A DNA stretch of 64,000 nucleotides from contig WGLW01000012.1 in NCBI GenBank assembly GCA_016125405.1, positions 1-64,000 of the forward strand. Reading direction: 5' to 3'. The DNA comes from Alphaproteobacteria bacterium (GTDB taxonomy: Bacteria > Pseudomonadota > Alphaproteobacteria > Caulobacterales > Hyphomonadaceae). Position 1 is the first letter of the stretch; every line of letters starts with the position of its first letter. The translations under genes were made by a program, and so were the position numbers. Shown here one piece after another: positions 1-64,000 of the stretch. Under the pieces are notes generated by a model. That model was not told the DNA's origin, ran no database searches, and was given only the letters and a program-made list of their open reading frames with translations.

Positions 1-68
1 CGGGCGAGGCCTCCAGCATCGTCCCAAGCGCGATATGCGCCCCGCAGGTTATGGCGAATCCGCGTTAA
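1..68 (+). CDS. C-terminal tail of an unidentified gene (partial)
   Basis: Frame 3 is open from the window edge to a TAA at 66-68. It ends in the residues SAICAPQVMANPR and its third codon positions are GC-rich, like the host genes here. Only about 21 residues are visible, so no family can be named. A terminator-like hairpin follows about 110 bases downstream. The other two forward frames are also open beyond this point, so the frame choice is an inference. Confidence 0.3.
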   Translation, partial: GEASSIVPSAICAPQVMANPR

Positions 69-124
69 GGCGCTCCTCCTGCCGCCACGGCAGTTTGTTT
101 ACCTTTGATTAACCGAACGGGCGC

Positions 125-160
125 ATGGTGAAGATGTCTTCCCTTGAAGACACCCCACCA
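125..160. other. Imperfect inverted repeat (nested hairpin)
   Basis: ATGGTG (125-130) is complementary to CACCAT near 155-160, and between them GTCTTC and GAAGAC form an inner stem around a CCTT loop. The nested arms would fold into a long hairpin in RNA. It lies upstream of a stronger terminator-like hairpin. It could be a transcript end or an operator; the sequence does not decide. Confidence 0.3.
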
Positions 161-176
161 TCACCCAAACGCCTTT

Positions 177-207
177 GCGGGAGCCTCTGGCTCCCGCCTC
201 TTCCTTT
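177..207 (+). terminator. Rho-independent terminator-like hairpin
   Basis: GCGGGAGCC (177-185) pairs perfectly with GGCTCCCGC (189-197) around a TCT loop, and a pyrimidine-rich tail (CTCTTCCTTTT) follows. This fits an intrinsic terminator for a gene entering from the left. A second GC arm pair with a T-run (CGGGG, T-run, CCCCG) follows at about 253-271. Confidence 0.55.
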
Positions 208-280
208 TGGCGCTTGCTAGAGAGTGTTTGCGGGCCGAAATCGCCGCTGGCCCGGGGATTTTTTTGCCCCGCGCCAAGCC

Positions 281-309
281 TTGCACCCCCGACAGGCGAA
301 GGCTATACC
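281..309 (+). promoter_or_regulatory. Promoter of tRNA-Asn
   Basis: TTGCAC (281-286) and TATACC (304-309) are separated by exactly 17 bases, and the mature tRNA starts 17 bases after the -10 box. This is a good match to a housekeeping sigma-70 promoter and is placed where a short tRNA leader would start. Confidence 0.6.
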
Positions 310-325
310 CCGCCCTCCACCGAGT

Positions 326-401
326 TCCGCGGTAGCTCAGTTGGTAGAGCAGGCGACTGTTAATCGCCTGGTCGTTGGTTCGAGTCCAACCCGCGGAGCC
401 A
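326..401 (+). tRNA. tRNA-Asn (anticodon GTT)
   Basis: The acceptor arms TCCGCGG (326-332) and CCGCGGA (391-397) pair fully. The D-arm contains AGCTCAGTTGGTAGAGC, the anticodon loop reads CTGTTAA with GTT at 359-361, the T-loop is TTCGAGT, and CCA is encoded at 399-401. Its last 15 bases (387-401) are repeated at 10534-10548, which makes it the insertion target of the mobile element to its right. The tRNA stays intact because the element supplies the 3' end. Confidence 0.97.
387..401. repeat. attL: left attachment site in tRNA-Asn
   Basis: The 15-base sequence CAACCCGCGGAGCCA is identical to 10534-10548. It covers the 3' part of the T-arm, the acceptor strand and CCA of tRNA-Asn, a classic tyrosine-integrase target. 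Identity stops directly on both sides. Confidence 0.85.
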
Positions 402-446
402 GTTTCCCCCGTAACATATTGAATTTATTAGGCATTCATTTGCCGC

Positions 447-465
447 CCATAGCGCTGACCATAGC
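447..465. repeat. Left arm-type repeats (likely integrase arm sites)
   Basis: Two copies of CCATAGC lie 12 bases apart (447-453 and 459-465). The whole 19-base stretch differs by one base from 10396-10414 at the other end of the element. The copies lie about 46 bases inside attL. Direct repeats flanking the core on both sides are what the N-terminal arm-binding domain of a tyrosine integrase recognises; binding is inferred. Confidence 0.6.
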
Positions 466-646
466 ACGGCGCTTCGGATGGGACGGCTTTGTTGCGTCCA
501 CAGGCACGCCAAGCTGACGAACCGCCAGCAATTAACCCTGCTGCCGAACATTGAGACTTGATCGCAGGTACGAACTTCCGACCGAACGTTTTTAGATGGC
601 GAGAAAAAGAGAAAACCGGGAATTGGGGCTGTGTCGTCATCCGGCT

Positions 647-772
647 TTAGCCACCTTAGCCACTTTAGCCACGGCACTCGGCAAAATCTCAATCTCCAAA
701 GAGAAGTCGTTTTGATATTCCTCAGAGTGAGTTTCTGAGGCTCGCCTCGGCTAAAACGGCTAATCCGGCTAA
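647..772. other. Putative replication origin with inverted iteron sets
   Basis: TTAGCC occurs at 647, 656 and 665, an exact 9-base period. Its reverse complement GGCTAA occurs at 749, 758 and 767, again with period 9. The 78 bases between the sets are more AT-rich than the surroundings and contain a hairpin, CCTCAGA (720-726) with TCTGAGG (734-740). The site lies just past the 3' end of the element's primase-type gene. As far as I recall, staphylococcal pathogenicity islands have the same plan: two hexamer iteron sets around an AT-rich core, 3' of rep. Origin function is an inference. Confidence 0.6.
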
Positions 773-784
773 ACAGCATTCGCC

Positions 785-3343
785 CTACTGCGGCGGTCGC
801 ACGCGCCAACGGTGCTTGCGGTCGGGGAGCGGCAACAGCCAGCGGTGATCTTCAAGCAGCCGCGCCGGACGCAATGCGCCCGCCTTGTCACGCACCTGAG
901 CGGCGCGAGGCCCAAATTGGTAGATGGTCTGCAAGTCTATCGTGTCGTGACCTTCGCGCATCCGCTCATGCAGCCAATTCAGCAGGTGCTTGGCTTGTCG
1001 GATTTCCGGGTTCGTATGGGCGGTATCCCACAACCGCAACGCCTCGCTGGCATAGAACGTCGCAAGCTGCATTCCGCATGTGAACGCATGAGCCGGTATG
1101 TTCGGGGTGTTGGGGCCAAGTTCGACAAGTGCGATGACGGCGGCGAGGCGTAATGCGTGTTCGGGAAGCTTGTTCGCGAAGCTCTTGATGTTCGCATATT
1201 CGCCGTTGGGACCAAGTTTGCTTTCAACCTCGTTCGCGAACGCGATCCAAAGCGACTTGGCTTCCGGTGACAGATGCAGCTTGCGCGGCGCAAGTTCGTT
1301 GTCGCCGCCTTCGGCCATCGGCAACGGCGTCTTGAGAATGTTTGTTATGTGATGGTTGTAAGCGGCAAGAGCCGACTTCGCTGAGAAGTTGTGGTTGTCG
1401 TCAAGAAAGCGTGTGCCCGACTTCGTATCAGGTGCGCAAATCAGGAAGCGGCCAAGAAAGCCAATGCCCTTCAAGTCGGCGTCAGACAACATCTTGTCGG
1501 AAATGTCGGGCTGCATCATCAAGTGCGCTGACATGCGGCGGTTGAACAACATGACCGTCTCATTGACACGCACGCGGTCAATGGCAGAGCCGTCCCACAA
1601 TTTGTTAAGCCCGCCCGCCATCGCAAGTCGGTTCTCAGGCTGCATACTGTGACTGTTGAGGAAGCGTGCGCCTTCATCGGAGTACATGCCGAGAGACGGC
1701 GAACCGTATTCAAACAGCTTGAACAAGCCTTCAAACGTCGGCTCGCTGCATGTCAGTGCGGGCTTCGACGGCGGCACGGGTTCGCCCGGCATTGATGTGA
1801 GCGCGCTTTTGATTTCATCGAGTGTCGCGCTCTTGGTTTTCTCTACCTGTTTGCGCGCTATGTCGTGCGCCTGCTTTTCAATGTCGTAGTCAGCCTTCTT
1901 CGTTTTGTATTCGGCGTATCGGTCGTGGACGTGCTGATTGATGGCGGCAAAGGCTATGGCGTCCACAGTGGATTTGCGTTCGCCGCTCTCTGCGATTGTC
2001 AGCAGGAACAAGCTGACCGGGCGTGCGCCGCCGGTCGCTGGTATGACAACGTCAGCGTGCGGCTGTACGACAAGCGCAGCCGCGCCAAGTACCGACTGCG
2101 CAGCGATGGCGGCGGGGCACTTCACTTCTTCCACAATCGCACGGGTTGCGGCGCTGAGGATCGGACCGAGGGCGTCCACAGGGAACGGCGGGGCCGGGGG
2201 AAGCTCACGGCTCAGAGGTTCCGGTGCGAGCGGCTGTGAGAAGACGGCAGGCGCGCCCATGGGCTGCATTCCTTGAGGTTGGGAAAGGGTCGATGGCCAA
2301 GGCCGGTCTTGGCTCTGTACGGGCTCGCCAGAGGCCATTTGCCGCCCGAGAGCGATCACGCTGTCAGGGATGGCCGGTCGCCCGCCCAACTTCGCCGCCA
2401 TGCGGTCAACGTCAGCATCTTTCTCACGCCGGTAGAGTTCGGAGTTGCGAAACATGCGGGCGCACTGTGAACGGCTGCGCGAGTAGAACCGCAACGTTTC
2501 CATCAAGGCGAAGTCAGCTTCGGACTGCGAAGAATACGGTTGGCCCTTGCTGTCAACGACGTGCTGCCATTGGCCCGCCCACAGTTGTTTGAACTTGTCG
2601 CCGTTCTTCGGCGCGTTCGCAGCCCGCGACCAAACCGTGTCGTCGTCTTCCGTTTGCGGTTCGTCGGGCGTGCCGCCTTCGCTGTACATCGCGCGGCTGT
2701 TGCTGAGTTCCGCCCACAGTGCGTTGAGTTCGTCGTTGCGATCAGCGATCCATGCATTGCTGTAAACGTCGCCGGTCATCGTGAAGTAGCGGCCTGACGA
2801 ATAGACTTCGATCTTGTGCGCTCGGCTGTTGATGCCCTTCGGCACGCTGCCTTTTACGATGACGTGCAAGCCCTTCCCGCTAGGGCTTTTCTCTGCGTAT
2901 GAGTTGAACCGTTCGGCCCATTGCTTCTGGTACGCGAAAAGTTCGGCGTCGTCAGTCTGGTCAAAATCGACGCCTGCGTATGGGTCGTTGTCGCTGAACA
3001 CGAAGCCGATCCCGTCCCATTGTTTGCCGGGCGGATTGCGCTTGCTGGCGCGAAACGCGGCGACGCATTCGTCAAACGCGCGCCATGTCTTGGGATCGAT
3101 CGATGAAGCGTGCCGCTTCGTGTGCGGGCTATAAAGTACCTTGGCTAGCTTCTCTTGATTAGGTTTGTGTTCGTACCGCCAAACGACGAAGTTCCGATAA
3201 GCTTTAAGCTCAGCGGGGATGCGGTCGAATTGATCTTGTAAATTGGCAGGGAGCGATATATCTGTGGAGCCCTGACTGTGTTGCCAGACTTCATCTGCGG
3301 CCCCTACTTCGCCAGAGTGGGGGCCGTTCCATTTTTCTACCAT
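785..3343 (-). CDS. PrimPol-like primase/polymerase with DUF3987 NTPase domain
   Basis: This 852-residue protein is the element's likely replication initiator. Residues 40-215 resemble a PrimPol (archaeo-eukaryotic primase) domain of the phage NrS-1 polymerase type. It shows a metal-binding DFD at about 126-128, SGKGLH ending at about 160, and GRYF at about 184-187. From about residue 390 the protein matches DUF3987 (YfjI-like) NTPases, with a Walker-A-like AESGERKST at 451-459 and an acidic SDEG later. The Walker A lacks the usual second glycine spacing. The start overlaps the stop of the upstream HTH gene (ATGGTAG), so the two are translationally coupled. The iteron-bearing region lies directly downstream. 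Confidence 0.85.
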   Translation of the reverse strand: MVEKWNGPHSGEVGAADEVWQHSQGSTDISLPANLQDQFDRIPAELKAYRNFVVWRYEHKPNQEKLAKVLYSPHTKRHASSIDPKTWRAFDECVAAFRASKRNPPGKQWDGIGFVFSDNDPYAGVDFDQTDDAELFAYQKQWAERFNSYAEKSPSGKGLHVIVKGSVPKGINSRAHKIEVYSSGRYFTMTGDVYSNAWIADRNDELNALWAELSNSRAMYSEGGTPDEPQTEDDDTVWSRAANAPKNGDKFKQLWAGQWQHVVDSKGQPYSSQSEADFALMETLRFYSRSRSQCARMFRNSELYRREKDADVDRMAAKLGGRPAIPDSVIALGRQMASGEPVQSQDRPWPSTLSQPQGMQPMGAPAVFSQPLAPEPLSRELPPAPPFPVDALGPILSAATRAIVEEVKCPAAIAAQSVLGAAALVVQPHADVVIPATGGARPVSLFLLTIAESGERKSTVDAIAFAAINQHVHDRYAEYKTKKADYDIEKQAHDIARKQVEKTKSATLDEIKSALTSMPGEPVPPSKPALTCSEPTFEGLFKLFEYGSPSLGMYSDEGARFLNSHSMQPENRLAMAGGLNKLWDGSAIDRVRVNETVMLFNRRMSAHLMMQPDISDKMLSDADLKGIGFLGRFLICAPDTKSGTRFLDDNHNFSAKSALAAYNHHITNILKTPLPMAEGGDNELAPRKLHLSPEAKSLWIAFANEVESKLGPNGEYANIKSFANKLPEHALRLAAVIALVELGPNTPNIPAHAFTCGMQLATFYASEALRLWDTAHTNPEIRQAKHLLNWLHERMREGHDTIDLQTIYQFGPRAAQVRDKAGALRPARLLEDHRWLLPLPDRKHRWRVRPPQ

Positions 3344-3546
3344 GGCACTCCCTGCGGCGGCTCTGGCCTTGCGGCTAGACGCTCATCAATCCATCGCTGC
3401 ACTTCACTCGAAGCGAACAGGAAACGCCCGCCGAATATGGCCGGGCGAAGCTCCCCGCGCGTGACAAGGCGACGGATCGTGTACGGGCTCAGCGATGTGC
3501 GCTGGCATACGTCGCGGACCTTCAAAAGCGTCTCAGCGCTTTCCAT
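3337..3546 (-). CDS. Small AlpA/excisionase-like helix-turn-helix protein
   Basis: The protein has about 69 residues. A single MerR/excisionase-type winged HTH (LLKVRDVCQRTSLSPYTIRR, then a short wing GELRPAIFGGRFLF and ASSEVQRWIDERL) makes up nearly all of it. An ATG at 3546 is preferred because GGAG lies 8 bases upstream; a TTG two codons earlier sits too close to it. Its stop overlaps the start of the PrimPol gene, so it probably acts with it as a replication regulator, an iteron-binding partner or an excision factor. The element has a second AlpA-like protein at 8527-8760. Confidence 0.75.
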   Translation of the reverse strand: MESAETLLKVRDVCQRTSLSPYTIRRLVTRGELRPAIFGGRFLFASSEVQRWIDERLAARPEPPQGVPW

Positions 3547-3948
3547 TTTCAATTCTCCGGGTTGTGCAAGGCTTGGAATAGCTTATACTTGCTATCGCCA
3601 CAATACGAACACAGAAAATGTTTTAAGGCCGAACAACGAGTGTTGATTTAGAGAAGCAACTAGAGCGAGCGCTAATAGGAGCGACACGCGCACGAACCGA
3701 ACTTGATGCGATTGAGCGCAGCAGAGCGAAACGCAACATTGCAGTCGCGCGCATCTATGCGCGTAGCTGTGAGAGCGAGGTTGAACGGCTGCGAGGCTTG
3801 ATTGCAGCGCGAGACAAACCCGACTAGCTCAGCTGCGTGTATGCGATGCCCGCGATCAGCGCAGCCAATCCCAATAAGTAAACGGGGCATTTACCCCTTG
3901 GGCGCATCGTGCTCGCGATTGGACCTAACGTCCTGCATGGGGGACATG
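3547..3948. other. Divergent control region between replication genes and cargo genes
   Basis: About 400 bases separate the leftward HTH/PrimPol pair from the rightward cargo genes. Besides a short reading frame listed separately, it holds two small hairpins: GGGG-CATTTA-CCCC near 3883-3896, and GGAC-CTAAC-GTCC near 3921-3933 just before the secreted-protein start. A TATAAG-like -10 for the HTH gene is visible near 3582-3587 on the minus strand, without a convincing -35. Confidence 0.4.
3627..3827 (+). CDS. Short coding-like frame without a normal start codon
   Basis: This frame is open between a TAA at 3624-3626 and a TAG at 3825-3827. From about 3642 it reads as a charged, helical protein of about 60 residues (VDLEKQLERALIGATRARTE, later SEVERLRGLIAARDKPD), with amphipathic heptad-like spacing. 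No ATG, GTG or TTG lies in frame near the 5' end. It may use a rare start such as ACG at 3636, be a relic of a longer gene, or be chance. The composition looks more protein-like than the opposite strand. Confidence 0.3.
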   Translation, partial: GRTTSVDLEKQLERALIGATRARTELDAIERSRAKRNIAVARIYARSCESEVERLRGLIAARDKPD

Positions 3949-4323
3949 ATGAAATCACTCATTGTAGCTATCCCGCTCCTGCTCATAGCAGCCGGGGCCA
4001 GTGCCCAAACGCCAACTGTGGAGCTAACCTGCGACGGTGAGTTCACCGATTATGTTCGCCCGAATGCCGATGTGAAGGTGACAGGTGTATTCCTACGCAT
4101 ATCGCAAACCTCTATCCACATTGCGGGCGGCCTTCGCGAGTTCAACGGCGACTACCCGATCACGAAAAGCGACGAAGCGACCGTGCAGAGCGACGGACCC
4201 GTATTCATCAGCTCGATCAATCGGTTTAGCGGCGAGTTCGGCATGATCCGCAAGAAAGCCAATAGTGAAAGCCTAGCTTGGCATTTCGCTGCGTTCTGCA
4301 AGAAGCCCAAAGCGCTGTTCTAG
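3949..4323 (+). CDS. Small secreted protein, cargo of the element
   Basis: The product has about 124 residues and begins with a typical Sec signal peptide (MKSLIVAIPLLLIAAGASAQ), with likely cleavage after ASA. Two ATGs occur in tandem at 3946 and 3949; the second has GGGGG five bases upstream. The mature part is about 105 residues with two cysteines (LTCDGEF and AAFCKKP) that could form a disulfide. I do not recognise a family. It is transcribed opposite to the phage-type genes and ends 9 bases before the DUF2971 gene, so the two look like a cargo pair. Confidence 0.7.
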   Translation: MKSLIVAIPLLLIAAGASAQTPTVELTCDGEFTDYVRPNADVKVTGVFLRISQTSIHIAGGLREFNGDYPITKSDEATVQSDGPVFISSINRFSGEFGMIRKKANSESLAWHFAAFCKKPKALF

Positions 4324-4332
4324 ACATCGCCC

Positions 4333-4992
4333 ATGATTGTCTATCACTACCTTAACCGGCAGTACGGCCTTGAAAGTATCTGCTTGCGGCGGCTACGTGC
4401 ATCGGTCGTTGATGAACTGAAAGACCCTTACGAACATCGCGCGTTCGCGCTGAGCCCTCGCGACGATGCCTTGTTTAGTCGCGTCATCAAACAGATGGGC
4501 AAGCCCAATCGCTTCAACAACTGGGTCGGTCAGGGTGTCATCTCATTCTGCAAGAGCTACGACAGCCCCGTCATGTGGAGCCAATACGCGCAAGATCATC
4601 AAGGGCTCTGTTTGGGGTTCAAGCTGATCGACAACGCCGGAGGCTGGCGAGAGGTTGAATATGTACCCGACCGCAAGCCTATGCGCCTGCTTGATGTGGC
4701 CATGCAGGACATGCTGATCTGCGCCACGACAAAGTTTCAGGATTGGAAATACGAACATGAAGTCCGGGCGCTTGTCCCGCTCGATCCTGCTAGGCGGGAA
4801 GGCGGGAACTACTTCTTTGACTACTGCCCACAGTTGAAGCTCACGGCTGTTATTGCGGGCGTCAATTGCACGCTGCCCAAAGCAACCATTGATAGGGCGC
4901 TAGGCGATCTGGCTACCGACGAAGTTGACCGCTTCAAGGTACGCCGAAATCGCGGTGATTTTTCTATGGTTCGTAGCAAGAAACAGTGGTGA
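4333..4992 (+). CDS. DUF2971 domain protein, cargo of the element
   Basis: This 219-residue protein starts MIVYHYLNRQYGLESICLRRLRAS and continues LKDPYEHRAF, the N-terminal pattern of DUF2971. A conserved middle (ISFCKSYDSPVMWSQYAQDHQGLCLGF) matches the family's core, where a substrate-like pocket is expected. The function is not established. DUF2971 genes are common as variable cargo on phages and islands, so a role in phage defence or inter-element competition is possible but inferred. It shares an orientation with the upstream secreted protein and is isolated from the leftward packaging operon. Confidence 0.75.
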   Translation: MIVYHYLNRQYGLESICLRRLRASVVDELKDPYEHRAFALSPRDDALFSRVIKQMGKPNRFNNWVGQGVISFCKSYDSPVMWSQYAQDHQGLCLGFKLIDNAGGWREVEYVPDRKPMRLLDVAMQDMLICATTKFQDWKYEHEVRALVPLDPARREGGNYFFDYCPQLKLTAVIAGVNCTLPKATIDRALGDLATDEVDRFKVRRNRGDFSMVRSKKQW

Positions 4993-5045
4993 GGCGGACT
5001 GCTAAGCCTCCGCACTACGGCGCGTTGCTAGGTTCGGCCATGTCA

Positions 5046-5222
5046 TCATTCGGATGCGGCTTTACCATCTGCTTTGCAATGTCGGCGGGCGCGCGTAGCC
5101 AATCCATCCATTTGTCGCGCGTCAGGATCAAAGTCACCGACAACCTGCCCGCCACCGCCAATGGCTAGGCGAACCCATTTCAGGATGCCATCAATTTCCT
5201 GCACGACGTATTCGTTACACAT
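5046..5222 (-). CDS. Short unknown protein downstream of terL
   Basis: An ATG at 5222 opens a frame of 58 codons ending with TGA at 5046-5048. The product begins MCNEYVVQEIDGILKWVRLA, has a glycine-rich turn and a basic C-terminal half. It lies 58 bases after the terL stop in the same direction, so it may be the last gene of the packaging operon. I see no strong ribosome binding site and no family, hence the modest confidence. Confidence 0.4.
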   Translation of the reverse strand: MCNEYVVQEIDGILKWVRLAIGGGGQVVGDFDPDARQMDGLATRARRHCKADGKAASE

Positions 5223-5280
5223 GCGGCGAGACTAGCACTGTGAGCGCAAGTCTCAATGTTCGTCTGTCGATGCCGCGCTA

Positions 5281-6678
5281 CTACATGCCTGTTAACGGGA
5301 ACGCCTGCATGTGATCGCGCATACGCAGCACGCCGTATCTGCAAGCGTCTGCGGCATGGTCAGGCCCCTTCGTGTCAACGTCCTCTTGTCTGCGTTCGTC
5401 TCGCGCAAGATAGGGCGTCGTGGACCAAAAATACTCTGCTGCGCGCGTGACGTACAAGCCGGGCACATCTGGCTTGCCCGCGTCTGCAAGTAGGCGGCGC
5501 ATGGTCTGCCAACCGGATATGCGGTCAGCTTTGCGTGCGGGGGCAAAGCTGACGCCGCAACGACGGTATTCATCTGCAAGCGAGCCGGTCGCATAACCAA
5601 TGTTCGCGAACACGGCATCATCGGCAACGCCGCGCGGTGCGATCTTCCATCGCGCACACATTGTTCGGATTTCTTCGGCAAGGATTGTGACGGGCCAATT
5701 GAGGCCAGCGTTAAGGCGTCCCCTTTGGTTCGTCGCAAGTTCATCCACAATGATGATGCTATCGCGCGGATAAAACTTGCCGTCCGGCCCCTCAGCGCCC
5801 GGCGATTGCAGCATGACGTAAGTTACGCTTGGCGCGCTGAAACCTGCATCATGCGCGAGCCAATGATCCCAGCGCCAACCGTGATTGTCGGGGATCGTTT
5901 GCCACTTCGCCGGATCAATCGCGTTGCGCGCTTCGTCAATCACAGAGCTAAAGAAAGCGCCTCGGGCAATTGTCCACGATCCGTCAATCCAAGCCTTGAG
6001 CAGTTCGGGGTCATGCGGTGCGGATGATTCAAGCTGTGCGCGGTACTGCGCTTGGTCAATGAAGGTGTTTTCAACGAAGGTCGATGGTGCATGGACAAAG
6101 GTTCGCTTGGATCGTTCCTCAAGAAAAGGCGTCCACGGTGCGGCCTTGAATACGTAGCGCTGTGCAATCCAGTGATGGCCGACGCCACCGGGGTTCGCGC
6201 TGATTACCATGCGTAGCGGTATGCCCTTCTGCGACCTCAGATTACTTCTCAGAAGGTCAAGGAGGTCGGGACTGTCGTATTGCCCCGCTTCATCGCAAAG
6301 TATCATGGACTGCGAGCGTCCTTGGTACTTGGCCCAATCGCTATGCGTCTCAAGTTGCCCGAGTTCGAGTGTCCCGCCGCCCGGCAGTCTCCAGATATGT
6401 TCGCTGCTGTTAAAGCGGGCGGCTGTTCCGTAAATTGTCGCGAACAACTCACGCGTCAAAAGTTCAAAGTCCCGCAACCCGGCGTAAGTCTTGCGCAAGT
6501 ACAGCATGTGAGAGCGCGGGCCGTATTGTTCGGCATGGCGCAAGGCGAGAAGTGCGAGGCAATAGCTTTTGCCGCCGCCACGACCGCCGCCAAGGAACAC
6601 GTCAAGTTCTTCAGGTATCGTCAGAACGCGGTGCTGGAAGGGGGACAGGCTGAGGGATTGCGTTTCCATGTTGGTCAA
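5281..6678 (-). CDS. terL: Phage terminase large subunit (TerL)
   Basis: At 465 residues this is full length for a terminase motor. Walker A is GGGRGGGKS at about 30-38 and Walker B is MILCDEA at about 125-131. The C-terminal RNase H-like nuclease shows an acidic residue in HDAGFSAP, a second in GVADDAVF, and the typical final DHAADACRYG near 441-450. All motifs appear intact. The start overlaps the end of terS by about 68 bases in another frame. TerL would drive DNA into a prohead and cut the concatemer, yet no prohead genes are present, so it must work on a helper's procapsid if the element is a satellite. Confidence 0.93.
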   Translation of the reverse strand: MTNMETQSLSLSPFQHRVLTIPEELDVFLGGGRGGGKSYCLALLALRHAEQYGPRSHMLYLRKTYAGLRDFELLTRELFATIYGTAARFNSSEHIWRLPGGGTLELGQLETHSDWAKYQGRSQSMILCDEAGQYDSPDLLDLLRSNLRSQKGIPLRMVISANPGGVGHHWIAQRYVFKAAPWTPFLEERSKRTFVHAPSTFVENTFIDQAQYRAQLESSAPHDPELLKAWIDGSWTIARGAFFSSVIDEARNAIDPAKWQTIPDNHGWRWDHWLAHDAGFSAPSVTYVMLQSPGAEGPDGKFYPRDSIIIVDELATNQRGRLNAGLNWPVTILAEEIRTMCARWKIAPRGVADDAVFANIGYATGSLADEYRRCGVSFAPARKADRISGWQTMRRLLADAGKPDVPGLYVTRAAEYFWSTTPYLARDERRQEDVDTKGPDHAADACRYGVLRMRDHMQAFPLTGM

Positions 6679-7048
6679 TCACAGGCAAGGCAGACATTGG
6701 CAATGCGCCGGGAAGTTGGAATGTGATGTTGACGCGGCTTGCGGCGGCGTCCTGCTGTTCGCCTTCGCGCCAGCCAAACCTTGCTTTCAAGAGAAAGAGC
6801 GCGGCAATCGTGTCGCCGTTCATGGCTTTCCGGTAGAGCACGTTTGTAAGCGCAAACTCTTGGCGACCGCGCCCGAGTTCGTATTGCTCTTTAAGGTCCG
6901 GGTATTCATCCAACCAGCGGCGAAACGTGTCGGCTGACGTGCCGAGCAGGTTCGCTACACCAAGCTTGTTGTGGCCTTCTTCCGCAAGTTCGCGGATACG
7001 CAACGCGGCGTCAGGTGGCGGTTGTTTGAGTGGACGGCCCGGAGTCAT
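6611..7048 (-). CDS. terS: Terminase small subunit-like protein (TerS)
   Basis: The 145-residue protein begins with a proline-rich lead and an HTH of the small-terminase kind (ALRIRELAEEGHNKLGVANL then TSADTFRRWLDEYPDLKEQY). A helical segment follows (ALTNVLYRKAMNGDTIAALF, ARFGWREGEQQ), a pattern found in many phage DNA-binding small subunits. The tail is proline-rich and probably flexible. It lies directly upstream of terL and overlaps it, the normal terS-terL order. It would choose which DNA is packaged, so its pac/cos site should lie on the element. Confidence 0.8.
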   Translation of the reverse strand: MTPGRPLKQPPPDAALRIRELAEEGHNKLGVANLLGTSADTFRRWLDEYPDLKEQYELGRGRQEFALTNVLYRKAMNGDTIAALFLLKARFGWREGEQQDAAASRVNITFQLPGALPMSALPVIDQHGNAIPQPVPLPAPRSDDT

Positions 7049-7057
7049 GTTAGGCGC

Positions 7058-7486
7058 TCACTTACTGCGAAGCTTCGTGTACACGACACGGTCCATAGCC
7101 TGTTGCTCGCTCAATCCTTCGCGCATGGCTTTCGAGATAGTCGCTTGTGCGATCATGCGCGCGAGCTTCAGAAACTCTTGCGCTGCAATGGCCGTCTGTT
7201 CGTCAATCGGCGGCATGTCGCTATACTCGATGCCGTATAGCGTGCTCAGATTATTAAGAGCGGCTTCGCGGATACGCTTGGCGGCAAGTCGATCCGTCGC
7301 TGAATAGTGGTTGAACAGCTTGACGGCGTCGGGATCGTCTTCGCAATTCACAGCGTCCTGCTTGGAGCTAGCCGCGAAGCTCATAAGCAGCGTAGAGAGA
7401 ATGAGTTCGTAAACGACCGCGTCCAAGTCGGTGTTGAAGCGGGTTCTTGTGAGAAGCGAAAGTTTCGGGGGTGTCATGTCATCCAT
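7058..7486 (-). CDS. Unknown element protein upstream of terS (142 aa)
   Basis: The protein is mostly helical and acidic, with two stretches that could pack as helices (LDAVVYELILSTLLMSFAAS and TAIAAQEFLKLARMIAQATI). No signal peptide, metal motif or known domain is apparent. Its 5' end overlaps the previous gene by 13 bases, and terS begins 10 bases after its stop. This close packing ties it to the packaging module. ATGs at 7486 and 7477 are both possible starts. Confidence 0.6.
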   Translation of the reverse strand: MDDMTPPKLSLLTRTRFNTDLDAVVYELILSTLLMSFAASSKQDAVNCEDDPDAVKLFNHYSATDRLAAKRIREAALNNLSTLYGIEYSDMPPIDEQTAIAAQEFLKLARMIAQATISKAMREGLSEQQAMDRVVYTKLRSK

Positions 7487-7791
7487 GGCCTTCTGCCAAA
7501 TCGAATGTTGCAGATCGGCTTCGGCGCAACGTGCGGGCTGTACAGCGTCACGGCTTCGTTGTCGGGATGACCGCGCAAGAGCATGTCGCGTCTGACCCGC
7601 GCCGTAAGATCATCGACGCTTTCGCCATCAAGACGGCGCACGATTTGGTCGTTGATAAGCAGCCCGACCGTAAAGTCAGAACCGCCATTGATGCCTTGCA
7701 CAAGCAGACGAGGTACGCCCGGCGGATCGCGCGCGACGCCAACCGTTCCGAGGTATTGCCAATCGGCCCGCGCTAGCTGTTCGGGTGTCAT
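7474..7791 (-). CDS. Unknown element protein (105 aa)
   Basis: The product is a small mixed alpha/beta protein (GVPRLLVQGINGGSDFTVGL, then LINDQIVRRLDGESVDDLT) with a basic C-terminus. The ATG at 7791 overlaps the stop of the upstream 244-residue gene (ATGA), and its own end overlaps the following gene. I do not recognise a family. The overlaps show it belongs to the int-to-terL operon. Confidence 0.6.
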   Translation of the reverse strand: MTPEQLARADWQYLGTVGVARDPPGVPRLLVQGINGGSDFTVGLLINDQIVRRLDGESVDDLTARVRRDMLLRGHPDNEAVTLYSPHVAPKPICNIRFGRRPWMT

Positions 7792-8522
7792 GCTGCATCC
7801 GGCCTCTTTGCGAGTGCTGCAAGAAAGTCGCGTTCGGAAGCGGTGAATTTCGCTTTGCGATTGCGGAAGGCTGCGGCGCGGACGGGGTCAACAAACGCGT
7901 TCTTTACACGCGCAGGAAGACCCATCGCCGTACGCGCCGTTTCCATTATCTTGGCTTTGCTTCCGCGCTGTTGAGCGATGTGCGGCGCATGAATGCTGAC
8001 GAACATGTCGCGGGCGCGTTGAACGTCTTCCGGCGAAACGCCAGAGCGATATTCGTCCATGCGCGCGACAGTTCCGATATACATGCCGCCTTTGGCCGGG
8101 TTCTTCTGCCAACGGTTCATCAGGTCTTGAAGCTTCTCAGTCAGCGGCTTGGCGCAAAACGCGTCTTCAATGCCTTTGGTATCGCCAGACGTTCGGTCAA
8201 AGCCGCAGGCGATGTTCTCTTGGCGAGTCAGGTCAAGCAGCCATTCCGAATTGATCGCATCAAGTTCCTTGTTGTAGGTGTCTGCCAGCGTCACGGACTT
8301 ATCGACCTTATCGACGGCGTTCATGTAGTTAGCGTCGCCCGAAACAGACGGATCATAGTTCTCAGCGCTGTTGTGGGCGGCGCGTAGAACGTCGCGGACG
8401 GCGTACACGCGTGCTTGCGCCTTTGCGGCATATGGCGAATTGATGCTGCCATCAAATTCGCTGATCCGCGCGCCCAAGTCGTCACCCGCTTGCGCAAACA
8501 TGCCGATATTAAAATCTGTCAT
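7788..8522 (-). CDS. Unknown element protein (244 aa)
   Basis: This is the largest unassigned product of the element. It is hydrophilic, strongly helical by composition and contains two cysteines (ENIACGF, EDAFCAKP). The C-terminal part is basic (LPARVKNAFVDPVRAAAFRN). There is no signal peptide or membrane segment. It lies between the AlpA-like regulator and the packaging genes. By position alone it could be a capsid-redirecting, scaffold-like or packaging accessory protein; nothing in the sequence proves this. Confidence 0.6.
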   Translation of the reverse strand: MTDFNIGMFAQAGDDLGARISEFDGSINSPYAAKAQARVYAVRDVLRAAHNSAENYDPSVSGDANYMNAVDKVDKSVTLADTYNKELDAINSEWLLDLTRQENIACGFDRTSGDTKGIEDAFCAKPLTEKLQDLMNRWQKNPAKGGMYIGTVARMDEYRSGVSPEDVQRARDMFVSIHAPHIAQQRGSKAKIMETARTAMGLPARVKNAFVDPVRAAAFRNRKAKFTASERDFLAALAKRPDAA

Positions 8523-8526
8523 GGTG

Positions 8527-8760
8527 TCACCAATTCGATTGTTGCGGTTGGTTGTTCGTGAGTTCGGCTGCGTTGCGAACGGTCGGGCGTGTTTCGATCC
8601 ATTCGCGGATTGCGGTGTATCGCCAGCCCACAGCGTTGGCGCTCAGCCGGATTGGCAAGGGGAACGCCCGCTCGCTCATCAGCTTGTAAATCTGGCTGCA
8701 AGAAATGCCGGTGACTTCCTCAACCTCACGGCGGCGAAGTACACGCTCTGGCACGGACAT
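8527..8760 (-). CDS. alpA: AlpA-family transcriptional regulator
   Basis: The AlpA pattern is clear: VLRRREVEEVTGISCSQIYK, LMSERAFPLPIRLS, then VGWRYTAIREWIETRP. The preferred start is the ATG at 8760 (MSVPERVL), because a start 15 codons further up adds only a basic lead unlike the family. AlpA proteins of P4 and Gram-negative PICIs switch on int and the satellite's lytic programme. It lies in the int operon, four bases ahead of the 244-residue gene, so it may control that operon. Confidence 0.85.
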   Translation of the reverse strand: MSVPERVLRRREVEEVTGISCSQIYKLMSERAFPLPIRLSANAVGWRYTAIREWIETRPTVRNAAELTNNQPQQSNW

Positions 8761-8885
8761 ACCCGCCTGACCCTTCCTTGTCGTGCGACGCGGTACGCGA
8801 TGCAACGGGAGGGAAACTAGTCAGCTAGCGGATCGGAAAAATAGAACTGGGTTTGGTCAAACTCTAACGCGCGGAACACGAGTTT

Positions 8886-9125
8886 CTATTTGCGGCGCTT
8901 CAAGAACCAATGTTCGACCCTGCGCCGCATGTTGACTGCGTCGTCATCATCGCCGGGCACGAGTTGCAAAAGCGCCTTGCGACGGCTCAGCTTGCGGCCT
9001 TCCGACTGCGCAGCATCAAGTTCCGCCTCAAGCGTTCGGACAATCGCCAAATCGTCGGGATTAATGCGCGGCCCGGTGACAATCGGCGGCAAAACACCCC
9101 CGGTTAATATCGGGAACTTGCTCAT
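8886..9125 (-). CDS. Small charged protein coupled to the integrase (79 aa)
   Basis: Its ATG overlaps the integrase TGA (ATGA), so it is translated right after int. The N-terminal third is proline/glycine-rich, then a helical charged segment (DDLAIVRTLEAELDAAQSEG) and a basic end (RRRVEHWFLKRRK). No family is recognised. An excisionase-type role is conceivable from position, but the sequence lacks a clear HTH. Confidence 0.55.
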   Translation of the reverse strand: MSKFPILTGGVLPPIVTGPRINPDDLAIVRTLEAELDAAQSEGRKLSRRKALLQLVPGDDDDAVNMRRRVEHWFLKRRK

Positions 9126-10384
9126 GCGCCCACACGTTGCGCGAACTCAATCACATTGTCGGCCTGTGGTCCGGCCACAAGGTAGGCCGACCAAGCAGCG
9201 AACAGCTTGGATTGTTCGTCTTCAAGTTTGTATCGCTCGTAGGCTGCGTCTTCCTTGCTGGCCTTTTTCTTGTGGTCGATTGCAAGGCGGCTCACGTCAT
9301 CGGCAAAACCGGCATGACGGGCAAAAGCGCGGAAGCTTGTTCGGTAGCCGTGCGGTACGGCGGCTATCTCAAGATCGCGCATCAACTTGGACAAGGTGTT
9401 GTCCGACAGCGCCTTGCCTGTGATTGAAGGGAACACCAATCCCTTGCGTTCGGGATTGAGTTTGGCGGCTTCCTCAAGGATGGCGAGCATTTGCGGCGTG
9501 AGCTTGATGCGGTGCGGAGCCTTGTCCTTCATCCGCTTGGCTTTCAGCTTCTCGACCGGAATTGTCCAATAGCCGTTCTTGACTTCCTCCCACAGCATTT
9601 CACGCACGTTTGCCGAACGTGTCGCCGTGTGGGCTAGAAATTCATGGGCTAGCTTGGTCGCCGCCTCAGCGTCGCTCGCCTTGATCTTATCCAGCGCACC
9701 CGCAACTTGACCGAACAGCAACGCCGGATGGTGCGCAACCTGACGGTTTTGCGGTCCTAGAAGCGCATCAATGAAACGTGCCGGATCGTCCGAACGCCAG
9801 CGCTTCGCAATGGCGTACTTCATCACGTCGCCAAGCGCGCCGCGCAACTTGGTCGCCGTCTCGAACTTGTCGTGCCAGACCGGCTTAAGCGCCGCTTCAA
9901 TGTCGTTTGCATTGACCCGGTCTATGCGGACGCCGCCGAACACAGGGAACGCGTAATCCTGCAAACGGGCCAGCCACAGCTTTGACCCTTTCTCCGAACT
10001 CCACCGGCCAGCGGCAATGTCGCGCGCTTGAAGGGCAAGTGCGGTTTCCTCGAACGTGGGCAGCGCCCTATTGCGGTCGTTGGCATCTTTGGGATTGACG
10101 CCTGCCGCTAACTGTTCGTTCGCCGCCTTGGCCTTGTCGCGCGCAACCTTGAGCGACGTGGCCGGATAGCCGCCAAGACCTAATTCGACCGTATTGGAAT
10201 TGCGGCCCGGCGCTGGCCTGCCCCATCGGTACATGAAGACCCATTGCAGGTTGAGCCCCCGCCCGTCGTGGCGTTGCCCGTCAGCACGCGCACGCAGGTA
10301 GAGGCGGTTCCCATCGGCATAGACGCCGGGCGCTCTCAACGCGGCGATCCCACGAGGCGTAAGGCGATTGACGAGGCGTCCCAT
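9122..10384 (-). CDS. int: P4-type tyrosine recombinase / integrase
   Basis: The protein has about 420 residues. The N-terminal arm-DNA-binding domain is of the DUF4102 kind (LTPRGIAALRAPGVYADGN to LGLGGYPATSLKVARDKAKA). The catalytic domain shows Arg in ATRSANVREMLW (about 256), HGYRTSFRAFA (His 345, Arg 348), His 371 and the nucleophile Tyr 382 in AAYERYKL. I prefer the ATG at 10384 (MGRLVNRL); a longer frame to 10468 exists. With the shorter start the CCATAGC repeats fall in the leader, where integrase could repress itself. Its gene sits at the attR end, away from the tRNA. Confidence 0.92.
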   Translation of the reverse strand: MGRLVNRLTPRGIAALRAPGVYADGNRLYLRARADGQRHDGRGLNLQWVFMYRWGRPAPGRNSNTVELGLGGYPATSLKVARDKAKAANEQLAAGVNPKDANDRNRALPTFEETALALQARDIAAGRWSSEKGSKLWLARLQDYAFPVFGGVRIDRVNANDIEAALKPVWHDKFETATKLRGALGDVMKYAIAKRWRSDDPARFIDALLGPQNRQVAHHPALLFGQVAGALDKIKASDAEAATKLAHEFLAHTATRSANVREMLWEEVKNGYWTIPVEKLKAKRMKDKAPHRIKLTPQMLAILEEAAKLNPERKGLVFPSITGKALSDNTLSKLMRDLEIAAVPHGYRTSFRAFARHAGFADDVSRLAIDHKKKASKEDAAYERYKLEDEQSKLFAAWSAYLVAGPQADNVIEFAQRVGA

Positions 10385-10414
10385 AGCGAACCCGACCATA
10401 GCGCTGCCCATAGC
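10381..10414. repeat. Right arm-type repeats at the int start
   Basis: Three copies of CCATAGC occur at 10381-10387, 10396-10402 and 10408-10414. The last two, with the spacer between them, match the left-end repeat at 447-465 in 18 of 19 bases and in the same orientation. They lie 120-153 bases inside attR and overlap the integrase start. In the excised circle they would flank the core together with the left set. Confidence 0.6.
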
Positions 10415-10533
10415 AGCAAGCAGGGAACGTACCGCAATCCGATAGAACGCGGAAGAACGAAACGTCAAAAATTCTCTTGGTTAACAGCGCTGTAGAAGAA
10501 GCGCGGGGAACGGCACGGAATAGGCTCAGGCTG

Positions 10534-10548
10534 CAACCCGCGGAGCCA
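10534..10548. repeat. attR: right attachment site
   Basis: This is a perfect 15-base copy of the tRNA-Asn 3' end (387-401), without the rest of the tRNA. It marks the right boundary of the element. Host genes start about 130 bases further on. Confidence 0.85.
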
Positions 10549-10678
10549 TCGGTTTTCATCCCGGTTTTTGTAATCTTTGGCGTCGACCAAGCGACGCACC
10601 GGCGTTGGGCTTTCCCCTGCCCGCTACCTTGCCGTTAGACTTTCGGAGAGCTGTTCCAAGCGACTCCTCGTGAGCCCT

Positions 10679-11905
10679 TCAGAAGCGAATGGGCAGGTCT
10701 CCGGAAATCAGTCGCTCCGCGGCGCATCGTGCCCCTTCGATAGTGATGTCTGCGGAAAGAGATCGAGCACGCCCAACCACAACCGGCTGAAGCGCACGCT
10801 GGATTGCTGTGGCGAGGGAGAGCGCTGTCGGCTGCTCAGGCGGATGCGCGGCGCCGACGCCCAAGCGCTCTATCTGTTGGGCCCAATGGTGCTGGTCATA
10901 GACCTGGGGCGCGATCACTTGTGGCGCGCCGCAAAGCGCGGCGGCCGTGGTCGTGCCCGCGCCACCATGATGGACAACGGCGGCGACACGCCGGAAAAGC
11001 GCCAGCTGATTGACCTCACCCGCCAAAAAGCAATCGGACTGGTCGTCAACAAGCGACAGGTCCGCCCATCCCCGTGACACGATTGCGCGGCGCCCGAGCG
11101 CGCGCGAAGCCCCGATCATCGCCGCTGCAACATTCTCCGGCGCACGTATGCTGCCAAAGCCGAAATAGACCGGCGGTTCCCCGGCATCGAGAAACGCCTC
11201 GAGTTCGGGCGACAGATTGTTCTGATCGGGGAGAATCCATGCGCCCGTCTGGAAGACTGCCTCGTCCTCACTGTCGGGCCACGGCGCAAGCGTCTTGTCT
11301 GCAGCCAGCCAGGGCTGAGAAGTGAAAACGTGAGCGCGCACATCCTCGACAGGCGTAAGTCCGAGCGCAGCGCGATTTGCATTCAGGGCCGGGCCAAACA
11401 ATGCGCTGAAGCGTTCCGCGTCGCGCGTCCAGAGAGAGGGGAAGTCCGTCGCATTTGTCGCCGGCGTGTCGCCGCGCATGGCGAGGACAGGCGGCGCATG
11501 GTGGGACGACGGCAACACGGTAGGACAGTAGGCGGCGAAGACGTAAGGCACGCCCATTTTCTCCGCCACTGACGGCGCTGCTATCTGAAGGGCCGTGGCG
11601 CCGACAATGACATCGCAACCTTCGGCCGCTTCAGTGATCGTGCGGAACTGGATCGAGACCGTTTCATCCATCATTTGGCGCCGCTGCTCGGGCGTCGGCA
11701 TCGCAACGGGCGCCGGCGGTTTGGCCGTCCAGCGGAGTTCAGGTCCGATGGGCCTCACCTCCATGCCGAGGCCCTTGATCCAGTCCTGAAAATCGGGCGG
11801 CACGCACAGCCGAACATCGACCCCCAGCAATCGAAGCTGGAACGCCAGCGCGACCAGTGGCTGAACGTCCCCGCGCGATCCGATCGTCGACAAAAGCACC
11901 CGCAT
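10679..11905 (-). CDS. GT1/GT28-type glycosyltransferase
   Basis: This 408-residue protein has the two-Rossmann GT-B layout. It starts MRVLLSTIGSRGDVQPLVAL, the signature of UDP-sugar sterol/macrolide-type transferases. The C-terminal donor site contains VVHHGGAGTTTAAALCGAPQVIAPQVYDQHHWA, where the HHGG and the D-Q pair bind the nucleotide sugar (here given as a pattern name, GT1 PSPG-like). The acceptor could be a lipid or secondary metabolite. It is transcribed toward attR as a single gene, and nothing nearby names the substrate. Confidence 0.85.
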   Translation of the reverse strand: MRVLLSTIGSRGDVQPLVALAFQLRLLGVDVRLCVPPDFQDWIKGLGMEVRPIGPELRWTAKPPAPVAMPTPEQRRQMMDETVSIQFRTITEAAEGCDVIVGATALQIAAPSVAEKMGVPYVFAAYCPTVLPSSHHAPPVLAMRGDTPATNATDFPSLWTRDAERFSALFGPALNANRAALGLTPVEDVRAHVFTSQPWLAADKTLAPWPDSEDEAVFQTGAWILPDQNNLSPELEAFLDAGEPPVYFGFGSIRAPENVAAAMIGASRALGRRAIVSRGWADLSLVDDQSDCFLAGEVNQLALFRRVAAVVHHGGAGTTTAAALCGAPQVIAPQVYDQHHWAQQIERLGVGAAHPPEQPTALSLATAIQRALQPVVVGRARSLSADITIEGARCAAERLISGDLPIRF

Positions 11906-12080
11906 CGTTCTCCCCCTTCGCGTGACTGGGCACGCTGCACCGCTACTCGAAATCGAGGCTCGGCGGCAGTCTTGAAGGCGCCATTCGGCATCCCCAGTTC
12001 ATGCTGGGAAGCTCTTCACCAAACAGGATTGGACGAGAGTCGCCGTTGCGGCTAAGCGCGGCGATTGCGCGGAGTGCAGT

Positions 12081-12680
12081 TCAGGTTTCTTTGGGCCGCG
12101 CCGCGAGCGACAGGGCGATCAGGGTCGAGCCGCCAAACACAAGGTCGATACCGACGATGACCCCCAGCACCCAGAGCGCGGCGGCTGGAAGCGCCATGAC
12201 CACGATGATCGCGAGGCCAAGATCGAGGACGCCGTTGAAAACGAACCACCCCCAACGCTTTGACGTCTGCTTGCGATGATCGAGGCCAAACAGGATCATC
12301 GCCACGCCGTCGGCAAAAAGGAAGGCGGCCAGCAGGATGGCGAGCGACACGGCGCCGCGCAGGGGCGCATCGATCAGGAATACGCCGGCGGCAAGTGCGA
12401 GCGCCGCTGAGATCAATGACCACCAGAAGCCCGGAGCGCGCCGCGACATGAGAGCCGTCGCGAGTCCGACCCCGCCGCCGACAAGGAAAAGCCAGCCTAG
12501 AAAGCTTGCGACCGCGATGCTGGCGATCGCTGGCACGGCGATCGCGCCGAGGCCGAGCACGACCAGCAAAGCACCTTCGAACAGATAAAGACGCCAGTGG
12601 TTGCCCAGCGTCTCCATAGCCATCTTGTGTTGGGCTTGTCTCTCTTCGTCGGATGGTATGTCGGTCCGCGCCGCGTTCAT
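12081..12680 (-). CDS. HdeD-family (DUF308) membrane protein
   Basis: The product has 199 residues and about six predicted membrane segments arranged as repeated helical pairs (LFEGALLVVLGLGAIAVPAI, then SFLGWLFLVGGGVGLATALM, and so on). This is the pattern of HdeD/DUF308 proteins linked to acid resistance in enterobacteria. The N-terminus is a short hydrophilic lead. It appears monocistronic. The exact role in this organism is unknown. Confidence 0.85.
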   Translation of the reverse strand: MNAARTDIPSDEERQAQHKMAMETLGNHWRLYLFEGALLVVLGLGAIAVPAIASIAVASFLGWLFLVGGGVGLATALMSRRAPGFWWSLISAALALAAGVFLIDAPLRGAVSLAILLAAFLFADGVAMILFGLDHRKQTSKRWGWFVFNGVLDLGLAIIVVMALPAAALWVLGVIVGIDLVFGGSTLIALSLAARPKET

Positions 12681-12745
12681 AACCGCCTCGTCATTGCTCT
12701 AGGCTAAACGCGCGACTGCTCGAACAGTTCTGTATGCGGCGAAAT

Positions 12746-12770
12746 GGCCGCGGCCCATTGGGCCGCGGCC
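12746..12770 (-). terminator. Perfect GC-rich hairpin after the monooxygenase-like gene
   Basis: GGCCGCGGCCC (12746-12756) and GGGCCGCGGCC (12760-12770) form a perfect 11-bp stem around ATT. It lies 20 bases past the stop of the leftward gene at 12790. There is no long T-run on the minus strand, so it may pause or terminate only weakly, or protect the 3' end. Confidence 0.5.
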
Positions 12771-12789
12771 GACCCGTCCCTTCGCCAGA

Positions 12790-14844
12790 TTACTTCGTCC
12801 CGCCGACCTTGCCGGGCGCCGTTTCGGCTGGAGCGCCAGCGCTTGCAGCGGGAGCCGCCGCCTTGCCGGCCTGCATCTTCTTCATCATCGCCATGGCTGT
12901 CGCGAGTTCAGCCTTGTCGATGCCGCCATCATGGTTGGCGTCAATCAGCGAGAAGTACTGCTTGAACGGTGCGAACCTGGGAGAGTTGCGGAACTCGGCG
13001 AGCTGCAGTTTGCCGTCCATGTTGTCGTCCAGCGCGCCAAACATGACGCCGTTGTTGAGCTCGGCCTGCCAGTCATCGTGGCGATTGTCGATCGTCTCAC
13101 CTTTCCAGGTGAAGCGGACGAAAGTGAACAGCATCTCCTCGAAGGTCTGTTCGCCGAAGGTCACATCTTTCTTCGGGTCAGGGTTGGAGGGGTTGCCCGC
13201 GGAGTTGTCGTAGACATATTCCGCGATCAGCTTCGACCCGGCGGGGACCTCGAAGCCGCCTTTGAAGATGTATTCGCGCTGCCAGGCGAAGTCATAGCGC
13301 GGTTGATTGAGCAGCACCTTCTTGTGGCCGTCCGGATACTGGATGGTCAGCTTGGTTGAATAGGCGCGGTAGTGCGCGTGCGGTTGGGTTCCGAACAGGA
13401 TCGCATCGTGCGGAAACTCAAGGTAGGCCTGCTCGCGGTGACGCGATTCACCGGCCGGAATCTCGATCGAGAAATCGGTCACGCTGGCCTGACGCAGGAT
13501 GTATTTCGGATCCTGTTTGTAGAAATAGTAGCCGACCTGCGTTTCGTCGGTGACCGGCTTGCCGATGGGCGTGTAGTGCATCTGGTAGGCAAACGACCCG
13601 CCCGGCGGCAGATAGATGCCAGTGTTCGCCGGCGTCATGTTGTCGTCGCCGCCCGGACCATAACCGCCCAGCGACACGTTCCAGCTGAAGCCGCGTCCAT
13701 CGGCTCTCACCTCGGGTATGTAACCCGCAAGGATGTGGTGCACGGCCTGCCGCGCTCCGGTTTTCCAAGCGGTTTCGCGCACCCACTTGCCTTCCGTCAG
13801 TCCGGTCGGGACCGAACGCTCCTGGTAGTCGATGACGCCCGAGGCCGGCACGTCAAATTTCGGAATGGTGACAATCAGGTCCGGCTTGCCAGCCGGCCAG
13901 TCAGCCGGAACAACCATCGCGGCTGGCAGCGGATCGTCGCCCGCGCCGCGAGGGCTGCCTGCCTCGATCCAGTTGATCAGCGTTTTCGTCTGATCATCCG
14001 TCAGACGCATGTCGTTCGACCATTGCCCCCAGTGTGTGTCCGCATGGTAGGGAGGCATCCGCTTGGTGCGCAGCACCTCGCGGATCATCGGCGAAAAGCC
14101 CTTCACCGTTTCATAGCTGCTCATCGCGAACGGACCGATGCCGCCTGTCGTGTGACAGGAAACACATTTGGCCTTGAGGATTGGCGCGATGTCGTTGGTG
14201 TATGAGATCTTGGCGAACTGCGCCGTACGATCGCGATCGGGGAACGCGACAGCCGCGCCGTTCACAGGCGCTTCGGCGACCGCCACGGGGTTGCCGGCGA
14301 CCATCGCATCAAGCGCATCGGCGAGATTGGCTTTGCTGTTCTTCTTCACGGCGAAGGACGCATCGATCGGACCGTGATACGCGACCGTCCAGGTTTTCGG
14401 ATCGACGACGAAAACTTCCGCCGTGCGCGTGACGCCGAGCGAACGGCCGATCACCTGAAGCTCATCCGCCAGCACAGGAACGGCGAGCTTGGCGTCCTGG
14501 TCGATCTGGGCGTCGCGACTGTCCTTCAGGCTGGAATCCAGCATCATGAACTGGACGCCCTTGCCCGCATATTTGGACTGCAGGTCCGCCAGCGCGGTTG
14601 CAGCGCGGGCAGAGGTCGGGTCGCCGAGTGCACTCGAGACGATCACAACCGCTGGGGCTGTCTTGTAGTAGAAGAGTTCGTAGCCGAGGCCGGTCTGGTC
14701 TGGCAGCATGAAATTGGCGACGCGCTCGCCGATGAGACTTGCGGGCTTGGCGGGAGCCGCCTGGCTGGCGACTCCGGCAAACAGGGTGATGGCTGCGGCC
14801 GCGCTGAGCAGGCCGGCGGTGAAACCGATGGTGCGTCGCTGCAT
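12790..14844 (-). CDS. Exported redoxin-like / cytochrome c / copper type II monooxygenase-like / EF-hand fusion (copy 1)
   Basis: The protein has about 684 residues from the ATG at 14844, which has GGGGGAGGA upstream; a signal peptide (about 1-30, ending VASQAA) exports it. Residues 35-190 are a thioredoxin/AhpC-like fold with no cysteine at the usual active site (VVIVSSALGDPTS). A heme c motif CVSCH lies at 227-231, with a possible Met ligand in KRMPPYHAD. The following domain resembles PHM/dopamine-hydroxylase copper monooxygenases: AVHHIL, YQMHYTP, QPHAHYRA and FEEMLF give the HH, H, HxH and Met ligands. Two EF-hands (DDNMDGKLQ, DANHDGGID) and an Ala/Pro tail end it. The substrate is unknown. 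A paralogue lies at 28622-30652. Confidence 0.8.
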   Translation of the reverse strand: MQRRTIGFTAGLLSAAAAITLFAGVASQAAPAKPASLIGERVANFMLPDQTGLGYELFYYKTAPAVVIVSSALGDPTSARAATALADLQSKYAGKGVQFMMLDSSLKDSRDAQIDQDAKLAVPVLADELQVIGRSLGVTRTAEVFVVDPKTWTVAYHGPIDASFAVKKNSKANLADALDAMVAGNPVAVAEAPVNGAAVAFPDRDRTAQFAKISYTNDIAPILKAKCVSCHTTGGIGPFAMSSYETVKGFSPMIREVLRTKRMPPYHADTHWGQWSNDMRLTDDQTKTLINWIEAGSPRGAGDDPLPAAMVVPADWPAGKPDLIVTIPKFDVPASGVIDYQERSVPTGLTEGKWVRETAWKTGARQAVHHILAGYIPEVRADGRGFSWNVSLGGYGPGGDDNMTPANTGIYLPPGGSFAYQMHYTPIGKPVTDETQVGYYFYKQDPKYILRQASVTDFSIEIPAGESRHREQAYLEFPHDAILFGTQPHAHYRAYSTKLTIQYPDGHKKVLLNQPRYDFAWQREYIFKGGFEVPAGSKLIAEYVYDNSAGNPSNPDPKKDVTFGEQTFEEMLFTFVRFTWKGETIDNRHDDWQAELNNGVMFGALDDNMDGKLQLAEFRNSPRFAPFKQYFSLIDANHDGGIDKAELATAMAMMKKMQAGKAAAPAASAGAPAETAPGKVGGTK

Positions 14845-15557
14845 GATTGTGTCCTCCCCCCAAGCAGGATCAGCCCCTCTGAGCGGGCTTGGCCTTGGGC
14901 GAAAGGAGCATGATCCCGGTTTACCTACGCGGCAACCACCTGCCGTGGCGGCAACGGACACGATATTTGATCACGGTGATGCGAGCGGAAGGCAACCGCA
15001 TCGCGCCCTTCCCGGATCGCGGACCAGCCTACGCCTCAAGGCCGCACCGAGACTTCCCGCCCTGACTTTCGAATAATGCGCAATCTGAAAACGAAAAGGC
15101 CCCCGCGCTTGCGCTCGAGAGCCTTCCGTCATCCGAAGATGCCACAGCGCTTACTTTCAGGATCCCGCGATCCCGCGCTGCATGTCCGCCGGGTGTTGCG
15201 ACCCTTTGGAGCGACCGCTGCCGACCAGCTTCGTCGACCTTCGGCGCCTGACAGAAGCCTCCAAACTTCCTGCCCTGCATCGAGGAGTTCAACGGGAACC
15301 CTCGCCGGTCCTTTCCGCTTCGGCCTTTGCCTTGGCTGGAAACCCCGTTCGCATCCGGGGCTGGAGTACCGTGAGAAGGAGCGTCTCGCAGATCGATTCG
15401 CGAATCAACTGCGGCGCCGACAAATCTCCACAGCTTCGCCAAGCCTGTTGAGAAGTTGGCGGCGCAACCACCGATCGGCGCGCTGGAGAACCTTGCCGTC
15501 GCGGCGCAGGCGCCCATGTTGAGCAGTGTCCGCGCTTCGGCAATGAGGAGGCTTTTC
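14845..15557. other. Long intergenic region (about 710 bases)
   Basis: This stretch separates two divergent genes. I see no convincing protein gene: the one long leftward frame has a composition unlike any protein and runs into the isochorismatase gene. It contains a 27-base sequence (15131-15157) that recurs almost perfectly at 23567-23592. Part of the region may be the regulatory leader of the copper-monooxygenase-like gene, or a decayed gene. Confidence 0.5.
15131..15157. repeat. Dispersed intergenic repeat, copy A
   Basis: This 27-base segment begins ATCCGAAGATGCCACA and ends GCGCTTACTTT. It matches 23567-23592 with one substitution and one inserted base. It lies about 290 bases upstream of the leftward copper-monooxygenase-like gene. 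Flanking sequence does not match, so it is a discrete motif rather than part of a longer duplication. Confidence 0.6.
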
Positions 15558-16163
15558 GTGACCGTGAACCCCAAGAAGACAGCGCTCGTCCTGATCGAAT
15601 TTCAGAATGATTTCACGACACCTGGCGGCGTTCTTCACGACGCCGTCAAAGGTGTGATGAGCAAGACCGACATGATGGCGAAAACGAAGAAAGTGCTCGA
15701 CAAGGCGCGCTCGTCAGGCGTGACCGTCATGCATGCGCCAATCAGTTTCGCCGAGGGGTATAACGAGATCAGCTCGCACCCCTATGGCATTCTCAAGGGC
15801 GTCGTCGACGGCAAAGCCTTCGTGAAGGGACAGTGGGGCGCGAAGATTTCCGAAGAACTGGCGCCGCAGAAGGACGATATCGTCGTCGAAGGAAAACGCG
15901 GGCTGGATACCTTCGCCAGCACCAATCTCGATTTCATGCTGCGTTCCAAGGGAATCGAGACCGTGGTGCTCGGCGGCTTTCTCACCAACTGCTGTGTCGA
16001 ATCGACGATGCGGTCGGCGTACGAGAACGGCTACGAGGTGATCACGCTCACCGACTGCGTCGCCGCCACATCCGAGGAAGAGCACGACAACGCGCTCAAG
16101 TACGACTTCCCGATGTTCTCCAAGCCCATGACTGCGGATGCGTTTATCGGCCAGATCGGATAG
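15558..16163 (+). CDS. Isochorismatase-like cysteine hydrolase
   Basis: The product has 201 residues. Catalytic features of the family are present: Asp in IEFQNDF near the N-terminus, Lys in VEGKRGLDTF, a cis-peptide region, and the nucleophile Cys in GFLTNCCVESTMRSAYENGY. The start is GTG at 15558, because GAGGAG lies 7 bases upstream; an ATG five codons earlier overlaps that site. Such enzymes hydrolyse isochorismate, nicotinamide, carbamates or related amides; the substrate here cannot be read from the sequence. The gene stands alone and converges on modC. Confidence 0.85.
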   Translation: MTVNPKKTALVLIEFQNDFTTPGGVLHDAVKGVMSKTDMMAKTKKVLDKARSSGVTVMHAPISFAEGYNEISSHPYGILKGVVDGKAFVKGQWGAKISEELAPQKDDIVVEGKRGLDTFASTNLDFMLRSKGIETVVLGGFLTNCCVESTMRSAYENGYEVITLTDCVAATSEEEHDNALKYDFPMFSKPMTADAFIGQIG

Positions 16164-16172
16164 GCCCCGCCC

Positions 16173-17177
16173 TCAAAGTGCATGCGTCTTGACCACAGCC
16201 CACGCGGGTTTGCCGGCGGTGAGGCCAAGCTCTTCAAACGCCGCCTGCGTAATGCGGGCGGGTATTTCGCCTGCCCGTGTTGCGATCCACAACACGCGAG
16301 CCCCATCGTCCTCGCGCACAACAGAAGCCACCCTCCCTTCCCAGACATTACGCGCTGACAGGCCATGCGGCCTCTCGGCCGCAGCCATGACAGCGTCGGC
16401 CCGCACCCAGACGCCTCGGGCGAGCGTGTCGCCGCCCGAGATGTCCCTCGCCGCGATGCGGGCGCCGAGGTCCCGGGTGTCCAGAAGTGATAGAAATTCC
16501 GGCCGCGACATCGCTTCGCTGGCCGCTCCCATCGCCACAATGCGTCCATCCCGCATCGCCAGCACGTGATCAGCCAGCTCGGCAGCGTCGTCGATCTGGT
16601 GAGTGACCACGATCATCGGCAGCCCGGTTTCGGCATTAACTCGAGCAAGCAAGGCGAGGAAAGCCCGGCGACGGCGGCCGTCCAGAGCGGCGAATGGTTC
16701 ATCGAGCAGCAGCAAGGATGGGCGGGATAGCAGCGTCCGCGCCAGCGCGACCCGGCTCCTCTCACCGCCAGACAGATTCCTGACACGCCGGTCGAGCAGA
16801 TCGCCGATCTCGAGTTGCCGCGCCGTTTCTTCAAGGCCGGGACCCGCGCGATCCGCTGGCGCCCGTTTGACGGCGTAATCCATATTGCCCCGCACGGAGA
16901 GATGCGGAAACAATCGAGCATCCTGAAAGACCACACCGATGTCCCGCAGGTGGGGCGGCGTGCGCGTCCTTGCCATCGCATCCTCGATGACCCGATCGTC
17001 CAGGGCGAGGTCGCCGCTCTCGAGGCGGTTCAATCCCGCCAGTGTCGCCAGCAGCATGGATTTGCCCGCACCGGACGGGCCGAACACGACAGTGACGCCT
17101 GCAAGCGGCGTTTCGAAGTCGGCGACCAGAGTAAACGTCCCCCGCCGCACCGTGGCTCCCCGCGCGCGCAGGCTCAC
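16173..17177 (-). CDS. modC: Molybdate ABC transporter ATP-binding protein
   Basis: The protein has 334 residues from GTG 17177, whose first bases overlap the modB stop (GTGA). Walker A is FGPSGAGKSMLL, the signature is NLSGGERSRVALARTL, and Walker B is LLLLDEPFAALD, followed by the switch His in VVTHQ. After about residue 230 comes a TOBE/MOP-type oxyanion-binding domain (GVWVRADAVMAAAERPHGLS onward), characteristic of ModC. Together with ModB it imports molybdate. A longer upstream frame exists but overlaps modB and is not protein-like. Confidence 0.9.
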   Translation of the reverse strand: MSLRARGATVRRGTFTLVADFETPLAGVTVVFGPSGAGKSMLLATLAGLNRLESGDLALDDRVIEDAMARTRTPPHLRDIGVVFQDARLFPHLSVRGNMDYAVKRAPADRAGPGLEETARQLEIGDLLDRRVRNLSGGERSRVALARTLLSRPSLLLLDEPFAALDGRRRRAFLALLARVNAETGLPMIVVTHQIDDAAELADHVLAMRDGRIVAMGAASEAMSRPEFLSLLDTRDLGARIAARDISGGDTLARGVWVRADAVMAAAERPHGLSARNVWEGRVASVVREDDGARVLWIATRAGEIPARITQAAFEELGLTAGKPAWAVVKTHAL

Positions 17178-17860
17178 GCCTCGAGCCTCCGCCGACTCCA
17201 GCGGTGCAACGCTTCCGCGGCAGCAAGCCCGATCACGGCCGCGCCAAGCGACCACATGGCCAGCCGCAGGGCCTCGCTTTCGCCGTCGGGCAATTGCAAG
17301 GCCGAGTAGATCGCCATCGGCAAGGTCTGCGTTACGCCAGGGATGTTGGATGCGAAGGTGATCACGGCGCCGAATTCGCCCAGGCCGGCCGCAAAAGCCG
17401 TGACCGCACCGGCAAGGACGCCGGGACCGGCCAAAGGCAGGGCAAGCGACCAGAACCGGTCCCAAGGCCCTGCCCGAAGAACCGCCGCAGCCTCGAACAA
17501 GCGACGGTCCGCCTGCTCGAACGACAGGCGGATTGACCGCACCATCAGAGGAAAGCTCATAACTCCGGTGGCGAGTGCGGCGCCGTTCGCTGTAAAGGCC
17601 AGCTGGACGCCGAAGGTCTGCTCCAACCACATGCCGACCGCTCCCCGCCGTCCCAGAAGGAGGAGCAGCACGAAGCCAACCAGCACTGGTGGCAAGACCA
17701 GAGGAAGGTGGACGATCGCATCAAGAATGCTCTTGCCGGGCAGGACTGGCCGCGACAGCGCCCAGGCAGCCAGGATCGCCAACGGCAGTCCGAACAGGAT
17801 TGCCCGGCCCGCCACCGTGAGGCTGGTCGTCAGTACCTGCCATTCATCGAAATGCACCAT
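17174..17860 (-). CDS. modB: Molybdate ABC transporter permease
   Basis: The protein has 228 residues and five to six membrane helices. The EAA-type loop for the ATPase reads EAAAVLRAGPWDRFWSLALP, and PLVLPPVLVGFVLL is typical of ModB. The start is ATG 17860 (MVHFDEW); the longer open frame before it has no membrane-protein character. The gene is coupled to modC. No modA (periplasmic molybdate-binding protein) precedes it, because the next gene is divergent. Confidence 0.9.
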   Translation of the reverse strand: MVHFDEWQVLTTSLTVAGRAILFGLPLAILAAWALSRPVLPGKSILDAIVHLPLVLPPVLVGFVLLLLLGRRGAVGMWLEQTFGVQLAFTANGAALATGVMSFPLMVRSIRLSFEQADRRLFEAAAVLRAGPWDRFWSLALPLAGPGVLAGAVTAFAAGLGEFGAVITFASNIPGVTQTLPMAIYSALQLPDGESEALRLAMWSLGAAVIGLAAAEALHRWSRRRLEA

Positions 17861-18031
17861 CGCTGCACCATGTCCCGAGCGCCGCGACGCCTCAATAGCG
17901 TTCTGCGTGGAGGCGTATAGCGGTTGGCGCGCCTTCGCGGACAAGCCTGTTCCGACGGCCACGTGATTGACCCTGCCGCCACACGAGGGCAAGACGGTTT
18001 GAGTGGGCCTGGAGCCCTTTCGGGGGCTCGG

Positions 18032-19132
18032 TTGAGCAAAGCGACGACGGTAGATCCTTTTGCAAACTTCGACCTGAAGGCCCAAGCGGACGAGGCGCGG
18101 AAGCCGACGGTCCGGTTTGCCTTCGAGTTTCCGGAGCTGCTCGAGTTGTTCCGGACGATTGACCATGAGGCCGGCGTCGCGCGCGAGCGGACGCGGACCT
18201 TGGGATTCCTCAGCGTTGCACTGGTGTTGGGCGCCTTGCTTCTCGCATCCGCCGCCCCCCTCTTCCGGTCGATGGAGATCGACCATCAAATCGAAGCTTT
18301 CCCAACCTGGCTCGCTTTGATTGCCGGTGGACTGGGTCTGATCGGGGCGGTGCTCGGCCTATCAAGTCTTCACAAATCCTCGGCGCGTAGAAAATGGCTG
18401 CAGTGCCGGCTTCAGACCGAAACACTCAGACTCTTCCATTTTCACTATATCGCCGCCCGGCTACCGGAAATTGCTTCAGTCAACGGCGATGACGGGAGGT
18501 TGCAGGCCTATCTCGCGGAACGGCAAGCCGCGTTCGAGAATCTTCGCACCGGGGTCATCGCGAAGCCCGAGGCCGAACTTGCCGACATTCTCGGCCGGAC
18601 GCATGGCGCGGCTTTCGACAGCCTGATCGAGTCCCTTCCAGCAAAGCCTGGCGCGCCGGAACCGGCCGCCGACGACGTATTTGTGGTCTGGCGAAAGCTG
18701 CGTCTGGATTGGCAATTGGGCTATTGCGAAGCCAAGCTGGCGCACCGGAGCAAAGGCAAGGCGACCCCCCGTCAGCTGGAAGAGCGGTTCGCCGCCATGG
18801 CCTGGACCTGCATCGCGATCGTGATCGGCCTCCACGTGCTTCACATGGCGGAGCCCATTCTGCACATCCCTGGCGAATGGCTGGAAGTGGGCGTGGTCTG
18901 GACGGCCCTGATCGCCCTCGCTGGTCGCGCCATGGAGGACGGGCTTCAACCACAGCGAGACGTGGAGCGTTACGAACAGTACCGCGCGAATATTCTTGTC
19001 GCACGCGAACGGTTCGATGGGGCCCAGAGCTTCATGGAAAAACTGGAGGTGGTTCGCTCATTCGAGCGGGGCGGCCTGGAAGAGATGCGGATATTCATGC
19101 GCACACACGCCAGGGCGCGCTTCCTTCTCTAG
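18032..19132 (+). CDS. Membrane protein with paired transmembrane helices (SLATT/DUF4231-like)
   Basis: The proposed start is TTG at 18032 (MSKATTVDPFANFDLK), preceded by a G-rich site; a TTG at 17924 in the same frame is the alternative. The product of about 366 residues has a pair of helices near 60-120 (LGFLSVALVLGALLLASAAP, AGGLGLIGAVLGLSSL) and another near 255-300, joined by a long charged helical domain. This plan resembles SLATT/DUF4231 membrane effectors or sensors, but the similarity is judged by eye. A hairpin (GAGCCC 18012-18017 with GGGCTC 18024-18029) overlaps the likely ribosome binding site. Confidence 0.55.
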   Translation: MSKATTVDPFANFDLKAQADEARKPTVRFAFEFPELLELFRTIDHEAGVARERTRTLGFLSVALVLGALLLASAAPLFRSMEIDHQIEAFPTWLALIAGGLGLIGAVLGLSSLHKSSARRKWLQCRLQTETLRLFHFHYIAARLPEIASVNGDDGRLQAYLAERQAAFENLRTGVIAKPEAELADILGRTHGAAFDSLIESLPAKPGAPEPAADDVFVVWRKLRLDWQLGYCEAKLAHRSKGKATPRQLEERFAAMAWTCIAIVIGLHVLHMAEPILHIPGEWLEVGVVWTALIALAGRAMEDGLQPQRDVERYEQYRANILVARERFDGAQSFMEKLEVVRSFERGGLEEMRIFMRTHARARFLL

Positions 19133-19169
19133 GCTGGCGCTTGGCGGCTGAACCTGCTTCATCGCGGGC

Positions 19170-20441
19170 ATGACCTCACGCGGCAGACACGCTTCACCAA
19201 AAACGCCACCAGCGCGCCGCACGCTGAACATCCGCGCCTTGGGAGCCCAGGGCGACGGTATCAGCGAAGCGAACGGCGAGACCATCTACATTCCCTTCAC
19301 TCTCCCCGGAGAGACAGTGACGGCGGATGTCAGCAATGGGCGCGGCCAGCTGCTAAGCGTGGATGCCGCCAGTCCCGACAGAGCGCCAGCCAGATGTCCA
19401 CATTATAGGGTGTGCGGCGGATGCAACCTCCAGCATCTGGCGGAAACGCCTTATCTCGCTTTCAAGCGCGATCTCGTTGTTTCCGCTCTGGCCAGCCGCG
19501 GCCTATCGACAGATGTCGACCCTACGATTTCCGTTTCCCCAAAGACACGACGCCGCGCCACACTCGCCGCCGCCCATACCCCGGCCGGTTTCGCGTTTGG
19601 TTTCCATGGCAGGCGGACGCACCAGATCGTAGCCATCTCCGATTGCGCCGTTCTGACCCCCGGTTTGATGCGCGCCCTGCCCGCAATCGAACAACTCTCA
19701 CGGATGGCTACGCCGCCCCGGGGCAAGCTGGCGATCACGGCGACGGAAACGCCTGCCGGGATCGATATCGCCTTTGTCGGCGCCGGCAAGTGGTTTTCGG
19801 CTGACGACCGGCTGCGGCTCGTTCAAGCCGCGACAGAGACGCGCCTCATCCGCATATCCATTGACGGGGAAGTCGTGCTTGAGCGCGAAAAGCCCGCGCT
19901 CAAGGCAGGGTCGGCATTCCTCGTACCGCCCCCGGGCGGTTTTTTGCAGGCGACATCTCCCAGCGAAACGGCGATGGTGCAGCTGGTTGGCGAGGCGGTC
20001 GACGGCGCGCGCAAAATCGTCGACCTGTTCGCGGGGTCCGGCACATTTACGTTGCCGCTGGCTCAAACCGCGAACCTGCATGCGATCGAGAGCGACGCCG
20101 CGGCGCTTGCCGCCCTTGCCCAGGCCGCGCGAAGCACACAATCCCTGAGGGCCGTCACCACGGACCGGAGGGACCTGTTTCGTCAACCGCTGACCGTAGA
20201 TGAACTCAATCGCTTTGACGGCGCTGTCATGGACCCGCCGCGGTCCGGAGCCGAAGCGCAGGCGCGGAACCTTGCCGCATCGAAGGTTCGCCGTCTGGCG
20301 ATGGTATCATGCAATGCAGCCAGTTTTGCGCGCGACATGAGTCTCCTGGTTCAGGGTGGATGGAGAATCGACCGGGTCTCGCCGGTGGACCAGTTCCTCT
20401 GGTCCTCGCACATAGAGATAGTCGCGGCGCTGTCGCGCTAA
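19170..20441 (+). CDS. TrmA/RlmD-type 23S rRNA (uracil-5-)-methyltransferase
   Basis: At 423 residues the order is TRAM domain (about 15-70), iron-sulfur cysteines (CPHYRVCGGC and a later Cys in ISDCAVL), and a SAM-binding Rossmann fold with VDLFAGSGTFTLPLA. The substrate loop is VMDPPRSG and the catalytic cysteine is in MVSCNAASFARD. The family places C5-methyl groups on uridine in rRNA or tRNA using SAM. Alphaproteobacterial members are usually RlmD-like (U1939), but RlmC or TrmA specificity cannot be excluded. It is likely co-transcribed with mntP, 54 bases downstream. Confidence 0.88.
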   Translation: MTSRGRHASPKTPPARRTLNIRALGAQGDGISEANGETIYIPFTLPGETVTADVSNGRGQLLSVDAASPDRAPARCPHYRVCGGCNLQHLAETPYLAFKRDLVVSALASRGLSTDVDPTISVSPKTRRRATLAAAHTPAGFAFGFHGRRTHQIVAISDCAVLTPGLMRALPAIEQLSRMATPPRGKLAITATETPAGIDIAFVGAGKWFSADDRLRLVQAATETRLIRISIDGEVVLEREKPALKAGSAFLVPPPGGFLQATSPSETAMVQLVGEAVDGARKIVDLFAGSGTFTLPLAQTANLHAIESDAAALAALAQAARSTQSLRAVTTDRRDLFRQPLTVDELNRFDGAVMDPPRSGAEAQARNLAASKVRRLAMVSCNAASFARDMSLLVQGGWRIDRVSPVDQFLWSSHIEIVAALSR

Positions 20442-20495
20442 CCGGACCTCACTACGACTTGGCGAGTTGCAAAGCGGCTGATAAGGCCCCGCGCA

Positions 20496-21062
20496 ATGAC
20501 GCCCATGATTTCGCTTCTGCTCCTCGCGCTGGCGCTTGCATCCGATGCATTCGCCGTCGCCGTTTGCCAGGGCGCACTGGCTGGTCCACGACCCTGGCGG
20601 CCTTCAATCGCAATCGGCGCCGCGTTCGGCGTCGCGCAAGCCATAGCGCCGCTGATAGGCTGGTCGGTGGGCATACTGTTCACCGGCCTGCTGGAGAGCG
20701 TTGATCACTGGATCGCGTTCATCCTGTTGGCGTTCATTGGCGGCAAAATGCTGGTCGAGGGCATTCGTGAAGACCCACCCGGCGAGGAGCGCGTCCGGGC
20801 AACACGCTGGCGCCTTCTTGGCCTTGCGGTTGCGACAAGCATTGACGCGGTCGCAGCCGGTTTCGCACTGCCGACGCTGGGTGTAGGCATCGCGCTAAGC
20901 GTCGGCATTATCGGCATTGTAACATTCGCCTTGTCCTTCGGAGGCGTGTGGGCCGGCCGCGTCGCCAGCGCAGCGCTGGGGTCGAAAGCGGAGGTGCTGG
21001 GCGGCGTCGTGCTGATCGGACTGGGCGTGAAGGTCCTGTTCGATCATCATGCGTTCGGATGA
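20496..21062 (+). CDS. mntP: Manganese efflux pump MntP
   Basis: The 188-residue protein has six membrane helices. The two family motifs are LASDAFAVAVCQGA in the first helix and ATSIDAVAAGFALP in the fourth, whose Asp residues bind Mn(II). It exports manganese across the inner membrane. Its TGA overlaps the hrpB start (ATGA). Only 54 bases separate it from the preceding gene, leaving no room for the Mn riboswitch often found before mntP. Confidence 0.9.
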   Translation: MTPMISLLLLALALASDAFAVAVCQGALAGPRPWRPSIAIGAAFGVAQAIAPLIGWSVGILFTGLLESVDHWIAFILLAFIGGKMLVEGIREDPPGEERVRATRWRLLGLAVATSIDAVAAGFALPTLGVGIALSVGIIGIVTFALSFGGVWAGRVASAALGSKAEVLGGVVLIGLGVKVLFDHHAFG

Positions 21063-23533
21063 TGCTGGCGACAGGACTTCCCATCGAAGACGTTCTGCCT
21101 CAGCTGGTCGAACGGCTGAACACGCAAACACGCCTGCTGCTGACCGCGCCGCCCGGAGCGGGAAAAACAACGCTCGCCCCGCTCGCATTGATCGAGCAAC
21201 CCTGGGCGAAAGCCGGAAAACTTCTGGTCGTTGAACCGCGCCGCCTGGCCGCGCGTAAGGCCGCTGAGCGCATGGCCTTCCTTTTTGCGCAATCCCACCC
21301 CGGCCGAGCTGGTGATCGCCTCGGAGCAAATGTCGGCCTTCGATCGCGTCTTGATGTGCGGACATCGGAAAGCGTCCGCATCGAGGTTGTGACGGAGGGC
21401 GTTTTCACACGAATGATCCTTGCAGATCCCGCGCTGGAAGGCGTGGCCGGGGTGATGTTCGATGAGTTCCACGAGCGTTCACTTGATGCAGACGAGGGAC
21501 TTGCACTCGCGCTCGACGCACAATCCGTACTGCGCGAAGACCTTCGCATCATCGTCATGTCGGCGACTCTGCCGCCAAACATGACACGCGACTTTTTCGA
21601 CGCCGACACGATCGCCAGCGACGGCCGGACGCATCCCGTTGAAACCCGCTATCTGGGATTCGACCCATCGAAGCGACTTGAGGAACAGGTAGCCGCTGCG
21701 ATCCAGCGAGCCGTTTCGGAGGAGGCGGGATCCATTCTGGCCTTTCTCCCTGGTGTTGCGGAAATCCGCCGAACGGCCGATCGGCTGAGTAATAGCCTGC
21801 CGGAGGAGGTGATTGTGGCGCCGCTTCATGGCGCCTTGCCGCCGGAGGACCAAAACGACGCTATTGCTCCGCCAGCCGCAGGCGCGCGGAAGGTCGTGTT
21901 GGCGACAGACATTGCCGAAAGCTCGCTGACCATCGAAGGCGTAAGAATTGTGGTGGACGGAGGCTTTGCCCGCGCCCCCAGGTTTGATGCGGCCACAGGC
22001 GTGTCGCGACTTGAGACGATGCGGATATCTCTCGCCAGCGCGGATCAGCGACGTGGACGGGCCGGTCGCACCCAACCAGGCGTCTGCTATCGACTCTGGC
22101 GAGAGGCCGAGATGGGCGGGTTCGCCGCCGCACGCTCGCCGGAGATTGAGAACGCCGATCTTTCGGGGCTTTGCCTCGATCTTGCGCGATGGGGTGTAGT
22201 CGATCCGGCGAAGCTGCGCTGGCTGACGCCGCCGAGCAAAACAGCCTGGCGGCTTGCGCGCGACGCCCTCATGTCTACCGGAGCAATTGATGAGACGGGG
22301 GCCTTGACTGACGTCGGGCGCAAGCTTGGCGACATCGGCCTGCCGCCGCGCCTGGCGATGATGGTCGCTCGAGCCGACCCCGGCGACGCCTTGCTTGCGG
22401 CGGAAATCGCCGCCGTAATGAGCGAACGGGATCTCGGTGGACGCCTGACGGATATCGACGCCCGGCTGTCGCGATTTCGCGCAGATAAGTCTCCCCGCGC
22501 CCGAACGATGCACAGCATGGCAAAGCGCTGGGCCAGGGAAGCCGGCGGCGGCTTCGACGGAACAACGGCAACGAGCGCGGGGGAAGTGCTGGCGGCCGCC
22601 TTCCCAGAACGTATCGCAAAGGCGCGCGGCGCGACGCCTGGCCGATTTTTGCTGGCAAGCGGCCGTGGCGCGATGATGGATGAAACGGACCCGTTGGCGC
22701 GTGCGCCGTGGCTGGCGGTGGCGGATCTCACCGGCTCAGGCGCCGACTTGCGCATTACGCTCGCCGCTTCGCTTGATGAAAACGCCGTGGTTCGGGTCAC
22801 TCGCGTAGAAACCGAAGAGCGCGCACACTACGACCCAGCGTCGACAACGGTGCGCGCCCGGCGTCTTCGGCGTATCGGGGCGATCGTGATCGAGGATGTC
22901 GCGTTACCCTCGCCGCCAGCCCAGATGATGCGCGCAGGACTGGTCGCAGCGATCCAGGACACAGGCTTCAACCTGATCCCACAATGGTCGACAACCGAAT
23001 CGCTGATTGCGCGCGTCGACTTTCTGGCTGCGACAGTGGGCGAGCCTTGGCCGAAAGATTTTCGCTCTCAATTACTGGCCTCACTCGACGACTGGCTTGG
23101 GCCCCTTCTTGAGTCGGCACGCTCGCTGGAACGACTTCCCGCCCAAGCCGTAGCGGACGCGGCGCGTGCGCTGCTGGACTGGCCTCTGTCCCGCGATCTC
23201 GACCGCCTGGCGCCAGCGAACTGGACCACACCAGCCGGACGCACCGTGATGGTCGACTACCGCGCCGACGGTGGCCCTCGTGCGGAATGCCGGGTGCAGG
23301 AGGTTTACGGGATAACCAGCCATCCGATGCTGGCAGATCGAACTCCTCTGACGCTTGCGCTGCTGTCGCCGGCGCAGCGGCCGGTCGCTGTGACGCGCGA
23401 CCTTCCTGGCTTCTGGCGCGGCGGCTATCTCGACATGCGCCGCGACATGAAGGGACGCTACCCAAAACATGATTGGCCGGACGACCCCGCTACGGCCCTT
23501 CCTGCCAGCCGTACACGACGCCAGCGATCCTGA
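21059..23533 (+). CDS. hrpB: ATP-dependent helicase HrpB
   Basis: The protein has 824 residues from ATG 21059, which overlaps the mntP stop; the ATG at 21062 is equally possible. It is a DEAH-family protein with TAPPGAGKTTLAPLAL, VEPRRLAARKAAE, DEFHERSLDADEGLAL, SATLPP, and the late motif QRRGRAGRTQPGVCYRLW. The HA2 and HrpB C-terminal domains follow, the latter ending in the typical GRYPKHDWPDDP. Bacterial HrpB is an RNA-helicase-like protein of poorly known physiological role. The length is normal. Confidence 0.93.
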   Translation: MMLATGLPIEDVLPQLVERLNTQTRLLLTAPPGAGKTTLAPLALIEQPWAKAGKLLVVEPRRLAARKAAERMAFLFAQSHPGRAGDRLGANVGLRSRLDVRTSESVRIEVVTEGVFTRMILADPALEGVAGVMFDEFHERSLDADEGLALALDAQSVLREDLRIIVMSATLPPNMTRDFFDADTIASDGRTHPVETRYLGFDPSKRLEEQVAAAIQRAVSEEAGSILAFLPGVAEIRRTADRLSNSLPEEVIVAPLHGALPPEDQNDAIAPPAAGARKVVLATDIAESSLTIEGVRIVVDGGFARAPRFDAATGVSRLETMRISLASADQRRGRAGRTQPGVCYRLWREAEMGGFAAARSPEIENADLSGLCLDLARWGVVDPAKLRWLTPPSKTAWRLARDALMSTGAIDETGALTDVGRKLGDIGLPPRLAMMVARADPGDALLAAEIAAVMSERDLGGRLTDIDARLSRFRADKSPRARTMHSMAKRWAREAGGGFDGTTATSAGEVLAAAFPERIAKARGATPGRFLLASGRGAMMDETDPLARAPWLAVADLTGSGADLRITLAASLDENAVVRVTRVETEERAHYDPASTTVRARRLRRIGAIVIEDVALPSPPAQMMRAGLVAAIQDTGFNLIPQWSTTESLIARVDFLAATVGEPWPKDFRSQLLASLDDWLGPLLESARSLERLPAQAVADAARALLDWPLSRDLDRLAPANWTTPAGRTVMVDYRADGGPRAECRVQEVYGITSHPMLADRTPLTLALLSPAQRPVAVTRDLPGFWRGGYLDMRRDMKGRYPKHDWPDDPATALPASRTRRQRS

Positions 23534-23873
23534 GGCGTCCAGGCTCTAATTCGCCCCGTTTGGCGTATCCGAAATGCCACACCGCTTACTTTACGCTGAC
23601 GTCCCCGGTAACATACTGGTGATTCAAATTCGAAGTTGGCGAGGAAAGGCCTCCAAGGGGACGATCTATACCATGCCGCTGCGCCTATCGTGTCATTTTG
23701 GCCGATTTTAGCAAAATCTTCGAACCGCTTCCCTAGAGGCAGTTGACGCAAGGTAGTGCAAACCGCACTTTCGGCGCCGCGTGATCAAGCAGATTCTGCA
23801 GTCACGCCGACGTCTATTTCGACAGAGAATCGGGACGTCGGGGAGCACTCGTCCACACAGGGAGGAAGCGCGC
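23534..23873. other. Intergenic leader of the TonB receptor gene
   Basis: This region of about 340 bases has no gene. It contains the second copy of the dispersed repeat (23567-23592), a TTGACG box at 23743-23748 without a good -10 partner, and the ribosome binding site GGGAGGAA just before the ATG at 23874. Confidence 0.45.
23567..23592. repeat. Dispersed intergenic repeat, copy B
   Basis: The 26 bases run from ATCCGAAATGCCACA to CCGCTTACTTT. All but one match 15131-15157, with one base missing. It lies 34 bases past the hrpB stop and about 280 bases before the TonB receptor start. Confidence 0.6.
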
Positions 23874-26480
23874 ATGGCGCAGCTGAAGAAATTTCCATTG
23901 GTTAGCCTTATGGCGCTGGGCTTCGCGATGCCCGCGCTGGCTCAAACACCCCCCGCAGACCAGTCCGCGCAGACGGCCGAGCAACCTGCAGCTGCTCCCG
24001 CCGCCTCGCGAGGCGGCGACGTGATCATCGTCACGGCCAACAAGCGCGAAGAGTCGATCGAAGACGTGGCGGTCGCGGTTACTGCCGTTTCGTCGGCCCA
24101 GCGCGAAAAACTCGGCATCTACACGACACAGGACCTTGCGAACCTCACGCCCGGCCTGTCCTACACGGGCGGCAACGAGCGCGCCTTCCTTCGCGGCGTT
24201 GGTCGCAACACCAACAACTTTGGCGCAGAGCCGGGCGTCGCAAACTACACCGATGGCGTCTACGAATCTTTCGCTTCCATCTCGGGTCGCGATCCGATCT
24301 TCATCGACCGTATCGAGGTTCTTCGCGGCCCTCAGGGCACGCTTTATGGCCGCAACTCGATCGGCGGTCTGATCAATACCGTTTCGAAACGCCCGACCGA
24401 CGACTTCCAGGCTGAATTCCGCCTCGGCGCCGGCAACTACGACGACAAGAAGGTCGCTGGCTCGATCTCGGGCCCTATTCCTGGCACAGATGGGTATGTC
24501 AAAGGACGCCTCGTTGGCGCTTACGAGACGCGCGACAAAGGCGTCTATTACAACTACGGGACAAACGACACCGAAGGCTACAACCTCGACGACTACACGA
24601 TCGAGGGTCAGCTCGCTGGTGACATCACCGACCGGTTTTCATGGTGGGTGAAGTACACGAGCGGAGCCTATCACAAAGCCGGCCCGCCCGGCGGCCGCAC
24701 CGGATCTGAACAGTCGTCTCCCTACCCCGTCACGGCGTTTACAACCAGCGGATCGGGTGTGAACCCGACCTGGGCCTATGGAAACAACCCGGGTCTGATC
24801 GGCTTTACGCAGACCGGAACGCTAATGGTGAACCCGGCTGAAACCGATCCAACCAAGCTCAACACCAACCATCCGTTGGTCGCGAACCTGAACGCCTATG
24901 ACGACGCGGCGGCTGAACTGACGTATCACGCCGACGGTTTCGACATCAAATACACCGGCGGGTACGTGTATTACGACTACGACCTGACGGAAGATTCCGA
25001 CAGCAACCCGATAACGTCGATCACTTACACGCGGTCGCCGGCGTCTTACTTCCCTGTGGCGGGCGGACCTGTAACGACGACGATCTATCCGGATTCAACC
25101 ACAGACTATCACGAGAACCGGGCGTTCTTCTCGAACGAGCTGACCTTCACCTCAACGACTGACAGCCCCTTCCAGTGGCTGGGCGGCCTCTACGCTTACC
25201 AGGAGAACTTTAAGCAGCCGATCCAGCTCTTCCTAGCGAACGAGCCGCTGGCGACTGCCGTTTACGATACCTCTGGTTTCCGGGCGAACCCGGGCGGCCG
25301 GACTTACCTGACTAACAATATCGGCCTTAACAACGCCTATGGCGCCTACGGCCAAATCGATTGGCAGTTCACGCCGAAATGGAAGGCCACCGTTGGCCTG
25401 CGTTATTCCTACGACCAGAAGCACATTACCGAACAGGACAACCTAGTTTGCTATCTGGTCTGCGCCGGCGCGATCCCGATGTATGACATCACCTCGGCCA
25501 TCTTTAATGGTGTGGCGCTTGATTCCAACAGTCTGCCCACGGAGCAGGCCGGCGTTCTGGGCGGCACCGCCGCGAACAATTATAGCGGCGTGACGCACGA
25601 TGCGGCCACGGGCGTTTCGACCCGCGTCCTCGGCGACCACTGGGATGCTGTGACAGGTACGGCTGGCCTGGAATGGCGCCCGATGGACGGCACGTTGGCC
25701 TTCGCCAAGTATAGCCGCGGCTATAAAGCGGGAGGCTTCAACGCCGCCAACATGGCTCCGCGTCCGGAAACGAAGCCCGAGGCGATTGATGCGTTCGAAG
25801 TTGGCCTCAAGCAGCAATTCTTCGGCTGGGGCCTGACCAGCAACATCGACGGATTCTACTACAACTACCAGGACGTGCAGACGCCGCTCCGCGTCGTCCC
25901 GCCGTTGCCCGCGCCGTCGTACACGGCGTTCGTCAACATTCCAGAGGTCCATACCTGGGGTATCGAGCTCGAGAACACCTGGTCGCCGATCAACGATCTC
26001 AACATCATGCTGACCTACGCCTACCTCAACACCGATGTGGCGAACGGTGGCGGGCTGTATCAGAACTCGCTGACCGGTGTTGGTGAAAGCATCAAGGGCA
26101 ACGAGCTGCCGCAGTCACCTCAAAACAAGGTGGCCGTGAACGTCAACTACACGATGATGTTCCAGGATGGTTCGACGCTGATCCCGTCGGCCAGCTGGTA
26201 CTGGCGCGACAAGTTCACGACCAGCATCTTCAACGATCCGGAAACCTACTCCCCTGACTACGACCAGACCGACCTTCGTCTGACGTGGAACAGCGGCGGC
26301 GGACACTTCACCTGGATCGGCTTCATGCGGAACGCCTTCGACCAGACTGGCTATGAGGCAGTCAGCGCTGCGCTCCGGACGTCATCCCAGCCGGATCCGA
26401 CCGCGGGTCAGATCTACCAGACCTACACGCTCACGCCGCCGCGCATGTACGGCGTCGAGTTCCAGTTCCACTTCAAATAG
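23874..26480 (+). CDS. TonB-dependent outer-membrane receptor
   Basis: The protein has 868 residues from ATG 23874 (GGGAGGAA nearby). The signal peptide ends near ALAQ. A TonB-box-like stretch DVIIVTANKREESI precedes the plug, which carries IEVLRGPQGTLYGRNSIGGL. The remaining 600 or so residues form the beta-barrel and end in an aromatic C-terminus (RMYGVEFQFHFK). The ligand is not evident; this subfamily in Caulobacterales and Sphingomonadales often imports plant or lignin-derived compounds or chelated metals. The gene is followed by a strong terminator and a convergent tandem TetR gene. Confidence 0.92.
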   Translation: MAQLKKFPLVSLMALGFAMPALAQTPPADQSAQTAEQPAAAPAASRGGDVIIVTANKREESIEDVAVAVTAVSSAQREKLGIYTTQDLANLTPGLSYTGGNERAFLRGVGRNTNNFGAEPGVANYTDGVYESFASISGRDPIFIDRIEVLRGPQGTLYGRNSIGGLINTVSKRPTDDFQAEFRLGAGNYDDKKVAGSISGPIPGTDGYVKGRLVGAYETRDKGVYYNYGTNDTEGYNLDDYTIEGQLAGDITDRFSWWVKYTSGAYHKAGPPGGRTGSEQSSPYPVTAFTTSGSGVNPTWAYGNNPGLIGFTQTGTLMVNPAETDPTKLNTNHPLVANLNAYDDAAAELTYHADGFDIKYTGGYVYYDYDLTEDSDSNPITSITYTRSPASYFPVAGGPVTTTIYPDSTTDYHENRAFFSNELTFTSTTDSPFQWLGGLYAYQENFKQPIQLFLANEPLATAVYDTSGFRANPGGRTYLTNNIGLNNAYGAYGQIDWQFTPKWKATVGLRYSYDQKHITEQDNLVCYLVCAGAIPMYDITSAIFNGVALDSNSLPTEQAGVLGGTAANNYSGVTHDAATGVSTRVLGDHWDAVTGTAGLEWRPMDGTLAFAKYSRGYKAGGFNAANMAPRPETKPEAIDAFEVGLKQQFFGWGLTSNIDGFYYNYQDVQTPLRVVPPLPAPSYTAFVNIPEVHTWGIELENTWSPINDLNIMLTYAYLNTDVANGGGLYQNSLTGVGESIKGNELPQSPQNKVAVNVNYTMMFQDGSTLIPSASWYWRDKFTTSIFNDPETYSPDYDQTDLRLTWNSGGGHFTWIGFMRNAFDQTGYEAVSAALRTSSQPDPTAGQIYQTYTLTPPRMYGVEFQFHFK

Positions 26481-26511
26481 GAACTGGCGGACTCTCCCAA
26501 GGACGTTCAGC

Positions 26512-26543
26512 GCCGATCCCTTCCCGGGGTCGGCGTTTTTTTC
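26512..26543 (+). terminator. Rho-independent terminator of the TonB receptor gene
   Basis: CGCCGATCCC (26512-26521) and GGGGTCGGCG (26527-26536) form a nearly perfect stem, followed by seven T residues. It sits between the convergent receptor and regulator genes. Confidence 0.85.
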
Positions 26544-26544
26544 G

Positions 26545-27801
26545 TCAGGGCAGCAGAATTCCGTAGAAAAGCGGGCGCGCATAATCCGCCGGATCATCTG
26601 CGCCGACCGGAACGGTCCATGGCCGGGCGTCAGAAGCCGCGTTGATCGCTGCGTTGATGAGATGGGCGGCGATCACAGGATCCACGGGCGTGACGCTGCC
26701 CTCGGCGATCGCGTCGGATATCATTGCCGCAAACTGCCGCGCGTTCTGGTAAGACAGGCTCACAATCTCGACCTGATGCTCATGCGGCATCGATGAAACG
26801 GCCGAGGTCCGCAGCAACGGACCTTCGTCGCAAAGCTGGAACCGCACCAGTTCCGATACTGCCGTTGTCAAACGCCACCATTCGTCCGGCCCCTTCCCTC
26901 TCACCTTGCGCTGGGCGTCGCGCACGATGCCGAAACTGCGGCGGAAGCAGGATGCAACCAGATCATCCTTCGCGTCTATGTGATGATAGAAGGCGCCCTT
27001 GGTGACATTCATGCTGGCCGATATGCGATCCACGGAGGCGCCGCGATAACCGTGCGCGTTGATTTCGCGCGTGGCGGCGCGGAGAAAGTTTTCCTTGGCT
27101 CCATCCGTTTCAGAAGCTCCGGGCCGCCATTGCAATACGCTGGGCTGATAACTCTGGCCGCTTGGCGCCAGGCCGTGCAGGACGACATCCGTCATGCGTT
27201 CGGCGATGCGCGGAAAATCCTCGATGTCGTAGTCGGCGAGCCAGGTGTTCGCCCAGTAGAGCTGCTCCAGAAGGCTCAGTGTGCGAAAGGTTCTCGCCCG
27301 CTTGCCAGGCCCTGTCCCGTCCTCCACAGCCATAAGGTCCCGGACCCGGCGAAACATCGCCTTGTACCCCTCCGCGACCCTGCTTCGATGCTCGCCTTCC
27401 AGCGCCCGAATGCAGCTGAAAGAGGCTAGTGGGCAGACTTCGCCACGCCGCACGGCGGCGTCGCGCTCGATGAACAGTCTGATGAGCCGCGAAACACGCA
27501 GCGCCGGGCTGGCTTCCTTTTCCGCCTCGTCCAGCAAATGATGGAAAACCTCGATGCCGGATTCGAAGCAGGCGACGGCAAGCTCCTCCTTGCGGGGAAA
27601 GTAGTACGTCACGCCCGTCGCCTTCAGTCCGATCACTTCCGCGACGGCTGTCAGGGTCATGCCCTTGAAACCTTGGGCGTTGAGAATGGGAACCGCAGCC
27701 GAAACGATATCAGCGCGCCGGCGTTCAAAACGCCCGCCCATGCCTGGCGGCGCTTCCACCGCAGGCCCAAGACTCTCCTCCGCCGTCTTGCGCACAAGCA
27801 C
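26545..27801 (-). CDS. Tandem TetR/AcrR regulator (two HTH modules in one chain)
   Basis: The product is about 418 residues, twice a normal TetR protein. The first DNA-binding domain reads IVSAAVPILNAQGFKGMTLT, then AVAEVIGLKATGVTYYFPRK. The second, about 200 residues later, reads FLRAATREINAHGYRGASVD, then RISASMNVTKGAFYHHIDAK. Each is followed by a helical ligand-type domain. The start is GTG 27801 with GGGAGGGT 7 bases upstream; an open frame further up is not protein-like. A single chain with two TetR units may bind as a pseudo-dimer. It probably regulates the convergent TonB gene or its own neighbours; this is inferred. Confidence 0.85.
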   Translation of the reverse strand: MLVRKTAEESLGPAVEAPPGMGGRFERRRADIVSAAVPILNAQGFKGMTLTAVAEVIGLKATGVTYYFPRKEELAVACFESGIEVFHHLLDEAEKEASPALRVSRLIRLFIERDAAVRRGEVCPLASFSCIRALEGEHRSRVAEGYKAMFRRVRDLMAVEDGTGPGKRARTFRTLSLLEQLYWANTWLADYDIEDFPRIAERMTDVVLHGLAPSGQSYQPSVLQWRPGASETDGAKENFLRAATREINAHGYRGASVDRISASMNVTKGAFYHHIDAKDDLVASCFRRSFGIVRDAQRKVRGKGPDEWWRLTTAVSELVRFQLCDEGPLLRTSAVSSMPHEHQVEIVSLSYQNARQFAAMISDAIAEGSVTPVDPVIAAHLINAAINAASDARPWTVPVGADDPADYARPLFYGILLP

Positions 27802-28078
27802 GGACAGTACCCTCCCGAAACGTCTCTTCACGGACGTTCTATGGCTGAAGGATACCGCTTTTGGTTCGGCGGCAAAGCGAATGCCCGGAATTATTCGCGA
27901 GCCCGGCCAGAACCGCATCTTGTCCCGCCGCCTCGATACGAGACCGAAACCCGGCCGAGCTCGCCCACCCGGCGTAATTCGGCCAGGTCCGAAGGTCGTC
28001 CCAATGTTAACCAAATGGTCAGGTTGTTAGCGTGAGGCTGCGCATGACCTGTACGGAACCATGCCGGGGACGGCTCCA

Positions 28079-28315
28079 ATGACTGCGTACGAACAACTTG
28101 CGCGCCGGTACTGCGCACTGCTCGGAGAAGATCCTGACGAACGGGTCGAGGGGCTGCCTGTGTGGCGTATCGCGCTTGGCGATCTTGAGGCCGCGATGAA
28201 CGCCCTGGACACTTACGGCCTCGACGTACGCAAGACCTTCCATGAAATCTATGAGGCCGGTCTGCCGGTCATTGAGGCGCGCCAAAGCGTGCGTTTCCCC
28301 CGCCGCGTCGCCTAG
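28079..28315 (+). CDS. Small unknown protein (78 aa)
   Basis: The ATG at 28079 follows GGGGACGG and is preferred over an ATG six codons earlier that overlaps that site. The product is helical and acidic at first (MTAYEQLARRYCALLGEDPD), then LEAAMNALDTYGLDVRKTFH. No domain is recognised. Codon composition resembles host genes. A 13-base palindrome (TTGCGTAACGCAA, 28319-28331) follows its stop. Confidence 0.5.
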   Translation: MTAYEQLARRYCALLGEDPDERVEGLPVWRIALGDLEAAMNALDTYGLDVRKTFHEIYEAGLPVIEARQSVRFPRRVA

Positions 28316-28621
28316 CCTTTGCGTAACGCAAGCGAGGCAGCGGCCGGACCCCATGCCACCTGTCGTCTGCCTTGCGATCGGTCCTTTCTCCGCCCCCGCA
28401 CCTCCCCAAGCCTTCCGGACTATTCCCGGCTTCAAAACTGGCCCGGACAGCGCCTGTTCGAGGCAATCAGACAGACGCAGCGTCAACCTGGGACCGGCCT
28501 GGTCTAGCCTCTTGAAGCTCCAATAAATCGGCAGGTGTGTGGAAAATAGACACTGTCTGGCGGGGCAAAAATAGCGTATGGAATCGGAAGGACGGCCACA
28601 CTCCCCAAGGATCAATCACCG
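28316..28621. other. Intergenic region with palindromes upstream of copy 2
   Basis: There is no credible gene in these 306 bases. Two short perfect palindromes stand out: TTGCGTAACGCAA at 28319-28331, and AGACACTGTCT near 28549-28559, about 65 bases before the next start. Either could be an operator. AAGGA lies close to the following ATG. Confidence 0.4.
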
Positions 28622-30652
28622 ATGACGCGCCTTTTGACCGCCACCGCAGTCGGACTCGTGCTCGCTTTCGCGACCGGGTGCGCCCAGGATCATGCCCCCT
28701 CAACCGGCGTTGCGGCCGCAGCTGCGCCCGCTACACCCACGCGAGTCGATAATTTCCGCCTCGTCGATCAGGATGGTCGCGCTCATGACCTTTACCGCCT
28801 CAAGGACGCGCCAGCCGTTGTGCTCGTGATGCAGGCCGTGGGCAGCCCCGATGTGCGCAAGATGGCGCCCGCGCTGGAGCAGCTTCGCGCGACCTACGCT
28901 GCCCAAGGCGTCGAGTTCATGATGATCAACTCGACCCTCAAGGATAAACGCGCGGACCTCCTCGCCGAGTCCAAGGCGCTCAACGTCGCAATGCCCATCC
29001 TTAAAGATGAGCAGCAGCTCGTTGGGGAACAGCTTGGCGCTACCCGCACGTCCGAAGTAATGGTGGTCGATCCGAAAACCTGGATGATCGTATATCGCGG
29101 ACCACTCAACAGCGAACTGGCCGGCAAGAACGCAAAAGCCGGAACGAACTTCGCAGCCGACGCGCTTGATGCGGTCATTGCCGGCAAACCTGTGCCCGTC
29201 GCCTATGTCGCCCCTGCGGGCGGCGCGATCACCTTCCCGGACCGTACGGCGCAAGCCAAGGCCAGCTTCACCAAGATCTCCTATTCTAGAACAGTCGGTC
29301 CCCTGATCGAGGAAAAGTGCGTCGCTTGCCACGAGGAAGGCGGCATCGCGCCGTTCACATTCGACAGCTACCAGAAGATCAAAGGCTTTGCGCCAATGAT
29401 CCGCGAAGTGATCCGCACAGACCGCATGCCGCCCTGGGATGCTGATGCCGATATCGGCCACTTCAAGGACGACAAGAGCCTCTCCCCCGACCAGATCAAG
29501 ACGCTGGTCCACTGGGTCGAAGCCGGCGCGCCGCGCGGCGAAGGCCCTGATCCCCTGTTGGCGAAAAAGCACGTGGCGCCGGAATGGCCGCTGGGCAAAC
29601 CGGACCTGATCGTTGATGTCCCGAGCTACAACGTCCCCGCCTCAGGCGTCGTCGACTATCAGTACCCGATCGTTGATAACCCTCTGACTGAGGGCAAGTG
29701 GCTCAGGGCGTCGACCGCCAAAGTGGACCAGCGCCAGGCTGTCCACCACGTCCTGTCAGGCTTCATCACCAATGAGGCCAAGGGCAAGGGCATGACGGCA
29801 TGGGGCGGCTCGGTCGGCGGATACACCGTCGGCATGGAATCCGTTGTCCAGCCCAAGGATATCGGCACCTATATCCCGGCGGGCAGCAAATTCGGCTACC
29901 AGATGCACTACACCCCGTTCGGCAAGGCAGTGACGGCTAACACGAAAATTGGTCTCTACTTCTACAAGGATGGCGAGAAGCCCAAACTGATGATGCGCGA
30001 AACACCGCTCGTCGATCAGTTCATCGACATCCCGCCCAACGACGGCAACCACAAGGAAGTCGCTTATTTCGACTTCCCGAAAGATGCGACGCTCTACACA
30101 GCAGTCGTCCACGCCCACTATCGCGGCACCTATTCGAAGCTCGAGATCCGCTATCCGAGCGGCGAGCAGAAGGTCATCCTCAACGTGCCGTTCTACGACT
30201 TCAACTGGCAGCGCATGTACGAGTTTGCCGAGCCCATTGCGATCCCGGCGGGATCGAAGTTGATCGCGACCTACATTTACGACAACTCCAAACGGAACCC
30301 GGCCAACCCCGATCCTAACAAGGAAGTCACCTGGGGCGACCAGTCGTTTGAGGAGATGTTCTACACGTCCCTGCGCTATCGCTGGAACGACGAGACCGTC
30401 GAACACCAGACGAACTATGACGACCTGCTCAACAAGACGCGCCTCTTGGGAATGCTGGACGACAACATCGACGGCAAAGTTGAGGAAAGCGAGTTGCGTG
30501 GTCAGTTCAAGACAATGCTGGCTGGCGGCAAGTTCGCTCTGGTCGACACCAACCACGATGGCGGCATTGATCAGGCAGAATTCGACGCCGTCATGAGCAA
30601 GATGCCACGCGGCCGCCATGCGGCGCCGGAGGCCGAATCCAGCGGAAAGTAA
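28622..30652 (+). CDS. Lipoprotein redoxin-like / cytochrome c / copper monooxygenase-like / EF-hand fusion (copy 2)
   Basis: This 676-residue paralogue of the gene at 12790-14844 has the same domain order. It has a lipobox (LAFATGC, lipidated Cys about 20), so it is membrane-anchored where copy 1 is soluble. The redoxin fold again lacks its cysteines (VVLVMQAVGSPDVRK). Heme c is CVACH at 233-237, with RMPPWDAD as a likely Met ligand. Copper-site candidates are AVHHVL, YQMHYTP, VVHAHYRG and FEEMFY. EF-hands are DDNIDGKVE and DTNHDGGID. An electron path from heme to the copper centre is plausible but unproven; the substrate is unknown. Confidence 0.8.
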   Translation: MTRLLTATAVGLVLAFATGCAQDHAPSTGVAAAAAPATPTRVDNFRLVDQDGRAHDLYRLKDAPAVVLVMQAVGSPDVRKMAPALEQLRATYAAQGVEFMMINSTLKDKRADLLAESKALNVAMPILKDEQQLVGEQLGATRTSEVMVVDPKTWMIVYRGPLNSELAGKNAKAGTNFAADALDAVIAGKPVPVAYVAPAGGAITFPDRTAQAKASFTKISYSRTVGPLIEEKCVACHEEGGIAPFTFDSYQKIKGFAPMIREVIRTDRMPPWDADADIGHFKDDKSLSPDQIKTLVHWVEAGAPRGEGPDPLLAKKHVAPEWPLGKPDLIVDVPSYNVPASGVVDYQYPIVDNPLTEGKWLRASTAKVDQRQAVHHVLSGFITNEAKGKGMTAWGGSVGGYTVGMESVVQPKDIGTYIPAGSKFGYQMHYTPFGKAVTANTKIGLYFYKDGEKPKLMMRETPLVDQFIDIPPNDGNHKEVAYFDFPKDATLYTAVVHAHYRGTYSKLEIRYPSGEQKVILNVPFYDFNWQRMYEFAEPIAIPAGSKLIATYIYDNSKRNPANPDPNKEVTWGDQSFEEMFYTSLRYRWNDETVEHQTNYDDLLNKTRLLGMLDDNIDGKVEESELRGQFKTMLAGGKFALVDTNHDGGIDQAEFDAVMSKMPRGRHAAPEAESSGK

Positions 30653-30676
30653 GGTAAACCGCCGCGACAAACTCAG

Positions 30677-30705
30677 CGCCCCGGCCAAAAGCCGGGGCGT
30701 TTGCT
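30677..30705 (+). terminator. Terminator after copy 2
   Basis: CGCCCCGGC (30677-30685) pairs with GCCGGGGCG (30691-30699) around CAAAA, followed by TTTGCTTG. It lies 25 bases past the stop. Confidence 0.7.
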
Positions 30706-30765
30706 TGCGCGGCCCCGGTTGGGGCGCCATTGGTGCCGCCTGTCAGTGGTACCCCGGGGGACAAG

Positions 30766-31134
30766 ATGCAACAGCCCGACGACGCAGCCATCACGAGAAT
30801 TGCTCAGGTGATGCACGAGGCTGTTCGCGCCTGGCAGGCTGCCAATGGTCAACGCCCCGCCCCGCCCTGGTCGCGCGCGCCGAAGTGGATGATAAGCTCT
30901 TCACGCGAAGCGGTTCTTTGGCGGCTGGCCAATCCCGATGCATCGGCGGCCGCTCACCACGAGCAATGGATCCAGGAAAAGAAATCGAGAGGCTGGAAAC
31001 ACGGGAAGAAGAAAAGCGCCTGGCGCAAGACCCACCCGTTGATGGTGTCCTACGAGGACCTTCCGGAGGTGGAGCGCCGCAAGGATGCGCTGGTGGCGGC
31101 TGTCATAGACGCGCTGATCGAGCCGCTGCCCTGA
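30766..31134 (+). CDS. RyR-domain protein
   Basis: The product has 122 residues from ATG 30766, which has GGGGGA upstream; an ATG 12 codons earlier gives a lead unlike the family. The body shows the RyR repeat pattern: an N-terminal helix with MHEAVRAWQAANGQRPAP, then EKKSRGWKHGKK, and the hallmark THPLMVSYEDLPEVERRKD. In animals this repeat forms part of ryanodine receptors. In bacteria it occurs as small stand-alone proteins or next to TIR/TrkA-type domains, suggested to bind nucleotide-derived ligands. The function here is unknown. It converges on the CoA-transferase gene. Confidence 0.8.
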   Translation: MQQPDDAAITRIAQVMHEAVRAWQAANGQRPAPPWSRAPKWMISSSREAVLWRLANPDASAAAHHEQWIQEKKSRGWKHGKKKSAWRKTHPLMVSYEDLPEVERRKDALVAAVIDALIEPLP

Positions 31135-31145
31135 CCGTCTGACGA

Positions 31146-32357
31146 TTACGACTTCTTGGTGTCCTTCGGCGCCGTCATGCGCTCGATCGTGGCTGCATCA
31201 AAACCAAGCTCACCCAGAACTTCCGCTGTGTGCTGACCCAAAGTCGGCGGCTCGGAGCGAATGCTCGCCGGCGTACCGGTGAATTTAACGGGATGCTCCA
31301 TCGCCACGTACGGGCCGATCGCCGGATGCTGCCGCTCGTGAATGAAACCGGTGCCGCGCAGATGTGGTTCATCGATTACGTCGACAATGGTGTTGCACTT
31401 CATCGACGGAATGTCGGCCTCCTCGAGCAGTTTCAGCCATTCATCCGTCGTCTTGGTGGCGGCCACTTCCGCAACAAGTTCGTAGAGCGCGTTGATGTTG
31501 GCTGTCCGCGCAGCGTAGGTGGAAAACCGCGGATCGTCGCGCATGATCTCCGGCCGTCCGCCAATTTCGAAGAACAGCGCCCACTGCGAGTCTGAGTACG
31601 GCAGCAAACCGATAAACCCGTCCTTTGTCGCATAAGGCTTGCGGTTCGGGCTCGACGAGCGCGTATATGCGACCTGGGCTAACGGCGGGATGAAGGTGTG
31701 GCCGAACAGGTTCTCGACCATGTTGAAGGCCGTGAAGCTTTCAAACATGGGCGCCTCGATGAACTGGCCCTTGCCCGTCATCGCGCGTGAATAGAGGCCG
31801 GCCAGCGTCGCGTAGGCGGCGTGCAGCCCGCTTACCTTGTCGGCGATCAGCGCCGGCATGTATTTCGGTGGGCCTCCCTCGCGGATGGCGAGCAGGTCCG
31901 CAATGCCCGAGGCGGCCTGGATCAGGTCGTCGTAAGCCGGCTTGCCCGCGTGAACGCCGCCGGATCCATAGCCCGCGCAATGGACATAGACGATGTCCTC
32001 GCGCAGCTTTTTCAGTTCATCATACCCGAGACCAAGCCGGATGAGTCCGTCCATGCGCACGTTCGTGAAGAACACATCGGACTTCTTCACCAGCCGGCGG
32101 ATGGCCTCCAGTCCGTCATTGGTTTTCAGATCCAGCAATATGGCGCGCTTGTTGCGGTTGAGCCCCATGTAGATGGCGCCCATCCCCGGCGCCGGAGAGG
32201 GTCCTGCGTGCCGCATGATATCGCCGCCGCCATTCTCCACCTTGATGACATCAGCGCCCATGTCCCCCAGCAACTGGGTCGCGTAAGGGCCGAGCACGAC
32301 GGTGGACAAATCGAGGATGGTTACACCCGCTAGCGGGCCAGTCGGCGGCGTGGTCAA
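31146..32357 (-). CDS. CaiB/BaiF-family (class III) CoA-transferase
   Basis: The product has 403 residues from TTG 32357, with GGGAGGAA upstream. The N-terminal core LAGVTILDLSTVVLGPYATQ, then GADVIKVENGGGD, and NRNKRAILLDLKT are family hallmarks. The catalytic Asp lies in GYGSGGVHAGKPAYDDLIQA. Class III enzymes move CoA between carboxylic acids, for example in carnitine, bile acid, oxalate or aromatic metabolism. The acyl substrate is not evident. It is transcribed away from the desaturase as a single gene. Confidence 0.88.
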   Translation of the reverse strand: MTTPPTGPLAGVTILDLSTVVLGPYATQLLGDMGADVIKVENGGGDIMRHAGPSPAPGMGAIYMGLNRNKRAILLDLKTNDGLEAIRRLVKKSDVFFTNVRMDGLIRLGLGYDELKKLREDIVYVHCAGYGSGGVHAGKPAYDDLIQAASGIADLLAIREGGPPKYMPALIADKVSGLHAAYATLAGLYSRAMTGKGQFIEAPMFESFTAFNMVENLFGHTFIPPLAQVAYTRSSSPNRKPYATKDGFIGLLPYSDSQWALFFEIGGRPEIMRDDPRFSTYAARTANINALYELVAEVAATKTTDEWLKLLEEADIPSMKCNTIVDVIDEPHLRGTGFIHERQHPAIGPYVAMEHPVKFTGTPASIRSEPPTLGQHTAEVLGELGFDAATIERMTAPKDTKKS

Positions 32358-32462
32358 AGGCGTTCCTCCCGTCGGCCATTCGCGTGCATGCGGCCTTCCG
32401 GGTGGGTATCCACGGCTGCGGTCGGATTGCAAGCCCGCGCGCCTTTCCGCACGGTGTCTTGA

Positions 32463-33545
32463 TCAGTTGGCGATCAGACGCTCGGCCCTGCGGAACTGAT
32501 TGAACGAAATCAGTTTCTGGCTCGCTTCATCCCAGAGTGTCAGGCCGACGCAACGAATGCTTTCCACCAGACTGAGGCGGCTGACATCGCGCAGTTCCGG
32601 ATGGTCCCGAAGCACGGTCTGCAGACGGTAAAAAGGGATCCGGCTGGAAACATGGTGCACATGATGAACGCCGATATTGCCGGTCATCCATCTCAGGACC
32701 GGCGGCAAATCGTAGTGCGATGAGCCTTGTAAGGCCGCCTCTGTCAGCTCCCATTGACCGCGGCGGGCCCAATATGTCTGCTCGAACTGATGCTGGACAT
32801 AAAACAGCCAGACGCCAATCGAAGCGGCGATCGCGAGACTGGGCAGGTGAACAAACACCAAGGGTTTCCAGCCGCCGATCCACACCAGCGCCGTCAATCC
32901 AAGCGCTAGACCCAGATTGGTGCCCATTGCGCTGAGCCAGGGCCTCCAACCCTGTTTCATTAGACCCACGGGCAGGCGCTGCTGCACGAAGAAGACAAAT
33001 GCCGGCCCAAACGCGAAAAGCACGAGCGGGTGCCGGTAAAGTCGGTAGCCAAGCTGCTTCAAGGGCGAAGCGGCGCGGTATTCCTCGACCGTCATGGTTT
33101 CAACGGCGCCCGTACCTCGGCGATCCAGATTCCCTGATGTCGCATGATGCACCGCATGCTCGCTACGCCAGCAGTCATAGGGAGTCATGGTGAGAATACC
33201 GACGATGCGCCCAACCCAATCATTGACAGCGGGAGTCTGGAAAAACGCGTGGTGGCCACAATCGTGCTGGACCATAAACAAGCGCACCAGGAAGCCGGCG
33301 GCCGGAACGGCCAACAACAAAGCCAACCACGAATGCCCAGAAGAGGCAGCAACCCAGGCCGCCGACCAAATGAGAACAAGGGGCACGAGCGTGACGATGA
33401 GCTCGCGGACCGAGTGGAGCGTGTCTGGATGCTGATAAGCCGCCAGCACCGAACGCCAGGATTTGAGCCCCAAAGTGGGGCCAGATGGTTGGGTCGCCAC
33501 GTGATCTCTTTTTGCTGGTCCTGCCGCAGGACGATCAAGCGACAT
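32463..33545 (-). CDS. Membrane fatty acid desaturase
   Basis: This 360-residue protein has the three histidine boxes of membrane di-iron desaturases: HDCGHH near 95, HAVHH near 130, and HHVHH near 300, with about four membrane helices between them. This is the acyl-lipid (DesA/delta-12-like) branch. It would introduce double bonds into membrane fatty acids or a related lipid. It is divergent from irr, with about 150 bases between the starts. Confidence 0.88.
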   Translation of the reverse strand: MSLDRPAAGPAKRDHVATQPSGPTLGLKSWRSVLAAYQHPDTLHSVRELIVTLVPLVLIWSAAWVAASSGHSWLALLLAVPAAGFLVRLFMVQHDCGHHAFFQTPAVNDWVGRIVGILTMTPYDCWRSEHAVHHATSGNLDRRGTGAVETMTVEEYRAASPLKQLGYRLYRHPLVLFAFGPAFVFFVQQRLPVGLMKQGWRPWLSAMGTNLGLALGLTALVWIGGWKPLVFVHLPSLAIAASIGVWLFYVQHQFEQTYWARRGQWELTEAALQGSSHYDLPPVLRWMTGNIGVHHVHHVSSRIPFYRLQTVLRDHPELRDVSRLSLVESIRCVGLTLWDEASQKLISFNQFRRAERLIAN

Positions 33546-33658
33546 GTTTGGCTTAGGAGGTTAATCTGTGGTGGGCCACCCTCGCGCTCAATGACCACGG
33601 GTGTTTTTCCTGTTTCACCTTGCCGCACATCTGGACGATTCGGTTAGGTATCAGCTAC

Positions 33659-33686
33659 TTGACCTCGATTAAAATCATTCTAAAAT
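33659..33686 (+). promoter_or_regulatory. irr promoter with overlapping Irr-box-like palindrome
   Basis: TTGACC (33659-33664) and TAAAAT (33681-33686) are 16 bases apart. Between them and overlapping the -10 lies TTAAAATCATTCTAA (33669-33683), one base short of the palindrome TTAGAAT-N-ATTCTAA that Irr proteins are known to bind. This suggests autoregulation. Transcription would start only a few bases before the ATG at 33697, so the mRNA may be nearly leaderless. Confidence 0.6.
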
Positions 33687-33696
33687 GTTGACGCAT

Positions 33697-34104
33697 ATGA
33701 GTATCAGTGCGCACCTTCAGTCTGCGGGCCTTCGAGCGACTCCAAAGAGGATCGCGATCGGCGGCCTTTTGTTCGACGGAACCGATCGCCATGTGACGGC
33801 GGACGACGTTGCCGCTCTGGCCCGAAAGGCTGGCGTCCGCGTATCGCTGGCGACCGTCTACAACACGCTCAACCAGTTCGTCGCCGCCGGCCTGATGAAG
33901 CGGATAACGCTGGACCCAGACCGCACCTATTTCGACACCAACGTATCGGACCACCACCACTTCTTCTTCGAGGATGACGGCAAGCTGCACGACATCCCGG
34001 GTCATAGCGTCAAGGTGGAGGGGCTCCCCCCCGTCCCCGCCGGCTCGAAGGTGCGGTCAGTGGAAGTTATTGTTCGCATGGCTGGCGACCGCAAAGGCCG
34101 CTAG
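33697..34104 (+). CDS. irr: Irr-type Fur-family regulator
   Basis: The product has about 135 residues from ATG 33697; an ATG at 33685 abuts the operator and would precede the likely transcription start. The Fur winged helix contains LRATPKRIAIGGLLF and SLATVYNTLNQF. The central His cluster DHHHFFFEDDGKLHD matches the heme-binding HxH region of Irr. The C-terminal zinc cysteines of Fur are absent. In alphaproteobacteria Irr senses heme and controls iron and peroxide genes. Similar boxes precede katG 2 kb downstream. Confidence 0.88.
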   Translation: MSISAHLQSAGLRATPKRIAIGGLLFDGTDRHVTADDVAALARKAGVRVSLATVYNTLNQFVAAGLMKRITLDPDRTYFDTNVSDHHHFFFEDDGKLHDIPGHSVKVEGLPPVPAGSKVRSVEVIVRMAGDRKGR

Positions 34105-34173
34105 CGGCTCCAGGCCGCCGCCCCACAACCCCGCATATCCGTCCGGACACACGCCTGCGCACCCGTTTGGCGT

Positions 34174-34938
34174 CTAGGCTGCGACCGCTTCGATCATCAT
34201 CGTATCCAGCATGAAAGAGCCGTCGACCTCGATGCTGAAATGCGCCTTCACGCTATCGGACGCGGCCGACTGGAGAAGACGTATAGCGCGCACATTTTCC
34301 TCGGGCGTCTGCATGCGCGCGATCCACTGATCGAACGCCATCCGAAGCCGCCAGGACCGCATGGCGCGGACAACGAAGCCTGTCTGATTCAGCGCCGCGC
34401 ACCATTCGGCAAGCGTGTAGTCGCGCACGTGCGACATGTCGCGCAGCAATTCGACCGCCTGCAGATGCGTATCCAGCATCGCCGCGCCTGGCGAACACCC
34501 GTCGATGAAGACTGCGGCGGAGCCTGCCTTCAGCACACGGCGCGCTTCGCGCAGGCCTCCGTCAAAGTCTCTCCAGTGATGGGCCGAGAACCGGCAACCG
34601 AGAAAATCGAAACGACCATCCCCAAACGGCAGACGTTCGGCCGGGGCCGCTGCAGTCTCGATATTCTTGAGCTCCCGCGAGGCGGCGGTGGCGCCGATGG
34701 CTGAAATCATCTCCGTGGAGAGGTCCACGGCCGTGACCACGCCGGCGTGCGGCGACATGCGATAGGCGACGTGGCCGCCGCCCGCGCCCAGATCTATCGC
34801 GCTCGCGGGTTTCGCGGCGGCGATGATCGCCTCAAGCGCATCGAGATCCTCGCCGTTCGCATGGACGGCGCTGGAGACGTAGGCCGCAGCGCGTGGACCG
34901 AACTGGTCCTCCACCAGCCGCTCATGAGACTTGGGCAT
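34174..34938 (-). CDS. Class I SAM-dependent methyltransferase
   Basis: The product has 254 residues from ATG 34938 (MPKSHERL). Motif I is AIDLGAGGGHVAYRMSP, the acidic loop is VTAVDLSTEM, and motif IV is FDFLGCRFSAHHW, all of the UbiE/Methyltransf_11 type. The substrate is a small molecule of unknown identity. The gene is divergent from an XRE-type regulator, with an inverted repeat between them, so that regulator probably controls it. Confidence 0.82.
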   Translation of the reverse strand: MPKSHERLVEDQFGPRAAAYVSSAVHANGEDLDALEAIIAAAKPASAIDLGAGGGHVAYRMSPHAGVVTAVDLSTEMISAIGATAASRELKNIETAAAPAERLPFGDGRFDFLGCRFSAHHWRDFDGGLREARRVLKAGSAAVFIDGCSPGAAMLDTHLQAVELLRDMSHVRDYTLAEWCAALNQTGFVVRAMRSWRLRMAFDQWIARMQTPEENVRAIRLLQSAASDSVKAHFSIEVDGSFMLDTMMIEAVAA

Positions 34939-34981
34939 TGGTCGAACTCCCGTTTGCAATCAAGCAATCATCCCAGAAAAT

Positions 34982-35006
34982 TAAACGGGTACAATGGTGC
35001 CGTTTA
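34982..35006. promoter_or_regulatory. Inverted-repeat operator between methyltransferase and XRE regulator genes
   Basis: TAAACGG (34982-34988) and CCGTTTA (35000-35006) are perfect inverted arms with an 11-base spacer. They lie in the 87-base space between the two divergent starts, 20 bases before the regulator's ATG. This is the expected binding site for the adjacent regulator. Confidence 0.6.
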
Positions 35007-35025
35007 TCCTGTTATAAAATGCGCC

Positions 35026-35898
35026 ATGCAAAGAACGGATCGAAAGAAGCTACTGGGAGATTTCGTGCGGGCGCACCGCGAGCGCATGTCGCCCGGCGAA
35101 TCCGGCGGGCGGCGGCGCACCCCCGGATTGCGGCGGGAAGAACTGGCCGCCCGCGCCGGCATCAGTGCCACGTGGTGCGCCTGGATAGAACAAGGGCGCG
35201 ACGTGCGCGTCTCTCCCGAGGCGCTGGACAGGCTCGCGAACGCCATGTCGTTGTCCCGGGCGGAGCGGGCCTACCTCTTCGAACTTGCCGGCCGAAGCGA
35301 CCCCAACATGGCGCCGCCGCCGGCCGATACGGATGCGCCAGCATCGATGCGCTCGTTCGTGGACGCGATGAAGATGCCGGCATACGGACTCGATCCGCTC
35401 TACAACGCCTGCTGCTGGAATCCCGCCGCAGCCCGGCTTTTCGAGCGCTGGCTGGGCGACGGGTGCGAGCGCAATTTGCTGCGCTTTGTGTTTCTCGATC
35501 CGTCGGCACGAGACCTGATCCCGCATTGGGAAGCGCGGGCCAGGCGTGTGCTCGGTGAATTCCGGTCCGGCTACGGGCGAAGCCACACTGATCCGCGGAT
35601 CAGAACACTGGTCGACACTCTCTGCAGCGAGAGCCGCGTATTCGCGCGCGCATGGGACGATCAGGCTGTGCTTGAGCACGAAGGCGGACTGCGGACATTC
35701 CACCATCCGCGAGACGGCGGTCTCGCCTATGCTCAGCACGCCTTTAGCCCCGCTGATCGTCCGGACTACCGGCTGATCATGCTGTCCCCCGTGAAACCGG
35801 AGACGGTCGCTCGGCATTCTCGGCGGCGTCCCCCTGACCAGCCGGAGAGCTACAAAAGCCTCTCTCGCCAACGGAGCGCCCGGAAGACGACCTCCTGA
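35026..35898 (+). CDS. XRE-family regulator with MmyB-type ligand-binding domain
   Basis: The product has 290 residues from ATG 35026. The HTH is in LRREELAARAGISATWCAWI (about 30-50), followed by EQGRDVRVSPEALDRLANAM. From about 100 comes the MmyB-like PAS-related domain (PAYGLDPLYNACCWNPAAAR, later FRSGYGRSHTDPRI), which binds fatty-acid-like ligands in studied members. It is divergent from the methyltransferase gene and likely represses it and itself through the inverted repeat between them. Confidence 0.85.
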   Translation: MQRTDRKKLLGDFVRAHRERMSPGESGGRRRTPGLRREELAARAGISATWCAWIEQGRDVRVSPEALDRLANAMSLSRAERAYLFELAGRSDPNMAPPPADTDAPASMRSFVDAMKMPAYGLDPLYNACCWNPAAARLFERWLGDGCERNLLRFVFLDPSARDLIPHWEARARRVLGEFRSGYGRSHTDPRIRTLVDTLCSESRVFARAWDDQAVLEHEGGLRTFHHPRDGGLAYAQHAFSPADRPDYRLIMLSPVKPETVARHSRRRPPDQPESYKSLSRQRSARKTTS

Positions 35899-35899
35899 C

Positions 35900-35954
35900 A
35901 AATTAGAATAATTCCAGTTTGGGCTTGCCCTCGATATTTGAATGGTTCTAATTT
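35900..35954 (+). promoter_or_regulatory. Two Irr-box-like sites upstream of katG
   Basis: TTAGAATAATTCCAG (35903-35917) and TTTGAATGGTTCTAA (35937-35951) each match 12 of the 14 fixed positions of the Irr palindrome TTAGAAT-N-ATTCTAA. The outer halves also form a perfect 9-base inverted repeat, AAATTAGAA (35900-35908) with TTCTAATTT (35946-35954). They lie 120-175 bases before the katG ATG, downstream of the XRE gene stop. Confidence 0.55.
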
Positions 35955-36074
35955 GCCTTCGGGCGACGCCCGCTCCCGCAAGCCGCTTCCGGCCAATGCG
36001 AAACCCGAAGCAGCTAAAACGGAGAGCGGCGCTCGCAGCTCACGTTCGACAGCAAAACACGACGGAGGAATTAG

Positions 36075-38243
<2,169 letters not shown>

Positions 38244-38272
38244 ACGAAGTCCGGCAATCGTATAAGACAATT

Positions 38273-38303
38273 ATCCCCGGACCTCAGGTCCGGGGATTTT
38301 TTT
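38273..38303. terminator. Strong terminator after katG
   Basis: ATCCCCGGACCT and AGGTCCGGGGAT (38273-38297 as a whole) form a nearly perfect stem with a two-base loop, followed by a run of T to 38303. It separates katG from the leftward DUF3309 gene and could serve both strands. Confidence 0.9.
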
Positions 38304-38305
38304 GG

Positions 38306-38488
38306 TCAGAGATATCCGAGCAGGGCGAAGAGCAGCACGATCACAAGGATCGTTCCGAACGTGCCGGTGGGCGCATAGCCCCAGTTTCGGCTGTAGCCCC
38401 AGCGCGGGAAGGCGCCCAGCGCGAGGAGAACCAGAACAACGACAAGAATAAGCGCAAGCGGGCTGAGGACCATCGGGTTTCCAGACAT
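38306..38488 (-). CDS. DUF3309 family small membrane protein
   Basis: The product is 60 residues, with a hydrophobic first helix (LALILVVVLVLLALGAF), the family core PRWGYSRNWGYAPTGTFGTI and a second hydrophobic stretch. This is the complete DUF3309 pattern. It is an inner-membrane peptide of unknown role, common in alpha- and betaproteobacteria. It ends just next to the katG terminator. Confidence 0.85.
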   Translation of the reverse strand: MSGNPMVLSPLALILVVVLVLLALGAFPRWGYSRNWGYAPTGTFGTILVIVLLFALLGYL

Positions 38489-38547
38489 ACAAGTGTCCGG
38501 AATTCAACGCGGTGACGCGCGCTGCGTTCCTTGCGGTTCCCAGCCTG

Positions 38548-39177
38548 TCAGTTGACCAGCTTTGCCTGAGTGCTGTTGACGACCTCGTCACGCGTCACTT
38601 CCGGCGCGAGTTCGACAACCGAGAGGCCGCCAGGCACGACATCGAATACGCCGAGATTGGTGATGATCCGGTCGACCACCTTCTTGCCGGTCAGCGGCAA
38701 GGTGCATTCCTTCAGCACCTTGCTCTCGCCAGCCTTGTTGGCGTGATCCATGATCACCACGACGCGCTGGACGCCGGCGACGAGATCCATAGCGCCGCCC
38801 ATGCCTTTCACCAGTTTGCCGGGGATCATCCAGTTGGCGAGGTCCCCCGTCTCCGACACCTCCATCGCGCCGAGAATGGCCAGGTCGATATGGCCGCCGC
38901 GGATCATGCTGAATGACGTGGAGGATGAAAAATAGCTTGTCCGATCGAGTTCGGTAATGGTCTGCTTTCCCGCGTTGATCAGGTCGGGGTCTTCTTCGCC
39001 TTCATATGGAAACGGCCCCATGCCGAGCATGCCGTTCTCCGATTGCAGCGTGACGTCAACGCCTTCAGGAATGTGGTTGGCCACCAGCGTCGGAATGCCG
39101 ATGCCGAGGTTTACATAAAACCCGTCCTTGAGTTCCTTGGCGGCGCGCGCCGCCATCTGATCGCGATTCCAGGGCAT
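38548..39177 (-). CDS. scoB: 3-oxoacid CoA-transferase subunit B
   Basis: The 209-residue protein shows [20 protein letters not shown] near the start and the catalytic Glu in [13 protein letters not shown], followed by [19 protein letters not shown]. It is the beta subunit of the succinyl-CoA:3-ketoacid transferase. With subunit A directly upstream (27-base gap) it converts acetoacetate to acetoacetyl-CoA. This completes the tyrosine pathway encoded just to the right. Confidence 0.92.
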
Positions 39178-39204
39178 GTATCTGACTCCCTTCTCTGCGG
39201 ACGG

Positions 39205-39912
39205 TCAGGCTGAAGCGTGCTTGCGCACGGTGCGTTGTTCGATGCGTTTTTCGAATTTGCCCTGGATGATCCGGTTCACGAAAATTCCGGGCAGGTGAAT
39301 GCTGTCGCCGCCGAGCGATCCAACCGGCACGATCTCTTCAACTTCGGCGACACAGATTTTGCCGGCCGTCGCCATGTCCGGATTGAAGTTCCGCGCCGTC
39401 ATACGGAAAACAAGATTGCCCTGGGCGTCGCCCTTCCACGCCTTCACCAGCGACACGTCCGCCTTCAGCGCAGTTTCCAGAATGTAGGTCTGTCCGTCGA
39501 ACTCGCGGTGCTCCTTGCCTTCGGCGACAATCGTGCCGACCCCGGTCTTTGTGTAGAATCCCGGAATCCCGGCGCCGCCGGCGCGGCAGCGTTCGGCCAG
39601 CGTGCCTTGCGGATTGAACTCCAGCTCCAGCTCGCCAGAGAGGTACTGACGTTCGAATTCCTTGTTCTCGCCCACGTAGGAAGAAATCATCTTCTTCACC
39701 TGCCGGGTGTTCAAAAGAACGCCGAGACCGAACCCGTCGACGCCGGCATTGTTGGAAATGACGGTCAGGTTCTTCACGCCCGAGCGTTTCACCTCGGCGA
39801 TCAGGTTCTCCGGGATGCCGCAAAGGCCAAACCCGCCGGCCATGATTGTCATTCCGTCAAACAGCGCCCCATGGAGGGCGGCTTGCGCATCTGGAAAAAC
39901 CTTGTTCGCCAT
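39205..39912 (-). CDS. scoA: 3-oxoacid CoA-transferase subunit A
   Basis: The 235-residue protein shows [20 protein letters not shown], the glycine-rich CoA-binding motif of subunit A, and a C-terminal [15 protein letters not shown]. The length is normal. It forms an alpha/beta complex with the downstream gene. It starts 27 bases after the fumarylacetoacetate hydrolase stop, so it probably belongs to the same transcript. Confidence 0.92.
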
Positions 39913-39939
39913 GTCCCACTCCGTGAAAGCGGCGCCGCC

Positions 39940-40944
39940 TCAGCCCGCGACGACCTGGTCAATACGGCCAAAGATGGAATGCCCCCGTTCGTCCGACATT
40001 TCTATCTCCACCCGATCCCCGGGCTGCAAAAATTGCGTTTTTGCCGTCCCGCCCGTGATGGTTTCAATCATTCGGAGCTCGGCGATGCACGAATATCCGA
40101 CACCCCCGTCGGCGATTGGCTTGCCGGGTCCGCCATCCGGCCCCCGGTTTGACACCGTGCCGGACCCCAAAATCGTTCCAGCCGAAAGCGGCCGCGTGCG
40201 GGCGGCGTGAGCGATCAGCGTTGGAAAATCGAAGGTCATGTCAACTTCGGTGCGCGCCTTGCCGAAGGGCTGGCCGTTGAGCCGAACGTTCAATGCGCCT
40301 TTGAGTCGGGCGCCGTCCCATGCCGCTCCCAATTCATCCGGCGTCACGGCCACTGGCGAGAACGCGCTCGAAGGTTTCCCCTGGAAGAAGCCAAAACCCT
40401 TGCCCAGTTCGCCGGGGATGATGTTGCGCAGGCTGACATCGTTCGCCAGCATGACCAGCCGAATGCCCTCGCCAGCGACGTCCGTTCCGGCGCCCTGAAC
40501 GACATCGTCCACGATCACGGCAACCTCGCCCTCCATGTCGCAACCCCACGCGACATCGGCGAGCGGGATCGGATCCCGTGGCCCCAGGAAGCTGTCGGAC
40601 CCGCCCTGATACATCAACGGATCGGTCCAGAAGGTGTCGGGCATTTCGGCGCCGCGGGCGCGTCGCACCAGCTGCACGTGGTTCACATAAGCTGAGGCGT
40701 CCGCCCATTGATAGGCGCGCGGCAGAGGCGAGGCGCACTCATGTTCGTGAAAGCGTTCTGTCGGGACCGAACCAAGCTCGACCTCACCCGCAAGGGATTC
40801 GAGTCTGGGAGCGAGACGCCGCCAATCGTCCAGCGCGGCCTGGAGTGTCGGTGCAATGTTGTCGGCGAATGCGTAGCGGGTGAGATCCCGGGAGACGACC
40901 GCAAGCCGACCGTCGCGGGTATGTTTCAGGGAAGCGAGCTTCAT
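39940..40944 (-). CDS. Fumarylacetoacetate hydrolase family protein
   Basis: The product has about 334 residues from ATG 40944 (MKLASLKHTRDG). The metal-binding carboxylates lie in CDMEGEVAVIVDD, with YQGGSDSFLGPRDPI before it and LANDVSLRN after. The end carries RPLSAGTILGSGTVSNRG, typical of the fold. In this setting it most likely splits fumarylacetoacetate into fumarate and acetoacetate, the last ring-derived step of tyrosine degradation. The classic fumarylacetoacetase is longer (about 420 residues); this shorter type replaces it in several alphaproteobacteria. Confidence 0.85.
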   Translation of the reverse strand: MKLASLKHTRDGRLAVVSRDLTRYAFADNIAPTLQAALDDWRRLAPRLESLAGEVELGSVPTERFHEHECASPLPRAYQWADASAYVNHVQLVRRARGAEMPDTFWTDPLMYQGGSDSFLGPRDPIPLADVAWGCDMEGEVAVIVDDVVQGAGTDVAGEGIRLVMLANDVSLRNIIPGELGKGFGFFQGKPSSAFSPVAVTPDELGAAWDGARLKGALNVRLNGQPFGKARTEVDMTFDFPTLIAHAARTRPLSAGTILGSGTVSNRGPDGGPGKPIADGGVGYSCIAELRMIETITGGTAKTQFLQPGDRVEIEMSDERGHSIFGRIDQVVAG

Positions 40945-40960
40945 ACCCGCTTCTATGCCG

Positions 40961-41446
40961 CTATTCCGGGGCCGGAGCAAATATGTGGACGAACCGGGTC
41001 ACCGCCAGGACAAACTCCTTGCGTCGCAGGCCAAACAGCAAGGCCAGGCCGAATACCAGGTTCGTGCATGCCGCCATGAAGAGGCCGCCGCCATCATGGT
41101 TGGGGTCGACGCCGAGGGGCGTGAACAGGTGGAAGTTGACCGCTCCCAGCATGACGAGAACGCCCGCGAGCGCGCCCAGGGCCTGAACGTGATGGAAGCG
41201 CGGAATTATGCCCACAAGAAGAAGCGTCGACGCCAGGACCTCGATCGAGCCAATGACATACTGGCTGAAAAGCCCGGTGTGGCCGAACAGGCCCGGTGCG
41301 CCGATGCTGGTTCCCCACTGATCCAGCAGACCAAATATCTGCTGCGTCTTGGGATGATCGGTGAATTTGAAGAACAGGCTGTCGATAAAGATCACGGCCA
41401 TGAAGATCGCCATGGCGTTTGGAATGTTGCGGATCACGAATTTCAT
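40961..41446 (-). CDS. DoxX-like membrane protein
   Basis: The product has 161 residues from ATG 41446 (MKFVIRNIPNAM), with four hydrophobic helices (AIFMAVIFIDSLFFKF, LASTLLLVGIIPRF, ALAGVLVMLGAVNFHLF, VFGLALLFGL). The pattern is DoxX/SURF4-like. It lies 16 bases upstream of the fumarylacetoacetate hydrolase gene, so it is probably co-transcribed with it. Its function is unknown. Confidence 0.7.
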   Translation of the reverse strand: MKFVIRNIPNAMAIFMAVIFIDSLFFKFTDHPKTQQIFGLLDQWGTSIGAPGLFGHTGLFSQYVIGSIEVLASTLLLVGIIPRFHHVQALGALAGVLVMLGAVNFHLFTPLGVDPNHDGGGLFMAACTNLVFGLALLFGLRRKEFVLAVTRFVHIFAPAPE

Positions 41447-41547
41447 CCTGGACCTCGAATGGAGCAGGCAGATCCACGCCCCTGCGCACGTCCGCCGCAA
41501 GTCCATTCGCCGGTCGCCACGAACTGGTTACGGGCGTGCGCCGAAAA

Positions 41548-41859
41548 TCATTCCGCCGCCGTCGTGCACTCCTGGAACGCCATCTTCCCCCTTGAGAACC
41601 GGACGACCGCAGGCTGTCCCGGGTTCGCCAACCGCGTGAAGGTCATGGCGCCGTTGGTATAAACCTCGGCGGCGCCGGCGGCGGCAGGTTGTTCCAGCAG
41701 TTTCAGCTCGGCGTGCGACTTGTCCGGAGAAGTCACGTTGGCCTTGCCCTTGCCGAAGGCGACGTGGAACGTTTCGCCCCCGCAATCCAGCGCTGTTCCC
41801 ACTTTCTGGCAGCCGGCCAGCGCCAGAAGGCACACCATAGCCACAGCGTATCGGTTCAT
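41548..41859 (-). CDS. Small MliC-like lipoprotein
   Basis: The 103-residue protein begins MNRYAVAMVCLLALAGCQKV, with a lipobox LAGC and a lipidated Cys at 17. The mature part has two more cysteines (LDCGG and FQECTT) and a short beta-rich body, as in MliC lysozyme inhibitors, though I cannot confirm the inhibitor motif. It lies 101 bases upstream of the doxX-like gene in the same direction. Confidence 0.65.
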   Translation of the reverse strand: MNRYAVAMVCLLALAGCQKVGTALDCGGETFHVAFGKGKANVTSPDKSHAELKLLEQPAAAGAAEVYTNGAMTFTRLANPGQPAVVRFSRGKMAFQECTTAAE

Positions 41860-42012
41860 GGCGCTCCAACCTCCTGCAACGGCGGGCCTTTAGGCGGGAA
41901 AGTCGCGACTCCACACCTCATTAACCTATGCAGACCATCCTGTCCGGCAAGTAACCGAGTTCACGAGCCTCGCCGGTGTGTATCCGGCTCCGGCCACTTC
42001 GGGATCTGTAAC

Positions 42013-42117
42013 ATGTATTTCACCCGCGCCTGCTTTTACGCGACCGTCTGCGCCTTCCTGATGCCAGTCTCAGTGCTGGTCGCCGGAATGAACTACGCCA
42101 ACGCCGCCCAGCGTTAG
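42013..42117 (+). CDS. Possible 34-residue membrane peptide
   Basis: An ATG at 42013 opens MYFTRACFYATVCAFLMPVS and ends at TAG 42115-42117, with one hydrophobic helix and a signal-peptide-like shape. Its end overlaps the hmgA stop on the other strand. No clear ribosome binding site is present, so it could be chance. Confidence 0.3.
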   Translation: MYFTRACFYATVCAFLMPVSVLVAGMNYANAAQR

Positions 42118-43271
42118 GCCTCATCCTCGGTCGTCTTCCAGCTGTCGACATAGGCGGTGTTCTCGACCGCGCTTGCGGCTGCGCCAACGTCCAACGGATC
42201 GCGGGTGTCGATCATGACTGCATATTCGTCGGTCATCGGCTTGTCCTGAACCAGCATCTTCTTCAACGCCTTCGGATGCGGACCGTGCGTGAAGCCCGAC
42301 GGGTGCAGCGTCATCATCCCGGCGTCGATGTTGTCCCGGCTGAAGAAATCGCCGGCATGGTAGAACAGCACCTCGTCGAAATCGTCATTGTTGTGAAAGA
42401 ACGGCACCTTCAGTGCGCCGGGATCGGTCTCGAACGGCCGCGGACAGAAAGTGCAGACAACGAACCTGTCCGAAAGAAATGTCGTGTGAACCGATGGCGG
42501 CAGGTGATAGCGATGACTGGCGACGGGGCGCAGATCCTTTACATTGATCCGCACCGGCGCGAGGTCGCCATGCCAGCCAACCGCATCGAGCGGATTGCGG
42601 GGATAGGTGACGGTTGAAATCTCGCCGCGCTTCTTGATCTCCACCTGCCAGGGAACGGAATTGGCCTTCTGATGGTCGCGGAAGGCGTCGTCCATCTGCG
42701 GCGTTTCCAGCATGGCGGGGTCGAAAAAGGCGTGCGGCCCGAGCAGGCCGCGATCCGGCAATGTGAAATGCGTGTTGGTCGCCTCAATCACCAGCACGTC
42801 CAGTTGATGACCTACGTGCGGCGTCATGTAGAACATGCCGCCTCGCGGCATGTAGATGTAGTCGCCCGGGTTCACGACATAGTGGCCCCAGTCGCAATAG
42901 AGATGCCCCACGCCCTTGTGGACGAACAGCAGCGTGTCGCCATCGCCGTTGCGCGACAGCTTCATCATCAGGCTGGCGAGCTTCCAGTAGCGCACCTCGA
43001 CCGACTTGTTCGACAGGATGACCGGCGCATGCCACGGCCCGGCCCCTTCGCCTGGCGTCGTTGTCTGCGTCAGGTCGAAGGCGCGCGGGCGCAGCGGGCC
43101 CTGAAAATCGATCCATCCGGTTGGGGGCTTTGGATGATGGAAAAAAGCGGCCGGACCGAAAAATCCCTCCTTGGACATTTCGCGCTCGAATGTCCCCTTT
43201 GGCATATCGGCGTGCGCCTGGCGGGAATGTTCGCCGTCGCCGCCTTTCACCGGAATCCATTTTCCCTTCAT
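42114..43271 (-). CDS. hmgA: Homogentisate 1,2-dioxygenase
   Basis: This 385-residue enzyme opens the homogentisate ring to maleylacetoacetate. Family features include the C-terminal metal-site region FYHAGDFFSRDNIDAGMMTL, then HPSGFTHGPHPK, with the His/Glu iron ligands, and an upstream cupin segment. It is shorter than the usual 430 residues but matches the compact alphaproteobacterial type. Its ATG overlaps the maiA stop (ATGA). The operon order hppD-GFA-maiA-hmgA confirms the role. Confidence 0.92.
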   Translation of the reverse strand: MKGKWIPVKGGDGEHSRQAHADMPKGTFEREMSKEGFFGPAAFFHHPKPPTGWIDFQGPLRPRAFDLTQTTTPGEGAGPWHAPVILSNKSVEVRYWKLASLMMKLSRNGDGDTLLFVHKGVGHLYCDWGHYVVNPGDYIYMPRGGMFYMTPHVGHQLDVLVIEATNTHFTLPDRGLLGPHAFFDPAMLETPQMDDAFRDHQKANSVPWQVEIKKRGEISTVTYPRNPLDAVGWHGDLAPVRINVKDLRPVASHRYHLPPSVHTTFLSDRFVVCTFCPRPFETDPGALKVPFFHNNDDFDEVLFYHAGDFFSRDNIDAGMMTLHPSGFTHGPHPKALKKMLVQDKPMTDEYAVMIDTRDPLDVGAAASAVENTAYVDSWKTTEDEA

Positions 43272-43912
43272 GCCGACTTCGCCTCCGGCTGGTTTTCCGG
43301 CGCCGCGTCGCGGAACGCTTTCAGCTCGCGAAGGCTGGCGTCGATGCGCGCAATGTTCGGGAACGGAGCTAGATCAACCTTGTACCGCCGCGAATTTGCC
43401 ACCTGTGGAACCAGCACGATATCGGCCAGCGTGACGCCGTCGCCGACGCAGAAGCCCCCGTTCGATGGCAGCATCTGTTCAAGCACGCGGAAACCGCGCT
43501 CGATCCAGTGGACATACCAGCTCGCAATCGCCGCATTGTCTGCGCCGAACTGCGAGCGCAGGCGCGCCAAAGTCGAGGTGTTGTTCAGGGGGTGAATATC
43601 CGCCACCACCTGATCCTTCAGGTCCAGCACGTGCGCCCGGACCTTTGGCTCGCGCGGCAGAAGTGGAGGGTCAGGGCGTGTCTGATCGAGATAGTCGATC
43701 ATCGCCATCGACTGGCCGATGCGCATGCCGTCGATCTCGAGAATCGGCACGCGGCCTGAGGGGTGCCGGGCGAGATGCTCGGCCGAAAGATTCTCGTCCT
43801 TCAGCAGGTTCACGCCCGCAGTCCGGTGAGCAACGCCTTTCAGGTTAAGCGCGATCCGCACGCGATAAGTCGCAGAGGACCGCCAGTATCCGTAAAGAAC
43901 TGTCTCGCTCAT
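43268..43912 (-). CDS. maiA: Maleylacetoacetate isomerase
   Basis: At 214 residues this is a zeta-class glutathione transferase. The active-site motif is YGYWRSSATYRVRIALNLKG, with SS and C-equivalent positions of the SSCSWR type partly altered. GRVPILEIDGMRIGQSMAMI binds glutathione. The C-terminal domain is all-helical. It converts maleylacetoacetate to fumarylacetoacetate. The gene overlaps both neighbours by four bases. Confidence 0.92.
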   Translation of the reverse strand: MSETVLYGYWRSSATYRVRIALNLKGVAHRTAGVNLLKDENLSAEHLARHPSGRVPILEIDGMRIGQSMAMIDYLDQTRPDPPLLPREPKVRAHVLDLKDQVVADIHPLNNTSTLARLRSQFGADNAAIASWYVHWIERGFRVLEQMLPSNGGFCVGDGVTLADIVLVPQVANSRRYKVDLAPFPNIARIDASLRELKAFRDAAPENQPEAKSA

Positions 43913-44364
43913 CCTGCGCCTGCCTGCGCCGCATATTCAGCCATCAGCGGACCATACTGCTCGGGAGACGGAAAGGTCTCGAAACTGTGTTTCGCGGGCG
44001 TCGTCGCCCAGGGAAGTTTCTCGCGCACCATGCTCTCGATAAACGGCGTCGACCATTCGGGTATATCGAACATGGCCGGCCGCACGTTGACGAGGCCCGC
44101 GCTGGCCAGCCGCGTGAACAGCCAGTTCTTGCAGCGCGGGCAGAACATGTAGGGGTTCTTGCCGTGCAACGCGCCCACAACCGGCTCGCCTTTGACGATT
44201 TCGAACGCCGCGCCAAGCACCATCACGGACAAGGAAAATGCGCTGGCGCTGAGCTTCTGGCAGCCGGTGCAATGGCAAGCCATCGTGATCATCGGCGGCG
44301 CGGAGATGCGCATGCGCACCTCGCCGCACATGCATCCGCCTTCGACAGGAAGCTGTACGCTCAC
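43909..44364 (-). CDS. GFA-family (glutathione-dependent formaldehyde-activating-like) protein
   Basis: The 151-residue zinc protein has its cysteines in EGGCMCGEV, ACHCTGC and FCPRCKNW, the GFA/CENP-V set. It overlaps hppD upstream and maiA downstream by four bases each, so it is translated with them. GFA proteins bind or act on glutathione adducts. Sitting next to a glutathione-dependent isomerase, it may handle a glutathione conjugate of the pathway; that link is inferred. Confidence 0.85.
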   Translation of the reverse strand: MSVQLPVEGGCMCGEVRMRISAPPMITMACHCTGCQKLSASAFSLSVMVLGAAFEIVKGEPVVGALHGKNPYMFCPRCKNWLFTRLASAGLVNVRPAMFDIPEWSTPFIESMVREKLPWATTPAKHSFETFPSPEQYGPLMAEYAAQAGAG

Positions 44365-45428
44365 ACCTTCTCCTTCAGCACACCGCGCCGGATCTGATCC
44401 TGCTCGATGCTCTCGAACAGCGCGCGGAAATTGCCTTCGCCAAAGCCTTCATTGCCCTTGCGCTGGATCAGCTCGAAGAAGATCGGGCCGATAGCGTTGG
44501 TGGTGAAAATCTGGAGCAGGAGCCCCTGGCCTTCAGTCGGCGCGCCGTCGATCAGGATGTGGTTCTTCTGCAGACGCGGCACGTCTTCCTCGTGCGGGCC
44601 GATGCGCTGGCCAATACCTTCATAGTAGGTGCCGGGCGCCGTCTGGAACGGAATGCCGCGCGCGCGCAGCGCCTCGACGCTCTCGTAGATGTTGTCGGTT
44701 CCCAGCGCGATGTGCTGGATGCCCTCGCCATTATAGTCCTTGAGGAATTCCTCGATCTGGCTCTTGTCATCCCGGCTTTCATTCAGCGGGATGCGGATCT
44801 TGCCGCACGGGCTGGTCATCGCCTTCGACAGCAGGCCGGTCTGCTGGCCCTCGATGTCGAAATAACGGATTTCGCGGAAGTTGAAGATCGTCTCGTAGTA
44901 GCTCGCCCACTTGTCCATGTTGCCGCGAAACAGGTTGTGGGTGAGGTGGTCGAGATAGGTGAGACCCACCGAATTCTTCGCTTCCTCCGCGCCCTCGATC
45001 GGCACGAAATCGATATCGTAGATGCCGTGCGCTCCATAGCGGTCGACCAGATAGATGTAGGCCCCGCCGATCGCCTTGATCGCTGGAATGTTGAGCTCCA
45101 TAGGCCCGATGGAGGTGAACGCCGGCTCTGCGCCGCGCTTCAGGGCTTCAGCGTAGGCCTTCGCCGCATCGTGAACGCGGAACGCCATGGCGTTGGCGCC
45201 CGCGCCATGCTGGCCGCGGAAATCTGCCGGCTGACCTTCCGGCTCCATGTTCAGGATGAAATTGATGTCGCCCTGCTTGTAGCGCAGGACGTTTTTGGAG
45301 CGGTGCTTCGACACAGCCGTGAAACCAAGCGACTCGAAAAGGTTCGCGAGCATTTTCGGATCGGGCGAGGTGAATTCGACAAACTCGAATCCGTCGGTTC
45401 CAAGCGGATTTTCGAAAATATCGGCCAT
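44361..45428 (-). CDS. hppD: 4-hydroxyphenylpyruvate dioxygenase
   Basis: The 355-residue enzyme converts 4-hydroxyphenylpyruvate to homogentisate. Iron ligands are expected in LDHLTHNLF (His), GIQHIALGT (His) and GPIFFELIQRKG (Glu), all present. The C-terminal substrate lid GFGEGNFRALFESIE is typical. The start has GGAGGAGATTC directly upstream, so this is the first gene of the tyrosine-degradation operon. Confidence 0.95.
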   Translation of the reverse strand: MADIFENPLGTDGFEFVEFTSPDPKMLANLFESLGFTAVSKHRSKNVLRYKQGDINFILNMEPEGQPADFRGQHGAGANAMAFRVHDAAKAYAEALKRGAEPAFTSIGPMELNIPAIKAIGGAYIYLVDRYGAHGIYDIDFVPIEGAEEAKNSVGLTYLDHLTHNLFRGNMDKWASYYETIFNFREIRYFDIEGQQTGLLSKAMTSPCGKIRIPLNESRDDKSQIEEFLKDYNGEGIQHIALGTDNIYESVEALRARGIPFQTAPGTYYEGIGQRIGPHEEDVPRLQKNHILIDGAPTEGQGLLLQIFTTNAIGPIFFELIQRKGNEGFGEGNFRALFESIEQDQIRRGVLKEKV

Positions 45429-45521
45429 GAATCTCCTCCGGCGCGGAATCTTCTGCCTCGGGTTATATAGCCCTTCGAACGGACTTGCGAAATGTGCAGG
45501 CCGACGCCCCGCCGGAAAACT

Positions 45522-46190
45522 TCAGACGCCGTCCCGCCGGCGCATCGCGCGCCATCCCCCGAGGGCAAGGTGCCAACCGACATAGAGAAGAAGGCCTGCC
45601 GAAGCGGCGAAGACCGCACTCATCGCCCCGCTCTGTGTGTCGCCGATTGCGTTGGTGAACGCCCATCCAACTGGCGTTGTCAGGGAGGATGCGAGGAAGG
45701 CGACCGCGACCGCCAGGGGCGTCCGCATACCCGTCTGTAACGCCAGCAGCATCGCCACCACGCCCTCTGGCGCCTCATGCAGGATGAGCCCGAGCGAGGT
45801 CAGGAATCCGCTGTTCTGGTCGTGCCAGAACGCCGCCGAATAGACGGCCCCATCGACTGTCGAGTGCAGCCCAAGCACAAGAATGGCGAGCCAAGCCGTA
45901 CTCCGCGTCGCCGCTGCGTGCTGCCCGGCCTCGCCCTGGAAAAGCACTTCGAGGCAAAATCCGGCGATCAGGCCGATCGCGAGAAATATCCAGCCGGACG
46001 CGCCGGACTGGACCGCCTCGGGCGCCAGATGAAACGCCGCAACGGCAAGGAGCACCAGTCCCGCCGCCAGGGTGATGCGGTCGGCGAATTTCCGGGCGCT
46101 GGTCGCGGCCAGCAGGGCGAACGCCACGCCCGCGGCCGACATGGCCACAGAGCCGATGATGATTGCGATTTCGCCGCCAGGGACCTGCAA
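45522..46190 (-). CDS. ZIP-family divalent metal transporter
   Basis: The product has 222 residues from a TTG at 46190, with GAGG nearby. Seven to eight helices are visible. The two metal motifs of ZIP proteins are in ILVLGLHSTVDGAVYSAAF and LILHEAPEGVVAML. It imports zinc, iron or manganese. It lies between the tyrosine operon and cysNC as a separate gene, and the start codon is uncertain. Confidence 0.8.
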   Translation of the reverse strand: MQVPGGEIAIIIGSVAMSAAGVAFALLAATSARKFADRITLAAGLVLLAVAAFHLAPEAVQSGASGWIFLAIGLIAGFCLEVLFQGEAGQHAAATRSTAWLAILVLGLHSTVDGAVYSAAFWHDQNSGFLTSLGLILHEAPEGVVAMLLALQTGMRTPLAVAVAFLASSLTTPVGWAFTNAIGDTQSGAMSAVFAASAGLLLYVGWHLALGGWRAMRRRDGV

Positions 46191-46285
46191 AACGCCTCGC
46201 TCGACCGGCGTAACGGGCCGGTGCAGGATTCGTTATACTATAACAGAGACCGCCGCAACGATTTCAGGCGTCGGGCCTGCAACCG

Positions 46286-48247
46286 TCAGATGCTGAAATC
46301 GAGCGATTCATCCGAGGCAGTGACAAGAATGCCGGTCTTGCGCAGGTGCTCAACCACCATCTCGGCCAACGCCTCGGCGCTTGCCGACGCCGTATCCAGC
46401 CGCAGGTCCGGGCTGAATGGCGGCTCGTAGGGGCTGTCGATGCCGGTGAAGTTGCGGATCTGGCCCGCGCGCGCCTTCTTGTAGAGACCTTTGGGATCCC
46501 GCTTCTCGGCGATCTCGAGCGGCGCATCCACAAAGATCTCGATGAACTCACCCTTGTCCACGAGCCCACGCACCGTGTCGCGCTCGGCCCGGAACGGCGA
46601 AATGAACGATGCGGTGACGATCAGCCCGGCATCGACGAACAGTTTCGCCACCTCGCCGATGCGGCGGATATTTTCCACCCGATCGGCGTCGGTGAAGCCG
46701 AGGTCCTTGTTCAGGCCCTGCCGGATATTGTCGCCGTCCAGCGAATAGGTGTGGACGCCGAAGCCGGCCAGCTTGCGCTCGACCAGGTTGGCGATGGTGG
46801 ACTTGCCCGCGCCGGAAAGCCCGGTGAACCACAGGATCGCCGGCTTGTGGCCCTTGAGGTTCGAGCGCACCGCCTTGGAGACGTCCATGGCGTGGCGGTG
46901 AACGTTGGTCGCCCGCATCAGCGAGAATTCGATCATGCCCGCGCCAACCGTCTGGTTGGTGAACCGGTCGATCAGGATGAAGGCGCCGGCGTCCTTGATG
47001 GACCGGTACGGGTCGAAGGCGATCTGCTGGTTGGTCGTGATGTTGCAGACGCCGATTTCATTGAGGCCGAGCGCGTGGCCCGCCGTCTTGTCGAGCGTGT
47101 TGATATCGACCTTGTGGCGGATACTGGTGACGCTCGCCTGAACTGTCTGCGCCCCGACTTTGAGGATGTAAGGACGGCCCGTCGTCAGTTCTTCCTCATG
47201 CATCCAGAGGATGTTGGCTGCGAACTGGTTGGAGATTTCCGGGCGGCTGTCACGCAACGAGAAAACATCGCCGCGCGAGGCGTCGATCTCGTCTTCCAGG
47301 ACAAGTGTGATTGCGTCGCCTGCGTGCGCGATCGGCAGGTCACCGTCCGCCGTGACGAGCGCCTTGACCTTCGATCCCTTGCCGGACTTGGCCACCACCA
47401 CGTCGTCGCCCGGCCGCACCGAGCCAGACGTGATCGTTCCGGAGAAACCTCGGAAATCAAGGTTGGGCCGGTTCACCCACTGCACCGGCATGCGGAACGG
47501 TCCAGCCTCGCGCGTGTCGGCGATCTCGATGTTTTCCAGATGCTCCAGCAGGGTTGGGCCGCCATGCCACGACATCGCCTCGGAGGGCCTGGTGACGTTC
47601 TCGCCCTTCAGCGCCGACATCGGGATCGGCGTGATGCTGTCAAAGCCAAGGTTTTCCGCGATCGCCAGGTAGCTGGCGACGATCTCGTGAAAACGGCTGC
47701 GGCTGTAGTCGACCAGGTCCATCTTGTTGACGGCCAGGACGATATGCCGAACGCCGAGCAGGTTGGCGATGTAGGTATGGCGCTTGGTCTGCACCAGAAC
47801 GCCCTTGCGCGCGTCGATCAGGATCACCGCGACATCCGCCGTGGATGCGCCCGTCGCCATGTTCCGCGTGTATTGCTCGTGGCCGGGCGTGTCGGCGACG
47901 ATGAACTTGCGTTTGTCGGTCGAAAAGAAGCGGTAAGCGACATCAATCGTGATGCCCTGTTCGCGCTCCGCCTCGAGACCATCCAGCAGAAGCGCGAAGT
48001 CGATGTCCTCGCCCTGCGTGCCGTGGCGAACGCTGTCGCGCTTCAGGGCCGCAAGCTGGTCCTCGAAGATCAGCTTGGTGTCGTAAAGCAAGCGCCCGAT
48101 CAGGGTCGATTTGCCGTCGTCCACCGAGCCGCAGGTCAGAAAGCGCAGAACGCCTTTTTCGGCTGAAGCCAGGTCACGGACCGATGTCGCCTCAGCCATC
48201 GGGGCGTTGATCACAGGACGCGGGAACGGGGTCACTTTCGCGGGCAT
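46286..48247 (-). CDS. cysNC: Bifunctional sulfate adenylyltransferase large subunit / adenylylsulfate kinase
   Basis: The 653-residue fusion has an EF-Tu-like GTPase first (GSVDDGKSTLIGRLLYD, then ADTPGHEQYTRNM and NKMDLVDYS). An APS kinase follows from about 450, with WFTGLSGAGKSTIANLVERK and SLDGDNIRQGLNKDLGF. With CysD it makes APS from sulfate and phosphorylates it to PAPS. Its ATG shares one base with the cysD TGA (TGATG). A second in-frame ATG at residue 17 is possible. Confidence 0.95.
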   Translation of the reverse strand: MPAKVTPFPRPVINAPMAEATSVRDLASAEKGVLRFLTCGSVDDGKSTLIGRLLYDTKLIFEDQLAALKRDSVRHGTQGEDIDFALLLDGLEAEREQGITIDVAYRFFSTDKRKFIVADTPGHEQYTRNMATGASTADVAVILIDARKGVLVQTKRHTYIANLLGVRHIVLAVNKMDLVDYSRSRFHEIVASYLAIAENLGFDSITPIPMSALKGENVTRPSEAMSWHGGPTLLEHLENIEIADTREAGPFRMPVQWVNRPNLDFRGFSGTITSGSVRPGDDVVVAKSGKGSKVKALVTADGDLPIAHAGDAITLVLEDEIDASRGDVFSLRDSRPEISNQFAANILWMHEEELTTGRPYILKVGAQTVQASVTSIRHKVDINTLDKTAGHALGLNEIGVCNITTNQQIAFDPYRSIKDAGAFILIDRFTNQTVGAGMIEFSLMRATNVHRHAMDVSKAVRSNLKGHKPAILWFTGLSGAGKSTIANLVERKLAGFGVHTYSLDGDNIRQGLNKDLGFTDADRVENIRRIGEVAKLFVDAGLIVTASFISPFRAERDTVRGLVDKGEFIEIFVDAPLEIAEKRDPKGLYKKARAGQIRNFTGIDSPYEPPFSPDLRLDTASASAEALAEMVVEHLRKTGILVTASDESLDFSI

Positions 48248-49212
48248 CAGAAATAGCCCTCGCGCTTCTTCTTCTCCATCGAACCGCTTTCATCGTGGTC
48301 GATCAGGCGCCCCGAACGCTCGGACGTGCGCGCCGTCAGCATTTCGGCGACAATCTCGTCCAGTGTTGCGGCGCTGCTCTCGACCGCCGCTGTCAGCGGA
48401 TAGCAGCCAAGCGTGCGGAACCGGATCACCCGGTCCACCGGCTTTTCGTTCGGCAGCATCGGGGTCCGCTCGTCATCGACCATGAAGATCTGGCCGTCCC
48501 GTTCGACCGTGGGGCGGCTCTTGGCGAAATAGAGCGGCACGATCGGAATGTCTTCCTCGGCGATGTACGCCCAGATATCCAGCTCGGTCCAGTTTGAGAG
48601 CGGGAAGACGCGGATCGATTCACCGGGCGCCTTGCGGGTGTTGTAGAGACTCCAGAGCTCCGGGCGCTGGTTCTTCGGGTCCCAGCCATGGCTTTCGTTC
48701 CGGAACGAGAAGATGCGCTCCTTGGCGCGCGCCTTTTCTTCGTCGCGGCGGGCGCCGCCGAAGGCTGCGTCGAACTTGTGCTGGTCCATCGCCTGGCGCA
48801 GGCCCTCGGTCTTCATCACCTGCGTGTGCAGGCTGGAGCCGGACGCATAGGGATTGATGCCGCGCTTCAGGCCTTCCTGATTGATGTGAACCATGAGGTT
48901 CAGGCCGAGCTTCTGCATGATCAGGTCGCGAAACCGGATCATCTCGCGGAACTTCCAGGTGGTGTCGACGTGCAGGAACGGGAACGGCGGCCGCGAAGGC
49001 CAGAACGCCTTCATCGCAAGATGCAGCATCACGCTGGAATCCTTGCCGACCGAATAGAGCATCACCGGTTTTTCGAACCCGGCCGCAACCTCGCGCATGA
49101 TGAAGATGCTCTCGGCCTCAAGGCGCTGAAGATGCGGCGGCAAAGGCCGACGGCGAACTGGCCGGGTCTCGAACCGTTTTGCATATGCGGAGAGATCGGT
49201 TTCCAGGGACAA
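48247..49212 (-). CDS. cysD: Sulfate adenylyltransferase small subunit
   Basis: The 321-residue protein carries the PP-loop [17 protein letters not shown], then [12 protein letters not shown] and [17 protein letters not shown], as in CysD. It adenylylates sulfate to APS together with the CysN half of the next gene. It is the first gene of the pair, with about 110 bases to the btuB terminator upstream. Confidence 0.95.
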
Positions 49213-49323
49213 GGCGCACCAGTATTGAGACGGCGGGAGCAGCGGAGGTAGTCGGGCCCATCCTCAGGGTAAAGCGCGCCAGTCTCAACCGTGGGCCTAC
49301 CCCACCTAACAATGGACGCAAGA

Positions 49324-49356
49324 ACGCCCCGGCCGCAGGGCAGCCGGGGCGTCAAA
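49324..49356 (-). terminator. Terminator after btuB
   Basis: ACGCCCCGGC (49324-49333) and GCCGGGGCGT (49343-49352) form a perfect stem. On the minus strand the hairpin is followed by TCTT. It lies about 20 bases beyond the receptor's stop and would insulate the cysD operon. Confidence 0.75.
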
Positions 49357-49370
49357 GCCGGAATTTCTCC

Positions 49371-51233
49371 CTATTTTCTGAGTCTTATCCCCACAAGACC
49401 GGAAACGCCCGGGGTCCCGTAACCGCCAATCTCCTGGTAGTGGACGTCGAACAGGTTTTCGATCCGTCCATAAACCTCGAATCCGGGGCTAAATTCCCAC
49501 CCCGCCGAAAGGTCGGTTCGGCTCCATCCCTTCACCCGCGGGCCGAAGCCATCGGACTGGTCATCGGTGTACCGGACGGCCAGGGACCCGGTCAGTCGCG
49601 CCATCGGCGTGACGATGAGCTCGAGATCACCGGAATTCAGCGGCACGCGCGGCAGATCTGCCCCGAAACCATCCTTCCCGTTGATGTAGGCATAGCCGCC
49701 CTGCACCGTCAGCCAGCGGGCCACCGGAACTCGGATCGACGCATCGACGCCCGACTGCTTGGCCAGAGAGATGTTGTCGTAGCCAGCGGTGTACGAGAAA
49801 TCGATCAGGTTCTTTGTCTTCTGCTGAAAGGCGGTCAGCGAGATCACAGCCGAACCGATGGTCCAGTCGACGCCGGCGTCGTAGGCGTTGCTTGTGGCCG
49901 CCTTCAGATCCGCGTTCGGCTCTGTAAGACCGCAGAACGAACAGATGTACGTCGACTGGAAGATCGTCGGCGCCATGAAGCCCTGGCCCCAGGTCGCCCG
50001 GAAGCGCAAGGCCTCCGTCGCCTGCCAGCTCGCGGCGAGCTTGCCCGTCGTAGCGGACCCATAGCGGTCGTCATCGTCGTAGCGCACGCCCCCGGTCAGC
50101 GTCAGCCGCTTGACTGGCGACCACTCGTAGAGCGCAAACAGGCTGTTTGTGCTGGCGTCCGATCCGTTGGCGGAACTTTCCTCGCGCTCGACGCCGAAAC
50201 CGAGTGTCTGCCCGGCGGCGACTTTGACCTGGCCAGAATAGCGGTAGCCGGTCTGGTCCCCCTTGTTGCGGCTGGTCTCGACGCCGGTGTCGTAGTTCTT
50301 CCGGTCGATCTCCATCCGCGTGACCTGCAGCGTGTTCTGTATCCGCCCGCCAAACGCCAGCGCCGTCAGCGTTGCTGACCCGTTGCGCTCGTCGGACTTG
50401 GTGTTCTCGTTGCTGTCCGCCAACACAAAGTTAGGCGGCGGAAACCCGTCGAACGCAATGTCGGCGGTCGTCCAGCGGCCAGTGAAGTCCGCTCGCACGC
50501 CCTCGGCGATCTGAACGCCGCCGCGGCCGGACAGGCTGAAGGAATCGAACCCGTCCTTCTCGGTATTGCCGTCCCGCTCATCGGCCTTCGAAATCCCGTC
50601 AGATGAACGCCACATGGCGGACAATCGGCCATCCGCACGATCGCCGCCGCCGGATATCGTCGCCCCTTCGCGCCAGGTGTTGAAGGACCCGCCTTCGACC
50701 AGTCCGCCCCACGCGAAACCGGCTTCAGGCTGTTTCGTCACGATCGATATGACGCCCCCGATCGCATCGGATCCCCAGAGCGTCGACTGCGGCCCCTTCA
50801 ACACTTCGATCTGGGCCACATCCGTAAGGTCGAATGTCGAAAGATCGAAGCCGCCCCCGGGCGAACTCGGGTCGTTCACGGGCACGCCATCCACAAGAAC
50901 CAGCGTCTGGCCCGAACCGGCGCCGCGGATGCGCGCATACGACGTTCCGCCAAATGGACCGCTTTCGGTCTCCGTGACGCCAGGCGCAATCGCTACGGCC
51001 TGGCTCGCCGACGACAAAGCGCGACGGTTGATCTCTTCCGCCCCTATAACAGAGATGTCCGTGCCCGCTTCGGCCTTCGTCTGGTCCAGCCGCAGCGCCT
51101 GGATAACAATGGAATCCCCCGTCGCGTCGCCGCCGCTGGCCGCCTGAGCAAGCGATGTTGCAAACCAGAATGGCGATCCAGCCAACAACAGGCCCGACAA
51201 TGTCCGGCGCAGTCCTGAATTGTGTCGTCTCAC
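49371..51233 (-). CDS. btuB: TonB-dependent vitamin B12 receptor (BtuB-type)
   Basis: The product has 620 residues from GTG 51233, with GGAG upstream. The signal peptide ends LAQAASG. The TonB box is near DSIVIQALR. The plug contains RIRGAGSGQTLVLVDGVPVN and IEVLKGPQSTLWGSDAIGGV. The barrel ends VSGLVGIRLRK. A cobalamin riboswitch in the leader identifies it as a B12 or corrinoid transporter and shows how it is regulated. A longer in-frame start at 51305 would fall closer to the riboswitch and is less likely. Confidence 0.9.
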   Translation of the reverse strand: MRRHNSGLRRTLSGLLLAGSPFWFATSLAQAASGGDATGDSIVIQALRLDQTKAEAGTDISVIGAEEINRRALSSASQAVAIAPGVTETESGPFGGTSYARIRGAGSGQTLVLVDGVPVNDPSSPGGGFDLSTFDLTDVAQIEVLKGPQSTLWGSDAIGGVISIVTKQPEAGFAWGGLVEGGSFNTWREGATISGGGDRADGRLSAMWRSSDGISKADERDGNTEKDGFDSFSLSGRGGVQIAEGVRADFTGRWTTADIAFDGFPPPNFVLADSNENTKSDERNGSATLTALAFGGRIQNTLQVTRMEIDRKNYDTGVETSRNKGDQTGYRYSGQVKVAAGQTLGFGVEREESSANGSDASTNSLFALYEWSPVKRLTLTGGVRYDDDDRYGSATTGKLAASWQATEALRFRATWGQGFMAPTIFQSTYICSFCGLTEPNADLKAATSNAYDAGVDWTIGSAVISLTAFQQKTKNLIDFSYTAGYDNISLAKQSGVDASIRVPVARWLTVQGGYAYINGKDGFGADLPRVPLNSGDLELIVTPMARLTGSLAVRYTDDQSDGFGPRVKGWSRTDLSAGWEFSPGFEVYGRIENLFDVHYQEIGGYGTPGVSGLVGIRLRK

Positions 51234-51369
51234 AGTCCCTCTCCTCCCGCGACGCGCGCGGAATTGCTGAACGGCGCCGGTCGGGTTGGCCGAACGCGTT
51301 TCCAATTCGTCGCGTCAACGGAAGAAGTCCCCGCACACCCGCTGGCTGTTCCCGGCCGGGGCGAAGCGA

Positions 51370-51552
51370 CGGTGACGGCAGGTCTCCTGACTTGCGGGTC
51401 TTCGCTCCGGACCACCTTCCCGGATCAGAGTGATCCAGTGGCGTGTCGGCCCAGAGCTCGCCGCTTACAGTTGCGGGCACAGTCCCGGACTGGGCCCATA
51501 CACAGGGCCTCACCGGGTTCCCTCTTCGCCTCCCTTGCAGGGGAGGAACCGT
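51370..51552 (-). promoter_or_regulatory. Cobalamin (B12) riboswitch
   Basis: Read on the minus strand, the leader contains the B12 box AAGTCAGGAGACCTGCC (51393-51377), preceded by CAACTGTAAGCGG and GCCACTGG (the conserved core), and a 5' GGTGAGGCCC near the start of the fold. The order and spacing match the cobalamin aptamer. The aptamer ends about 140 bases before the btuB GTG. It would switch off the receptor when adenosylcobalamin is plentiful. The outer boundaries are approximate. Confidence 0.92.
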
Positions 51553-51677
51553 CAGAAGTTTTGCTATCCATAGCCGCGCGTGGGGTCAATCGGGCGGATT
51601 TCGGGACCTCTGCGGCGTCGTTCTGGCGCCACACGCCCATGTCATGATTAACTCCCGCCAAGTCAGGAGGATTTGCC

Positions 51678-53654
51678 ATGGGCCGGATCGTTGCAATCGT
51701 CGGGGCCGTCCTCGCCCTTCTGGTGGTCGCGGTGTTCGTGCTGCCCCAGTTCATCCCGACGGGCGTCTACCGCAAGCAGATCGAGACGGCCGCAAGCTCT
51801 GCCCTCGGTCGCGAAGTGAAGCTAACGGGCCAGATCCACCTGAGCCTCATTCCCCGCATCGAGGTGCGCGCGGGCGCGGCCACGGTCGCCAATCCCGCCG
51901 GATTTGGCGACGCTCCGTTCGCCTCCATGAAGGAACTGCGCGCCGCCGTGAAACTTTGGCCGTTGTTCTCGCAACGCGTCGTCGTTGACGAGTTCGTTCT
52001 CGTCGAACCGAACATCGCCCTCGTTCAACTGGCGAATGGAACCAACAACTGGACGTTCGACATCGCCTCCAAACCGTCGGAACCGAACGAGAGCGGCGCG
52101 TCGCCGTTCAAGGATGGTGCACTCGGCGATGTCAGCATCGTCGACGGTCAGGTGACGTTCGAAGACCGCGCGGCAAAGACCACGCAGACGTTGAAGAAGT
52201 TCGACCTGAAAGCGTCGATGACCGCCCTTGATCAACCCTTCGACATCAAGGCGTCTGGCCTCGCGAATGACCTGCCGTTCGATTTCGCCGGCAACATCCA
52301 GAATCCCAAGGCGATGTTGAACAAGCAACCATCGAACGTCGATCTGACGCTCAAGACACAACAAGCCGGCGGTGGCGGCGATCTGCTCAGCGTCGCGTTC
52401 AAGGGCAATGTCCAACTCGCAGACAACCCGACATACAACGGCCATCTCGATATCAATGCGCCAAATCTGCGGAAGCTGGCGGCGGTTGCAGGCGCCACGC
52501 TGCCTGCCGGAAACATCTATCGCTCCTTTTCATTGTCCGGCGATGCGTCTGGCGGCGCCAGCGACGTTGCATTGAAAAACGCGACCGTCGCCTTCGACGA
52601 TATCAACGGAAAGGGCCAGGCCGCATTGAACTTTGCCGGAAAGCCGGACCTCACGGGCAAGCTCTCGACCAATGTCATCGATGCGACGCCCTATGCGTCT
52701 GCCTCTGGCGCGCCGCAGCAGGACACGAAACCGACAGGCGGATGGGGAACGGCGCCCATCGACTTGTCGCCACTGAAGCTGGTTGACGCAAATCTCGACC
52801 TCAGCACCGCCGGCCTCAAATTCCAGAAGTTCGACTTTGGCCCATCGAGCGTCGCGGTCGTTCTCAAGGATGGCAAACTGACCGCGGACCTCAAGCAAAC
52901 GTCCCTGTTCAGCGGCGCAGGCGGCGCCACGCTTGTTGCGGACGGAAGCGGGTCGATCCCCCGCGTCGCACTCAAGGCGAACATGGCCAAGATGGCGGTC
53001 AAGCCCCTGCTTCTTGCAGCAGCCGGCTTCGACCGGGCTGATGGTTCCGGAAATCTCCAGATCGACGTGACAGGCGCAGGCGCCAACCTGCAGGCGCTGA
53101 TGAGTTCCCTGGCTGGGTCCGGCAAGTTCAATCTGGGCAACGGCGTCTTGAACGGGGTCGATCTCACGGCGCTTGTCAAAGCCGCCAAGACCGCCCTCTC
53201 CAGCAAAAGCATTCCGCTGAACGCCTTTGGCCCGAACGCCCAGACCAAGTTCAGCAATCTCGATGGCACGTTCACGATGAAAGACGGGGTCGCCACGACA
53301 CAGGACCTCAACCTGAAAGCCGACCAGATGTCGGTTTCGGGCCAGGGCGCGCTGGACATTGGCGGTCAGAAGCTGGCGCTGACGCTTTCGCCCCAGTTCA
53401 ACAGCAAGTCCGAGGGCGTCGATGGCTATGGCCTGCCGATCAAATTCTCCGGCGGATGGAGCGGCGTGAACGTGTCCTTCGATTTCGACACGCTCGTACA
53501 GCGCGCCGCAGGAAGCCTGAAGGCCAAAGCGACGGACGAGGTGCAAAAGCAGATCGGCAAGCAGCTTGGCCTGACCGGTCAGAACAAGGACGGAAAGACC
53601 GACAAGAACGCCGATCTGAAAAAGGCGCTCGGCGGGCTGCTTAGCGGACACTAA
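51678..53654 (+). CDS. AsmA-family protein
   Basis: The 658-residue protein begins with one membrane anchor (IVAIVGAVLALLVVAVFVLP), followed by the AsmA start FIPTGVYRKQIETAASSALG and REVKLTGQIHLSLIPRIEV. The rest is beta-rich with an AsmA C-terminal domain ending near QRAAGSLKAKATDEVQKQIG. It has GGAGGATTTGCC upstream of the ATG. AsmA-like proteins span the periplasm and carry phospholipids or affect outer-membrane assembly. It is divergent from btuB. Confidence 0.85.
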   Translation: MGRIVAIVGAVLALLVVAVFVLPQFIPTGVYRKQIETAASSALGREVKLTGQIHLSLIPRIEVRAGAATVANPAGFGDAPFASMKELRAAVKLWPLFSQRVVVDEFVLVEPNIALVQLANGTNNWTFDIASKPSEPNESGASPFKDGALGDVSIVDGQVTFEDRAAKTTQTLKKFDLKASMTALDQPFDIKASGLANDLPFDFAGNIQNPKAMLNKQPSNVDLTLKTQQAGGGGDLLSVAFKGNVQLADNPTYNGHLDINAPNLRKLAAVAGATLPAGNIYRSFSLSGDASGGASDVALKNATVAFDDINGKGQAALNFAGKPDLTGKLSTNVIDATPYASASGAPQQDTKPTGGWGTAPIDLSPLKLVDANLDLSTAGLKFQKFDFGPSSVAVVLKDGKLTADLKQTSLFSGAGGATLVADGSGSIPRVALKANMAKMAVKPLLLAAAGFDRADGSGNLQIDVTGAGANLQALMSSLAGSGKFNLGNGVLNGVDLTALVKAAKTALSSKSIPLNAFGPNAQTKFSNLDGTFTMKDGVATTQDLNLKADQMSVSGQGALDIGGQKLALTLSPQFNSKSEGVDGYGLPIKFSGGWSGVNVSFDFDTLVQRAAGSLKAKATDEVQKQIGKQLGLTGQNKDGKTDKNADLKKALGGLLSGH

Positions 53655-53914
53655 CGGAGCGGCAGCCAACACGAGGTGCCCCTTCGGTCGCCGCCAGTTC
53701 CGTTAGTTTTTCTGCGGATCGCGAAGCAAGGTTGTGACCGAGCCCGCTGCGACGATGCGACCACAGCATAGGCGCCGCCTCCAAGCCCGAACACCAGGCT
53801 GGCGATCAGTGCAACAACCGCGCTCCAGTCCGTGTCCGCTCTCGTGACTTCCCGCCATAGAGCAATCACCACGGTTAGCCCTCCCGCTGCGAGAAACTGC
53901 AACGTCTTCGACAT
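53651..53914 (-). CDS. Small membrane protein (87 aa), unknown
   Basis: From ATG 53914 the frame gives MSKTLQFLAAGGLTVVIALW, a spacer, and a second hydrophobic stretch AVVALIASLVFGLGGGAYAV. The C-terminal tail overlaps the asmA stop and looks less protein-like. Two helices suggest an inner-membrane peptide. I do not know a family. Confidence 0.4.
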   Translation of the reverse strand: MSKTLQFLAAGGLTVVIALWREVTRADTDWSAVVALIASLVFGLGGGAYAVVASSQRARSQPCFAIRRKTNGTGGDRRGTSCWLPLR

Positions 53915-54043
53915 GATCGCGGACTTGCGACCCTGTGGCGCCATCGGCGTCTCCCTTCATCACGGCCTGCGCCCATCGCAGGCGGATGACGGAAGTCTGA
54001 GGCGCCGGGAATCCGGGTCGGATAAGTTGGTCCGATGCCTCAC

Positions 54044-54886
54044 TCAGGGTTTTGCGCGCGCGATCATCTCGACGGCGTCGAGAATGTCGGGAGAGCCGCA
54101 GACGGTCAGGCGATCCGGAATATCGATGAACGTCGCGGTCTTGCCCAACGCCTTGAAGGCTGGATGACGCAACGCATCGGTCGCTTCCGAAGGCGGGTGC
54201 GTCCAGGCGTTGGACATGGCGACCACGTCCGGATGCGCGGCGACGATCTGTTCGAGGGAAAGATTAGCGAAACCGCTTACGCCGAGCTTTTGCCCCAGGG
54301 TCTGATAGCCTGCGGCGTTGGCCGCCTCGGCCATCAGCGTGCCCTCGCCCGACATCCATCCGTTGACGCCGACATCTGCGAATATTCCGGCGTTCTCGTG
54401 GGCCTTGGCCTCGATAGCCGAGAGGCGCGCATCAAATGCCGCAACAATGCTCTCCGCCCGGGCTTCCTCGCCGACAAGCCGCCCCATCTTCCGGATATTG
54501 GAGCGGATATCGGCAAAGCTGCTTTCCGCGTCGAATTCAGCGACCTGATACCCCAGCCGCTCCAGTGTCTGCACGGTTTGGGTCCCGCTGTAGCGGGCAG
54601 TGACAATCAGGTCCGGCTTGAGGGTAAGTATCTTTTCCGCTCCCCCGTGATTGACCGGCAGGCGGGCAATTTCGGAGGCGTATTCCGGCGGCGTCCATTG
54701 CGGCTGGCGCGACACGAAAGAAATCGAGGCGATGCGTTCCGGCGGCGCCAGCATCAGCAGCAGCAGATCCGTGCACTGATTCATGGAAACAATCCGCTGC
54801 GGACGCGGCGCGTCCGCAGCGGCAGGCGGCACGGCCAGCCCCGACAGGAGGAGGAGCATTAGGAAACTGGCCATGATGCGTGCCAT
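54044..54886 (-). CDS. BtuF-like periplasmic binding protein of a B12/metal ABC transporter
   Basis: The product has about 280 residues. The proposed start is ATG 54886, giving a signal peptide MARIMASFLMLLLLSGLAVP that ends near AAADA; no ribosome binding site decides this start. The class III fold shows RIVSMNQCTDLLLLMLAPPE, then KILTLKPDLIVTARYSGTQT and LEQIVAAHPDVVAMSNAWTH. This family binds cobalamin, heme or siderophores. With btuB and its riboswitch 3 kb away, B12 is the best guess. No permease or ATPase gene lies next to it. Confidence 0.8.
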   Translation of the reverse strand: MARIMASFLMLLLLSGLAVPPAAADAPRPQRIVSMNQCTDLLLLMLAPPERIASISFVSRQPQWTPPEYASEIARLPVNHGGAEKILTLKPDLIVTARYSGTQTVQTLERLGYQVAEFDAESSFADIRSNIRKMGRLVGEEARAESIVAAFDARLSAIEAKAHENAGIFADVGVNGWMSGEGTLMAEAANAAGYQTLGQKLGVSGFANLSLEQIVAAHPDVVAMSNAWTHPPSEATDALRHPAFKALGKTATFIDIPDRLTVCGSPDILDAVEMIARAKP

Positions 54887-55079
54887 GAGCGACGCGATAG
54901 CGGCATTTCGGGCATTCCGAAAGCGCCAGCGCGCGGTCATGGACATGGTAAATGCGCGATCGAGGTCTCCTCGTTGACCTTTGCGGACGATGGGTTCATC
55001 CCCTTCTCGTGATGAGTGCAACAGAAGACGTGCGCCCGTAAGTGATTTACGGTAACGCCTTGATGTCGGCGAACGTTAC

Positions 55080-56414
55080 ATGACCGTTACAGCCTCAGAC
55101 CCCTTGCACGCCCAGGACCCGCGGACGCAGGCGGAGATCGTGCGCGTGCGCGCCAGCGGCGTGCTCGGCGAAAGCGGCCGGATGAACGAGCTCTTCGACT
55201 TTCTCGTCGAACGCTCGGCGCAGAACGATGCGCCCAAGGAAACGGAAATCGCACTCGCAGTGTTCGGCAAGGACGAGGCGGCCGGCGCGCGGGACGATGC
55301 AACGGCCCGTGTATATGTGCACCGGCTGCGCAAACGGCTTGAGGATTTCTACCTTCGCAATGGCGCTCCTTCGGGAATCCGGCTCGAAATTCCCAAAGGG
55401 GAATACCGGATCGTCGGGTCGCCCGCGATCGAGGAACCGACCGCTGCCGCTGAAGACGATCCCGCGGTCGCCGCCCCGGGGTCGGAACAGCCCGCAGTCG
55501 CGCCGCCGCGAAAACGGAGGTGGCTCGCGCCCGTCGCCGCCGCGCTGGCGTGCGTGGTCGTTGCCGGCAACGTCGCGGCCTGGGCGGCGTTCGCCAATGG
55601 CCCGTCCGACCGCGCCACGACCATTCGCAACTCGTCCGTCTGGTCGGATTTCTCCCGCGACCAACGTCCGCTCCTGATCGTCGTCGGGGACTACTACATC
55701 TTTGGCGAATATCAGGATCGCCTCTTTCTCAAGCGCCTGGTGCGCGATTTCTCGATCAACTCAAAGAGCGACCTGCTTCAGCGTTACGGGTCCGACCCGA
55801 AAGAGTGGGATCATTATGGCGATGTGGCGCTGGAGTATCTGCCAACGTCCGCCGCCTTCGCGCTTGCCGATCTGGCGCCGCTGTTCAGCGGCAACCGGCC
55901 TGTTCAGGTCGTGCTCGCCTCGGAGCTGACGCCCGACAAGATCAAGACCAACGACATTCTCTACATCGGCCTGTTGAGCGGCATGGGCGACCTGAAGAAT
56001 CCGGTCTTCGCCAACTCCCGGTTTTCGATCGGCGAAAGCTACGACGAGCTGGTCGACCGCGAGACGTCCAAGACCTACACGAGCGAAGCGTTCCTCTCGG
56101 CGCCCGAGGACACAATGTACCGCGACTTCGGGTATTTTTCGAGTTTCAAGGGTCCCAGCGGCAACCGCATCGCCATTGTCGCAGGCGAGCGCGACACGGC
56201 GCTGATGGGCGTCGCCGAGAGCCTGTCCAAGGCAGGTAGTCTGGACGCGCTTGGCAAGCCGGCGAAGGATGGCGGCTCCTTCGAGGCGCTGTTCGAGATC
56301 AAGGGCCAGAAACAGGTCAATCTGGAGACCCGCATCCTCGCCACCTCCCGGATCGACAGCGCCGCCATCTGGACCGGCGCAAAGGCCAACGCGGTATCCT
56401 TCCCGGCCGAATAG
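55080..56414 (+). CDS. Membrane-anchored winged-helix regulator (CadC/ToxR-like plan)
   Basis: This 444-residue protein has an N-terminal DNA-binding region (FLVERSAQNDAPKETEIALA, later ARVYVHRLRKRLEDFY and IPKGEYRIVG) of the OmpR-like winged-helix type used by many Caulobacterales regulators. A proline-rich linker and one membrane helix follow (WLAPVAAALACVVVAGNVAA, about 148-168). The periplasmic domain has about 270 residues and no family I recognise. It could sense an envelope signal. It stands alone before the tRNA-His gene. Confidence 0.7.
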   Translation: MTVTASDPLHAQDPRTQAEIVRVRASGVLGESGRMNELFDFLVERSAQNDAPKETEIALAVFGKDEAAGARDDATARVYVHRLRKRLEDFYLRNGAPSGIRLEIPKGEYRIVGSPAIEEPTAAAEDDPAVAAPGSEQPAVAPPRKRRWLAPVAAALACVVVAGNVAAWAAFANGPSDRATTIRNSSVWSDFSRDQRPLLIVVGDYYIFGEYQDRLFLKRLVRDFSINSKSDLLQRYGSDPKEWDHYGDVALEYLPTSAAFALADLAPLFSGNRPVQVVLASELTPDKIKTNDILYIGLLSGMGDLKNPVFANSRFSIGESYDELVDRETSKTYTSEAFLSAPEDTMYRDFGYFSSFKGPSGNRIAIVAGERDTALMGVAESLSKAGSLDALGKPAKDGGSFEALFEIKGQKQVNLETRILATSRIDSAAIWTGAKANAVSFPAE

Positions 56415-56420
56415 CCGCCC

Positions 56421-56449
56421 TTGCCCGCCCCGGTCCCAGACGCTAATAC
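56421..56449 (+). promoter_or_regulatory. Likely promoter of tRNA-His
   Basis: TTGCCC (56421-56426) and TAATAC (56444-56449) are separated by 17 bases. The tRNA starts 45 bases after the -10 box, which implies a processed leader of about 37 bases. Confidence 0.45.
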
Positions 56450-56493
56450 GACGACCTTCGCCACGGGGCCCTTCGGCGGCTCCCTGTCCGAAA

Positions 56494-56570
56494 GCCGCCT
56501 TAGCTCAGTTGGTTAGAGCGCTAGATTGTGGATCTAGAGGTCCCCCGTTCGATCCGGGGAGGCGGTACCA
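56494..56570 (+). tRNA. tRNA-His (anticodon GTG)
   Basis: The acceptor arm GCCGCCT (56494-56500) pairs with AGGCGGT (56560-56566), including a G-U first pair. The anticodon loop is TTGTGGA with GTG at 56528-56530, the T-loop is TTCGATC, and CCA is encoded. The discriminator is A73 and there is no G(-1):C73 pair, unlike most bacterial tRNA-His. A group of alphaproteobacteria is known to have lost G(-1), which fits the proposed lineage. Confidence 0.95.
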
Positions 56571-56916
56571 TGAAATCAAGTACTTAGCAGACCTCAGCTC
56601 AAACCCGTTTTTGCCGGGGTTGCAGTATGGGTTGCGGAAGCAAGCTCGGGCTACTCACCGCGAAGTGATCTCGCTGCCGCGCGCCTTCGAGCTTCAAAGC
56701 TCCATACAGCGCTGGACATAAGCGAGGCGACTAACGGTTGTCCCGCTCCAGCGAAATGAATTGAAGGTGCTTTTGACGGCGAGATTGGAGTGCATCGCCG
56801 TCGTTCAACCTTCGACAATCAAGCGGCAGTTTTTCGCAGCCGTTATCTGTCATTCCTCCATGGCTCTCCGAACAAGAGGTTGATCTCCACCGAACCGTGG
56901 CGAGACTTCCATGCGT
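56571..56916. other. Intergenic region after tRNA-His
   Basis: I see no gene in these 346 bases. A weak hairpin (AACCC, T-rich loop, GGGTT, near 56606-56625) could end the tRNA transcript. The rest has no repeat or attachment-site copy of the tRNA end. Confidence 0.4.
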
Positions 56917-59037
56917 CTACCTGGTCTTGTCCGGCAGCGAGAAGATCGACAGCGTCGCGGCGTCGTTCGGCGAGGCGACTATGCCCGCCACACCGGCCAC
57001 GTCACGCGACTGAAGATTGCCGCCCGTCGTCGAGACCGCGATGTACTGCTTGCCGCCCGCGGTGAACGTGATCGGTGAAGAGGTCGGAACATTGTCCAGC
57101 CGCGTCCGCCACAGCACCTTGCCGGTCCTGGCGTCATAGGCCTTGAACCAGCGGTCGGCGTCGCCGTTGAACACCAGGCCTCCGGCGGTGGCCAAGGCCG
57201 AGCTGACGGGCGGCGGGACCTCACGGGACGTCCAGACGACCTTTTTATGCTCCAGGTCGATGGCCTGCATCATGCCATACTTGCCCCTGGTCTCAGGCGT
57301 TGGGCTCTTCTGCCACTGGGGCCCGCCCGGCTTCGGATTGATGCAGACATCGGCCAGCGGCACGTAGAGCAGCTTTGTCGCCGGACTGTACGAGGCGGAG
57401 TCCAGGCTGTGGGCGCCGGCGGCGTTCGGGCAGATGCCCTCCTTCCGCAAGCCATGCAGCACCTCGGTTGGCCCGGGGACGGCGGCGGGGCTGATGTGCT
57501 TTTCGCCGGTCACCGGATCGATGGCGTCGATGGTGTTCTGCATGCCCAGATCCATCGAGAACAGATATTTGCCGGTCTTGGCGTCGAGCACCTCGTAGAT
57601 GGCCTGCTTGCCGGCGGTGATCACCACCCGGCGCTTCACGCCGCCCACCATCATGTCCATGATCTGGCGCTCGAACACCCAGTCGTGGTCGAGCTGATCG
57701 TTCTTCTCGTGCTGATAATACCAGACCAGTTTGCCGGTCTCGGGATCCAGCGCGATGGTCGCGTCGGTATAGAGGGCGTCATTGGTCACGCCCGGCTTGG
57801 CCACCCGCAGGGGCATGATGTCATAGGTCGGCGCGGTGCCGAAATAGATCAGGCCGGTCTGCTCGTCATAGGTTTCGCCCACCCAGACCGAACCGCCAGA
57901 GCGCTTGTCCAAGGGTAGCCCGTTCCAGCTATCGTCGCCCGCCTCGCCCGTCCGCGCGATGGTGTAGAACCGCCAGGCTTCCTTACCCGTCGCGATATCC
58001 ATCGCCACGACGAAGTTGCCGCCCTTGACCTGCTGATAGCCGTTGAGGCCGATGATAACCTTGTCCTTGACGACCAGGGGCGCGGACTTGATCTGGTGAG
58101 CCTTCTGACCATCGTCGTCGATGGCATGGTCCCAGATTATCTGGCCGGTGCGGGCGTCCAGCGCCAGCATGTGCAGATCCGAGGTCGGCACCAAAAGCGT
58201 GTGGCCGGAGATGGCCAGCCCTTTCTTGCTGGTGAACACGCTGGGCGTGCTCGCCGGCCTCGCATAGCGCCACAAAAGGTCGCCGGTCGCGGCGTCGAAC
58301 GCTTCGACCACGTCGCCAAAACTGTAGGCGTAAAGCACCCCGTCATGCACCAGCGGCGTCATCATGTTGTCGCCGCGCGGCAGCGACCAGCTCCAGGCCA
58401 GCTTGAGACCTTTGACGTTGGATTTGTTGATCTGGGCCAGCGGGCTGAAACCCAGTCCGTCGCGGGTGCCGCGCCAGTTGATCCAGTCGGCGGGCGAAGG
58501 CTTGGCCAGGTTGGCGTCGGTGACGTCCGTCATGGCGGTCAGCTTCGGGGATCCGTAGAAGGTCAGCACCGGCGCCGGCCTGCCGCGTCGACCGCCGCCG
58601 CCGGCAGCGGCCAGCGCTCCGCCAGGCAGACGCAGGCCTGCCAGTTGGGTATCGCCCTGGGGCACAGCGTCGCCCGGCGTCCCAAGCCGACTTTCACGCA
58701 GCAGGAAGGCCAGCAGCGCCGAGTTGTCTTCGGGATTGCGGGGTTCGGAGCTCGGCGGCATGCGCCGGATCGCACTGATCAAATCCAGCGCAGAGCCGCC
58801 GCCCCACTTGCTGCGGAACCGGTTGTCGTTGAGTGAAGGCGCCTCGCCGCTGCCTGACAGATCGGCGGCATGGCAACTCGAACAAATGGCCGTGTAGGTC
58901 GCCTGGCCCGCCTCGGCCTGGGCGGCGGTGAAGGTAGGCCCTGTCGCTTGGGCCGCGGCTTGCGGACTGACGGCCAGAACCGTGGCCAGCCCCGCAGTCA
59001 ACAGCGCTGTCGCCGGGAGTACTTTTCTTGTGATCAT
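56917..59037 (-). CDS. PQQ-dependent dehydrogenase with N-terminal cytochrome c
   Basis: The product has about 706 residues from ATG 59037 (MITRKVLPATALLTAG), with a signal peptide ending near AQA. The heme c site is CSSCH near 52-56, with RRMPPSSEP as the likely Met region. A glycine-rich linker leads into the eight-bladed propeller: repeated W-motifs such as GKEAWRFYTIAR, GKLVWYYQHEKND and GKVLWRTRLDN. It oxidises an alcohol or sugar in the periplasm and passes electrons to its own heme. The calcium or lanthanide Asp-Tyr/Asp pair could not be assigned with certainty. Confidence 0.9.
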   Translation of the reverse strand: MITRKVLPATALLTAGLATVLAVSPQAAAQATGPTFTAAQAEAGQATYTAICSSCHAADLSGSGEAPSLNDNRFRSKWGGGSALDLISAIRRMPPSSEPRNPEDNSALLAFLLRESRLGTPGDAVPQGDTQLAGLRLPGGALAAAGGGGRRGRPAPVLTFYGSPKLTAMTDVTDANLAKPSPADWINWRGTRDGLGFSPLAQINKSNVKGLKLAWSWSLPRGDNMMTPLVHDGVLYAYSFGDVVEAFDAATGDLLWRYARPASTPSVFTSKKGLAISGHTLLVPTSDLHMLALDARTGQIIWDHAIDDDGQKAHQIKSAPLVVKDKVIIGLNGYQQVKGGNFVVAMDIATGKEAWRFYTIARTGEAGDDSWNGLPLDKRSGGSVWVGETYDEQTGLIYFGTAPTYDIMPLRVAKPGVTNDALYTDATIALDPETGKLVWYYQHEKNDQLDHDWVFERQIMDMMVGGVKRRVVITAGKQAIYEVLDAKTGKYLFSMDLGMQNTIDAIDPVTGEKHISPAAVPGPTEVLHGLRKEGICPNAAGAHSLDSASYSPATKLLYVPLADVCINPKPGGPQWQKSPTPETRGKYGMMQAIDLEHKKVVWTSREVPPPVSSALATAGGLVFNGDADRWFKAYDARTGKVLWRTRLDNVPTSSPITFTAGGKQYIAVSTTGGNLQSRDVAGVAGIVASPNDAATLSIFSLPDKTR

Positions 59038-59366
59038 GGCTCTTAACTTCTCCAGCGTCTCTGATGACCAGGTGTTCGAGATCATCCAGTTCGCGGCTTT
59101 CTACCATCAGCTTACGTTGATCGCGAATGGCCTTGCTATCCCACTCACGGAAAAGGCGCCGCACGATTTGCTGACTTCGTTGAAGCGCGAGCGCCGAATG
59201 TCTGCAAAGGCCCAGAAATCGGGTTTTTGGCTTTGGATCCCCACGAATGAGCTTTGTGGCTGCCCAACGTCCGTCTGTATCTGCTGTATTCTCTGGGATC
59301 GCCGTCGCGGAAAAATTTGCTCCGCCGCGTGTTATGCCTTCTACCTGAGAGGACCGTGCGGTCCGG
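59038..59366. other. Intergenic region between PQQ dehydrogenase and oxidoreductase genes
   Basis: This stretch holds the dehydrogenase leader and the 3' flank of the quinone-oxidoreductase gene. I found no protein or RNA gene and no clear repeat. Confidence 0.4.
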
Positions 59367-60335
59367 TCAGAGTCTCAACACTACCTTACCAAAATGCTGG
59401 TTGGCTCGCATGTGCTCAAGCGCTCTCCCAAGCTGGTCGAAGTCATAAATTGTGGAGATTGGCAGAGTGAGATCGCCTGCCATGATCGCCGAACCTATGT
59501 CGGCCATCATCCTGCGGTTGATCTCGCGCACCTCAGCTTTGCTGCGCGTGCGGAACGTGACGCCAACGAGTGTGATGCGGCGACGCGCGTGCGTATCGAA
59601 ATCGAAATCGGCTTGATTGCCGCCCAGTCGGCCAACATTGACGATGCGCCCGAGAATGCGCGTCACATGCATTGTCTGAGTCGTGAGCGCGCCTGTGATC
59701 TGGTCAACCACGACGTCAACACCCTCACCTCCCGTTGCCTTGCGCACATCATTCACCCAGTTGGGATCTCTGGTATCAAGCGCCAGATCCGCACCAAACT
59801 TCCGTAGTCGACCCCGCCGCTCTGCGTTGGTCGATGTTCCGATCACGAGGGCTGCACCCTTCAACTTCGCGATCTGAAGCCCCATAAGGCCTACGCCCGA
59901 ACTCGCTCCATTGATCAGAATCGCCTGTTCCGCCCCCAGATGCCCATGGGTGACCACGGCATCGTGCATCGTCTGCAGGGCCACGGGCAGGCAGGCAGCT
60001 TTTTCGAAGCTTGCGCCGTCGGGCATTCGCAGGATGCGCCCATAATCGCTCAGCGCAAACTCCGCGAAGGCGCCTGCGCCCGAACCCATTACCCGGTCTC
60101 CAGGCGCGAAGCTGCTAACCGCGGCGCCGACTTCGACGACCTCGCCTGACCACTCCAGCCCAAGCACCTGACCTTCTCCACCGGCAGTACCGTGCTTGAC
60201 GCCGCTTGCCATCGCCAGGTCGGCCCTGTTGAGCGCGCAAGCGCGCACACGAACCAGTACCCCCTCCGCCTCGGGGATCGGTCTATCCACTTCGCGTAGT
60301 TCGGGCGCTCCGGCCGAGAGGACATGGGCTTTCAT
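59367..60335 (-). CDS. Zinc-less MDR-family quinone oxidoreductase / alcohol dehydrogenase
   Basis: The 322-residue protein has the GroES-like first half (LVRVRACALNRADLAMASG, then GLEWSGEVVEVGAAVSSFAP) without the catalytic zinc cysteine. The NADPH-binding Rossmann fold shows AILINGASSGVGLMGLQIAK. This is the QOR/zeta-crystallin type. It reduces quinones or enoyl/enone compounds. With the CoA-linked genes to the right it may belong to a degradative pathway. It is divergent from the enoyl-CoA hydratase. Confidence 0.85.
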   Translation of the reverse strand: MKAHVLSAGAPELREVDRPIPEAEGVLVRVRACALNRADLAMASGVKHGTAGGEGQVLGLEWSGEVVEVGAAVSSFAPGDRVMGSGAGAFAEFALSDYGRILRMPDGASFEKAACLPVALQTMHDAVVTHGHLGAEQAILINGASSGVGLMGLQIAKLKGAALVIGTSTNAERRGRLRKFGADLALDTRDPNWVNDVRKATGGEGVDVVVDQITGALTTQTMHVTRILGRIVNVGRLGGNQADFDFDTHARRRITLVGVTFRTRSKAEVREINRRMMADIGSAIMAGDLTLPISTIYDFDQLGRALEHMRANQHFGKVVLRL

Positions 60336-60687
60336 GTAAGAGTCTCCGCCGCGATCAGAGAAGGGATCAAATCACAACGCCGGCGCTTGCCGGCTCCTGC
60401 GATACTGTCAAGAGCTAGCTGCAAGACGGGTACCGCTGTCAAATTCCGAGACGAGGCTGTTGTGCGAAACAGCCTGGGATTTGGTTTCGCGAGATGGATG
60501 GCGCGGACGAGGTAAATCGCGGTTTCTCTGACCGCTTCGCTCTCAGAAATCGGCCCGAAGTCATGTTTCGGCGCCAGTCTGTCGCCATATGGCAGAGCCA
60601 CAATTGTAGGTGGTTCAACGCGGCGCTAAACAATCGCGGCGCACAATTGACAAAACGTCGGCGCGGGCGCGGGCCAGGAAGGTTCTG
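60336..60687. other. Divergent promoter region
   Basis: About 350 bases separate the leftward oxidoreductase from the rightward hydratase. On the minus strand two TTGACA boxes occur near 60410 and 60440, but no convincing -10 partners. A leftward frame here ends in an ATGA overlap with the oxidoreductase start, but its composition is not protein-like. Confidence 0.4.
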
Positions 60688-61440
60688 ATGAGCGGCACCA
60701 TTCACGTAAGTTCTGGCGACCGGGGCGTCATCGTCGTTACGCTCGACAGCCCGCCAATGAACCCGCTCGGCGAGAGGATGCGCGCCCGCTTTATCGACAT
60801 TCTCGATGAGGTCACGACGACCTCGGACTTTCGCGTCCTGGTGATTACGGGAAGGGGAAAAGCATTCTGTTCAGGTGACGATCTCAAATCGAGCTCCATT
60901 GCCAGCAGCGGGACGGCGGGATTTGGCCAATTGCTGGAGCGGCTCGATCAGCTTCCGCAACCTATCGTCGGCGCGATCAACGGCTGGTGCATTGGAGGCG
61001 GGTTCGAACTAGCGCTTTGTTGTGACATTCGAGTAGCTTCGGACGAAGCGCAGTTCGTCTGTGCCGGCGTAAATATGGGCCTGATGGCGTCTGCGTACCG
61101 ACTACCCCGACTGATAGGAGAAGCACGAGCCAAGGCGATGTTGCTCACAGGCCTCCCGGTCGACGCAACGACGGCAGAGCGCTACGGGCTTGTTACTGCA
61201 GCCCATCCAGCGAATGACCTCCTGCCCTCTGCACTTCAACTTGCCCAACGCATCGCGTCGCGTGCGCCATTATCTGTGGAGGCGACCAAATCTCTCGCCG
61301 GCCGAGCCAGCGATCTCTCTCGGGAGGAGGCCGGCACGATCCAGAAATCGGTCGTGACGCGCCTGCGCGAGAGCGAGGACCATCGAGAAGCTGTTGCCGC
61401 GTTTCGCGAGAAGCGCGATCCGGTCTTTCAGAAGCGGTAA
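60688..61440 (+). CDS. Enoyl-CoA hydratase/isomerase family protein
   Basis: The product has 250 residues from ATG 60688, with AGGAAGG upstream. The crotonase fold shows VLVITGRGKAFCSGDDLKSS (oxyanion hole) and GAINGWCIGGGFELALCCDI, then RVASDEAQFVCAGVNMGLMA. It acts on an acyl-CoA. The usual second catalytic Glu position appears as Gly-Leu-Met-Ala rather than the classic Pro-Glu-xx-Leu, so isomerase or hydrolase activity is possible. The next gene, a CoA-transferase, starts 6 bases after its stop, so the two form an operon. Confidence 0.87.
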   Translation: MSGTIHVSSGDRGVIVVTLDSPPMNPLGERMRARFIDILDEVTTTSDFRVLVITGRGKAFCSGDDLKSSSIASSGTAGFGQLLERLDQLPQPIVGAINGWCIGGGFELALCCDIRVASDEAQFVCAGVNMGLMASAYRLPRLIGEARAKAMLLTGLPVDATTAERYGLVTAAHPANDLLPSALQLAQRIASRAPLSVEATKSLAGRASDLSREEAGTIQKSVVTRLRESEDHREAVAAFREKRDPVFQKR

Positions 61441-61446
61441 CGGGGC

Positions 61447-62619
61447 ATGCCAAACACAGGACCATTGTCACGCTTTCGGGTTCTCGACCTGACACGCGTG
61501 CGGTCAGGGCCCACCGCGGTGCGACAGTTTGCCGATTGGGGCGCCGATGTCGTGATGGTGGAGTCGCGCTCAGGCAGCGGCGACATCTCCGGCAGCCGCG
61601 ATCGCTCCGACTTCCAGAACCTGAACCGCAACAAGCGAAGTCTCACGCTTGATTTGAAGTCAGACAGCGGGCGCAACGTCTTTTTGCGATTGGCGGCTCG
61701 GGCGGATGTTCTGTTTGAAAATTTTCGACCCGATGTAAAGCGACGGCTCGGCGTCGATTATGAATCGCTGAAGTCCATCAACCCTCGTCTTGTCTACGTC
61801 AGCATCTCGGGTTTCGGCGAAGACGGGCCCTACTCCCAACGACCAGGTCTTGACCAGATCGTACAAGGCATGGGCGGTTTGATGTCGATCACGGGACACC
61901 CTGGTGACGGCCCCGTTCGCACAGGTATCGCAGTGGCGGATTCGTCTGCCGGTCTCTATGGGGCACTGGGCGCAATGACGGCGCTTCTCGAACGGGAGGT
62001 CTCGGGCGAAGGGCGATGGGTTCGCACGTCCCTTCTTCAAGCCCAGATCGCACTCCTCGACTTTCAGGCAGCTCGTTACCTGGTCGAAGGAGAAGTTCCC
62101 GCTCAGGCGGGCAATGACCACCCTACGGCTGTCCCGATGGGTCTCTTCGAATCCTCGGACGGATTGATCAATATTGCAGCTTCCGGGGATCGAATGTTTT
62201 CTGCCCTATGTGGTGTTCTGGGCCTGACGCATCTTCTCGAAGACCCCAGATTTGTCGGTCACGCACGACGGCAAAACCGTGCAACCCTGAATGCTCAAAT
62301 TGAGTTCGTCACCCGGCAGCACCCCACCAATCACTGGGTCGCAACGCTCAATTCGGTGGGTGTGCCATGCGGGCCGGTTAACGCCATGGACGAAGTATTT
62401 GCGGATGAGCAGGTCCGACACTCGGGTATCGTTCAAACGGTAGTTCATCAGCGGCTTGGTACGTTAAAGCTAATCGGCCAGCCGATAACAATGTCCGGGC
62501 TCGAACCGGGCCTGCGTAAAGCGGCGCCAGAGCTGGGCGCCGACAAGATCGGAGTTTTGTCCGACTATGGGTTTTCGCGGGAAGAGATAGACGCACTTCA
62601 GGCCGATGGCGTCATTTAG
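61447..62619 (+). CDS. CaiB/BaiF-family (class III) CoA-transferase (second)
   Basis: The 390-residue protein has LSRFRVLDLTRVRSGPTAVR, GADVVMVESRSGSGD and NRNKRSLTLDLKSD. The catalytic-Asp segment is YSQRPGLDQIVQGMGGLMSI. It would load CoA onto a carboxylic acid that the co-transcribed enoyl-CoA hydratase family protein then processes. It differs clearly from the CaiB protein at 31146-32357. Confidence 0.88.
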   Translation: MPNTGPLSRFRVLDLTRVRSGPTAVRQFADWGADVVMVESRSGSGDISGSRDRSDFQNLNRNKRSLTLDLKSDSGRNVFLRLAARADVLFENFRPDVKRRLGVDYESLKSINPRLVYVSISGFGEDGPYSQRPGLDQIVQGMGGLMSITGHPGDGPVRTGIAVADSSAGLYGALGAMTALLEREVSGEGRWVRTSLLQAQIALLDFQAARYLVEGEVPAQAGNDHPTAVPMGLFESSDGLINIAASGDRMFSALCGVLGLTHLLEDPRFVGHARRQNRATLNAQIEFVTRQHPTNHWVATLNSVGVPCGPVNAMDEVFADEQVRHSGIVQTVVHQRLGTLKLIGQPITMSGLEPGLRKAAPELGADKIGVLSDYGFSREEIDALQADGVI

Positions 62620-62778
62620 AGATAGCCTGCAGATAAAGTCGATTTCGACCAGCTGTTGCTGATTATGGTTTGCGGCCAGGACCGATCCCGTCCGGGTTTG
62701 CACCGTCCTCGGCCCAGATCAATGATGTCGCTCTTACTGACGCCAACGCCCCACTCTACCAGGAAACCAGCTATCTGA

Positions 62779-64000
62779 TCAGGCAGTCGTAATCTGCAAT
62801 TTCCAAAGCGCCTCTCTGAGATCTCTTTCCTGCACAGGCTTGGTTAGGACTGGGACCACCGAGAGGTCTGGAGGCAAATTCGCCGCCTGATAGCCTGTGC
62901 AGAAGATGACGCGGGTTCCCGCATCGCAAAGGCGGCGAGCAAGATCCACGGTCGATGCGCCGGCGAGGTTGAGATCCAGCACCGCCAGGTCGTAGCGCCG
63001 ACCGGACGAAAGGTATTCTGCTTCGGCAAGCCGGCCAGCCACGGACGTGACGGAGATCCCTAGCTCTGCAAGTTCCTGTTCCAGCCCAAGCGCGATCAGA
63101 GGCTCGTCTTCGACCAGCAGAACCTGAAGCGTCGGGCTTGCTGCTGCGGGATCCTGAACCTGGTTTGACGCTGTGTCCCCCTGAGGCAAAGTGATCATGC
63201 AGACGAAACCTTCGTTCGTTGAATCGATCCGCCACCGGCCGCCAAGCTGTTTCTCGATCGATTGCTCCAGCATGGTGAAGCCGAATCCCCGGCGACCGTG
63301 TTGGAATGGCGGCACGGGAGATTTCTCCCGCCAGACAATTTCCAGATCACCTGTGTCAGACACCCGCCAGGCGACGTGCACCTCGCCCTCGAAATGGCTG
63401 AGGGCGCCGTGCTTGGCAGCGTTGGTCGCCAATTCATGGAGAACAAGGCCAATGGTCTGGGCGACCGCCGGCGACAGGGCGAAGGCGGGGCCTTCGACAC
63501 GCGTTCGGGATGGCCGATCAACCGCGTATGGTTCGAGTTCTTCCCTCACCAGACGCCCGAGGTCAGCCCCGGCCCAGCGTTCCTCGGCGAGCAGCGTGTG
63601 GACACGGGCCAGTGTGGCCATGCGGCCCTTTGCTGCCTGCCGAAAAGCGTCCACTGTTTCTGCCTGTGTCAGCTGAACGATGGCCTGGGCGACGGCCAGG
63701 GCGTTCTTGGCGCGGTGATCAACTTCACGCATCAGCAATGTCTGACGCTCTTCCGCGCGCTTCCTTTCGCTTACATCAATGACGACAAACGAAATTCTCG
63801 GACGATTTTGCGGGCCCGGAGGAAGCGGCGTGTAGGTGCCGATATACCACCCCGCTCCCTTCCCACCATCGAATGCATACTCCATCGTTCGCGGCGCGCC
63901 GGATTCCCAAATGGCAAGCAGCGTGTCGCGCCACTGTGTCCGTTCCGCCGGGGACATACCTGTGTCGCATGCGTCGAAATCGGCCGCGCCCGGCGGCAGG
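62779..64000 (-). CDS. HWE-family histidine kinase with PAS and receiver domains (partial at right edge)
   Basis: The frame stays open to the window edge, so the true start lies beyond 64000. The visible part begins in a PAS domain (WRDTLLAIWESGAPRTMEYA, YIGTYTPLPPGPQNRPRISF). The HWE dimer/kinase region follows, with MREVDHRAKNALAVAQAIVQ (phospho-His) and VLHELATNAAKHGALS, then GRRGFGFTML and the late W-R segment. A receiver ends it: VLLVEDEPLIALGLEQEL, phospho-Asp in LAVLDLNLAG, and LTKPVQERDLREAL. Such hybrids sense light, redox or stress in alphaproteobacteria; the sensory part is cut off. Confidence 0.9.
   Translation of the reverse strand, partial: LPPGAADFDACDTGMSPAERTQWRDTLLAIWESGAPRTMEYAFDGGKGAGWYIGTYTPLPPGPQNRPRISFVVIDVSERKRAEERQTLLMREVDHRAKNALAVAQAIVQLTQAETVDAFRQAAKGRMATLARVHTLLAEERWAGADLGRLVREELEPYAVDRPSRTRVEGPAFALSPAVAQTIGLVLHELATNAAKHGALSHFEGEVHVAWRVSDTGDLEIVWREKSPVPPFQHGRRGFGFTMLEQSIEKQLGGRWRIDSTNEGFVCMITLPQGDTASNQVQDPAAASPTLQVLLVEDEPLIALGLEQELAELGISVTSVAGRLAEAEYLSSGRRYDLAVLDLNLAGASTVDLARRLCDAGTRVIFCTGYQAANLPPDLSVVPVLTKPVQERDLREALWKLQITTA

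Follow-up and report, generated by a model that had tools for sequence, protein, structure and literature searches.

How would the DNA of an element that encodes a complete packaging terminase, and matches no head or tail family beyond it, find its way into a particle? This question is raised by a locus in the window, i.e., the whole 64,000-nucleotide stretch of Hyphomonadaceae DNA analysed here, in which a sequence-only reading had proposed a phage satellite at positions 402-10548. Our comparisons suggest that the element is probably an integrated, PICI-like satellite with its own terminase, the rest of whose particle is borrowed or partly supplied.

Boundaries and gene content of the element

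The element spans window positions 402-10548 between exactly matching 15-bp direct repeats of a tRNA-Asn gene and contains the following features.

326-401, plus strand: tRNA-Asn(gtt), the integration site (ARAGORN); its last 15 bases (387-401) are one att copy
443-466 and 10392-10415: 24-bp repeat (92% identity) inside both ends
785-3343, minus strand: primase/DUF3987 replication protein (phrog_3022, 3.4e-78; PF13148, 3.4e-84)
3337-3552, minus strand: a further AlpA-type regulator (HTH_17), its gene immediately upstream of that for the primase (PF12728, 1.1e-10)
3949-4323, plus strand: cargo protein of 124 aa with a signal-peptide-like start (by eye), matching nothing
4333-4992, plus strand: cargo DUF2971 protein, candidate defence family (PADLOC PDC-S31, 2.8e-20)
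5281-6678, minus strand: TerL, terminase large subunit (PF03237, 1.8e-13; phrog_2, 3.2e-27)
6611-7048, minus strand: TerS, terminase small subunit (phrog_309, 3.5e-11)
7058-7486, minus strand: p142 (142 aa), matching no family
7474-7791, minus strand: p105 (105 aa), with relatives in loci L014 (54%) and L015 (66%)
7788-8522, minus strand: p244 (244 aa), remote member of the "p250" family by profile-profile comparison (hhalign)
8527-8805, minus strand: AlpA/excisionase-type regulator (phrog_2790, 3.5e-12; phrog_66, 9e-10)
8886-9125, minus strand: 79-aa protein overlapping the integrase frame, no PHROGs match
9122-10468, minus strand: tyrosine integrase with arm-binding, core-binding and catalytic domains (PF13356, PF22022, PF00589)
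10534-10548, plus strand: second att copy, CAACCCGCGGAGCCA, an exact repeat of the 15 bases at the tRNA-Asn 3' end, marking the outer end of the element

ARAGORN, the exact repeat and the family matches thus confirm the earlier inventory of a tRNA-Asn repeat enclosing an integrase, AlpA, a primase-DUF3987 protein, TerS and TerL, which is refined by the presence of two AlpA-type genes and by one att copy being the 3' end of the tRNA gene itself. With up to two mismatches allowed, two matches to the 15-bp att were obtained in 2 of 100 shuffles. As chance repeats of 13-15 bp occur outside tRNAs in the related loci L031, L034 and L132, the length of the att alone is weak evidence, and the repeat counts because of its placement at the tRNA 3' end. 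The 24-bp repeats are possible integrase arm sites. Apart from one 38-base match, a search of the 14 other genomes of the genus did not recover the right flank.

Besides TerS and TerL, no head or tail family was matched in the element, portal, capsid and tail families included, which agrees with the sequence-only reading. Furthermore, a Pfam scan that took in 10 of the window element's 12 main genes detected no HNH endonuclease, and p244, p142 and p105 gave no family match at E ≤ 0.1. Among the picked genes, only those for the integrase, TerL and the primase encode at least 250 aa; a portal of usual size is therefore lacking. In each of five annotated phages a portal gene comes after TerL, as the very next gene in four of them and with three small genes in between in the fifth, whereas none follows TerL in the window element. 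In its small size, att repeats, integrase and replication gene and in its lack of a complete virion set, the integrated element shows the general traits of phage satellites. Defence families were matched by 5 of the 10 cargo proteins tried.

Recurrence and constraint of the terminase core

We compared 57 loci encoding a related TerL (41-78% identical to that of the window), many of which are truncated contigs and among which near-copies were kept (L108/L109, L116/L117, L120/L121 and L130/L131). TerS is encoded in 48 of these loci, a tyrosine integrase in 32, the primase cluster in 34, and integrase and primase together in 27. What recurs is thus the TerS-TerL pair accompanied by integrase and primase; a conserved set that includes the 244-, 142- and 105-residue proteins was not borne out, with p105 present in 3 loci and no relatives of p142 detected. 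Elements with a related TerL occur in several bacterial groups, and strains of Hyphomonas polymorpha, Halomonas halocynthiae and Lysobacter silvestris are among the carriers that can be cultured.

Direct repeats bound 18 elements, which measure 7.6-14.4 kb (median 10.1 kb; 9.5-11.4 kb in 11 of the 18) and whose repeats overlap a tRNA gene in 16 cases. These 18 belong to 31 loci with both integrase and TerL, the others comprising L108 and L135 with terminal repeats instead, L031, L034 and L132 with the 13-15-bp repeats outside tRNAs, and eight loci without repeats. Recurrence at tRNA genes with a size close to 10 kb, which the sequence-only reading had proposed to look for, is thus supported, and the recurrence of bounded elements supports a satellite. 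In addition, two IMG/VR contigs of 9,868 and 7,866 bp carry terminal repeats of 71 bp (one mismatch) and 123 bp, respectively, as circular or concatemeric DNA gives.

The main competing explanation proposed earlier, a decayed prophage in which the genes for head, tail and lysis disappeared and those for integrase, primase and terminase survived by chance, is improbable in our estimation. Phages, too, combine TerS-TerL with an integrase, TerL has homologues among phage terminases, and lone genes for capsid, neck, adaptor or tail proteins are scattered among the relatives, all of which a prophage remnant could explain; against it stand the related cores of 57 loci, 18 of which have boundaries at comparable sizes. 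Searches of 50,697 phage records with two of the TerLs matched 601 and 624 records, all below 60% identity, with 32.6% and 30.9%, respectively, as the best values among the matches listed. Among 72,556 plasmids, five records matched TerL at E ≤ 1e-20 and at most 31.3% identity. The outcome named in advance as speaking for a remnant, relatives that are full-length prophages with head and tail modules, was found neither in the phage records with the two TerLs nor among these plasmids, and 47 of 48 element TerLs group separately from those phage TerLs with which they were compared. One 55.7-kb record (L110) contains a P2-like prophage (by eye), which sits beyond the tRNA-Leu boundary and outside the element.

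TerL and TerS also look constrained, with dN/dS of approximately 0.11 and 0.15, respectively, against the Hyphomonas polymorpha element, dS exceeding 1 in these pairs and being saturated for TerL against L015. Residues that we take to be those of the ATPase and nuclease motifs are invariant in five aligned TerLs, including that of the window. Constraint of this kind, which argues against decay, would equally be expected if TerS and TerL served as a weapon that competes with the packaging of the helper while the helper terminase packages the element, and interference with helper packaging is described for satellites in the cited parts of PMC10690885. We nevertheless regard such a weapon as unlikely, since a decoy would need neither ATPase nor nuclease residues, and members with their own capsid protein are hard to account for.

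The p250 family and virion genes of the relatives

A major capsid protein is encoded in 22 of the 57 loci, 15 of which also encode a scaffold, and in other loci there is one lone virion gene, coding for a neck, adaptor, tail-assembly or tape-measure protein. The description "terminase but no capsid genes" therefore holds for the window element and fails for the family as a whole. Gene calls were made with a home-made ORF picker (overlapping, unchosen ORFs of at least 300 aa in 8 of 20 elements), and the non-core ORFs were scanned in two packs (139 of 157, plus 2 of L015; the 18 left out are doubtful antisense ORFs, primase pieces and edge pieces), with the best 25 of 74 matched families considered per pack, so that isolated weak matches may have escaped notice. 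The portal model PF04860 matched 11 times in 49 genomes or records and never inside an element, a result that covers 47 of the 57 loci and this one portal model.

The only PF04860 portal of the host genome sits in a cluster that resembles a gene transfer agent by eye, which would be in line with carriage of the element in gene-transfer-agent heads instead of phage heads. Such heads hold about 4-5 kb, less than the element, and among the 24 close loci (L027-L050), a minimum of 15 carry the label of a bacterium from outside the Alphaproteobacteria; we consider this route very improbable.

In many relatives, scaffold and capsid genes lie directly upstream of TerS, in the place taken by p244, p105 and p142 in the window. 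The three proteins might on this ground be a shell in disguise, which would make the element a capsid-former. The p244 model is, however, predicted to be all-helical (mean pLDDT 73, from an alignment of two sequences), unlike HK97-type shells, and the small gene sizes leave no room for a usual portal, such that a hidden shell appears highly unlikely. The p105 model is poor (pLDDT 48). Searches with the p244 model returned nothing from PDB or BFVD at E ≤ 0.001.

By profile-profile comparison, p244 appears to be a remote member of p250, a family of divergent helical proteins of approximately 250 aa. The p250 profile aligned with the p244 pair over 198 columns (hhalign probability 82.7, E 9.4e-6, an E-value for a single comparison, in one run with all comparisons among 24 groups and another with eight), and groups without an expected relation (c5, c4, c23, p142 and L119_257) gave E-values of 0.07-0.63. 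The p244 pair alone reached a probability of 68 against group c21 and did not match groups c11 and c16; c16, likewise a protein of about 250 aa, did not join p250 (probability 0.9). A p250 profile search recovered the L014 relative of p244 (E 0.0043), and the window p244 was absent among the matches listed. Against solved structures, the best p250 match had an E-value of 0.095. Relatives of p244 found by sequence number one in 104 other genomes of the family, none in 384 other genomes drawn from the class and none confirmed in viral contigs; what stands of the earlier emphasis on this protein is its remote membership in a family common to many capsid-less relatives.

Counting the window p244, p250 is encoded in 19 of the 57 loci. 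No locus encodes both p250 and a capsid protein, and 16 encode neither; the exclusion comprises four independent tree pairs (median p 0.125).

Proposed packaging and comparison with known satellites

For the satellite that we favour, a helper phage would trigger excision from the tRNA gene and the primase of the element would replicate it. Its TerS would recognise the element DNA, TerL would dock on the procapsid and portal of the helper and pump the DNA in, and helper parts would complete the particle, such that the motor may be swapped on the helper procapsid, as suggested from the sequence alone. The p250 protein (here p244), common in capsid-less members and absent from members with their own capsid protein, is proposed to adapt the shell or portal of the helper so that it accepts the foreign motor. 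A more tentative reading, to which we give somewhat less than even weight, joins the relatives into a satellite family found across several phyla and centred on its own motor, to which alternative genes for virion assembly would be added in a plug-in slot. The slot could hold p250 for a helper head, a scaffold and capsid without portal for an own shell around a helper portal, or just one gene of the neck, adaptor, tail-assembly or tape-measure kind. In one branch, late genes contain in-frame amber codons; motor and tail genes could therefore need a code-switching helper, which would make this branch helper-dependent by genetic code.

Terminases are generally thought to pair with a matching portal. 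If the proposal is correct, portal-less satellites with their own motor represent natural motors docking on foreign portals, by which motor-portal compatibility becomes directly testable, and capsid-bearing, portal-less members represent shells around a borrowed portal. The p250/capsid swap would furthermore give a handle on the p250 protein family.

Set against the descriptions of PICIs, cf-PICIs, PICMIs, MulchRoom/MiniFlayer, P4 and AH14b in the cited parts of the literature, the broad family, with integrase, an AlpA-type regulator, primase/helicase, TerS and TerL as its recurring core, is apparently undescribed. Gram-negative PICIs are described with integrase, AlpA, primase and an optional TerS at about one third of a phage genome (PMC6092414); in two of them, EcCICFT073 (capsid protein plus head decoration) and PmCI172, a homologue of a capsid protein is already known to occur on its own, with no full set of head genes (PMC6092414). 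The window element shares the integrase, AlpA, the primase module and a size of ~10 kb (PMC6092414, PMC10803314), but contains intact TerS and TerL as a recurring core and is found in other hosts, whereas these descriptions mention TerS only, which we read as at most TerS and no large terminase. The cf-PICIs, which average 14 kb, share TerS and TerL (PMC10803314); according to the account in PMC10690885 they also encode a capsid protein, protease, portal, connectors and HNH, none of which is matched in the window element, and the capsid-bearing relatives identified here gave no match to the portal model PF04860 in the loci that it covered. PICMIs of the Vibrionaceae resemble the element in integrase, AlpA and a DUF3987 (or DUF5906) primase, but their prototype is described with a fis site, six genes and no capsid-remodelling genes, and its description mentions no terminase (PMC10803314), in contrast to the tRNA-Asn site and TerS/TerL found here. 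The Streptomyces satellites MulchRoom and MiniFlayer encode small and large terminase subunits, to which they add portal, capsid, scaffold and head-tail adapter, and are described without an obvious replicase (PMC10690885). VEIMEs and tycheposons are further satellite families, described from marine bacteria (PMC11389934). P4 and the Pseudomonas satellite AH14b share integrase, AlpA-like regulator and primase (PMC4936722); AH14b is described without an identifiable terminase (PMC4936722) and P4 is packaged by that of P2 (PMC10690885), whereas the window element encodes its own.

The window element and its relatives

The window element is a putative phage satellite (402-10548) in a tRNA-Asn gene and measures 10,147 bp from repeat start to repeat start, with the following ends:

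326-401, tRNA-Asn gene, left end; the element starts at its 3' end
10534-10548, second exact copy of the last 15 tRNA-Asn bases, right end

The minus strand encodes, in order of transcription, an integrase, a 79-aa protein, an AlpA-type regulator, proteins of 244, 105 and 142 aa (p244, p105 and p142), the terminase subunits TerS and TerL, a second AlpA-type regulator and a primase-DUF3987 protein. Two genes on the plus strand separate TerL from the second regulator, and one of them encodes a DUF2971 protein matching the candidate defence family PDC-S31. Family searches returned zero matches to portal, capsid, protease, connector or tail proteins among the genes of the element, and none of its picked genes besides integrase, TerL and primase reaches 250 aa.

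Among 249 genomes of the order, 12 including the host's own match the window TerL (E <= 1e-20), the nearest relatives being those of G185 (78%), G070 (67%), G061 (52%) and G205 (43%). A profile built from five TerLs identified 88 relatives in 84,980 species genomes and 98 in IMG/VR, of which the best 80 each were kept. The comparison set of 57 loci comprises the window, L013-L017, L028-L050 except L049, which duplicates G185, and L107-L135; more distant loci served as outgroups or were left out. Record titles among the relatives include Pseudomonadota and Acidobacteria, the latter with the isolate Edaphobacter lichenicola, and two Balneolaceae/Bacteroidetes MAGs for which misbinning is possible. 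A quick tree placed 47 of 48 TerLs of the set on one side, together with the IMG/VR sequences L136 and L137; the TerL of L017 fell outside this main group on a long branch flagged by the program. Phage records matched the TerLs of the window (601 records) and of a Vreelandella relative (624) at less than 60% identity throughout, the best being 32.6% among the 20 listed of the 601 and 30.9% among 8 listed, respectively. Compared with the Hyphomonas polymorpha element (L014), dN and dS were 0.195 and 1.77 for TerL, 0.204 and 1.35 for TerS, 0.45 and 1.50 for p105, and 0.63 and 2.60 for p244. TerL dS was saturated in the comparison with L015.

Across the 57 loci, many of which are truncated contigs, we identified TerS in 48, a tyrosine integrase in 32 (an integrase >300 aa in 31), a serine-recombinase cluster in four, primase clusters in 34, a scaffold gene in 15 and a capsid protein in 22. 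A serine-type recombinase is found in L013 (84-11067), which adjoins tRNA-Met and carries a restriction-type gene as well as, by eye, DUF3800-type and methyltransferase-type genes. Integrase and TerL are bracketed by a direct repeat of 14-69 bp in 18/57 loci, and in 16 of these 18 the repeat overlaps a tRNA gene predicted by ARAGORN; the repeats of L048 and L113 are tRNA-like by eye. The bounded elements span 7,555-14,399 bp (median 10,127), with the eight capsid-bearing ones confined to 9,513-11,302 bp and the remaining ten covering 7,555-14,399 bp. Terminal repeats, as expected of circular or concatemeric DNA, occur in two IMG/VR contigs and measure 71 bp (one mismatch) and 123 bp. In the record of L110 (IMG/VR 2844644197_000004), a satellite in tRNA-Leu and what by eye is a P2-like prophage are separated by about 5 kb and are a possible helper pair.

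Head genes and the p250 family

The capsid protein of L013 matches the major capsid family phrog_247 (5.8e-94), and the preceding gene matches the scaffold family phrog_206 (1.1e-6). The nearest listed phage relatives of the capsid protein, from Xanthomonas, Stenotrophomonas, Pseudoxanthomonas and other phages, are 41-43% identical. Phrog_247 was present in 13/27 genomes or records and was not found in the genome of the window or in G185, G070, G205 and G061. In L133 and L134, which form a separate tree branch, scaffold and capsid genes follow TerL rather than precede TerS, and this head module was possibly captured independently.

All five annotated phages opened have a portal gene downstream of TerL, and a sixth phage record carried no annotation. 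The portal model PF04860 was searched in 27 + 22 genomes or records, corresponding to 47/57 loci including all 22 capsid-bearing ones; it matched in 11 of them, never inside an element, going by contig number, length or position. The only match in the host genome is on contig C54 at about 17.7-33.4 kb, in a cluster that by eye resembles a gene transfer agent. Nine capsid-bearing elements (L028, L032, L033, L035, L044, L108, L113, L134 and L039) were checked for leftover large genes; after assignment of integrase, TerL, capsid and primase, eight retained no picked gene of at least 290 aa, the 811-aa gene of L134 being a primase, and L039 retained genes of 331 and 341 aa, by eye for restriction and methylation.

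A divergent helical family of about 250 aa (p250) was captured by a profile of 13 proteins, which recovered, from outside its clusters, three members that had not gone into it (L112, 9.8e-17; L045, 3e-12; L132, 6.7e-10) and gave no match to reversed sequences. For three p250 members, searching the phage collection yielded nothing at E <= 0.01. Aligned with hhalign to the p244 proteins of the window and L014, the profile gave a probability of 82.7 (E 9.4e-6, 198 columns), and both loci were scored as p250 on this basis. The 57 loci contain p250 in 19 cases, capsid in 22, neither in 16 and both in none; for the 38 loci with enough flank these counts are 14, 13, 11 and 0 (Fisher p 0.00085, kinship ignored). 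The tree offers only four independent p250/capsid pairs, of which 3.7 on average take the expected direction and none the opposite (median p 0.125). As the tree requires four changes of capsid presence and eight of p250, this slot has changed more than once; L110 with p250, for instance, is sister to L118 with capsid. One group of five loci (L016, L040, L042, L043 and L048, four titled Sphingomonadales) encodes neither, and in four of them a protein of about 250 aa with no detectable kinship to p250 follows TerL.

Further single virion genes occur in relatives, namely a tail-completion/neck protein (L107, L110, L114, L115, L130), a head-tail adaptor (L044, 8019-8528; L129, 1677-2123), a tail-assembly protein (L033, 4574-5050; L115; L118, 1991-2608) and a tape-measure protein of phrog_28 or phrog_24 (L111, 6458-8374; L112, 7299-8648; L119, 5019-9137). 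Since a lone adaptor (L044, L129) or tail-assembly gene (L033, L118) occurs in capsid-bearing loci, virion modules appear wider than scaffold and capsid, and the tape-measure protein beside the same kind of terminase suggests that some loci may alter tails, not heads. L130 (13.7 kb, bounded in tRNA-Arg) combines p250 and its tail-completion protein with a ResIII/DEAD-type helicase and a Holliday-junction resolvase, with zero capsid matches. Genes upstream of TerS or TerL match phrog_13702 weakly in L110 (8951-9577, 0.0049), L044 (8746-9603, 0.00044) and L121 (7570-8475, 0.042).

A branch with in-frame amber codons

Seven IMG/VR contigs (L120, L121, L122, L124, L125, L127 and L128) have TerL frames with two or three in-frame TAGs, and TAA and TGA are absent from the matched stretch; the DNA of the six compared is 80-100% identical. 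Of the two shared TAG columns, one has Q in 38/48 relatives, the other K or R in 35/48 and Q in only two. L127 (3-3095) holds 1030 open codons with nine TAGs, matching the phrog_24 tape measure over residues 4-1022 (6.2e-77), L128 (2-2242) matches the same family (2.4e-111) with five TAGs, and a tail-assembly frame of L124 also contains TAG. Base shuffles, a weak control for coding DNA, lacked TAA and TGA in 0/2000 cases per tape-measure frame. In L121, the primase and p250 genes are free of internal TAGs, and a third gene ends in TAG, which fits either reading. Neither a suppressor tRNA nor an integrase was found in these contigs, which are fragments, and their putative status as satellites rests on TerL kinship. 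Their late genes look written in a TAG-reassigned code and might require a recoded helper to be read. PMC9523058 deals with TAG-to-glutamine reassignment in phages.

Proposed life cycle and comparison with known satellites

Judging from gene families, the integrase with AlpA would excise the element, as PMC10803314 describes AlpA-driven excision for PICMI, and the primase-helicase would replicate it. As the element has both terminase subunits and these look constrained, it most likely carries out its own packaging, through a portal and into a shell for which it has no genes, and this packaging would be the new step. Because p250 lies next to TerS-TerL and is missing from loci with a capsid gene, we hypothesize that it adapts the head of the helper to the element's motor. 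Five of ten cargo proteins scanned match defence families, namely DUF2971/PDC-S31, PDC-S49, restriction enzymes (L013, L016) and NsnA (L048).

The literature searched, which covered few subscription journals, yielded no satellite family that has both terminase subunits but lacks a portal. The comparison is with PICIs, described as having TerS as their sole terminase subunit and in some cases a single capsid homologue, with capsid-forming PICIs, to which secondary descriptions assign a head set, and with others described without terminase.
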